DNA of 42,624 bases from Candidatus Sodaliphilus aphodohippi (GTDB taxonomy: Bacteria > Bacteroidota > Bacteroidia > Bacteroidales > Muribaculaceae). The stretch spans positions 1 to 42,624 of the forward strand of contig JAGHSV010000023.1 in the NCBI GenBank assembly GCA_018065665.1. Reading direction: 5' to 3'. Each line of letters starts with the position of its first letter. Positions within the stretch are counted from its first letter, which is position 1. A program made the translations under genes and the position numbers. This document shows, in pieces, positions 1 through 42,624 of the stretch. Below the pieces are notes generated by a model that made no database searches, was not told the origin of the DNA, and saw nothing but the letters and a program-made list of their open reading frames with translations.

Positions 1-18
1 TTATTACCGTGTACTTTT

Positions 19-49
19 TTGCTATTTAAAATATTTTTTTGTAATTTTG
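19..49 (+). promoter_or_regulatory. Bacteroidetes-type promoter (TTGCTA-N17-TAATTTTG)
   Basis: Matches the TTG (-33) / TAnnTTTG (-7) consensus with 17-bp spacing, upstream of the first regulator. Confidence 0.6.
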
Positions 50-76
50 CAAAACCAAATTTTTTAGACTAAAGTG

Positions 77-826
77 ATGCAAAATAAAAAAATGCCCATA
101 GCTTTGCCCCCTACATGTTGCATATCAGTTAATTGTGTCGTGCTGGGATTTGATTCAAAAAAGCTCAACGTGCTGCTCGAGCAACGCGAATATCTAATTG
201 ACGGCAAAAAAGTTGTTGACCACATGCTGCCAGGCGGCCTGATGACCGACAACGAGGATCTGGACGAAGCCGCAACCCGCTTGCTGCACGAAAAGGCCGG
301 AATGCGCAACCTGAAGATGTTCCAATTCAAGGCCTACGGGTCACGCAGCCGCATCAAGGGACGCAACGACATCGAGTGGATGAAACAACAGTTGGGGGTT
401 GAGATTGTCAACCCGCTCACCATTGGCTACGCCTCGGTTGGCAAAATCGGGCGCAAACTCAATCTGCACAATGCCCCAAAGGGCATCTCATGGTTTCCTG
501 TTGAAGAAGCCCTGAAAATGCCATTGGCGTTTGACCATGCCATACTGATTCAGGATGCCATCAAGATGCTGCAATATAGCATCGAGACCGACCCCATCAT
601 CGTTTTCAATCTCATGCCGCTCAAGTTCACGGCGCTGCAACTGCGCACCCTGTATGAATGCATCTACCGCAAGGAGCTGGATGTGAGAAACTTCAAGAAA
701 AAGATGAAGCAATATGAGTATGTGGTGCCGCTTGAAGAGGTTGAACAGGGTGTTGCCCACCGTGCAGCCCGCTACTACCGCTTTGACCGCGTGAAGTACA
801 AGAAATATCGCCGCGGCATGGATTGA
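77..826 (+). CDS. Nudix-domain transcriptional regulator (NrtR/AraR-like), copy 1
   Basis: Nudix-like N-terminus with degenerate Nudix box (GGLMTDNEDLDEAATRLLHEKAGM) and conserved C-terminal winged-helix-like region; ATG at 77 follows a GTG at 74. Confidence 0.8.
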   Translation: MQNKKMPIALPPTCCISVNCVVLGFDSKKLNVLLEQREYLIDGKKVVDHMLPGGLMTDNEDLDEAATRLLHEKAGMRNLKMFQFKAYGSRSRIKGRNDIEWMKQQLGVEIVNPLTIGYASVGKIGRKLNLHNAPKGISWFPVEEALKMPLAFDHAILIQDAIKMLQYSIETDPIIVFNLMPLKFTALQLRTLYECIYRKELDVRNFKKKMKQYEYVVPLEEVEQGVAHRAARYYRFDRVKYKKYRRGMD

Positions 827-885
827 CGGCACCAATCACGTGATTTCACAACATGAAGACAGATTACCGACTAAACCCATAGAAT

Positions 886-1635
886 ATGGAAAACAAAGTA
901 ACAATAGACCCGAGCAAGGTTGGCAAATACCACATGGCTGTCAACTGTGTGATATTGGGTTTTGACAAGAATGAACTGAACGTCATGCTTGGCAAACGCA
1001 AATTCGTTGTTGACGGCAATACGGTTTCGGACTACATTCTGCCGGGTACGCTGATGCATGCCAGCGAGAGTCTTGATGACACAATACAACGCGTGCTGAC
1101 CGAGCGTCTGGGCCTTAACGGCATCAGAAAGTTTCAGATTAAGACCTACAGCGCCAACGAGTGCCCCGTCAAACGCAACGACGTTGAATGGGTGAAACAG
1201 CAGATTGGCACAGAGATTGACACGCCCATCAGCATCGCATACCTCTCAGGTGGAAAGATAGGGCGCAAGCTCAACCTGCAAAATGCACTTGAGGGTTACG
1301 AATGGTATCCAATCAACAAAGCGATGGAGATGCCGTTGGCATTCAATCAAACCACAATGATTAGCGATGCTATGGAATTCCTGCGCTACCATATTGAGAT
1401 TGAACCTCTTATCGTATTTAACCTGCTCCCGTCCAAGTTCACGGCTTTGCAGCTGCGCACCCTGTACGAGTGCATCTTCGGCAAAACTCTTGATGTGAGA
1501 AACTTCACCAAGAAGATGAAGCAGTATGAGTATGTGGTGCCACTTGATGAGGTAGAGAAGGGCGTTGCCCACCGTGCGGCCCGCTACTACCGCTTTGACC
1601 GCGTGAAGTACAAGAGATTCCGTCGCGGCATATAA
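886..1635 (+). CDS. Nudix-domain transcriptional regulator (NrtR/AraR-like), copy 2
   Basis: Paralog of the preceding ORF with a near-identical C-terminus (FTALQLRTLYECI...KKMKQYEYVVPL). Confidence 0.8.
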   Translation: MENKVTIDPSKVGKYHMAVNCVILGFDKNELNVMLGKRKFVVDGNTVSDYILPGTLMHASESLDDTIQRVLTERLGLNGIRKFQIKTYSANECPVKRNDVEWVKQQIGTEIDTPISIAYLSGGKIGRKLNLQNALEGYEWYPINKAMEMPLAFNQTTMISDAMEFLRYHIEIEPLIVFNLLPSKFTALQLRTLYECIFGKTLDVRNFTKKMKQYEYVVPLDEVEKGVAHRAARYYRFDRVKYKRFRRGI

Positions 1636-1681
1636 TAACCCGTTTTCACTTTTGCACAACCACAAAAACAAACTATAACAG

Positions 1682-3151
1682 ATGTATTTACTTGGATTTG
1701 ACATTGGAAGTTCGTCGGTAAAGGCGAGCCTGATTGACGTTGCCAGCGGTCAGTGTGCCGCCCAGGCATTTTACCCTCCCAGCGAGGCACCCATAACAGT
1801 TAATAACCCCGGCTGGGCCGAGCAGAACCCACAGGACTGGTGGGAGTATCTGACCCACGCCACACGCGCCGTCCTTGAACAGTCGCACGCCAACGCCGGC
1901 GACATCAAGGCCATTGGTATCTCCTATCAGATGCACGGCCTTGTGTGTGTCGACAGCGACCAGCAGGTGCTGCGCCCCGCCATCATCTGGTGTGACTCGC
2001 GCGCAGTTGGTATCGGCCAGGAGGCATTTGACGCCATTGGACATGACAAATGCCTCGCGACACTGCTCAACTCACCCGGCAACTTCACTGCCTCGAAACT
2101 GGCATGGGTACGGCAAAACGAACCCGACATATATAACCGCATAGACAAAATCATGCTCCCCGGCGACTATATCGCCATGCGCCTGACCGGTGAGGTGTGC
2201 ACCACCGTCAGCGGCCTGAGCGAGGGCATGTTCTGGGACTTTGCCGGCAACTGCCCGGCGCAGTTCCTGCTTGACCACTACGGCATTGACAGCAAACTGC
2301 TGCCGCGACTGGTGCCCACCTTCGGCGAATAGGGACGACTGACAGCCAAGGCTGCCGCCACCCTGGGTCTTGCCGAGGGAACCCCTGTGTGCTACCGTGC
2401 CGGCGACCAGCCCAACAACGCTTTATCACTCAACGTGCTCGAACCCGGCGAGATTGCAGCCACGGCAGGCACATCGGGCGTTGTTTACGGCGCTCTGGGC
2501 GAGGTTAACCGCGACAACCTGTCGCGCGTCAACCCATCTGCCCATGTCAACCACAGCGCCGACGCCACCCGTCTGGGTGTGCTGCTGTGCGTCAACGGCA
2601 CCGGCATCCTCAACTCGTGGATGCGCCGCATGGTATGCGCCGACGGTCTCGGATATGCCCAGATGAACGATCTCGCAGCCCAAGTGCCAGTGGGATGCGA
2701 CGGTGTGTCGATACTGCCCTTTGGCAACGGAGCCGAGCGCATGCTCGAGAACCGGGAGTCGTCATGCACCATCAGCGGTATTGACTTCAACCGCCACGGC
2801 CGCGGTCACCTGCTGCGTGCCGCACAGGAAGGCATCGTCTTCTCGTTTATGCACGGCATCGAGATCATGAAGGAGATGGGCATGGACGTGAAACGCATTC
2901 GTGCCGGACACGCCAATATGTTCCTGAGCCCCATCTTCCGCAACACGCTCGCGACCATCAGCGGGGCCCCAATTGACCTCTATGACACCGACGGAGCCGC
3001 TGGTGCGGCACGCGGGGCAGGTCTGGGCGCAGGCATCTACACCGACCGCAATGAGGCATTCGGGTCACTGCGACTGATTGAGTCTGTCGAACCGACAGCA
3101 GCCGACAAGGCGGCATGCCGCGATGCATATGCACGTTGGATAGTGTACTGA
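1682..3151 (+). pseudogene. xylB: Xylulokinase (FGGY family) interrupted by an in-frame TAG at 2330-2332
   Basis: ORFs 1682..2332 and 2387..3151 share one frame; the translation continues as LVPTFGE*GRLTAKAAATLGLAEGTPVCYRAGDQ with FGGY kinase character on both sides. Confidence 0.85.
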
Positions 3152-3304
3152 AAAACAACAACTAAACCCTGGTTAAGGGGAATATATGATTGGGTCTGCC
3201 ACGGTGTGGTGGACTCAATTACTATTTTTTGCGACAATCTTATTATTAATAGAGGTATAAAACAAGTAAATTTGCAACAAATAAACCTAAAACAAAAAAT
3301 CGAT

Positions 3305-4621
3305 ATGAGTAACAAAGAATTTTTCCCCGAGATTGGTAAAATCAAGTTTGAAGGCAAAGAAAGCCGCAACCCACTGGCCTATCGCTACTATGACGCCGAG
3401 AAAGTTGTCATGGACAAGAAGATGAAAGACTGGTTCAAGTTTGCCATGGCATGGTGGCACACCCTGTGCGCCGAGGGCAGCGACCAGTTTGGTCCCGAGA
3501 CCAAGTCGTTCCCCTGGAACGCGTCGAACGACCCCATGCAGGCAGCCAAGGACAAGGTGGACGCCGGTTTCGAGTTCATGACCAAGATGGGCATCGAGTA
3601 CTTCTGCTTCCACGATGTTGACCTCGTTCAGGAAGCCGACACCGTCGAGGAATATGAGGCACGTATGAAAGAAATCGTGGCCTACATCAAGACCAAACAG
3701 CAGGAGACAGGCATCAAGAACCTGTGGGGCACAGCAAACGTGTTCGGCAACAAGCGCTATATGAACGGTGCATCGACCAACCCCGACTTTGACGTGGTTG
3801 CACGTGCAATTGTCCAAATCAAGAACGCCATCGACGCCACCATCGAGCTGGGCGGCACCAGTTACGTATTCTGGGGCGGCCGCGAGGGCTACATGAGCCT
3901 GCTCAACACCGACCAGAAACGCGAGAAAGAGCATCTGGCAACCATGCTGACCATGGCACGCGACTATGCCCGCGCACGCGGTTTCAAGGGCACATTCCTG
4001 ATCGAACCCAAACCCTGCGAGCCCACCAAGCACCAGTATGACGTCGACACCGAGACCGTTATCGGTTTCCTCAAGGCTCACGGTCTGGACAAGGACTTCA
4101 AGGTAAACATCGAGGTCAACCACGCCACACTCGCCGGCCACACATTTGAGCACGAACTGGCTTGCGCCGTCGATGCCGGCATGCTCGGCTCGATTGACGC
4201 CAACCGCGGTGACTACCAGAACGGTTGGGACACCGACCAGTTCCCCATCGACAACTTCGATCTCACCCAGGCCATGATGCAGATTATCCGCAACGGCGGT
4301 TTCAAGGACGGCGGTACAAACTTCGACGCCAAGACCCGCCGCAACAGCACCGACCTGGACGACATCTTCATCGCTCACATCGCTGCCATGGACGCTATGG
4401 CACGCGCACTCGAGAGCGCTGCTGCAGTAATCGAGGAGTCACCCATCTGCCAGATGGTCAAGGACCGCTACGCATCGTTCGACAGCGGCATGGGCAAGGA
4501 CTTCGAGGACGGCAAACTCACCCTGGAGCAGGTTTATGAGTACGGCAAGAAAGTTGGCGAGCCCAAGCAGACCAGCGGCAAGCAGGAACTCTATGAGGCA
4601 ATCGTCAACATGTATGTTTAA
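3305..4621 (+). CDS. xylA: Xylose isomerase
   Basis: Protein MSNKEFFPEIGKIKFEGKESRNPLAYRYYDAEK... with typical xylose isomerase motifs (WGGREGY, EPKP, NRGD); in-frame ATG at 3305 preferred over 3206. Confidence 0.95.
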   Translation: MSNKEFFPEIGKIKFEGKESRNPLAYRYYDAEKVVMDKKMKDWFKFAMAWWHTLCAEGSDQFGPETKSFPWNASNDPMQAAKDKVDAGFEFMTKMGIEYFCFHDVDLVQEADTVEEYEARMKEIVAYIKTKQQETGIKNLWGTANVFGNKRYMNGASTNPDFDVVARAIVQIKNAIDATIELGGTSYVFWGGREGYMSLLNTDQKREKEHLATMLTMARDYARARGFKGTFLIEPKPCEPTKHQYDVDTETVIGFLKAHGLDKDFKVNIEVNHATLAGHTFEHELACAVDAGMLGSIDANRGDYQNGWDTDQFPIDNFDLTQAMMQIIRNGGFKDGGTNFDAKTRRNSTDLDDIFIAHIAAMDAMARALESAAAVIEESPICQMVKDRYASFDSGMGKDFEDGKLTLEQVYEYGKKVGEPKQTSGKQELYEAIVNMYV

Positions 4622-4634
4622 TCAGTAACTGACT

Positions 4635-6095
4635 ATGGCAAATCAAGAAACAGGCAGTAAAGCCTATTTATTCTCGATAGTACTTGTCGCTGTGCTGGGC
4701 GGACTGCTGTTCGGTTATGACACAGCTGTCATCTCGGGTGCCGAGAAAGGCCTCCAGGCATTCTTTATGGGTGCAAGCGACTTCCAGTACACCGACGCGT
4801 GGCACGGTTTCACCGCTGCCAGCGCGTTGATTGGCTGCATCATCGGTAGCGCCGTTTCGGGCATCTGCGCATCTCGCCTGGGCCGCAAGCGTTCGCTGGT
4901 GATGGCAGGCGTGTTCTTCTTCCTCTCGGCTCTGGGCTCCTATATGCCCGAGTTCCTTTTCTTTGAGTACGGCAAGCCCACCTTCAGCCTGCTCGTTGCG
5001 TTCAACCTCTATCGTGTTCTTGGCGGTGTTGGTGTCGGCCTTGCGTCGGCCATCTGCCCCATGTACATTGCCGAGGTTGCACCGAGCCACATGCGCGGCA
5101 CTCTGGTGTCATGGAACCAGTTTGCCATCATCGCCGGCCAGTTGGTGGTTTACTTCGTGAACTTCTGGATCCTGGGCGACCACATCCAGCCCGTCATCGA
5201 GGATATTGCCAAGGGCATCACCACTACCAGCGACGCCTGGACCATTGAGACCGGCTGGCGCTATATGTTTGTCAGCGAGGCATTCCCCGCAGGTCTGTTT
5301 GCCCTGCTCGTTTGCTTCGTCCCCGAGACTCCGCGCTATCTGGCCATGAACGGTCAGGACGACAAAGCCCTGAACGTACTGGGCAAAATCAACGGCATGG
5401 AGCGTGCCAAGGAAATCCTTGCCGAAATCAAGGCCACTGCCAAGCAGAAGACCGAGCGCATGTTCACCTATGGCGTGATGGTAATCTTCATTGGCATCAT
5501 GCTCAGCGTGTTCCAGCAGGCAATCGGCATCAACGCAGTGCTCTACTATGCACCGCGCATCTATAGCGACATGGGACTTAGCGACCCCATGATGGTCACC
5601 GTCATCACCGGCACTATCAACCTGGCCCTGACAGTTGTTGCCATCGTCACCGTCGAGAAACTGGGCCGCAAGCCCCTGCTCATCACCGGTTCGCTGGGAA
5701 TGGCCATCGGTGCCTTTGGCGTTGCCATGACCTTTGGTCACGAGGGTATGGAGCTGCTGTGCATGGTAAGCATCATGCTGTACAGCGCATGCTTCATGTT
5801 CTCGTGGGGCCCCATCTGCTGGGTACTGATTAGCGAGATTTTCCCCAACACCATCCGCGGTGCCGCAGTGGCAATTGCAGTTGCATTCCAGTGGATTTTC
5901 AACTTCATCGTCAGCTCGTCGTTCGTTCCCATGTTCAACATGCACCTGACCGAGGGCGATGACTTCGGCCACTGGTTCACCTACGGCATGTATGGCGTCA
6001 TCTGCGTCATCGCAGCCGTATTTGTATGGCGACTCGTGCCTGAGACCAAGGGTAAAACCCTCGAAGACATGAACAAGCTGTGGAAAAAGAAATAA
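4635..6095 (+). CDS. xylE: D-xylose/sugar-proton symporter, MFS sugar transporter (XylE-like)
   Basis: GGLLFGYDTAVISGAEKGL, GRKRS, PETPRYLAM and PETKGKTLE sugar porter signatures. Confidence 0.92.
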   Translation: MANQETGSKAYLFSIVLVAVLGGLLFGYDTAVISGAEKGLQAFFMGASDFQYTDAWHGFTAASALIGCIIGSAVSGICASRLGRKRSLVMAGVFFFLSALGSYMPEFLFFEYGKPTFSLLVAFNLYRVLGGVGVGLASAICPMYIAEVAPSHMRGTLVSWNQFAIIAGQLVVYFVNFWILGDHIQPVIEDIAKGITTTSDAWTIETGWRYMFVSEAFPAGLFALLVCFVPETPRYLAMNGQDDKALNVLGKINGMERAKEILAEIKATAKQKTERMFTYGVMVIFIGIMLSVFQQAIGINAVLYYAPRIYSDMGLSDPMMVTVITGTINLALTVVAIVTVEKLGRKPLLITGSLGMAIGAFGVAMTFGHEGMELLCMVSIMLYSACFMFSWGPICWVLISEIFPNTIRGAAVAIAVAFQWIFNFIVSSSFVPMFNMHLTEGDDFGHWFTYGMYGVICVIAAVFVWRLVPETKGKTLEDMNKLWKKK

Positions 6096-6102
6096 TCCTT
6101 TT

Positions 6103-8250
6103 ATGACTAAAAGATTAGCATTTATATTTGTCGCCGCGCTGCTGTGCTCACTGGGCATGGCAGCCGCCGACAAACCAATCATCAAGGTTGAGACCAACAA
6201 CGTGCAGCTGGTGTACAAGGTCGGTAACGACGGTCACCTCTACCAGTGCTACCTGGGCAAAAAACTCACGCACGACGGCGACATCCAGCATCTGGACAAT
6301 CTCAACGAGGCATACCTCACCCACGGCATGAAGGACTACTTCGAGCCCGCACTGCACGTCGAGCACAGTGACCACAACAGCACATGCGACCTCAAGTATG
6401 TAGGGCACGAAGTTAGCACCAATGCCGATGGCGCCACATTAACAACCATCACCCTGGCCGACGAGGTGTACCCCACAACGGTTAAGTTGGTTTTCACAGC
6501 CTATGCCGACAACGACATCATCATGGAGCATACCGCCATCACCAACGGCGAGAAGAAACCGGTGGTGCTGCACAAGTATGCCTCCAGCCTGCTGACGCTT
6601 GACCGCTCCAAGTATTTCCTGACCGAGTACAGCGGAGACTGGGCCCGTGAGGTTGCCAAGAGTGAGACACAGCTGACCTTTGGCAAGAAAGTGCTCGACA
6701 CCAAGTTGGGCAGCCGCGCCAGCATGTTCATGCCGTCGTTCTTCCAACTGGGACTGGACTCACCTGCTGCCGAAAACAGCGGCGAGGTGCTCGTTGGCAC
6801 ACTCTCATGGACCGGCAACTACCGTTTCACCTTTGAGGTTGACCAGAACGGTCGCCTGCGTCTGCTGTCGGGCATCAATCCCTACTTCTCGCAGTACACC
6901 CTCAAGGCCGGCGAAGCGTTCACCACCCCCGAGTTTGTCTTCACCGTCAGCGACTGCGGCATGGGCAAGGCAATGCGCAATTTTCACCGTTGGTCTCGCG
7001 ACTTTATGGTAAAAAACGGCAATGGTGACCGAATGACGCTGCTGAACAACTGGGAGGCAACCGGTTTTGATTTCAACGAAGATAAACTGGTGAATCTGAT
7101 GGATGACGCCGTCAAGATGGGCGTTGACATGTTCCTACTCGATGACGGATGGTTCGGTAACAAATATCCTCGCGAGAGCGACCATCAGGGCCTTGGCGAC
7201 TGGCAGGAAACTGCCGACAAACTGCCCCACAAAATCGGGTATCTCTGCCAGAAAGCACGTGAAAAGGGCATCAAGTTCGGACTCTGGATCGAGCCCGAGA
7301 TGGTGAACCCCAAGAGCGAGCTCTATGAGAAGCGTCCCGAGTGGGTCATCCACCTGCCCAACCGCAAGGAGTACTACTTCCGCAACCAGCTGGTACTCGA
7401 CCTGAGCAACCCCAAGGTGCAAGACTATGTCTATGGCATCGTTGACCGTCTGCTCACCGACTACCCCGAGATTGCGTTCTTCAAGTGGGACTGCAACAGC
7501 CCCATCACCAACATCTGGTCCAACTACCTGCAGGACAAGCAGACGCATCTCTATGTCGACTATGTTCGCGGTTTGTATAAGGTGCTGGACCGCATCCGCG
7601 CCAAGTATCCCGCCGTGCCGATGATGCTATGCTCGGGCGGCAGCGGACGTATAGACTTTGAGGCCCTGCGCTATTTCACCGAGTTCTGGCCCAGCGACAA
7701 CACCGACCCCATTGAGCGACTGTATATCCAGTGGGCCTACAGCGGCATCTATCCAGCCAAGACCCAGTGTGCACACGTCACCACATGGAACCGCGATGCC
7801 AGCATCAAGTTCCGCGTCGACGTCGCCAGCATGGGCAAGCTGGGGTTTGACCTCAAGTGCTCGGACCTGAAGGACGACGAAATCGGTTTCTGCCGCAAGG
7901 CTGTGGAGAACTACAACCACAACAAACCCGTTGTGCTCGACGGCGACATGTACCGTCTGGTTTCACCCTACGAGGGAGACCACACCAGCACCATGTTTGT
8001 GTCTCGCGACCGCCAACGCGCCGTTGTCTTCGCTTTTGACGTGAACCCCCGCTACAGCGAGCACCTGTTGCCCGTCAAGCTGCAGGGACTGGATCCCGCG
8101 CGCGAATACCGCGTCAAGGAAATCAACGAGAACGGCAACAACTACTGGTTCAACGGGCGAACCTACAGCGGCGAGTACCTGATGACCGTAGGACTCCACC
8201 TGTTCTCGACCAACCGCGGCCTCACCAGCCACGTCATTGAACTGGAATAA
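6103..8250 (+). CDS. GH36-like alpha-galactosidase, secreted
   Basis: Signal peptide plus DDGWFG, GLWIEPEMVNPKSELYEKRPEWV, FFKWDCN and CSGGSGRIDFEALRYF motifs. Confidence 0.9.
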   Translation: MTKRLAFIFVAALLCSLGMAAADKPIIKVETNNVQLVYKVGNDGHLYQCYLGKKLTHDGDIQHLDNLNEAYLTHGMKDYFEPALHVEHSDHNSTCDLKYVGHEVSTNADGATLTTITLADEVYPTTVKLVFTAYADNDIIMEHTAITNGEKKPVVLHKYASSLLTLDRSKYFLTEYSGDWAREVAKSETQLTFGKKVLDTKLGSRASMFMPSFFQLGLDSPAAENSGEVLVGTLSWTGNYRFTFEVDQNGRLRLLSGINPYFSQYTLKAGEAFTTPEFVFTVSDCGMGKAMRNFHRWSRDFMVKNGNGDRMTLLNNWEATGFDFNEDKLVNLMDDAVKMGVDMFLLDDGWFGNKYPRESDHQGLGDWQETADKLPHKIGYLCQKAREKGIKFGLWIEPEMVNPKSELYEKRPEWVIHLPNRKEYYFRNQLVLDLSNPKVQDYVYGIVDRLLTDYPEIAFFKWDCNSPITNIWSNYLQDKQTHLYVDYVRGLYKVLDRIRAKYPAVPMMLCSGGSGRIDFEALRYFTEFWPSDNTDPIERLYIQWAYSGIYPAKTQCAHVTTWNRDASIKFRVDVASMGKLGFDLKCSDLKDDEIGFCRKAVENYNHNKPVVLDGDMYRLVSPYEGDHTSTMFVSRDRQRAVVFAFDVNPRYSEHLLPVKLQGLDPAREYRVKEINENGNNYWFNGRTYSGEYLMTVGLHLFSTNRGLTSHVIELE

Positions 8251-8289
8251 CAATCCCTGATAACATTTGGTAAATTACTTCATAAATGA

Positions 8290-8333
8290 TTAACGGAATC
8301 ACCGAGCATTTTCGGTAATTCCGTTAATTTTTA
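8290..8333 (+). terminator. Hairpin terminator between convergent genes
   Basis: TTAACGGAATcACCGA / TCGGTaATTCCGTTAA followed by a T-rich run. Confidence 0.75.
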
Positions 8334-8338
8334 TGTCA

Positions 8339-8367
8339 CATCATGCCATTGCGTAAATGGCGTGATG
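8339..8367. terminator. Second hairpin in the convergent intergenic region
   Basis: CATCATGCCATT / AATGGCGTGATG inverted repeat with one G-U pair. Confidence 0.5.
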
Positions 8368-8373
8368 CTCAGA

Positions 8374-8508
8374 TTACTTCATGATAACCTTCTTGCCGTT
8401 CTTGATAACGATACCCTTGTAGTCTTCGCCAACCTTTACGCCCATGAGATTGTAGGCAGGAGCGTCGCTGTTGTTGTCGCGAACAATGTCTTTGACACCG
8501 GTAGGCAT
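8374..8508 (-). CDS. Orphan 44-aa ORF resembling a secretion C-terminal tail
   Basis: Hand translation MPTGVKDIVRDNNSDAPAYNLMGVKVGEDYKGIVIKNGKKVIMK*; absent from the ORF track because of its length; in-frame TAA just upstream of the ATG. Confidence 0.55.
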   Translation of the reverse strand: MPTGVKDIVRDNNSDAPAYNLMGVKVGEDYKGIVIKNGKKVIMK

Positions 8509-8518
8509 GAATTACCTT

Positions 8519-10255
8519 TTATTTCAGTTTGAGGTACTCGGCTACGCGCTCCATCCAAGTGTAGCTACCGGTTCCGGGCGATGCCTCGGCCTGGAAGCAG
8601 TGAGGTCTCAGACACAGGGTGTGCAACTCGCTCTGGATGCCCATGCTGCGCATTTTTTCCCAAACTTTTACCGAGCCCATCGAGGCATATCCGTCGGCAT
8701 CGCCGTGGATAAAGAGCATCGGGGCAGTTTTTAGGTCAAAACTGAACTCAGGCGCTATGACATTGCTGTCTTCGTTGCCGCCCTGGGTGTTGTGGCCGTC
8801 AAGGCCGTCGGTCAGCACATAAGCGGGATAGATGCCGATGCCCCACTGTACGTTGCACGGCAGTTTGTCGATATCGTCAATATAATTATAGGAGCGGTGC
8901 ATTGATGAAGTAACGCCCATCAGAGTGAGGTGACCTCCGGCCGACGAGCCCATGATGCCGATGCTGTCGGGGTTGAGACCTCGTTGGGCAGCCTCGCTGC
9001 GCACGACACGGATTGCACGCTGCAGGTCCTGCCAGGCATTGGTGTGTTTTGCCAGACCGCTCTCGGGTTTGGGCCTCGGACTGCGGTAACGCATGGTGAC
9101 CACGGTGATACCCAGTTCGTTGAGATATCGGCGAATTGGAGTGACCTCAAAGCTCTCAGGACTGTTGCCATTATAGGCACCGCCCGAGTACATTATCTGG
9201 ATTTTGTTGGTCTTCAGCACCTTGGGCATGTGCCACTCGATGTATGGAGTTCCCTGGTCGGGGTCAACACACGGCATCTTGCCTTCGGGCCAGATGTCTT
9301 CTTTGACATAGCTGGCGCGTGCGTCGTCGCTGGGATAGCGTTCCTCGACATCAACCTCGGGTTGGAGTTCGCCCAGGAATCCCATCTGGCGGAGGAACTC
9401 GACTCCGCGGTCAAGACCCAGCGCGCGATGCCCCTCGTTGGCATAGAGGTGCAACTCGGCAGGGATGTGCATGCGTCTCAACTGTCGGTAAACCAGTGTC
9501 GAGCCGTTGGGCGAGAAGGGGTCGCGACCGCCGTGGTGCATGCTGATGGGGCATGTTTTGCTGTCGAACTTGAATACACTCGACAGTTTCACGTCAACGC
9601 CGTATCCCTGACGGGACGATGCAGTACCGGTATCGCTATCGGTGGTTATGTATGCCGGTGAATTGAGAATTGCCCAATTGATATGGCAAGGCACGGTGTC
9701 GAGTGCATCGACGGGTTTGTAGGCAGGAGTCTGTGAACTTGTTGCCAACAACAGGCTCAGGTGTGAACCTGCCGACATGCCAATCACGCCAATCTTGTCG
9801 GGGTCATATCCGCGTTTCTTTGCCTCGCTGCGCACCATGCGTACGGCACGCTGTCCGTCTTCCCATGCAGTCTGGTATATGGGCAAGCCTTCGGGTCGCG
9901 GTGTGCGGTAAACCAGACTGACACACTGTACGCCCTGGCGTGTGAGTTCCTCGCGCCACTGCTTGATGTTTGCCATGTCGCAAGTCACCTCATATCCACC
10001 ACCCGAGATGAGAATCATACACGAGCCGTTGCGTACCTCGGGCGCCGGAGCGTCAAACCACTCGAGGTAGGGGGTGCGGTGTTTCTTGGGATTGAAGTTG
10101 TCTTGACCTGCCTCGTCGCTCATAGCGGCAATCTGGTGATTCTGAGTGTCGGGCATTTTGCCCTTTGGCCATATTGACTCGCGTTCAAAGGCCTGAGCCG
10201 TGAAACAGCACAGCAGGGCAAGGATAATAAAGAGATTAGAGCATTTTTTATTCAT
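8519..10255 (-). CDS. Tandem-domain alpha/beta hydrolase (esterase-like, possible acetylxylan esterase)
   Basis: Signal peptide and two related halves, each with a WPxGKMP start and GxSAGxHL nucleophile elbow (GMSAGSHL, GSSAGGHL). Confidence 0.8.
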   Translation of the reverse strand: MNKKCSNLFIILALLCCFTAQAFERESIWPKGKMPDTQNHQIAAMSDEAGQDNFNPKKHRTPYLEWFDAPAPEVRNGSCMILISGGGYEVTCDMANIKQWREELTRQGVQCVSLVYRTPRPEGLPIYQTAWEDGQRAVRMVRSEAKKRGYDPDKIGVIGMSAGSHLSLLLATSSQTPAYKPVDALDTVPCHINWAILNSPAYITTDSDTGTASSRQGYGVDVKLSSVFKFDSKTCPISMHHGGRDPFSPNGSTLVYRQLRRMHIPAELHLYANEGHRALGLDRGVEFLRQMGFLGELQPEVDVEERYPSDDARASYVKEDIWPEGKMPCVDPDQGTPYIEWHMPKVLKTNKIQIMYSGGAYNGNSPESFEVTPIRRYLNELGITVVTMRYRSPRPKPESGLAKHTNAWQDLQRAIRVVRSEAAQRGLNPDSIGIMGSSAGGHLTLMGVTSSMHRSYNYIDDIDKLPCNVQWGIGIYPAYVLTDGLDGHNTQGGNEDSNVIAPEFSFDLKTAPMLFIHGDADGYASMGSVKVWEKMRSMGIQSELHTLCLRPHCFQAEASPGTGSYTWMERVAEYLKLK

Positions 10256-10283
10256 AATTATGCGTTATTTGTTATTAATTCCA

Positions 10284-10314
10284 CAAAGTTACACATTTTA
10301 TAGCATAGTGACAA
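10284..10314 (-). promoter_or_regulatory. Bacteroidetes-type promoter (TTGTCA-N17-TAACTTTG)
   Basis: Consensus match with 17-bp spacing upstream of the esterase gene. Confidence 0.6.
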
Positions 10315-10326
10315 GAAAACCGGCAG

Positions 10327-12735
10327 TTACCTGATTACAATGTTGTGGCGAGCCGAGGCAGACGGCAGGTCAACTGTGAAACGCAGCACACCGGCAGCAG
10401 AGTCATAATGCATTTCCCTTACCTTCAGTGTCTCGCTGGTCACACTGCTGACAGCACCGGTGCACATCGGTATGCAGAAATTCAGCACACGCGAGAGCGG
10501 ACGGCCATCGTACTCTGCCTTGCAGCTGGTGTCGATGGTGATGGTGTGGCTGTCACCCGCCGTCACGCCCGAGAAGGTGATAAGTTCATAACGGTCACCC
10601 ACTCTGGCCGAGGTCTTGTCGTCGTCATAGAGGGTGAAATCCCACGCCTTGTCACGTGCCATAGGATAATAAACCGTCAGTGCCGAGTGGTCAATGTCAT
10701 CGGTAGAGGTGTATTCACGCTGAGTATAAAGCGGGGTGAACGTGCCGCGACGCACGAAATATGGCAAACGCATGTCGGCCGACTCAAAGTCGATGGCAGT
10801 GCCACTGGTGTATGCCTTGCCGTTGACGGGGTCTATCCATTCGCCCGAGGGGAAAACGACCCGGCGGCCCGTCGCACCCTCGTCCATCACTGGCGCCACA
10901 AGGATATTGGGGCCAAACAGGTACTCGTCATTTATACTGTTAACTTCCTCGGTCTCGGTCGTATAGAAGCCCAATGGTGTTGTAATTGGCGTACCCTCGA
11001 CACTATTGCGCCATGCTGCCGAATAGTTGTAAGGCAACATACGGTACCTGAGGTTCATGAGGTCTTTCAGGCGTTCACGGTACTCACCGTACTCGGGCTG
11101 GTAGGGCTCGGGCAGATAATGGCCATGGGTGCGCAGCACCGGCGTGAATACGCCCATTTGAAACCAGCGCAGGTACAGGTTGGGGTTGATAATATGACCA
11201 CCGTTGCGCAGGTTGGCAACAAAACCGCCGATGTCGCTGCTCAGGTATCCCAACCCCGACATGCCGCCGTTGATGAGCGCCGGAACCTGACTCCGCATCC
11301 CGCTCCAAGAGCGGGCAATGTCGCCCGTCCACGGGAAAGTGGCATAGCGTTGCATGCCACTGGTGCCCGAACGGGGCAGGAAGAACGGACGCCGGTCGGG
11401 GTAATGCTGTTTCCATTTGTTCCACAAACCCGCAATCCATGTCTGACCGAACTCGTTGTGGGCCTGCATGGTAGTGGAACCGTCGGCATGTATCACGCTG
11501 TCGCCAATCATCTCGGGCTCGCCCAGGTCGAGCCACCAGCCGTCAACGCCCTCATCGGTGCGGGCACGATAGAAGTTCCACATCCAGTCCATAGCCTGCG
11601 GGGTCATAAAGTCGATGATACCCACCTTATTTTCACTTACCCATCCCATATCGGGGCAATCGGGGTCTGCAAGTAGCCCGAGGTCAAGAAGTGGACGGTA
11701 GTTGGTTGTCTCCTCGGCAAAATACGGCTCGGTGATGACGACGGTATGCACACCCTGATGACGCAGACTGTCCATCATACGTTTAGCATCGGGCCACATG
11801 GGTTTGTACCAGTCCAGGTTTCCCATACCGCTGGTTTTATCGCCTTCCCAGTAGAGGTCAAGAACAATGCCGCTGACGGGCATACCTATATCCCTGAGCG
11901 AAGCGATAACGCCCAAGGTCTCGTCCTGACTGCGGTAACCGTAGCGGCACGTGATATAACCCATAGCCCAATAAGGCGGCAGTTCGTGCATGCCCGTGAG
12001 CATGCCGTAGGTCTTCATCACACCCGCCTGGGTGCCGTCGCTGCTGCCTACATAGACATAACTGATTGGCGTCGGCGACTGGCTCACGTAACTGATGCCA
12101 TCGGATGCCGAGAGGTTGATGCGACTGTCAATATAGTGGTCTTCAAAGAGAATACCGTAGCCGTTGGTCGAAACGATAAAGGGAACACAAATATTGTTGG
12201 GCCCGTCAAGGCGCTGGTCCCAGTTGTAGTTCTGGGTGTTTTCCATTGTCAGCGTACGTCCCTTCAGATTGCCGTACCGTCCGTTGTAACCTCCGCCATA
12301 AAAGGCGGCATCGGCCTGCGGTTCAAAACTGATTGTCTTGGTTGCCAGTGTGTTGTCAATGCCGTCCTTCTCACTGACGCGCTTGACACCGTTGTCATAG
12401 AAACTCAGCAGTGACGTGGTTTTGTTAACGTGCACTGCCGATGCTGCCGCAGTCAGGACATACTCGTCGGGGCTCTCGGTCAGCGTCACGGCCACAGTGC
12501 CGCGATACTGCCCGGTCAGCGTTATCGAGGGGCGCTCGTCGGCAAGTTTCATGCCGTCGGGCAGGCTGCTGACTTTCCAGCCGTTGGCAGCATAAGACTG
12601 AATGACAAGTGTGCCGCTGTCACAGGTGACTGTGGCTACGGGACCGTCGGCCACACAGTTATATGCCTTACCCATGCGGGCCAAGGCTGTCGATGCCGTC
12701 AACATCAGGAATGCCAGTAGAATCTGTTTCTTCAT
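10327..12735 (-). CDS. GH31 family glycosidase (alpha-xylosidase or alpha-glucosidase)
   Basis: Signal peptide; GH31 motifs VDGWWLDLGEPE, WTGDIARSW and YLSSDIGGF. Confidence 0.9.
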   Translation of the reverse strand: MKKQILLAFLMLTASTALARMGKAYNCVADGPVATVTCDSGTLVIQSYAANGWKVSSLPDGMKLADERPSITLTGQYRGTVAVTLTESPDEYVLTAAASAVHVNKTTSLLSFYDNGVKRVSEKDGIDNTLATKTISFEPQADAAFYGGGYNGRYGNLKGRTLTMENTQNYNWDQRLDGPNNICVPFIVSTNGYGILFEDHYIDSRINLSASDGISYVSQSPTPISYVYVGSSDGTQAGVMKTYGMLTGMHELPPYWAMGYITCRYGYRSQDETLGVIASLRDIGMPVSGIVLDLYWEGDKTSGMGNLDWYKPMWPDAKRMMDSLRHQGVHTVVITEPYFAEETTNYRPLLDLGLLADPDCPDMGWVSENKVGIIDFMTPQAMDWMWNFYRARTDEGVDGWWLDLGEPEMIGDSVIHADGSTTMQAHNEFGQTWIAGLWNKWKQHYPDRRPFFLPRSGTSGMQRYATFPWTGDIARSWSGMRSQVPALINGGMSGLGYLSSDIGGFVANLRNGGHIINPNLYLRWFQMGVFTPVLRTHGHYLPEPYQPEYGEYRERLKDLMNLRYRMLPYNYSAAWRNSVEGTPITTPLGFYTTETEEVNSINDEYLFGPNILVAPVMDEGATGRRVVFPSGEWIDPVNGKAYTSGTAIDFESADMRLPYFVRRGTFTPLYTQREYTSTDDIDHSALTVYYPMARDKAWDFTLYDDDKTSARVGDRYELITFSGVTAGDSHTITIDTSCKAEYDGRPLSRVLNFCIPMCTGAVSSVTSETLKVREMHYDSAAGVLRFTVDLPSASARHNIVIR

Positions 12736-12836
12736 TTTTTTATATCTTTTTCATCGCCACAATATCGTGGCGTGGTACAAAGTTAGTAAAAATACCCAAT
12801 ACAACAAAAAAACGGCAACCTGCATGGCTGCTGTTG

Positions 12837-12867
12837 TTGCATAATTGCGAAATGTGTTGTACCTTTG
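12837..12867 (+). promoter_or_regulatory. Bacteroidetes-type promoter (TTGCAT-N17-TACCTTTG)
   Basis: Consensus match with 17-bp spacing, 28 bp upstream of the ridA start. Confidence 0.7.
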
Positions 12868-12895
12868 TTGGTAGAATTTTAAAAATTACTTTGAC

Positions 12896-13279
12896 ATGAA
12901 AAAATCACTTAACACCGCAGCGGCTCCCGCTGCTATCGGACCTTACAGCCAGGGCATCAAGGCCGTCGGCACCAGTTACTATCTGTCTGGGCAACTGCCC
13001 ATAGACCCCGCCACCGGAGCGTTTCCCGAGGGTGGCATAAAGGAACAGACACGTCAGTCGCTCCTTAACGCACAGGCTATACTCAAAAGCGAGGGTCTCG
13101 ACCTGAACAATGTGGTCAAGACAACCGTTCTCCTGAGCGACATTGCCGACTTCGGTCCCATGAACGAGGTGTATGCCCAGTTCTTTGAACAGCCGTTCCC
13201 GGCACGTTCGGCATTTGCGGTTCGCGACCTGCCCAAGGGGGCTCTGGTAGAGATTGAAATGATTGCTGTTGGTGAATAA
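12896..13279 (+). CDS. ridA: RidA family enamine/imine deaminase
   Basis: AAAPAAIGPYSQGIKAVGTSYYLSGQLPIDPATG and ARSAFAVRDLPKGALVEIE. Confidence 0.95.
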   Translation: MKKSLNTAAAPAAIGPYSQGIKAVGTSYYLSGQLPIDPATGAFPEGGIKEQTRQSLLNAQAILKSEGLDLNNVVKTTVLLSDIADFGPMNEVYAQFFEQPFPARSAFAVRDLPKGALVEIEMIAVGE

Positions 13280-13292
13280 AAAAACTTTAGTC

Positions 13293-14504
13293 ATGAAAAA
13301 ATCATTGTTAATGATGGCATTTGCCATAATGGCTTGTTCGTGTTTTGCAATCAACTCGGGCGACCGGGTGCTTCGCAGCAAGGATAACCCCAACAACTTT
13401 GCCGAGTACCACTTCAGGATAGACTATATCGACTATCAGCGCATCAAGGACCCGGGTGATGTCGGCAATTTCATTGCCAAGGATATACTCCATGGCACTG
13501 GCGGACCACTCATCATGGTGGCAAACAACTATGTGTTCAAGATGCTTCCCGGCGAGTGGGAACCCGTCGGCAACATGGCAACCGAGCAGGTGCAGTCGCT
13601 TCGCGAAAAGAAAGGCGACTCCGATACCATGTACCCCAATGTCGGACTTGGTATCACTGTGTCGCCAATTGCCGGAAATGACAACTTTTCACAGATTGAG
13701 GTGGCAAAGTTCATTGATATGGATAACGGACTTGCCGCCGGCGAGAGTATGACTCTGGACACCTACTATTTTGACTGCAAGCGAAAAACAGCCGTCAAGC
13801 TGGCCGATATTTTCACTCCCGAGTCAAATGGCAAACTGCTGGACATGATCAAGGCCCGCGCACTCTCCTACGGCGATGAAAAGGGCATCATGGACGACTT
13901 GGTCAACGAATTGACACAGGTTCCCGAGCGTTTTGAGTTTGATGAACTTATGTTTGCTTTCCGTTTCGGGAAATACGAGATTGCCGCCGGAAATGTAGGC
14001 GAGGCCACTGTTGATTTCCCCATTGCCGACCTGCTCCCCTATCTCACCCCGTTAGGCCGTAAACTGATGGCAAAGGACCTTGTCGAGAATCCTGACCCCG
14101 CGATCGCATCACAGGTACAGCAGCGTGCCGGGGATTTCCTTGCCAAATGTCTTGATTACAGCGGCAACAACAACGTCATGGTCTCGGGTGACAACTTCAC
14201 CAAAGATTACAATGCACAATTTGAGTTGTGCAACAAACACGCCCAGCAACTTGACGGCGAAATGAGCTGGTTGAATTTTGACCCGTGGATTGATGCACAG
14301 GACTACCAGGATGTGTCATACAAACTTGGCAGGACTTTGGTGCGGAATGCCAATATGGCCATGACCGAGGTCGAAATCACAAATATGGGCAACGTGCTGA
14401 CAAAGCATATTCTGTGGAAACGCGAAGGCGGCAAGTGGCTTATCGACAACTTCACGACATCTGCTACAAAGATGCGTATCATGATGAGAGACTTCCTGAA
14501 ATGA
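13293..14504 (+). CDS. Secreted DUF3298-like protein
   Basis: Signal peptide; region resembling the DUF3298/RsiV C-terminal fold (SMTLDTYYFDCKRKTAVKLADIF...); recognised by pattern only. Confidence 0.5.
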   Translation: MKKSLLMMAFAIMACSCFAINSGDRVLRSKDNPNNFAEYHFRIDYIDYQRIKDPGDVGNFIAKDILHGTGGPLIMVANNYVFKMLPGEWEPVGNMATEQVQSLREKKGDSDTMYPNVGLGITVSPIAGNDNFSQIEVAKFIDMDNGLAAGESMTLDTYYFDCKRKTAVKLADIFTPESNGKLLDMIKARALSYGDEKGIMDDLVNELTQVPERFEFDELMFAFRFGKYEIAAGNVGEATVDFPIADLLPYLTPLGRKLMAKDLVENPDPAIASQVQQRAGDFLAKCLDYSGNNNVMVSGDNFTKDYNAQFELCNKHAQQLDGEMSWLNFDPWIDAQDYQDVSYKLGRTLVRNANMAMTEVEITNMGNVLTKHILWKREGGKWLIDNFTTSATKMRIMMRDFLK

Positions 14505-15091
14505 TGAAAAAGATTGTATTTGCAACAAACAATGCCAATAAACTAAGCGAACTGCGTCAGATTGTTGGCGACAGTATCGAGATTCTGTCCCTGGCCGACA
14601 TCGGTTGCCACGACGACATTCCCGAGACCGCAGCAACCCTCGAGGGCAATGCGATAATGAAGGCGCAGTATGTCCACGACAACTACCACTACGACTGCTT
14701 CAGCGACGATACCGGGCTCGAGATTGACGCCCTTGGCGGAGAACCGGGCGTATATTCGGCACGCTACGGCGGTGTGGCACACGACAGCGAGCGCAACATC
14801 GACAAGGTGCTCAGCAAACTGCAAGGCATTACCGACCGTACGGCACGTTTCCGCACCGTCATCGCACTCATCGAGGGAGATAAAGTGACAACCTTTCACG
14901 GCAAGGTTGAGGGCCGTATCCTCACCGAACGCCATGGAACGGGCGGATTTGGATATGACAGCATCTTCTGCCCCGACGAGGGTGACGGCAGCACTTTTGC
15001 CCAGATGACTCACGAGCAGAAAAACGCCATCAGCCATCGCGGACGTGCCACTGCACAGTTAATTAACTATTTAAACAAGAACAAAATATGA
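14501..15091 (+). CDS. rdgB: XTP/dITP diphosphatase (RdgB/HAM1)
   Basis: KKIVFATNNANKLSELRQI, DDTGLEIDALGGEPGVYSARY and GTGGFGYDSIFCP; start at 14501 or 14504. Confidence 0.95.
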   Translation: MMKKIVFATNNANKLSELRQIVGDSIEILSLADIGCHDDIPETAATLEGNAIMKAQYVHDNYHYDCFSDDTGLEIDALGGEPGVYSARYGGVAHDSERNIDKVLSKLQGITDRTARFRTVIALIEGDKVTTFHGKVEGRILTERHGTGGFGYDSIFCPDEGDGSTFAQMTHEQKNAISHRGRATAQLINYLNKNKI

Positions 15092-15453
15092 AACTACTCA
15101 GATTAATCGCCATAACGGCTATCATACTTGTAACCTCAACAGGTATCAAGGCACAGACAACAACGACACCATCGCCCGACACCGTGTCGGTCACTAAGGA
15201 CTGCCCCATCGTGGGCCAGTGGCAGTATGAGGGTGGCGGTGACTATATTTACCACTTCAATGCCGACCGCACCGGCAAGTATGAAATCGGCTCACCCCAA
15301 CCACTGCTGTTCACCTACGAAATCAAAGGCGACAAACTCTATATTCTCTTCAAAGACAACACCGGCCCGACCGAACTGGGATGGCGCATCGAAGGCAACA
15401 AACTCATCATTGTTGACAGTTTTGGAAGCGAAGTTGTTTACATCAAGAAATAG
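15088..15453 (+). CDS. Small secreted lipocalin-like hypothetical protein
   Basis: Signal peptide followed by GQWQYEGGGDYIYHFNADRTGKYEI; overlaps the rdgB stop. Confidence 0.55.
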   Translation: MKLLRLIAITAIILVTSTGIKAQTTTTPSPDTVSVTKDCPIVGQWQYEGGGDYIYHFNADRTGKYEIGSPQPLLFTYEIKGDKLYILFKDNTGPTELGWRIEGNKLIIVDSFGSEVVYIKK

Positions 15454-15556
15454 GGAATTTTTTTGTTTTTTGAAAAAACTCGGACAAAAACTGCACAACA
15501 TTCAAGAAAATGTTGTAACTTTGCCACGCTTTTGAGATTTCGAGATTTCAAACAGC

Positions 15557-15633
15557 GGTCCCATAGCTCAGTTGGTTAGAGCACCTGACTCATAATCAGG
15601 GAGTCCTTGGTTCAAGCCCAAGTGGGACCACCA
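15557..15633 (+). tRNA. tRNA with CAT anticodon (elongator Met or Ile2), CCA encoded
   Basis: GGTCCCA/TGGGACC acceptor stem, CCTGA-CTCATAA-TCAGG anticodon arm, GGTTCAAGCCC T arm. Confidence 0.93.
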
Positions 15634-15642
15634 CACAACAAC

Positions 15643-15678
15643 TGCAGACGCCTATCCCCTAGGCGTCTGCACTTTTTT
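15643..15678 (+). terminator. Rho-independent terminator after the tRNA
   Basis: Perfect 12-bp stem TGCAGACGCCTA/TAGGCGTCTGCA then C and T6. Confidence 0.9.
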
Positions 15679-15736
15679 CATCCCCTCTCCAAAAAAAACA
15701 CCATCTGGCACCCGATCCTCTCCATGAGAAATAATC

Positions 15737-16704
15737 TTGGATGTTTCCCGACTCACACCCTCCTCATGCATTGATTCATCGGATTGCGATAACCCTTCCA
15801 CGAAGGTTAGGCAAAATTCACTTTCTCTTATTTTGAGAAGAGCACCCATTATCCTCACAAGCAGAACTTCGCATGTGATACTATTGGCAGAGAAGTTAAG
15901 AGCTACCATCCCAAATGTTATTACTTTGACAGGTTCTGGTACAACAAAAGATAAGCGAGATGCCATGCAGCGATTACAAACAATCTCACCCTCGGAGCCT
16001 TTAGTAATTGTGGCTACAGGCAAATATGTTGGAGAAGGCTTTGACTATCCTCGTTTGGATACGCTATTTCTCGCATTGCCAATCTCATGGAAAGGGCTCG
16101 TCACTCAGTATGCAGGACGATTGCATCGAGAGAATGACGGGAAAAAGGATGTGCATATCTATGACTATATAGACATCCACGAACCTGTTTGCGACAGCAT
16201 GTACAGAAAACAACTCAAAGGCTATGCTTCTATAGGTTATAAGACCATCACCAAAGGCTCACCAACGCTATTTGACAATGTGAATAACATTGAGTTCTCA
16301 ATAAACGAAGAGCAGATATTCAATGGTATGACATACTTCCGCCATACAAAGCAGATCTTGGAACGGCCAAGCATTCAATCGTACTTTCTTCCCTAAAATT
16401 GTATAATGTAGAGCGGAATAGCCTTACGGAATATTTAATGGAACTGTTAAGTCAAGGCATCGAAGTACTCATCCTTACCCAGACTGCCAACGAACAAACA
16501 GAATACCTGCAAAGAAAAGGATTGTCAGTAAAGATTGTACCAACCTTGTCGCTATGCACAACTATTATAGACAAGACGATAGTTTGGTATGGTGCAATCA
16601 ATGTGCTTGGCTACACTTCTGAAGAAGACAATGTGATAAAAGTCACTGATAACAATCTAGCAAACGAATTGACTAACGCACTACTTTCTATCTGTTCTGC
16701 GTAA
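15737..16704 (+). pseudogene. Decayed superfamily 2 helicase C-terminal domain plus PLD-like tail
   Basis: APIILTSRTSHVILLAEKL, TGKYVGEGFDYPRLDTLFLALP and QYAGRLHR (motif VI) in one frame; DKTIVWYGAINVLGYTSEEDNVIKV in a second frame; no N-terminal ATPase domain present. Confidence 0.65.
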
Positions 16705-16825
16705 ACGTACTCTATAAAATGGGTATAAGTTTGTTACAAAATACGAGAATCTCTGATTTCGTTTTTTTAATGAACAAAACCAACAAAGCCGAAAATAATC
16801 TCACATTTTCTTCGAGGAAGCAAAG

Positions 16826-16939
16826 ATGATTGATAAAACCCTAGTGCATACTTTTGTTACAACATACGGAGTCAAAGACGGCATTCACAAGAGCATTGTC
16901 CACAGCGAGGTTACGATGGAAGATTTATTTGCAGAATAG
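16826..16939 (+). pseudogene. Possible C-terminal relic of an ATP-binding protein (DUF4143-like)
   Basis: Hand translation MIDKTLVHTFVTTYGVKDGIHKSIVHSEVTMEDLFAE*, resembling the tail of AAA/DUF4143 proteins; weak evidence. Confidence 0.35.
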
Positions 16940-17032
16940 ACCTACAGACCAAGCGTCTGGTGCTATTGAGCCCTATTTCTGCGTAAACAATGCGCATACT
17001 TGATTCTGCCGATGGGTAGGTATTATATCATT

Positions 17033-17740
17033 TTATTCTTGCTTTGCAATCAAAGGGAAGGCAGAAAACAACTCAAGTGCAGAGGATGTTTCATCTATGA
17101 GTCTGTTCTTGACAAAGGTCTTCGACTTCATATCGTTCAGAACTTCACCAAGCCCTTGCATCAGCATTTTTGGGCTCGCCCCGCGCACATGCTCGGCACA
17201 CCAAGCTGCATATTCACTAACACTTTTTTCGGTTCTTAGCCTAACTATTTCCTCGTTAATCTCCGTATGATTCTGCAAGAAGAACCATACATCAAAGATG
17301 TCACGTGGAGAGAGACGCTCACCCATAGCGCATAGTTTATGTGCAAACATATCTGGCATCGTCATCACGCGAATGTCTGTACCAACCAACGAGCGCATCT
17401 CATAATGGTTGGGATACTGGCGCACAGAAATCTCTACCTTCAGCATTCGCTCTCCTTTGCCATAGTTCAGCACAAGCACAGGACCATAAAGTTTCTTTGC
17501 TTCATCATCGATTGAGCCAAAACGAGTTAGAATAGCCCGCACCTTATCGTAAACCATGTCGAGCTTATCTTGATCAAGCAGATTGAAATCCAGGTCGGTG
17601 GAGAAACGGTTGAGATTGTGGAAAAACATCAATGAGGTCCCACCTTTAAAAGCCAGTGCGTTGCAGAGGTCCTTGTCCTTGAAAATGAGACTAAGAATCT
17701 GAGCCATATAGAGTTTATGCTTGTTCTTATCCATAATCAC
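17033..17740 (-). CDS. AbiEii-like nucleotidyltransferase toxin
   Basis: AFKGGTSLMFFHNLNRFSTDLDFNLL motif and ERLSPRDIFDVWFFL. Confidence 0.88.
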   Translation of the reverse strand: MIMDKNKHKLYMAQILSLIFKDKDLCNALAFKGGTSLMFFHNLNRFSTDLDFNLLDQDKLDMVYDKVRAILTRFGSIDDEAKKLYGPVLVLNYGKGERMLKVEISVRQYPNHYEMRSLVGTDIRVMTMPDMFAHKLCAMGERLSPRDIFDVWFFLQNHTEINEEIVRLRTEKSVSEYAAWCAEHVRGASPKMLMQGLGEVLNDMKSKTFVKNRLIDETSSALELFSAFPLIAKQE

Positions 17741-18312
17741 TTGAGATTTAGTAGTTCGATAACTCGCTCTGTCAATACCTTTGACTGATAGAGTGGAAGG
17801 AGTTGCTTCACCTTTGCTTTATTGAGTGGGTGCAGATTATCGAAATAACAGTTACCTGCACTCAGATATACCATATCGAGGAAGGCACGTTCTGCAGTAG
17901 CTATCATGATGTTATCATGCTGCTCAATGCCCTCCATCCCGATCCACAGTTCTGGTTTGATGATGCGAAACATGAAAGACTTGTCATCAATCTCCACGAT
18001 TCTGTTCAGATAACTTACACATGTCACGGTATCATCATATTGAAACACAATTCCACTTCGCTGAAGCACATACTCAAGCGAAATGTAAGCAGGACGGAAC
18101 AAACTGCAAGCCATCTCCTTCTCGTCATAGGTAACTTTGGTATAGATACCACGTCGAGGATTTCGTATCTTGCCTTCCTTTACATAATAATGGAGTGATT
18201 GAGTAAGCTTCTGGCTGTTTTTACACTCCGTCATCATTCTTAATGATTGGATGTTGAATACAGATCGTGAACTATTCAGAATCACTTCAAGCACATTCTT
18301 CTGCGAACTCAT
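17737..18312 (-). CDS. AbiEi-like antitoxin / wHTH regulator
   Basis: N-terminal wHTH-like region, ARG-type GIYTKVTYDEKEMACSLFRPAYISLEYVLQ; ATGA overlap with the toxin gene. Confidence 0.82.
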   Translation of the reverse strand: MSSQKNVLEVILNSSRSVFNIQSLRMMTECKNSQKLTQSLHYYVKEGKIRNPRRGIYTKVTYDEKEMACSLFRPAYISLEYVLQRSGIVFQYDDTVTCVSYLNRIVEIDDKSFMFRIIKPELWIGMEGIEQHDNIMIATAERAFLDMVYLSAGNCYFDNLHPLNKAKVKQLLPLYQSKVLTERVIELLNLK

Positions 18313-18340
18313 AATATTAATAATTTCTATTATTGGTTTG

Positions 18341-18371
18341 CAAAAGTAATTATAAATATTGAACTAGGCAA
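18341..18371 (-). promoter_or_regulatory. Bacteroidetes-type promoter of the AbiE-like operon (TTGCCT-N17-TACTTTTG)
   Basis: Consensus match with 17-bp spacing, about 29 bp from the antitoxin ATG. Confidence 0.65.
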
Positions 18372-18552
18372 ATTTTTCTTTCTAATTTTGCTTTTTATCA
18401 TTTATTGTACCTGAAGGTAAATGTTTGTTATCTCTTTTACTCATTTTGTGATAACTCTCAGAAATGAACGTATTCTTGTTATCTATTTACCGTCGCTGGA
18501 TGAGCAATGGTTGTTTTGTTTTTTGTTTTTCACTTTCCCTACCCTCCTTTTT

Positions 18553-18583
18553 TTGGTCATGAAAGGGATTTATTGTAACTTTG
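18553..18583 (+). promoter_or_regulatory. Bacteroidetes-type promoter (TTGGTC-N17-TAACTTTG)
   Basis: Consensus match with 17-bp spacing upstream of the metallophosphatase. Confidence 0.6.
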
Positions 18584-18669
18584 TGTGTCAGATGCCTTTT
18601 GCAGGGCCTGGCTTTGCAGTGGAGAAAGCAAACGCTTTTTTACAATCTTAACCTATCAGTAGTGAGGAT

Positions 18670-20001
18670 ATGAAAAGGAGACATTTCTTAAAAGTTTCAA
18701 CTCTGGCCATAGGGGCCTCGGTACTCGGCACTAATGAATCGCTTGCTAACATGGCAAGTAACGCACCGGCAACCGCCGGGGATGCTAATGACAGTGCGCC
18801 GCTCATCAACAGCAAACCGATGTTGCAGAACTTTGCCGAAACGAGTATTGGCGTTGCATTCAGCGTGAGTGCATTGGCCAACGGTTTTGTGGTTTACGGC
18901 AAGAAGAAAGACCTGAGTGACGGCAAAAAGGTGTGGTGCGGCGGGTACCGCATCATGGACATGAACGACCAGGTGATGCAAGTACGCCTGACGGGTCTCG
19001 AACCGGCCACGACCTATTACTATCGCATCGGGGCCAACCGCATGCATTATGGCGGGGGCTATGACATGAAGATTCTTGAAACAGTCGAGGACGATGTCAT
19101 CTACTCGTTCAAGACAGCCGGCCGCGACGCGCAGTCTCATTTTTGTGTCATCAACGACACCCATGCACATTTCGACTCATTTGACCTGCTAACCGAGAAA
19201 ATCTGCCAGCTGGCCCCGTCGTGCGTTGTGTGGAACGGTGACGGCTGTAATGCCGAAGACACTTTTGAGGAACAAAAGGAGATATTTCTCTATCCACCCA
19301 TCAAACATAGGGATTACGCATCACAGATGCCTTATCTGCTGTGTCCGGGCAACCATGACGGGCGCGGGAAGGCTAACCGCCATCTTGAAAAGACATGGAT
19401 GTTCAGACAACCCGAGGAACGCAGTTCGCGCGACTGGGACCTGGGACGGAATTTCGCAGTCCGGCTTGGTGACATTGCCCTGGTAGGACTCGATACTGCC
19501 GAGGATAAACTGGACAGCAACCCCGCATTTGCCAATTTGTATAACAGCCACGCTTACCGAGAGGCCCAAGCGGCATGGCTCAAGGATGCACTTGACCGAC
19601 CCGAAATCAAAAATGCGCAATATATTGTGGCACTCTGCCACACACCACTATATGATTCCGATTCCAAACACAATCCCGGCGATGTCGCCCCTGCCGACTA
19701 CGATCCCCGGTATGACACCGACTATGCAATGTGGCAACGTACCTGCAAGGAACTGTGGTCGCCGTTGCTCGAAAAGGCTGGCTGCAAACTGCTGATTTGC
19801 GCCCACACACATGAATTCCGTGTAGACAAACCGTCAAAGGACCACTCATGGACACAAGTTGTCGGTGCCGGCCCCGACTTGGATTCAGGAGTGACCGAAC
19901 ACCAACCTGCTGTCATCGACGTCAGGCTAAACGGCGGCAAACTCCATATTGACGTCCACAACGTGGTCCAGAACAAAATTATTTACAGCCTTGATATATA
20001 G
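18670..20001 (+). CDS. Secreted metallophosphoesterase (calcineurin-like)
   Basis: Tat-like start MKRRHFLK; VINDTHAH, WNGDGCN, CPGNHDGRG and ICAHTHEF metal-binding motifs. Confidence 0.88.
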   Translation: MKRRHFLKVSTLAIGASVLGTNESLANMASNAPATAGDANDSAPLINSKPMLQNFAETSIGVAFSVSALANGFVVYGKKKDLSDGKKVWCGGYRIMDMNDQVMQVRLTGLEPATTYYYRIGANRMHYGGGYDMKILETVEDDVIYSFKTAGRDAQSHFCVINDTHAHFDSFDLLTEKICQLAPSCVVWNGDGCNAEDTFEEQKEIFLYPPIKHRDYASQMPYLLCPGNHDGRGKANRHLEKTWMFRQPEERSSRDWDLGRNFAVRLGDIALVGLDTAEDKLDSNPAFANLYNSHAYREAQAAWLKDALDRPEIKNAQYIVALCHTPLYDSDSKHNPGDVAPADYDPRYDTDYAMWQRTCKELWSPLLEKAGCKLLICAHTHEFRVDKPSKDHSWTQVVGAGPDLDSGVTEHQPAVIDVRLNGGKLHIDVHNVVQNKIIYSLDI

Positions 20002-20036
20002 TCCACTCTAAAGCGCGAACCCCCATCAACAAAAAA

Positions 20037-20072
20037 CGTCCACTTACCATTGAGTAACTGGACGCTTTTTTA
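20037..20072 (+). terminator. Rho-independent terminator
   Basis: CGTCCAcTTAC...GTAAcTGGACG followed by a T run. Confidence 0.7.
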
Positions 20073-20088
20073 TTATTCAATCAGGGCA

Positions 20089-20976
20089 TCAGGGATGCTC
20101 GATGACAATCTTGATGGGATAGTGGTCGCTGGGGGTGCGGGCCTCATACTTGGTGTTCCCCTTGCTGTCTTTGCCGACCGGTGCGCGGTAGGTGTCGGTC
20201 AGGACGCCATACTTGAGCACCCTGAACGAGGGCGACAGGAAGAAGTGGTCGATGCGGCTCTCGTTCCAGCCGCTGGCGTCATAGGCGTTGTAGGTGCCGT
20301 TGAGGACATAGCGGAACTCGGCTTTCTCATACGAGTCTTTCAGCACTTCGCTCTGCGCGATCACTTTGTATGACGGATCAAACTGGTCGATGTTGAAGTC
20401 ACCCGAGAGCATCGCCGGCAGGGTGGTGCCAAATTCCTTCATCTTCTGCTGTACGAGTTTCACGCTCTCGATGCGCGCCTTTACGCCTATGTGATCGAGG
20501 TGCAGGTTGAAGTACAGGAACTCAAAACCGGTCGCTTTGACGCGGAAGTGTCCCCAGGTGCAGATGCGGTAGCATACGGCATCCCAACCCAAACCGGGTT
20601 TGTCGGGGTGCTCGCTCAACCAGAAGTCGCCGTGGTCAACCACCTCAAAGAGGTCGGTGCGATAAAAAATGGCTGCATGTTCGCCTTCCCGTTTGCCGTC
20701 GTCGCGGCCCGACCCGATGTAATTCCAACCCGGCATTGCACCCTTGAGGTCCTCGAGTTGCTCATACAAACCCTCTTCGGTGCCGAATATCTCAAAGTCA
20801 TGGAACTGAACCAGTTGTGCAATAATCGGGCAGCGCTCCTTCCATGCGTGTCCGCTCTGGCGGTCTGATTTGTTGTCATAGCGGATGTTATAGCATCCGG
20901 TGGTGATTCGTGTCGCGGCTGCCGCACTCAGTGCAATCAGCAGCAATGCAAAAATTGTTGTGAATTTTCTTGTCAT
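20089..20976 (-). CDS. Endonuclease/exonuclease/phosphatase family hydrolase, secreted
   Basis: Signal peptide; YNIRYDN, NLHLDHIG, SGDFN and RIDHFFLS...SDHYPI motifs. Confidence 0.9.
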   Translation of the reverse strand: MTRKFTTIFALLLIALSAAAATRITTGCYNIRYDNKSDRQSGHAWKERCPIIAQLVQFHDFEIFGTEEGLYEQLEDLKGAMPGWNYIGSGRDDGKREGEHAAIFYRTDLFEVVDHGDFWLSEHPDKPGLGWDAVCYRICTWGHFRVKATGFEFLYFNLHLDHIGVKARIESVKLVQQKMKEFGTTLPAMLSGDFNIDQFDPSYKVIAQSEVLKDSYEKAEFRYVLNGTYNAYDASGWNESRIDHFFLSPSFRVLKYGVLTDTYRAPVGKDSKGNTKYEARTPSDHYPIKIVIEHP

Positions 20977-21089
20977 GTCTTATTTCGTTAGCGTTTATAT
21001 GTGCAAATTTACTACAAAATCCCCAAACGGCAAGCAAACAGACTATTTTTACTGATGGTTTTTTGCAAACAATCAATATCAACAAAACA

Positions 21090-21118
21090 GACGGGACGCA
21101 GAAATTCCGCGTCCCGTC
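21090..21118 (-). terminator. Terminator of the 1524-aa gene
   Basis: Perfect 10-bp stem GACGGGACGC/GCGTCCCGTC with a T-rich tract on the minus strand. Confidence 0.7.
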
Positions 21119-21142
21119 ATCAGTGGTTAATTATTTCGTTCT

Positions 21143-24100
21143 TTATTTAACAACGACCTTTGTTGCCTGCTTGCCGCAGCGAACAACATAAACACCGTTG
21201 TTGTCTACCTCGGTTGTTGCATCACCAATACCGCTGTAAACCAGTTTACCGTCAACAGTGTAGATACCTACAGCCTTGCCGTTTGTACCGGTAATTTGGA
21301 TGTTTTTGCCAACCTGGTTAACCCTTATAGCATTGATAGTTACATCATTAATACCAGTTGGGCCCAATTGTACATTAACATCGCGAAGGATAGACTCGCG
21401 GTTGTTAGAGTAAACAGCGCTAACTTGATATTTGTAGGTGCCGTAAGAGTCAACCTGGTCAAGATATTCAAGACTTCCAATAGGACCTGCAATCTTGATG
21501 CCGTCGCGATAGATGTTATAACCTACCAGCTGACCATTCAAGTCAATGCCCTTAGCCTCAAAACCGAAGTCGTCAAAGAGTGCTGCAGAGTTCTCGCTAC
21601 CGAATACGTAGATTGCAAAGTACTTGGTTCCCTCGGGAAGTACCAGGTCATATCCCTTCCAGTCATAGAAGCAGTAGTTGAAATAAATCTGGTCGAAGCT
21701 GCCCGGATCGTTGTCCTCAGTAGAAGTCATCACATAGAACTTGTCATAAGCAAGATCCATAGCACGGCTGTAGAATGTCAGATGCTGTTCGCGTCCACTC
21801 AATTCAGGCGAAATGAGCCAGTCGCTGTTGTCATCGTCGTTAGACCAGCAAGCAAACATTTTTTGTCCGCTGTGAGTGCGTGCAAGGGGCGAACCGGTGA
21901 GCCACCAGCTGGGACGCAGAATCTGATATGCCTGATAGCCGCCGCGGTTGGGATTGGGGAATGCCGATGCGCTACCAAAAGCGTAGCAGTCATCATAGCA
22001 GTCTTCGTCAACCAGCTTCCAGTCACCAAAGCTTCCTTCGCAGTCATCCTCGCTGATACCGCCAATTGAGAAGTCCTGATAAGCCTCGGCACCGTCATGA
22101 ACAACGGGGTAAACAGGCTCTTCGGTATTTGGAGCGGTCCATGTGAGTTGAGCAGACAGGTCGTTGCCTTCTCCATAGAGGTTTTCAACGGGAGGATAAA
22201 CATTGTGGTTAACGGGGATTTGGAGTTCAACGGTGTTATTCTCTATATTACCGTCGTTTTTGCAGTCAACCACAACACGCAATGTGGTGATTTCAGGAGT
22301 CTTTGCAGTAGCAGTTACCTGGAATGTTTGCTCGGCAAATGACGCTCCGTCTGGCATGTCAAAACCATTCTTGGTTGCTATCAACTCATCATCCTGATAC
22401 AAACTAATGGTGTAATCACTGCCATTGATAATTGTTTTACCAATGTTTTGTACCAGCACGTTCACATCATAATTCTGACCCTCGGTAATCTCGTCAGTAG
22501 TATTCAACTGGTTAATGCGAGCATCGGTTTCAACAGCATTGATAACCTCCATATTGTCAACGTAGATGGTTGTTGAACTATAGGGAGCACTCAGTTTGAG
22601 ACCCAGTGTAACGACTTTACCCTTGAGTTCAGCAAGTGAGAAGCCAATGTGCTTGAAGCCGCCGGTACCTGTTTTATAAGTTTCAGCATCTTTCAGCTCT
22701 ACCCATTCATGAGAGTTTCCAAGTGCATAGACAGGGGTAATTGTGTAACCCTTGCTAGCATAGAAGAACATTTGCCACTCGACAGCATCGGTAGCCTTTG
22801 ACAAGTCAATGGGGCATGTATAGAACAGTACTTCGCTGTCGGCATCTTTGAAGACAAGGCTCATTACGCCACCGTTGAAGTCCAAATCCTGGTCCATACG
22901 GGCAATAGATGTTGTTACATTGCCTTTGTTGGTGATAATATCACATACATGGTCATATTCACCTTTTATGTACCAACCGGTGGATGTGCCGTTAACATGT
23001 ACGGGGAAACCTTCCTTGTAGTCCATGGGCACTGCTGCACCAATGATGTAGTTATTGGTTGTCACAGCAGGACTTTCACCAGCGTCAGTGATGGCAACAA
23101 CTTTATAGTTCAGCAGACGGGCATCACCTTCATTGTTAATTGTAACAGTTTCACTCAGTGAACCATCGGCCAATTTTGTGCCCTTTGTCTCGGCAACAAC
23201 GTTATTCTCGTTATCGGTAATTCTATAAGTAATATCACCAAGGAAACTATTGTTGACGCCTTTCTCAACATTATTCCATGTGATTGTAGCTACATCACCG
23301 TCAACAACGAGTTTAGCCCATGTTGAAGCGGTGGGGGTGTCAATGCCGATGTATGCACTGACAGACTCGGGAATACCCTCGCCGGCATCGGTTACAGCAG
23401 CAACAGTATATTTATATGTGCCGATTGCTGGTACATTTTCGTCGGTGAATGATGCCTTTTGGCCTGGAGTCGCATTGGTTGTTCCAATGAGAACACCATC
23501 GCGATAAACGTTAACAGTCTTGATTGAAGTGATTGTGTTACCCATAACGTTAACGGCGGGAGCAGTAAATTCAACATTTGCTTTCAGGGCTCCGTTTTCG
23601 CCGGGAACAACAGTCAGGTCTGTAACCTTTGCGGGGCAGTTATCGTCAAGACCATCTACAACTTCAATGCGCGATACACCCAGTGAACCAGTACCCAGGC
23701 GAGGCCAGTTGGCGTGCAAGCCAAGATAATAGATACCTGCTTCTTCAACGGTGAAGTAAGCGTATGTAGTATCGCGGTTGTAATATGTATCGTTATACTC
23801 TGTGGTGGGGAATACCTCGATAAACATATCATCGGGAGTGGGACCATCGCCAATGAATGCCTCAAGCGAAGTCGGGTATTTATTATCATGCCAACCATAA
23901 GCACACAGTTTGAGCAAATAACAGCCAGGTTTGTCAACGTAGATGCTCGGTGTGAACAACCAGTCGTCGGCGCTGGTCTTGCTTGAAGCAGGAGAGTCAC
24001 AGGTTAAGCCACAACCCAGAGCGGCATTGGTGGGATACCACAGCTGGCGCCATGTGTTCTTGTCGCCATTGACATCAGCATAGGTAAATGTTGACCAAGT

Positions 24101-25717
24101 GTCCTTGTCGTTTTCAAAGTCAGCCAGATATGGAATTTGAACACGAACACCAACCAGAACCTTGTTGCTGGTAACACCGGCACTCTGACCGCCATCGGTA
24201 TTTACATAGACAGTATAACCAATCTTTGACTTTGTGAAGTCATTAAGTTCCTCGGTAAAGGTTGTTTCCTTGAGGTTTTCGGCAACAACAACGCCATCGG
24301 TACGTACCACCTTATAACTCATTGACTCGGTGTTGATGGGAGCGCCCTCGGTATCTACTGTGGGAGCTGTCCATGTGAGTTTGAGGTTGTCGGTCTTGGC
24401 GTCGGTATCCTTGTTGTCGGTCAAGGTGAGATTTGTGACGTCACTGGGTTGGGCGGCGCCTACATACTTTTTCCAGATATTGGCGTGAATACCGTCGCCG
24501 CTTGCGTTAGTAAACAGTACGCGATAACTGTGGCGACCAGGAGCGACATTGATAATGCGCTCTACAGTAGCACCGGCATCGGCTGCATCAGACTCATCAA
24601 CGACAAGGTTGCCGTCCATGTAAATCTTCAGACCAAGTTTGCCGTTCAGAGCCTCACCGCCCTTGGTGGTAGTGGGAGCTGTAGCGCTGATTTTTATGGT
24701 ATTGGGGGTCTCGCCCGCTGCATAGGTTACTGTGGGAATTGCCGGGGCTGCATTGTCAACCACAGGGGCAAAAGCGATGGCTGTTACCTGCTGGGTAGAG
24801 GCAACATAGTTCATTGCCGAAGCCTTACCGGTATTCAGGTCAACTTGATATAATCCGCCATGTGCACCGGGGTAGCTCTCATAGTCGGTCCATGTTGCAT
24901 ACCAGTACATCTTATTGGTAGCCGGATCAACCGTAGCACCCTGCAGATAAGGCTGGATTCTCAAGCCAGTCTCTCCAATCTGGGTAAGATCACCAGTGGC
25001 TGGATCAATTTTATATAAGTAGTCACTGACATACTCATCAAGATAATAATCATAGCCACTAACGCTGGTACCGTAGATATTGCCGTTGTTGTCGGCTGCC
25101 AGTGTAGCAATCTGCTCGCTCTGGAGGTATCCACGATTTCTCAAATTGATTTTCCAAGTGTTGATGTCGATGTCACCAAACAACATACGGCTATCGCCTG
25201 TCTGGAAGAATACATAGAACTTGTCGGTGGCAATGTCATAAGTCATTGCAATGGCCTGCATATCCTCATTGATATCCTTTGTCTCGAGCACCTCAAGAGT
25301 GTTGTAGTCCAACACAATCCATGTTTTACCCGTTGAAAGGACATAAACGCCTTGACCAATGGCACCGCATTGGGCCGCACCAATGGTTTTGTCGCTCAGA
25401 ATCTGAGTCTGACCAACAGTGGGAAGAGTGTTGATTTTCCACAAACCCGTGGGAGGCTTGCTGCCCCACGAACGGTTATAGAGGAAAACACCAAAGAACT
25501 CAGCACCGTCACCTTTCAGGAACTGTGTCGGTGGCAACTTTTGGGGAGCCTTTGCCGGGGCAGCTTCGGCAGCTGCCTCAGGATTGTCCCTAAGCGAAAT
25601 TAACGCTGTCGACTTGTCTGTTTTCTGCGCTTTAATCGCATTGGCATAAACAAGCGAACTAACTGAAGTGATGGCAATGATCACCGCAGTTAAAATAAGT
25701 AAATGCTTCTTTACCAT
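21143..25717 (-). CDS. Large secreted multidomain protein with fibronectin-like and choice-of-anchor-J-like domains and a T9SS-type C-terminal domain
   Basis: Signal peptide, repeated Fn3-like segments, CEGSFGDWKLVDED.../WLISPEL jelly-roll-like segment, C-terminus GIYTVDGKLVYSG...GVYVVRCGKQATKVVVK. Confidence 0.8.
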   Translation of the reverse strand: MVKKHLLILTAVIIAITSVSSLVYANAIKAQKTDKSTALISLRDNPEAAAEAAPAKAPQKLPPTQFLKGDGAEFFGVFLYNRSWGSKPPTGLWKINTLPTVGQTQILSDKTIGAAQCGAIGQGVYVLSTGKTWIVLDYNTLEVLETKDINEDMQAIAMTYDIATDKFYVFFQTGDSRMLFGDIDINTWKINLRNRGYLQSEQIATLAADNNGNIYGTSVSGYDYYLDEYVSDYLYKIDPATGDLTQIGETGLRIQPYLQGATVDPATNKMYWYATWTDYESYPGAHGGLYQVDLNTGKASAMNYVASTQQVTAIAFAPVVDNAAPAIPTVTYAAGETPNTIKISATAPTTTKGGEALNGKLGLKIYMDGNLVVDESDAADAGATVERIINVAPGRHSYRVLFTNASGDGIHANIWKKYVGAAQPSDVTNLTLTDNKDTDAKTDNLKLTWTAPTVDTEGAPINTESMSYKVVRTDGVVVAENLKETTFTEELNDFTKSKIGYTVYVNTDGGQSAGVTSNKVLVGVRVQIPYLADFENDKDTWSTFTYADVNGDKNTWRQLWYPTNAALGCGLTCDSPASSKTSADDWLFTPSIYVDKPGCYLLKLCAYGWHDNKYPTSLEAFIGDGPTPDDMFIEVFPTTEYNDTYYNRDTTYAYFTVEEAGIYYLGLHANWPRLGTGSLGVSRIEVVDGLDDNCPAKVTDLTVVPGENGALKANVEFTAPAVNVMGNTITSIKTVNVYRDGVLIGTTNATPGQKASFTDENVPAIGTYKYTVAAVTDAGEGIPESVSAYIGIDTPTASTWAKLVVDGDVATITWNNVEKGVNNSFLGDITYRITDNENNVVAETKGTKLADGSLSETVTINNEGDARLLNYKVVAITDAGESPAVTTNNYIIGAAVPMDYKEGFPVHVNGTSTGWYIKGEYDHVCDIITNKGNVTTSIARMDQDLDFNGGVMSLVFKDADSEVLFYTCPIDLSKATDAVEWQMFFYASKGYTITPVYALGNSHEWVELKDAETYKTGTGGFKHIGFSLAELKGKVVTLGLKLSAPYSSTTIYVDNMEVINAVETDARINQLNTTDEITEGQNYDVNVLVQNIGKTIINGSDYTISLYQDDELIATKNGFDMPDGASFAEQTFQVTATAKTPEITTLRVVVDCKNDGNIENNTVELQIPVNHNVYPPVENLYGEGNDLSAQLTWTAPNTEEPVYPVVHDGAEAYQDFSIGGISEDDCEGSFGDWKLVDEDCYDDCYAFGSASAFPNPNRGGYQAYQILRPSWWLTGSPLARTHSGQKMFACWSNDDDNSDWLISPELSGREQHLTFYSRAMDLAYDKFYVMTSTEDNDPGSFDQIYFNYCFYDWKGYDLVLPEGTKYFAIYVFGSENSAALFDDFGFEAKGIDLNGQLVGYNIYRDGIKIAGPIGSLEYLDQVDSYGTYKYQVSAVYSNNRESILRDVNVQLGPTGINDVTINAIRVNQVGKNIQITGTNGKAVGIYTVDGKLVYSGIGDATTEVDNNGVYVVRCGKQATKVVVK

Positions 25718-25786
25718 AAGTTAAACATTTTGGGGGTTAATAAATCTGACTTTTTCACGTTCTAAATTTAGTTTTATTGGTTTTTG

Positions 25787-25817
25787 CAAAATTATAAAAA
25801 TATTCGGAATTTTTCAA
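25787..25817 (-). promoter_or_regulatory. Bacteroidetes-type promoter (TTGAAA-N17-TAATTTTG)
   Basis: Consensus match with 17-bp spacing upstream of the 1524-aa gene. Confidence 0.6.
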
Positions 25818-25944
25818 TAATTATTCAAAAAAATAATAGGATTTTTTTTGCATTTATAGTATTCATTCACACGACCTCATATGCGACAGCATTTTACCAT
25901 TCCTTTTATAAATAAAATATCGCTTTATTAAGAAATTTGAAGAC

Positions 25945-25975
25945 TTGCACATATTAATATTATTGCCTATCTTTG
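25945..25975 (+). promoter_or_regulatory. Bacteroidetes-type promoter (TTGCAC-N17-TATCTTTG)
   Basis: Consensus match with 17-bp spacing, 23 bp upstream of the M6 protease ATG. Confidence 0.7.
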
Positions 25976-25998
25976 TGAAAAATTATACTTCTAATGTT

Positions 25999-28488
25999 AT
26001 GAAACGACTTTTGACCAATTTGTTTTTTATGGCAATCGCCATCTGGACAATGGCTGTACCGGCCGACCATGTTTTGCGAACTGTTAAACAAAGTGACGGC
26101 ACGATGCTGTCGGTACGACTCGTGGGCGATGAGTGGCACCACGGATTAATAACAACCGACGGGTTGACCGTAAAACGCAACAGCACCGGCGACTATTGTT
26201 ATGTTACTGCTAACAACGGATTGTCGACGGTTATTGCGCACAACGCGGGAGGGCGTGGTATTACTGAACAGGCTTTCATCAGTGCAAATGCCTCTCAACT
26301 GACCATGGAGTCGCAATATACCGAGGCAAAGAAAGCTCGCCGCAAATCCGCTCGTCCGCGAAAAATGGCTGAGGTTCCCAATCGCGGCACAATCCATGTT
26401 CCTGTGATTCTCGTTAATTTCGCCGACAAGAAATTCAGTAGCAGTAATCCTTTGGCTGTCTGGGGCGAAATCATCAATGGTGAGCAAGGAACAAGTGTAC
26501 GTCAGTACTTCAGAGACCAGTCCTTGGGACTTTTTGACCCGCAGTTTGATTTGTATGGTCCTTATGAATTGCCTCAAAACACAAGCGAATATGGCGGTAA
26601 CGATAACGAAGGTACCGACCAGGGGTTGGGCAATATGGTCGCTCAGGCTTGTTTGGGTTTGAACGACAATATTGACTTTTCAAAGTATGACAACAACGGA
26701 GACCAAACCTGCGACATCGTTATTATCCTTTATGCCGGCGGCGGCGAGGCAACTACTTCGGGTCCGGGAAGTGAAGACCTGATATGGCCTTGCCAATGGG
26801 ATTTGTTCTCAAGCGAATACCGAAAAATATTGACACTGGACAACACCAGCATTAATAAATTTGCAGTTTTCAACGAGTTGCATGGTCCTACTTTAGATAA
26901 AGAAGATGGAATTGGTGTTATGTGCCATGAGTTTTCCCACTGCCTTGGACTGCCCGACTTTTATGAGACATCTCCGTTATCTCACGGTTATTTCGGTATG
27001 AGTCGATGGAGTTTGATGGACTATGGGTGCTACAATAACGACACCTATACCCCGTGTGCCTATACAGCCTACGAACGCAACTTCCTGGGATGGATGGACA
27101 TTGAGACCCCTGAACCCAACACGGTCTATACAATCAAGAGTCTTGACGATGGCGGAAAGGCTTACAAAATCGCAAGTGACGACCCCAACGAATATTATAT
27201 AGTCGAGAATATACAGCAAACAGGCTGGAACAGATATGCTGCCGCCAACGGTTTGCAAGTCACCCATGTCAACTACTACCCTCAGAGATGGGAAGACAAC
27301 ACTCCCAACAACTTCAAGGACCAAAGCATGACCATTATTCCGGCTGACAACAATCTTATAACAAGTGGTGGCAAGGCTGTTGAGGACTACCTTGTCGGCG
27401 ACCTCTACCCCTATAACGGCAATAACAAGTTGACAGCGACATCAACCCCTGCAGCCACGCTTTACCGTTCAACCAACAATCTCGATAAGCCCATCTACAA
27501 CATTACCCGCAATGATGACGGCACTGTTAGTTTCTTCTACATGCCCGACATACCCTATGCCCCTACCCGTTTGGCCTCCAGCGACACAACGGCAACCGGG
27601 TTCAAGGCTATATGGAACAAGTGTGAAGGCGCTGACAGTTATACGCTGATGGTGGCACAGGGGGCACGACCAACTGCCAAGAGACTGATCAGGGAGACTT
27701 TCCCCTCGAATAAATTCCCCGATGACGGTTCGACCGACATTTCTAAAACACTTGATAATTACATGTCGTCAAAAGGATGGACTGGCAGCACACTGTATAC
27801 ATCCAAGAACGGAATCCGCCTCGGCGCGTCGGCCAAGACGGGATGTCTCGTGTCTCCAACACTTGACCTGAGCGAGAGTGGTGGCAAGGTGACCGTCAAA
27901 TTGACTGCGAAAGACTATGGCACCGACACTAACTGCGGATTAAAGGTCAGCATTGGTGAGAGCGTTGAGAATCTTGTGATAGCTGATAAAAAACCCCAGA
28001 ATTTCACGTTGTTGATGAACAGCCCCGAAGCCGTTGGACAGAATCTGACAATTGAGTCAACAGCAAACCGCAAGCGAGTTATCATTTCCAACATTGAAAT
28101 TTATTCTGGCGATGCAACAAGCGAAATGGCCCCCGGTCTGCGCAGCGACGACGACATCATCACTATTACAGGTATCACCGATACCACCTACACTGTGACC
28201 GGTCTAAAACCTGCAACCGACTATTACTTTACCGTCAAATCAGCTTTCCCTGTATTTGACAGTGACTGGTCTGCCAAGTCGTTTGTAACGACCTTGGAGG
28301 TTCCCAAGGGCGATATCACAGGCGATGGAGTTGTTGATGTTAATGACCTCAATGCTGTCATTAATGTGATATTGGGCGGAATTGCGGCCGAAACCTATGA
28401 CGGTCGTGCCGACGTTACTGGTGACGGTGCTGTCGATGTTAATGACCTCAACACCATAATTAACATCATCTTAGGAGTCACTAACTAA
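25999..28488 (+). CDS. M6 family metalloprotease domain protein with C-terminal dockerin
   Basis: Zinc motif HEFSHCLGLPD; Fn3-like region; C-terminal pair GDITGDGVVDVNDLNAVINVILGG / ADVTGDGAVDVNDLNTIINIILG; ATG at 25999 chosen over 25945. Confidence 0.88.
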   Translation: MKRLLTNLFFMAIAIWTMAVPADHVLRTVKQSDGTMLSVRLVGDEWHHGLITTDGLTVKRNSTGDYCYVTANNGLSTVIAHNAGGRGITEQAFISANASQLTMESQYTEAKKARRKSARPRKMAEVPNRGTIHVPVILVNFADKKFSSSNPLAVWGEIINGEQGTSVRQYFRDQSLGLFDPQFDLYGPYELPQNTSEYGGNDNEGTDQGLGNMVAQACLGLNDNIDFSKYDNNGDQTCDIVIILYAGGGEATTSGPGSEDLIWPCQWDLFSSEYRKILTLDNTSINKFAVFNELHGPTLDKEDGIGVMCHEFSHCLGLPDFYETSPLSHGYFGMSRWSLMDYGCYNNDTYTPCAYTAYERNFLGWMDIETPEPNTVYTIKSLDDGGKAYKIASDDPNEYYIVENIQQTGWNRYAAANGLQVTHVNYYPQRWEDNTPNNFKDQSMTIIPADNNLITSGGKAVEDYLVGDLYPYNGNNKLTATSTPAATLYRSTNNLDKPIYNITRNDDGTVSFFYMPDIPYAPTRLASSDTTATGFKAIWNKCEGADSYTLMVAQGARPTAKRLIRETFPSNKFPDDGSTDISKTLDNYMSSKGWTGSTLYTSKNGIRLGASAKTGCLVSPTLDLSESGGKVTVKLTAKDYGTDTNCGLKVSIGESVENLVIADKKPQNFTLLMNSPEAVGQNLTIESTANRKRVIISNIEIYSGDATSEMAPGLRSDDDIITITGITDTTYTVTGLKPATDYYFTVKSAFPVFDSDWSAKSFVTTLEVPKGDITGDGVVDVNDLNAVINVILGGIAAETYDGRADVTGDGAVDVNDLNTIINIILGVTN

Positions 28489-28516
28489 GAAGGTGTTAAT
28501 TAGCATAATGCTACAG

Positions 28517-28552
28517 AATAGGAGAGATGACACACTCATTTCTCCTATTTTC
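28517..28552 (+). terminator. Hairpin terminator
   Basis: AATAGGAGAGATGA/TCATTTCTCCTATT followed by T-rich sequence. Confidence 0.7.
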
Positions 28553-28601
28553 ATTTGAGGTCACCGGAATGGTCCCAATCGCCCTAATTCGTCCGTTTTT
28601 G

Positions 28602-28632
28602 TTGCACAATAGGCAAAAAGTTGCTACCTTTG
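28602..28632 (+). promoter_or_regulatory. Bacteroidetes-type promoter (TTGCAC-N17-TACCTTTG)
   Basis: Consensus match with 17-bp spacing upstream of the 316-aa ORF. Confidence 0.7.
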
Positions 28633-28656
28633 TCCTTAAATTAAGACACATCAGAT

Positions 28657-29607
28657 ATGAAGAAATTGGTTATAGCGATGGTTGCTGCGGCAATGTGCTG
28701 TGGCACTGGTGCTGCCCAGAAGGTTGTCTCACTCAAGTATGGCAACTTTGACCAGTGGGTAACACGTCACATCAAGGAGTCTGCCGTTATTGGCGGCAAC
28801 ACCCGCACTGTTTATGCAATCGGCCCCACAAAGACAATTGAGGGTGCAAAGCCTTACAGTTCGACCGGAGGGTCGCCCTGGGGAACGAGCAACGTGTATG
28901 CCAAGGTGATGGGCGTTGTCAAAACCAGCAATGCCGTCTTTCCCGACACTCACGGCAGCGGCAAGTGTGTCAAGATGACCACCATGCTCGAGCATGTCAA
29001 GGCTGCCGGAATCATCAATATGGATGTACTTGTCAGCGGCAGCATCTTCCTGGGGCACATGATTGAACCGGTGTCAAGCACCAAGAACCCTTACAGCAAA
29101 ATGGAAATGGGCATAGCCTTTACTGGACGACCCAAGTACCTGCAGTTTGACTACAAACTCAATGCCCCAACCGGCGACCGCACATACTCGAGTGGATTCG
29201 GCGCAAAAAAGACCGTCAAGGGCCGCGACTATGCCGAGGTGTTCATCCTGCTGCAGCGTCGTTGGGAGGACAGCAAGGGGAAACTGCATGCTGCCCGCGT
29301 CGGCACCGGCCGCCAGCGCTTTGGCGCTACCACAAACTGGGTCAACAAGCACCGCATCGAGGTGTGGTACGGTGACATCACCAAGCATGCCGGATACCAA
29401 AGCTACATGGGCCTTATCGACAAAAACCGCCCCTACTATGCCCGCAACAGTAAGGGTAAGATGGTCCCCGTCATCGAGGAGAAATGGGACGATGCCAACG
29501 CCACACCAACCCACATGCTGGTGATGGCATCCAGCGGGTGCGGCACAGCATACGTCGGGACAATCGGAATGACGTTCTGGGTCGATAACATGTCTCTTGT
29601 TTATTGA
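28657..29607 (+). CDS. Secreted PCMD-like (putative carbohydrate metabolism domain) protein
   Basis: Signal peptide; GIAFTGRPKYLQFDYKLNAPTGDRTYS and C-terminal GMTFWVDNMSLVY resemble PCMD proteins. Confidence 0.6.
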   Translation: MKKLVIAMVAAAMCCGTGAAQKVVSLKYGNFDQWVTRHIKESAVIGGNTRTVYAIGPTKTIEGAKPYSSTGGSPWGTSNVYAKVMGVVKTSNAVFPDTHGSGKCVKMTTMLEHVKAAGIINMDVLVSGSIFLGHMIEPVSSTKNPYSKMEMGIAFTGRPKYLQFDYKLNAPTGDRTYSSGFGAKKTVKGRDYAEVFILLQRRWEDSKGKLHAARVGTGRQRFGATTNWVNKHRIEVWYGDITKHAGYQSYMGLIDKNRPYYARNSKGKMVPVIEEKWDDANATPTHMLVMASSGCGTAYVGTIGMTFWVDNMSLVY

Positions 29608-29645
29608 TAAACAACGGGGTTATACTGACCTGACCAAATGTTAAA

Positions 29646-29685
29646 AATTGGCGCAAAAAAAATAAATTTGCGCCAATTATTTTAT
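29646..29685 (+). terminator. Hairpin terminator
   Basis: Perfect 12-bp inverted repeat AATTGGCGCAAA/TTTGCGCCAATT followed by a T-rich run. Confidence 0.75.
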
Positions 29686-29801
29686 TTTATAATAAAGTAT
29701 TATTAATTTTGCACTAAATTAACTAAGGTGCACCCTGCACACAGCAGAGCGCCGTGTGAATTGCCAAATATTATTAACCAAAACAATAAATTATCAACAA
29801 A

Positions 29802-32402
29802 ATGAAAAAACTATTTACTTTACTCGCATTGTTGATGGTAACTGCTGGCTGGGCTTTTGCTGCCAGCACCAACTACCTATGCGCTGACTTTAATGGTCTT
29901 TCAACAAAAAATGCTGACTTTACGGTCACTTTTGGCCCTTATTCAATGGCATTGGCCAAGACTGACAAAGGGGCAACCGCACCTGTCTATAATGCGAATG
30001 CCAAGGATTTGCGTGTTTACGCTAACGGTACATTGACTCTGAGCACAACCGGTGAGACTTTCAACAAGGTTGTTTTCAATGTTTCCACAAAAGGTAAAGA
30101 GCAACTTGCTGACGTTCTTGCAAGTGTAGGTTCTGTGACAGTTGATCCCACTACTGCAACTGCTACATGGACTGGTACCGGTGTTAAAAGTGTGACTTTT
30201 ACTGTTGGTGCCAAAAACGTGTATGGAACAAAGACCGACAAAACAGCGGGTCAATTGTGCTTCTCTTCTATTGACATCACCACTGGCAGCGGACAAGCCG
30301 AGGAGACTGTTTCCAAGCCCGTATTCAGCGTTGCTGGCGGTACTTACCACTGCGTTCAGGATGTCGCAATCAACTGCGGCACTACTGGCGCAAGCATCTA
30401 TTACACACTCAACGGTTCAACTCCCACAGCTTCTTCTACTGCCTACACCGAGCCTCTCCACATCAACGCCCAGAGCACTACAGTGAAGGCTATCGCCATC
30501 AAGGGTGACAAGCAGAGTGAAGTTGCCGAGGCTACCTACGTTATCGAGTCGGCTGTTCTCGTGAACAACATTGCCGAATATCAGAACGTTGCCGACAGCA
30601 CCTACATCCAGTTCAAGAACGATGTTAACGTGCTCGCTCACAACGGCAAGAACCTCTATGTTAAGGATGCAACCGGTTACGGTTTCTTCTATGGTGACAT
30701 GCTTGGCGGCAAGACCTACAAGAACGGTGACGTTATCCCCTCGGGCTTCGTAGGCCAGAAGATCACCTTCAACGGCATGCCCGAGCTCAGCTGCTATCCC
30801 ACCGACGGCTTTGGTGCCGCTAAGGGCAACAGCCCCATCGAACCCGAGGTTATCACCACTGCTGGTATCACCACTGCAAACTTCGGACACTATGTTCTCA
30901 TCAAGAACGCTAAGATTTCTTATAACAACAAGACTATCACCGACGCTGCCGGCACTGCACAGGTACGCACAGGTATGGGCGGCTATGGCAACTCTACCGA
31001 CGAGACCAAGGCGTTCGACGTGATTGCCATCATCGGTACAACCAAGGACGGCGACAACTTCATCCCTGTTGCTCTCCCCGTTAAACTTCAGGAAGTTGGC
31101 GGCGGCGACGTTGTTGACGGCATCGACATTGCTGACTTTGGCTCACAGGCCGACAATGCTAAGGTTCAGTTCAAGAACCCCGCAACCGTTCTCGCAGTTA
31201 GCGGCAGCCGCATGTTCGTCAAGGACGAAACCGGCTACATGCTCATCTACGGCAACACTGGCCAGACTTACTCTCAGGGTAACGTGATCCCCGCCGGTTT
31301 TGGTGGTACAAAGACCACATACGACGGCGAGCCCGAGCTCAAGACTCCTTTCACCGGTTTCAAGGCTGCTTCAAGCACCGTTCTTGTAACTCCCGAGACT
31401 CTCACAGCAAACATGGTTAACCACAACAACTTCGGTCACTTTGTAGTTGCCAAGAATGTCACCATCAGCGAGGTTGGCACCGGAACAACAGTTACCGGCA
31501 AGATCACTCTCTCTACTGGCGAGACTATCGACTTCTGCAACAACATGGGTGCAAACATGCCCAGCGACCTCACCAAGAAGTATGACATCTATGGTGTCAT
31601 CGGTTCTTATGGCAAGACCAACACTATCTATCAGCTGCTCACCACCCGCATCACCGAGGCTGGCGGTGGCGACGTTGAGGTTGCCGACGTGAACAGCATC
31701 GAGGACCTCTACAACCTGGGTAAGGGCGTTAACGGCCGCATCACCAGCGACATGGTTGCCATCTACCAGAACGGTCAGTACCTCTATGTAAAGAACAACA
31801 ACACCTACGCTCTCGTTTACGGTAACGTTACCAACAAGTTTGAAAACGGCGACGTCATCACCAACGCCATTGCAAACTGGACTCTCTACCAGAACGCTAA
31901 GCAGCTTGTTCCCGTTGACTCTACATTCGCTTCAACCCGCAAGGTTGCCGCTATCGAGCCCACCGAGATTACCGTTGAGGAAATCGGTACCGATATGGTT
32001 CACAACTATCTGCTGATTAAGGACGCTCAGTTCGAGGCTGCCGAGGCTGCAAACACCTACACTCTGTTTGACGACACCGCCGAGGCTGTTATGTTCAACA
32101 AGTTCACCAGCACCGTGACCATCCCCGAGGACTTCGAGGGCAAGAAATATGATGTTAAGTGCTTCGTAACTCTCTTCAACGATGCAGTTGAGCTCTACCC
32201 CGTTGAGATTAAGGACAACTCTGCAATCAAGGGCGATGTTAACCTTGACGGCAAGATTGACGTAACCGACCTCAACATCATCATCAACATCATGCTCGGC
32301 AGCGACAAGAAAGACTACGACGGCCGTGCTGACCTCAATGGCGACGGCAAGGTTGACGTTGTTGACATGAACCAGGAAATCAACCTTATCCTCGGCAAAT
32401 AA
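29802..32402 (+). CDS. Secreted repeat protein with chitobiase-C-terminal-like domain, three related modules and a dockerin
   Basis: Signal peptide; VFSVAGGTYHCVQDVAINCGTTGASIYYTLNGSTPT; three (V/M)xVxx..LYVKD.(T)GY repeats; C-terminal GDVNLDGKIDVTDLNIIINIMLG / ADLNGDGKVDVVDMNQEINLILG. Confidence 0.82.
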   Translation: MKKLFTLLALLMVTAGWAFAASTNYLCADFNGLSTKNADFTVTFGPYSMALAKTDKGATAPVYNANAKDLRVYANGTLTLSTTGETFNKVVFNVSTKGKEQLADVLASVGSVTVDPTTATATWTGTGVKSVTFTVGAKNVYGTKTDKTAGQLCFSSIDITTGSGQAEETVSKPVFSVAGGTYHCVQDVAINCGTTGASIYYTLNGSTPTASSTAYTEPLHINAQSTTVKAIAIKGDKQSEVAEATYVIESAVLVNNIAEYQNVADSTYIQFKNDVNVLAHNGKNLYVKDATGYGFFYGDMLGGKTYKNGDVIPSGFVGQKITFNGMPELSCYPTDGFGAAKGNSPIEPEVITTAGITTANFGHYVLIKNAKISYNNKTITDAAGTAQVRTGMGGYGNSTDETKAFDVIAIIGTTKDGDNFIPVALPVKLQEVGGGDVVDGIDIADFGSQADNAKVQFKNPATVLAVSGSRMFVKDETGYMLIYGNTGQTYSQGNVIPAGFGGTKTTYDGEPELKTPFTGFKAASSTVLVTPETLTANMVNHNNFGHFVVAKNVTISEVGTGTTVTGKITLSTGETIDFCNNMGANMPSDLTKKYDIYGVIGSYGKTNTIYQLLTTRITEAGGGDVEVADVNSIEDLYNLGKGVNGRITSDMVAIYQNGQYLYVKNNNTYALVYGNVTNKFENGDVITNAIANWTLYQNAKQLVPVDSTFASTRKVAAIEPTEITVEEIGTDMVHNYLLIKDAQFEAAEAANTYTLFDDTAEAVMFNKFTSTVTIPEDFEGKKYDVKCFVTLFNDAVELYPVEIKDNSAIKGDVNLDGKIDVTDLNIIINIMLGSDKKDYDGRADLNGDGKVDVVDMNQEINLILGK

Positions 32403-32429
32403 TCCCGCTGGATAAACCCTGACGATACA

Positions 32430-32465
32430 ATGAGGGACGACGCACCGCGATGCGCCGTCCCTCAT
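32430..32465 (+). terminator. Hairpin after the dockerin gene
   Basis: ATGAGGGACGaCGCA/TGCGcCGTCCCTCAT with one mismatch. Confidence 0.65.
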
Positions 32466-32510
32466 GTCGTTTTCATGGATTAATATTTATCATCCTTAAA
32501 TAATTTTTAT

Positions 32511-33063
32511 TATTGCTGTCCGGGAAACTTTTGATACATTCATGTAAACATCAGATTGTCAATGCGTCTATTCTTTCAATGCTAAAAGGGGCTTACTTTA
32601 TTCAATGGACTAATATTAAGCGCTGAAAGTGCGATATGTGAGCCGGCAGGCGCAACTGTAACCGAGCGTAGCGAGCTCGGCAGAGTGAGCAGCGGTAAGT
32701 CGGCGAAGCCGGTGCCGCAAATAGCGAACCTCTGCCAACTGCCCGGGGTTGAGCGAGCCCTTGGGCGAGCAAGGCCTCGGATATGATGCCACACACTTAG
32801 GGCGGGCTGAAAGTCTGCGATTTACCCATCATTGAGGTTGCTCTATTGCTGTTTGTGCATTATATGGCGTGTAAATCGCGGACTTTCAGCCCGCATTTGC
32901 TACTGGTGTCACTTTCCGGGGCCTGCGCTCTCTACCGTTCGCTTCGACCCCGGTTACAGTTGCGCTGCGCTCACACTTCGCACTTTCAGCGCTTTATGCC
33001 TATCGGCATTTACTAAGTCACTCCACAGTCTTGTACCATGAAATCTTTTACCGGACAGCAATA
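32511..33063. mobile_element. MITE-like non-coding element with nested inverted repeats
   Basis: Terminal inverted repeat TATTGCTGTCCGG/CCGGACAGCAATA flanked by direct repeat AATTTTTATTA (32502-32512 and 33064-33074, overlapping the TIR by up to 2 bp); internal inverted repeats at 32618-32634/32978-32994, 32650-32664/32951-32965 and 32802-32825/32871-32894. Confidence 0.65.
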
Positions 33064-33181
33064 AATTTTTATTAAACTATTGCATATTCCAATTTTTTTG
33101 GGGACTTTTGCATACCCAAACCAAAACGCACAAATCTTTCAACAATAAATACACAGAGTTAAATACCTAAAAAAACAAATT

Positions 33182-33796
33182 ATGATTCCAGGAAATCCTC
33201 AAATTTTGACTTGCCCTTATTGCGGTACCGAGAAAGAAATCATGTCACTAATGTCAGGAAACACATTTGGCGCCGAGCTGTGGTCCGATAACAAACAGAT
33301 TGCACCGATGCGGCCCGAGATATCCCTTGTTCAAAAATGTCCGCACTGCGGCAAGTATTTCATCAGGACGCGCCAAGAAGCACGCTATGCCCAGTCCGGT
33401 ATGTCCATGGACCAGGGGCTATTGACTTATGCCGAAACCAAAGAGGCTTTTGATCAGATTTCTCAAGAAGGTTTCAAGAGTAGCGACGAAGAAATCAGAC
33501 TGAGATTTATGTTGCACTATGCTTTCAACGATTTTTACTATCGTTCGGGCGAACAAAGAGAAATCGACAAGGACGATTGGGAACTATTTGTACAAAATGG
33601 TAAGTGGTTAATTGATAATTACATCCAGGATGGTCTGGTCAAAGCCGAATTCTATCGCCAAATCGGGGACTTTGACAATGCCCTGTCACATCTCGACACT
33701 GTTGGCGACAACCTAAAACAATTTGAGCTGGACATAGCCAAAATGATAAGAGAACACATCGACAACAAAAGTACGGCTGTCTTCAGAATCAGATAA
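33182..33796 (+). CDS. Zinc-ribbon protein of unknown function (DUF2225-like)
   Basis: N-terminal CPYCG...CPHCG pair followed by a helical region. Confidence 0.5.
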   Translation: MIPGNPQILTCPYCGTEKEIMSLMSGNTFGAELWSDNKQIAPMRPEISLVQKCPHCGKYFIRTRQEARYAQSGMSMDQGLLTYAETKEAFDQISQEGFKSSDEEIRLRFMLHYAFNDFYYRSGEQREIDKDDWELFVQNGKWLIDNYIQDGLVKAEFYRQIGDFDNALSHLDTVGDNLKQFELDIAKMIREHIDNKSTAVFRIR

Positions 33797-33888
33797 AACA
33801 CAACCCAGCAATAACCATGGGGTACAATAAAACATGGGATGAGAAATCATCACTATATCTATGATTCTCACCCCACTTGGTATTGTTG

Positions 33889-33963
33889 TGATTCCGCTGG
33901 GATTCGAACCCAGGACCCTCAGCTTAGAAGGCTGTTGCTCTAATCCAACTGAGCTACGGAACC
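33889..33963 (-). tRNA. tRNA-Arg (TCT)
   Basis: Reverse complement GGTTCCGTAGCTCAGTTGGATTAGAGCAACAGCCTTCTAAGCTGAGGGTCCTGGGTTCGAATCCCAGCGGAATCA; anticodon loop CTTCTAA. Confidence 0.92.
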
Positions 33964-33998
33964 ATCGTCAATATATTGCCACGGCAATAAAAGCGATG

Positions 33999-34029
33999 CA
34001 AAATTACACATTTTTTTTCATCTAACCAA
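33999..34029 (-). promoter_or_regulatory. Bacteroidetes-type promoter of tRNA-Arg (TTGGTT-N17-TAATTTTG)
   Basis: Consensus match with 17-bp spacing upstream of the tRNA. Confidence 0.65.
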
Positions 34030-34052
34030 TAGATGCCTTGTTTTTTGCTCAA

Positions 34053-34724
34053 TTATAGGGATTGTACCGTGCCGTTGTCGCACTCGAGACGAGCAGCTGG
34101 ATAGCGGTCAATGATGGCGGTGTTGTGGGTTGCGACAATGACGGTGGTGCCTGACTTTGCAATGCGCTGCAAGAGGTCCATAACCGTAAATGCAGTTTCC
34201 TGGTCAAGGTTTCCGGTTGGTTCGTCGGCTATGATGATCTTGGGGTCGTTGACCAGCGCACGGGCAATGGCCACGCATTGCTGTTCACCGCCCGAGAGTT
34301 GACGTGACATGGAATAGGCCTTGTTGGTCTGCCCCACCTGCTTCAGTGCCCACACAACGCGCTTGTCAATCTCGTCAGGGTCGGTCCATCCGGTTGCCCT
34401 GAGCACAAACTTGAGGTTGTTCAACACGTCACGGTCGTCAAGCAGACGGAAGTCCTGAAAGACGATTCCCAGTTGACGGCGCAACCGCGGTATATCGCGA
34501 GGGCTAATGCCGGCAAGGTCATACCCGAGCACACTGGCGCTGCCCGATGACAGCGGCAACTGGGCATACATGGACTGCAGCAGCGTTGTCTTGCCGCTGC
34601 CCACCTTACCCGTAACAAACAGCAACTGCCCCTCCTCGACGGCGAAGTTGACATCCTTCAGGATGGTCACATCGTCGCGACACAGCATCACGTTGTTATA
34701 TTCGATGACGTTGGGCATAGGCAT
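34053..34724 (-). CDS. ftsE: FtsE-like ABC transporter ATP-binding protein
   Basis: [46 protein letters not shown]; likely start at the MPMPNVIEY region rather than 34793. Confidence 0.8.
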
Positions 34725-34737
34725 TGGTGGGTGTAGA

Positions 34738-35655
34738 TCACCGTCTGACAACATGCACTGCCGGTCGGCCGGACTGAACTGCCGGTACGCCATTACGCGG
34801 GGGGCGCGGAGACTGAGTCTGCTGGGGTTTGACTGACACAGGTGCTGTATTGCGGTTAATGAATTTCTGTGACGTTACCGACTGGTAGTCGGTGGGCGAG
34901 AGGTGTGTTCGCAGCATCGAGATGCTGTCAAGGTATGCTATTTCGGCCACCTCGACCTCATAGTTGATATACCCGTAGATGCGGCGCACGCTGCGCGTCG
35001 AATCGCTCTGCAGCGAGAGGTTGTTCCACCCCTCGTGCCCCATTGAACGGGTGATATAGGACGTGGTGCCGTCGTTATAGTCGGTTGCTACCAAGAAGTG
35101 GAAATGGCTGCGCTGCGCCAGTATCTTGACCTGCAGTTCATAGCGGTCGCCGCGGGCATACTCCCTGTCGGGTTTCAGGTCAAAAGTGATGAAACCGCGT
35201 TTCAGACCCGGCGTCAGCATATATTGCCGCCGCAGTGTCCAGATGTCGGCCGAGTCACCGCTCTGCTTGTAAGTCCTGTGCTCGGTATTGGGGTTATAGC
35301 TGGTGATGGCAAGAGGTTCGTTGCTGGCCTTTTTGCGCATATCCTGCAGGTTGCCAACCACCCGGTCATAGACATTGGCATACACGTCCATATTGGCTGC
35401 ATACCACACCAGCGAGGTGTCATATAGTTCGGGGGTCACGCCGTGTTTCTCAAAGATGGACTGCTTTAGCACCAGTCGCGACGAGTCGTCACTATATTCC
35501 TCTGAGTTGCCGGTGATATATGACTCGGCAAGTTGCAGGTCGGTGATGAGGACAACCATCTTGCTCTCGGGTATGACGCCGTTGGGTGCCTTATCACAAG
35601 CCACCGCAATGCCAACAAGCAGCAGAGTGAATATATAGATGACTGTCTTTTTCAT
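34738..35655 (-). CDS. DUF4296 domain lipoprotein
   Basis: Lipobox-like GIAVACDK; IPESKMVVLITDLQLAESYI...FEKHGVTPELYDTSLVWYAANMD. Confidence 0.85.
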   Translation of the reverse strand: MKKTVIYIFTLLLVGIAVACDKAPNGVIPESKMVVLITDLQLAESYITGNSEEYSDDSSRLVLKQSIFEKHGVTPELYDTSLVWYAANMDVYANVYDRVVGNLQDMRKKASNEPLAITSYNPNTEHRTYKQSGDSADIWTLRRQYMLTPGLKRGFITFDLKPDREYARGDRYELQVKILAQRSHFHFLVATDYNDGTTSYITRSMGHEGWNNLSLQSDSTRSVRRIYGYINYEVEVAEIAYLDSISMLRTHLSPTDYQSVTSQKFINRNTAPVSVKPQQTQSPRPPRNGVPAVQSGRPAVHVVRR

Positions 35656-36320
35656 TCAGCGGTACCTGTCTCGCTATCAGTATCGGTTTCGACATCCTCG
35701 CCCTTCTTGCGGTCAAGCACGGCAAGGTGTTTCGAGTAGAATAATATCAGTGCTATTACGCTGACACTAAGTGATGCATCGGCAATATTGAAGATGGGTT
35801 GGAAAAAGATGAAATGCTCGCCGGCAAGGGCAGGGACCCATGAGGGCCAATCCCACTCGCACAAGGGGAAATAGAGCATGTCAACCACACGACCGTTGAA
35901 CAGCGTGCCATAGCCACCGTCGGGCGGGAACAACTGCGCCACTGCGGGATAGTCGGGCGCGTCAAAGATAAGACCGTAACCAATGCAGTCTATCACGTTG
36001 CCCAATGCCCCGGCCGTAATCATCGAGATACACGCCACAAACCCTTTGGGCATATCATTGTTTTTCCTTATTTTGTACAGGTAATAGATGAACAGGCACA
36101 CGGCAATGATGCGAAACCAGGTCAGCAACATTTTGCTGCCCAGTTCCATACCAAACGCCATACCGTTGTTCTCGATAAACAGCAGTTTGAACCAGCTTGT
36201 TATCTCCAGTTCCTCACCATAGTAGAAGTGGGTTTTCACCCATATCTTGAGGGCCTGGTCAAGGGTGATGACAGCAACAATAATGAGAGTCGCAAGCCAT
36301 CCGTTTGAAATTTTCTTCAT
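35652..36320 (-). CDS. lspA: Lipoprotein signal peptidase
   Basis: DQALKIWVKTHF, NNGMAFG, GALGNVIDCIGYG and FNIADASLSV motifs; start MKKISNGWLA. Confidence 0.92.
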   Translation of the reverse strand: MKKISNGWLATLIIVAVITLDQALKIWVKTHFYYGEELEITSWFKLLFIENNGMAFGMELGSKMLLTWFRIIAVCLFIYYLYKIRKNNDMPKGFVACISMITAGALGNVIDCIGYGLIFDAPDYPAVAQLFPPDGGYGTLFNGRVVDMLYFPLCEWDWPSWVPALAGEHFIFFQPIFNIADASLSVSVIALILFYSKHLAVLDRKKGEDVETDTDSETGTAE

Positions 36321-36380
36321 ATCAGGTACACGATGTATCAATGCCACCACTGGTGGCATCATGGCCTTGTTAGGGCTTTG

Positions 36381-36761
36381 TTATCGCTTGTTTTTTTGCT
36401 CCAATTCCTTGCCTTCGAGCGATGTAGTCGCATGGGGCACGGCCATCAGACGTCCCTTGGGAATCAACTTGCCGGTTACGCGGCAAACCCCGTAGGTTTT
36501 GTTCTCAATACGAATCAGCGCCGCCTGCAGCTTGTTGATGAACTCCATCTGGCGTTGTGCTCGCTGGCATGCATCTTCCTTGCTGCGCATATAAGCGCCT
36601 TCTTCAAACACCTTGGCCGACGGATTGGTGCCGTCGCTCTGCAGGTTGGCCATCAGCAGGTCATAATTCTCGCGGGCCTTTGCAATCTTCTCGAGAATCA
36701 CTGCCTTGAACTCCTGCAACTCCTCGTCAGAATATCTGACTTTTTCCTTATTTTCTTCCAT
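36381..36761 (-). CDS. DksA/TraR family protein
   Basis: IENKTYGVCRVTGKLIPKGRLMAVPHAT in the usual Bacteroidetes context next to ileS and lspA. Confidence 0.85.
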   Translation of the reverse strand: MEENKEKVRYSDEELQEFKAVILEKIAKARENYDLLMANLQSDGTNPSAKVFEEGAYMRSKEDACQRAQRQMEFINKLQAALIRIENKTYGVCRVTGKLIPKGRLMAVPHATTSLEGKELEQKNKR

Positions 36762-36830
36762 AGAACAAACACATTATTATATAAGCAGGGCAACTATCCA
36801 AAACAGTCACCCTGACTTTATGTTATTGGT

Positions 36831-39800
36831 TTATGCTTTTATTACCGAAATCCTGACTTTCAGTTCATCCTTCTCGGCATCGACGATGTCATCGTTCTCA
36901 ACCTCGGCCAGAATGACGTCAACAGCAAGCACCTGGCTCGCAATATAGTCCTTAAACTGGACAACGGCATCATTTATTCGCTCGTCGGGGGCGATAGTGA
37001 CAACTACGCGGTCGGTGATGTCAAATCCCTTGTTCTTGCGGATGTTCTGGATGCGGTTCACGAGTTCGCGTGCCATACCCTCGCGGACGAGTTCGTCGGT
37101 CAGAGTGATGTCAAGCGCAACGGTGAGACTGCCGTAGTTGGTGACGAGCCAGCCGGGAATATCCTCCGAGATAATCTCGACGTCGGCCTTGTCTACAACT
37201 GCCTGCTGCCCTGCAACGTCCAGCGTGATGCTGCCGTTCTTCTCGAACTCGATGATCTGCTCCTGCGGGAGTGTGGTGAGTTGCTGGGCAAGCATCTTCA
37301 TGATTTTGCCGTACTTCGGGCCAAGTTTCTTGAAGTCGGGTTTCACCTTCTTGACAAGGATGCCGGCATCACTGCCAACCAGTTTGATTTCCTTGACGTT
37401 AACCTCGTTCTTGACAAGGTCGGCGATTGCCTTGATATTCTCGGCCTGCTGCTCGTCGGCAACGGGTACCATGATTGACATGAGCGGCTGGCGAACCTTC
37501 AGGTTCTGCTTGCGGCGCAGTGCCAGGGTCATCGACGTGATGTCCTGTGCCACCTGCATGCGCTCCTCGAGTTTCTTGTCGATTACCGCATCGTCGCTGA
37601 CGGGATACTTGGCCAGATGAACCGATGTTTCGCTACCGGTGAGGTCGCGATAGAGCTTGTCGCTGAAGAACGGCGAAACGGGAGCCATCAGCAGCGAGAT
37701 GGTGTGCAGGCACTGATACAGGGTCTGGTAGGCAGCCAGTTTGTCCTGGCCCATCTTACCGCCCCAGAAACGCTTGCGGTTCAGACGCACATACCAGTTG
37801 CTGAGGTGGTCGTTGACAAACTCGCTGATGGCGCGGGTGGCGCGGGTGGGCTCGTAGTCGTCGAGGTCGGCTTTGACGGTGGCAACGAGTGAGTTGAGCA
37901 GCGAGATAATCCAACGGTCAATCTCGGGACGCTCGGCAACGGGCACCTGAGGTGCGGCGGGGTCAAACCCGTCGACGTTGGCATATAGCGCAAAGAACGA
38001 ATAGGTGTTGTAGAGTGTGCCGAAGAACTTGCGCGACACTTCCTCGACTCCTGCCTCGTCAAACTTGAGGTTGTCCCACGGCGACGAGTTGCTGATCATG
38101 TACCAGCGCAACGGGTCGGTGCCGTGCTTCTCAATGGCCTTGAACGGGTCAACGGCGTTGCCCAGGCGCTTGCTCATCTTGTTACCGTTCTTGTCAAGGA
38201 CAAGTCCGTTCGAGATTACGCTCTTGTATGCCACGCTGTCAAACACCATCGTGGCAATGGCGTGAAGGGTGAAGAACCAGCCGCGTGTCTGGTCAACGCC
38301 CTCGGCGATGAAGTCGGCGGGATAGGCCAGGCGGTTGTCCACCAGTTCCTTGTTCTCGAACGGGTAGTGCAACTGGGCATAGGGCATCGAACCGCTGTCG
38401 AACCACACGTCAATGAGGTCCAGTTCGCGCTTCATCGGTTTGCCCGACGGGCTGACGAGGATGATGTCATCGACATAGGGACGGTGGATGTCAATCTTGT
38501 TATAGTTCTCCTTGCTGTAGTCGCCGGGAACGAAGCCCTTGTCCTTATAGGGGTTAGACTTCATCAGGCCGGCTGCAACAGACTTCTCAATCTCGTCATA
38601 CAGTTCGGCGATGCTGCCGATGCAGATTTCCTCGCCGTCCTCGCTACGCCAGATGGGAAGCGGAGTGCCCCAGTAGCGGCTGCGGCTCAGGTTCCAGTCG
38701 TTGAGGTTCTCGAGCCACTTGCCAAATCGGCCGGTGCCGGTGTGCTCGGGTTTCCAGTTGATGGTCTTATTGAGTTCGCTCATGCGCTCCTTGCATGCAG
38801 TGGAGCGGATGAACCAGCTGTCCAGGGGATAGTAGAGGACGGGCTTGTCGGTACGCCAGCAGTGCGGGTAGTTGTGCACGTGCTTCTCAATCTTGAAGGC
38901 GGTGCCGGCCTGCTTCATCTTGATGCAGATGTAAACGTTCAGGTCCTCGGCCTTGGTTGCGGCAGCCTCGTCATACTTGCCGTTGACGGTGTACTGCGGG
39001 TCGTAGGCATTCTTGACCCACGCCCCGGCATATTCCTTGTAGAGGTCAACATCGACGCAGTTCTTGACAAACTCGTCGTCAAGCTCGTCAATGGTGTAGT
39101 ATTTGCCGGTGAGGTCCACCATGGGGCGGGTCTCGAGTTTTTTGTTGATCATGAACAGCGACGGGATGCCGGCTGCGCGTGCAACGGCGGCATCGTCGGC
39201 ACCGAATGTCGGCGCGATGTGAACGATACCGGTACCGTCCTCGGTAGTGACATAGTCACCGGGGATGATGCGGAAACCGTTGTCGTTGATGACGATGCGG
39301 TCGTCAACTTTGTCAACAGGCTTAACCCACGGGAAAAGCTGGCGATAGCGGATGTCAAGCAGGTCGGTGCCCACAAACTCGGCAATCACCTTGTAGGGAA
39401 TCACCTTGTCGCCCTGCTGGTACTCGGAGAGGGGCTTCTCGGCACCCTCGGGTTTGAAGTAGGCATTGAGGCGGGGCTTGGCCATGAGATAGATGGCGGG
39501 AGTGCCGTTGTAGGGGTTATAACTCTCGACAGCCACATACTCAATCTTGGGGCCGACACACAGCGCGGTGTTTGACGGCAGAGTCCACGGTGTAGTGGTC
39601 CATGCCAGGATGGCGATGTTGTCAAAGCCCTTGTCGGCGGCAGCCTTGATTTTCTGGATGACGGGGTGGTCATTCTCGACTACGGCAAACTGGGCGGTCA
39701 CGGTCTGGTCCTTGACATCGCGGTAGCAACCGGGCTGGTTGAGCTCGTGCGAGCTCAGGCCGGTGCCGGCAGCCGGCGAGTAAGGCTGGATTGTGTAGCC

Positions 39801-40325
39801 CTTATAGAGCAGACCCTTGTTGTAGAGCTGCTTCAACAGCCACCACAGGGTCTCGATATAGTCATTTGTGTAGGTAATATATGGATTGTCAAGATCCACC
39901 CAGTAGCCAATCTTGTGGGTAAGGTCCGACCACTCCTTGGTGTACTTCATCACCTCCTTGCGGCATGTCGCGTTATACTCGTCAACGCTGACTTTCTTGC
40001 CGATGTCCTCCTTGGTGATGCCAAGTGCCTTCTCCACGCCAAGCTCAACAGGCAGACCGTGAGTGTCCCAGCCAGCCTTGCGAAGGACCTTGAAACCCTG
40101 CATGGTCTTGTAACGGCAGAAGATGTCCTTGATGGTGCGCGCCATCACATGGTGGATGCCGGGCATGCCGTTTGCCGAGGGGGGACCCTCAAAGAAAACA
40201 AAAGAGGGAGCACCCTCGCGCTCGCTGATACTGCGTTCAAACACGTTCTCGGCGTCCCACATGCCGAGGACTTCCTTGTTGATTTCCGAGAGGTTAAAAC
40301 GATTATACTCGTTAAACTTTTTCAT
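36831..40325 (-). CDS. ileS: Isoleucyl-tRNA synthetase
   Basis: PPSANGMPGIHH, DVWFDSGSMPYAQ, GNKMSKRLGN; 1164 aa. Confidence 0.97.
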   Translation of the reverse strand: MKKFNEYNRFNLSEINKEVLGMWDAENVFERSISEREGAPSFVFFEGPPSANGMPGIHHVMARTIKDIFCRYKTMQGFKVLRKAGWDTHGLPVELGVEKALGITKEDIGKKVSVDEYNATCRKEVMKYTKEWSDLTHKIGYWVDLDNPYITYTNDYIETLWWLLKQLYNKGLLYKGYTIQPYSPAAGTGLSSHELNQPGCYRDVKDQTVTAQFAVVENDHPVIQKIKAAADKGFDNIAILAWTTTPWTLPSNTALCVGPKIEYVAVESYNPYNGTPAIYLMAKPRLNAYFKPEGAEKPLSEYQQGDKVIPYKVIAEFVGTDLLDIRYRQLFPWVKPVDKVDDRIVINDNGFRIIPGDYVTTEDGTGIVHIAPTFGADDAAVARAAGIPSLFMINKKLETRPMVDLTGKYYTIDELDDEFVKNCVDVDLYKEYAGAWVKNAYDPQYTVNGKYDEAAATKAEDLNVYICIKMKQAGTAFKIEKHVHNYPHCWRTDKPVLYYPLDSWFIRSTACKERMSELNKTINWKPEHTGTGRFGKWLENLNDWNLSRSRYWGTPLPIWRSEDGEEICIGSIAELYDEIEKSVAAGLMKSNPYKDKGFVPGDYSKENYNKIDIHRPYVDDIILVSPSGKPMKRELDLIDVWFDSGSMPYAQLHYPFENKELVDNRLAYPADFIAEGVDQTRGWFFTLHAIATMVFDSVAYKSVISNGLVLDKNGNKMSKRLGNAVDPFKAIEKHGTDPLRWYMISNSSPWDNLKFDEAGVEEVSRKFFGTLYNTYSFFALYANVDGFDPAAPQVPVAERPEIDRWIISLLNSLVATVKADLDDYEPTRATRAISEFVNDHLSNWYVRLNRKRFWGGKMGQDKLAAYQTLYQCLHTISLLMAPVSPFFSDKLYRDLTGSETSVHLAKYPVSDDAVIDKKLEERMQVAQDITSMTLALRRKQNLKVRQPLMSIMVPVADEQQAENIKAIADLVKNEVNVKEIKLVGSDAGILVKKVKPDFKKLGPKYGKIMKMLAQQLTTLPQEQIIEFEKNGSITLDVAGQQAVVDKADVEIISEDIPGWLVTNYGSLTVALDITLTDELVREGMARELVNRIQNIRKNKGFDITDRVVVTIAPDERINDAVVQFKDYIASQVLAVDVILAEVENDDIVDAEKDELKVRISVIKA

Positions 40326-40586
40326 TTTGTCTATAATATATCGGTAATAAGTTTATACTTAGTTGTTTACAATCCAACAGCCAATGCCATGGCATCGTGC
40401 GCGATTATTAAAATGCAAAATTACTAAAAATTGTGGAAATTAAGAAGATTTGTGGCAATAAAACACTACAAATGTGAATAAACCCTCGCGCGATCAGGAA
40501 AAAACATGCCATCGGCATTAACCCGCACAAAAGTGCCGGCATCCGTTTGCCGTTTTCAATTTTCAGCCCCCATTTAGTTGCAATTC

Positions 40587-40635
40587 TGATATGAACCCCG
40601 AAAGTTTTTTGTCTAACTTTCGGGGGGTCATATCA
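40587..40635. terminator. Long hairpin, candidate bidirectional terminator or IS-end relic
   Basis: TGATATGAaCCCCGAAAGTT/AACTTTCGGGGggTCATATCA. Confidence 0.5.
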
Positions 40636-40724
40636 TTTTAAGAGACCATTTGACTAAATTTATAAGTTCGTCCTTTTTTATTGGACACTAATGACTTGGT
40701 CTTTTTATTGACACTTTTTGTTCT

Positions 40725-41975
40725 TTACTTTGATAAAAATTCCACCTTATCAGGGTTGTATATGGTGAGAGGCGTTTTGCCTTTCTTGCTTATGCGCACG
40801 GCTGGTCCTGTGGTGGTGTCGGTGGGCACATAGCCGAGAACCTTGTTGTAAGCATACAGAATGTCCAAGGCAACGCCTCTTGCCATATTGATCATCGCCA
40901 CATCGTTTGATGTGTTGATGATGCTGATTTGATGCTGCACAAGGTCGTTCGCATTCTCGGGCATGGCTTCAGCGATGGCGGTAAGGGCGGCATCCCTGAC
41001 GAGCATTTTAACGAAATCCAAAGCGGCTGTTTTGGCACTTTCAATTATAAGAAAGTTTTCACGAGTTTCTGCCAGTGCGTCATCGTGCACATTGTTTATC
41101 TGCCGCAAGAAACCGTTCATTATCTGTGTCTCACTTTCCGACAGTTCGAGGCCTTGCAGCGCTTCATTGATTTCCTCCAGAGCCTTATGCTTGCAGCCTG
41201 TATATTGAGGAGAGTATGGGCTAATATAAAAAAACCTATTCCAAGAGGAAGCGGCATAGGTCTCAACAGAGGGAACGTACAAGTCTGCCCCACCACGATA
41301 AAAAACATCGTTACCTAATACTGGAGGATTTGTGGCTAAAACGATTACTTTTGTCAAGCTGGATGTTCCATAAAATGCACGATCTCCAATACTCGTAATA
41401 CTTTCTGGGAGCATAATAGACGGCAGCATAGAACAGCCTTCAAATGCTGACTCACCAATACTTGCCACGCCATTGGAAATGGTGACGGAAGTCATATTGT
41501 AACATTGTTTGAAAGCACTATCTTCTATTCTCTTTACGCCACCTGGGATGGTGATTGATTTGAGACCTGTACAATTTTCAAATGCATTTTTCCCAATGCT
41601 CATCACACTGCACGGAATGGTGATGGAAGTAAGTTCCTGACAACCTTCAAATGCTTCGTCTTCAATGCTCGTCACGGCACATGGAACTGTAACGGATTTT
41701 AGTTCCCAGCCGAAACTTCTGAATGCGCCTTTTCCAATTCTTGTCACAACGCCATCAAATGTGAGGACAAATTGACCCACACTAGCATCATATTCATTGC
41801 GTATCAGAGGTTGGTCAAAAGCACTTGGTTCACTCGGATCGTGGTGGTTGGGATCCATTTCAATTTTCTCGCCATCGACGGTTGTGTACCAGATTTGGTT
41901 GATAGAGGGTGCCTGTGCAATCGCCGTGCTGCATATTGTCAGCACGAGCGAGAAAAGTAAAAATATCTTTTTCAT
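40725..41975 (-). CDS. BspA-like leucine-rich repeat (LRR_5) secreted protein
   Basis: Signal peptide; repeats of the type ITSIGDRAFYGTSSLTKVIV, SIGKNAFENCTGLKSITIPGGV; start MKKIFLLFSLVLT. Confidence 0.88.
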   Translation of the reverse strand: MKKIFLLFSLVLTICSTAIAQAPSINQIWYTTVDGEKIEMDPNHHDPSEPSAFDQPLIRNEYDASVGQFVLTFDGVVTRIGKGAFRSFGWELKSVTVPCAVTSIEDEAFEGCQELTSITIPCSVMSIGKNAFENCTGLKSITIPGGVKRIEDSAFKQCYNMTSVTISNGVASIGESAFEGCSMLPSIMLPESITSIGDRAFYGTSSLTKVIVLATNPPVLGNDVFYRGGADLYVPSVETYAASSWNRFFYISPYSPQYTGCKHKALEEINEALQGLELSESETQIMNGFLRQINNVHDDALAETRENFLIIESAKTAALDFVKMLVRDAALTAIAEAMPENANDLVQHQISIINTSNDVAMINMARGVALDILYAYNKVLGYVPTDTTTGPAVRISKKGKTPLTIYNPDKVEFLSK

Positions 41976-42239
41976 TTTCTTGTTTGATGTTATTTTATTA
42001 TCGTAAAAACATATCCTTTCCCTCAACGATATCGTTGCTTATTAAGTTGCAAAGGTACGACTTTTTATTTGAAGAATCCAAATAGAAATGTTGTTTTATG
42101 CTCTTGTTTGGTGCAATTCAGGAAAAAATGTCCTACCTTTGTGGTTGGGTTATTCCTATAACGGAAAAAGGAAAAGTAGTTAAAATGAGAATCACATATC
42201 TATTGACAATAATGTGTATCGACATTTACGACTCAAGGC

Positions 42240-42392
42240 ATGGAGGAATGGATAAATCAAGGGTATAAATACGCATTACAGGTAAATAAGATGTTACCAA
42301 AAGATATTGATCTCTATTATGGATATTGGCATCAATTTGGCGATGGCAAATGGAGATTTTGCAAGGCATATTTAAGCAAGGATAGAAAATAA
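42240..42392 (+). CDS. Candidate 50-aa small ORF
   Basis: Hand translation MEEWINQGYKYALQVNKMLPKDIDLYYGYWHQFGDGKWRFCKAYLSKDRK*; absent from the ORF track because of its length. Confidence 0.3.
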   Translation: MEEWINQGYKYALQVNKMLPKDIDLYYGYWHQFGDGKWRFCKAYLSKDRK

Positions 42393-42498
42393 AGAAAGGT
42401 GATTGCTTTACACCGTCAAAGGGACGGTCTAATGATGGTATAGTTTTGTAAATAACTGAATTGCAGGTAATAAGCATTATTGATTTTTGCATAACTTG

Positions 42499-42624
42499 AT
42501 GAGAGAAAAAATGGCTGAAAGTAATTCCTCCCCCGAAAAGAAACGAAGTTCCCGTGCAAACCTCCGGCGCGCGACGATCCTCTTTTGCGCCGCATTTTTG
42601 GCATTGCTGTTTACGGCATGTGAA
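42499..42624 (+). CDS. Lipoprotein N-terminus, truncated by window end
   Basis: MREKMAESNSSPEKKRSSRANLRRATILFCAAFLALLFTACE, open to the last base, with lipobox FTAC. Confidence 0.6.
   Translation, partial: MREKMAESNSSPEKKRSSRANLRRATILFCAAFLALLFTACE

Follow-up and report, generated by a model that had tools for sequence, protein, structure and literature searches.

The window, that is, the whole stretch of 42,624 nucleotides of Candidatus Sodaliphilus aphodohippi DNA analysed here, contains a 553-bp repeat in which several pairs of inverted repeats lie nested one inside the other. An original prediction, made from the letters of the sequence, had interpreted this locus as a MITE of unusual design. 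The question that it raises is where the inner repeats come from and which enzymes could have moved them. The interpretation we favour, with a probability of about 0.85, is that of a two-layer non-autonomous mobile element, an IS4-family MITE containing a gene-less Y1-type element; the nested inverted repeats stem from this second, unrelated (Y1/HUH) mobile element.

Limits and copies of the element

The repeats of the window are far beyond chance. Folding gave z-scores of -12.9 for one strand and -13.4 for the other, and 0 of 100 shuffled sequences were equally stable. All the inverted repeats listed in the original prediction were recovered where it had placed them: the outer pair TTATTGCTGTCCGG/CCGGACAGCAATAA at 32510–32523/33051–33064 (longer form 18 nt, 94%), AAGCGCTGAAAGTGCGA, perfect at 32618–32634/32978–32994 (longer form 29 nt, 90%), GCGCAACTGTAACCG, perfect at 32650–32664/32951–32965, and GCGGGCTGAAAGTCTGCGATTTAC, with one mismatch, at 32802–32825/32871–32894 (longer form 31 nt, 87%). 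It was also right that the element encodes no plausible protein, save for 15 nt left over from a transposase gene. The outer features are as follows.

32511–33063: whole IS4-type MITE, 553 bp; copies on contigs 242, 87 and 96 and other copies start and/or stop here
32502–32510: left target-site duplication AATTTTTAT, 9 bp, an exact match to 33064–33072, directly outside the limits of homology
33064–33072: right target-site duplication AATTTTTAT, an exact match to the left copy
32511–32527, plus strand: left terminal inverted repeat TATTGCTGTCCGGGAAA, from the count of TTGCTGTCCGG and the presence of the motif at the ends of IS4-family elements
33047–33063, minus strand: right terminal inverted repeat, read as TATTGCTGTCCGGTAAA on the minus strand, on the same basis
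32511–32617: left part of the outer MITE, present alone with 32995–33063 in copies of ~190 bp
32995–33063: right part of the outer MITE, in the same ~190-bp copies

A target duplication of 9–11 bp had been proposed. The duplication is the 9-bp AATTTTTAT, because homologous copies set the true limits of the element at 32511 and 33063; the two further bases are a chance match, the extra shared TA being, on the left, the start of the element itself and, on the right, flanking DNA. Outside the element, a strong hairpin (GAGGGACGACGCACCGCGATGCGCCGTCCCTC, window 32437–32470) lies 3′ of the gene ending at 32402 and is possibly the transcription terminator of that gene.

Multiple copies with shared boundaries, as expected of a MITE, are present in the same genome, the assembly of which comprises 251 contigs at 87% completeness, with repeats collapsed. 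A 591-bp query returned 97 BLAST pieces, and full or near-full copies of 87–94% identity were found on contigs 96, 242 and 87. Exact occurrences of TTGCTGTCCGG numbered 28 in this genome versus 2 for a reversed control pattern; the terminal inverted repeat of the 553-bp repeat itself reads TATTGCTGTCCGG(T/G)AAA. Most paired copies in this genome have no target duplication, which implies that many of them are old, recombined or misassembled. The BLAST pieces also share inner boundaries near 32615, 32800, 32870 and 32995.

The outer layer and its IS4-family relatives

The longer end sequence TTGCTGTCCGGTAAA was found in 10 of 100 sampled congener genomes, many times in four of them (G073, G087, G089 and G016) and once or twice, for which chance is a possible explanation, in the other six. 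In G089, contigs stop ~50 bp inward of such ends, a pattern that a multi-copy IS would produce. When one end sequence was used to scan the whole collection, the sole match was a contig from Sphingobacteriales.

The original prediction had proposed to look for a complete IS with the same ends. One whose ends are closely related, and which is likewise flanked by a 9-bp duplication, is present in the genus. It was assembled whole in G067, where it measures 1449 bp, has ends TATTAGTGTCCGTTAAA and TTTACCGGACAACAATA, near-identical to those of the window element, and is flanked by the 9-bp duplication AATAGGAAT. Its transposase of 411 aa scores 177 bits with the IS4-family model NF033592 (cut-off 115) and contains the Pfam domains DUF4372 and DDE_Tnp_1. 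In G087, a transposase gene of this kind, an ORF with DUF4372 and DDE_Tnp_1 domains, is preceded by the exact terminal repeat TATTGCTGTCCGGTAAAA, identical to the end of the window element; this end, read as TATTGCTGTCCGGTAAAAC, starts 114 bp before the ORF. Exact 9-bp duplications flank five end pairs (the window, C109, G073, G087 and the autonomous G067 IS), compared with 0 of 1032 displaced control comparisons. On account of the shared ends, the 9-bp duplications and the IS4-family transposase of the autonomous relative, the outer layer is a MITE of the IS4 family, presumably mobile, and an ordinary new member among such MITEs. The MITE interpretation is thus supported both by the boundaries of multiple copies and by an IS with related ends and a duplication of the same length.

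In the own genome in its present form (87% complete, 251 contigs), neither protein nor family searches found a DUF4372 transposase, and a search for a plasmid relative of the IS found none. In the search for an empty site, the flanks of the window copy proved not to be conserved in other species: relatives of the right-hand neighbour gene occur in 6 other genomes at only 34–48% identity, and joined-flank DNA, examined for the first six of ten joined sites with the two best candidates per genome, was matched one flank at a time only. At the site of a G073 copy, where an empty site was sought in the related G016, homology ends at the stop codon of the gene.

Several additional observations concern elements with such ends. 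G123 contains two IS copies of 1417 bp (L215 1388–2804 and L240 1388–2804), the duplications of which match crosswise: AATTATAAT is the left-hand duplication of one copy and the right-hand duplication of its counterpart, which points to recombination or misassembly between them. A stretch at the beginning of the IS4-family transposase gene, the FTGQ codons (TTTACCGGACAG), copies the terminal repeat (L180 3512–3546, G087). A 149-bp mini-element of the same genome (L186 3035–3183) runs from a normal end to an internal TTTACCGGACAG-type site, which suggests that miniature forms can arise through a cryptic end within the transposase gene. Finally, a 974-bp element at C109:2940–3913 (G000; L045 1499–2472) has IS4-type ends, the exact 9-bp duplication ATTAATAAT and, as cargo, an antitoxin gene of the HigA family (TIGR02607). 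Upstream of this gene is a 74-aa open frame with no Pfam or NCBIfam match, which we take to resemble the C-terminal region of HigB-type toxins.

The inner layer and the Y1 transposase genes

The three inner inverted repeats of the original prediction are hairpin C, the GTAACC/GGTTAC box and hairpin A of an arrangement that also surrounds Y1 transposase genes. The corresponding features of the window are listed below; in addition, the arm that includes hairpin B′ contains an extra hairpin block at 32665–32737.

32618–32994: inner gene-less Y1-transposase-type element, in the order C′-B′-A′-spacer-A-B-C, from alignments of its right half to tnpA(Y1) flanks
32618–32634, plus strand: hairpin C′, AAGCGCTGAAAGTGCGA
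32650–32664, plus strand: GTAACC box arm (GCGCAACTGTAACCG), counterpart of the GTAACC upstream and GGTTAC downstream boxes at Y1 genes of the genus
32743–32780, plus strand: hairpin B′ (CCGGGG...CCTCGG)
32802–32825, plus strand: hairpin A′, GCGGGCTGAAAGTCTGCGATTTAC
32822–32836, minus strand: remnant of the 3′ end of tnpA(Y1), read as CTCAATGATGGGTAA on the minus strand; the gene end on contig 232 is CTCAAGGATGAGTAA, of which contig 130 keeps 15 of 15 bases
32871–32894, minus strand: hairpin A, GTAAATCGCGGACTTTCAGCCCGC, its core identical to the hairpin on both sides of full-length tnpA(Y1) at L256/L257
32916–32953, minus strand: hairpin B (CCGGGG...ACCCCGG), from the alignment
32951–32965, minus strand: GGTTAC box arm (CGGTTACAGTTGCGC), from the Y1-gene boxes and the alignments
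32978–32994, minus strand: hairpin C, the inverted copy of C′

Contigs 68 and 232 of the own genome each carry an IS200-like Y1_Tnp gene, truncated 5′ by the contig end, the stop codon of which lies within hairpin A (TAAATCGCGGACTTTCAGCCCGC); the gene of contig 232 ends in CTCAAGGATGAG TAA. The right half of the window element aligns with the DNA directly downstream of these two genes at 109/125 and 106/134 positions. Both flanks of a full-length tnpA from another species (L257) match it at 92/131 positions each, with alignment scores of 57 and 59 against shuffled bests of 25 and 27.

Relatives of the Y1 protein occur in 80 of the 101 genomes of the genus. In full-length loci, a gene of ~149 aa with the motif Y---Q--HH (YIKGQKAHH in the own genome) is located between two inverted arms. 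Outward from the stop codon, the order is hairpin A, the long hairpin B, the GGTTAC box and hairpin C, and the upstream arm is the mirror image. At the loci of two 149-aa homologues (L256 and L257), a 22-nt hairpin A (TTATCGCGGACTTTCAGCCCGC), nearly that of the window, is found inverted on both sides of the gene. Among 28 Y1 genes chosen by the Y---Q--HH motif, which are not independent because each is a best match from a single genus, 16 are surrounded by an inverted repeat of at least 12 nt (shuffled maximum 11). Both boxes are likewise present at 16 of these 28 loci, GTA[AG]CC ~150 nt before the start (typically ~147) and GG[TC]TAC ~95 nt after the stop. A solo arm, with neither gene nor partner, was observed at L254 ~1081–1198.

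In gene-less copies, the end of the lost gene sits directly inside hairpin A′. Contig 130 keeps CTCAAGGATGAGTAA exactly as at the end of the contig 232 gene, and the window version is CTCAATGATGGGTAA. Because the last codons and the stop of tnpA(Y1) survive in such copies, the inner layer is, to judge by its sequence, derived by deletion from a Y1-transposase element. Inner units are also seen where IS4-type ends are lacking: in G031 and G004, matches are confined to the inner parts, mostly near contig ends, where the absence of outer ends is weak evidence of independence.

The best model for the cognate Y1 protein is that of IS200/IS605, with 54.2 bits for a cut-off of 55; REP_Tyr_transpos scores just 21 bits. 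Inspection of hairpins A, B and C by eye showed no GTAG-type tetranucleotide of canonical short REPs beside them. A second, RAYT-like Y1 transposase gene is present at L245 1114–1896 (G000:C160; NF047646, 56 bits, below the cut-off of 80), between inverted copies of a AGATAAAA(A/G)G(G/A)ACGGTTCTTTTTATCTAG-type sequence, an arrangement that recalls the TIRYT group. A classical REP/RAYT system based on this gene was considered and rejected: reading of its surroundings revealed no hairpins like A, B or C. Other short-hairpin families, with GGTAGCGGCCTCCAGCCGC and GCATCGAAGATGC as examples, are found at L117 4980–5560 and in other intergenic regions of G000, where they are shuffled together with A/B/C arms in mosaic intergenic blocks.

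Relationship between the two layers

Copies of ~190 bp at C118:4105–4296 and C217:1271–1460 consist of the outer parts and one central hairpin C, with the inner part absent; the central hairpin reads AAGCACTTTCAGTGCTT or AAGCGCTGAAAGTGCTT, both orientations of hairpin C being represented. The outer MITE would be moved in trans by an IS4-family DDE transposase (DUF4372 + DDE_Tnp_1) cutting at the ~17-bp terminal inverted repeats, and insertion with a 9-bp stagger would produce the 9-bp target duplications, a scheme that draws on knowledge of the family and on the duplications seen. The inner layer derives, on this reading, from an element in which a small gene for a Y1 (HUH tyrosine) transposase was flanked by inverted arms, each made up of hairpin A, hairpin B with the GGTTAC box, and hairpin C; the window copy retains the arms but, of the gene, no more than the stop and the codons just before it. 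The inner layer probably inserted at the central hairpin of a ~190-bp outer MITE and then multiplied along with it. Alternatively, the inner layer may have been lost from filled copies, leaving one hairpin C. The ~190-bp forms may indeed be deletion products instead of pre-insertion states, because one hairpin C remains in them. Y1 enzymes of the IS200/IS605 and REP systems work on single-stranded DNA at hairpins (PMC6006769), and hairpins A, B and C are likely single-strand recognition sites or substrates of the Y1 enzyme.

The locus could also be viewed as a single IS4-type MITE with an interior made palindromic by internal inverted duplication, its hairpins being unrelated to any other transposase. 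Folding into long palindromes is common among prokaryotic MITEs, and the outer terminal repeats and duplication would suffice for mobility. This is nevertheless very unlikely, given that homologues of the inner half flank Y1 transposase genes in both the own and other species, that this half keeps the final codons of such a gene, which contradicts a purely internal origin, and that it is also seen without IS4-type ends. Conversely, the inner Y1-type element might be the part that moves, with the surrounding IS4-type sequence no more than an old target travelling with it. Inner pieces are more numerous than full outer elements and are also found between other flanks, which would fit this scenario, as would the wide distribution of tnpA(Y1) relatives (80/101 genomes of the genus); it is rendered improbable by the window copy, whose outer ends are bordered by an exact duplication of 9 bp, and by the fact that both outer ends are common to other full copies. 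The very strong fold predicted for either strand could, finally, betoken a structured RNA gene or a regulatory hairpin, such as a riboswitch or attenuator, of the neighbouring genes. This explanation was rejected after an Rfam search of the element gave no family match; the symmetric mobile-element arms account for the fold, and copies are dispersed across many contigs, which makes an RNA function scarcely credible.

The two-layer element that we favour explains the nested palindromes within a MITE as two transposition systems layered one upon the other, with likely cognate enzymes named for both. Subclass 1.2 Y1 transposases are reported to be low-copy genes that lack terminal structures. We would give roughly even odds to the broader proposal that those of this genus are at the core of a symmetric mobile system, in which paired inverted arms with three hairpins apiece, single arms and gene-less miniature pairs spread through genomes, hitch-hike in IS4-family MITEs and could thus be moved by two unrelated chemistries.

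Comparison with known systems

In common with IS4-family ISs encoding DUF4372 transposases and their MITEs, the outer layer has the terminal repeat TATTGCTGTCCGGTAAA, the 9-bp duplication and the association with DUF4372 and DDE_Tnp_1. Unlike such an IS, the window element has no transposase gene and houses arms from another mobile element, and the C109 element carries a HigA-like antitoxin gene and a toxin-like fragment. IS4-type ends therefore carry varied cargo, an antitoxin gene included. The combination of an IS4-type MITE with Y1-type arms was not found in the literature searched, which was covered in part.

The Y1 protein shares with subclass 1.2 of TnpA_Y1 a length of ~149 aa, the Y1_Tnp domain and the motif Y---Q--HH (Quentin et al. 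2018, PMC6006769). In that survey, members of the subclass are described as generally having neither terminal secondary structures nor IS properties, whereas the genes found here are bordered by conserved inverted arms of three hairpins and have multi-copy derivatives that lack the gene. Subclass 1.2 proteins would thereby gain a likely DNA substrate, which was not found in the survey. REPINs and REP–RAYT systems (PMC3116915, PMC2817692) likewise comprise inverted hairpin pairs, scattered copies and a Y1 gene flanked by the same hairpins; the inner element differs in its size of ~380 bp, in having three different hairpins per arm, in showing to the eye no canonical REP with a GTAG tag, and in its cognate transposase, which is nearer to IS200 than to the RAYT models. 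IS200/IS605 elements have asymmetric subterminal hairpins and insert beside a tetranucleotide with no duplication; the inner arms, being symmetric and inverted, do not match the first of these traits.

Porphyromonas gingivalis MITEs such as BrickBuilt, MITE239 and MITE464 (PMC4596501) are also multi-copy non-coding elements of Bacteroidales with IS-matching ends, and one BrickBuilt copy contains another MITE; they have IS5-type ends and tandem repeats, and no Y1-type arms are described for them. The Tn3-derived miniature elements known as TIMEs (PMC4133298) resemble the window element in being mosaic, non-autonomous, moved in trans and able to capture other modules, but they have Tn3 ends and duplications of 5–6 bp.
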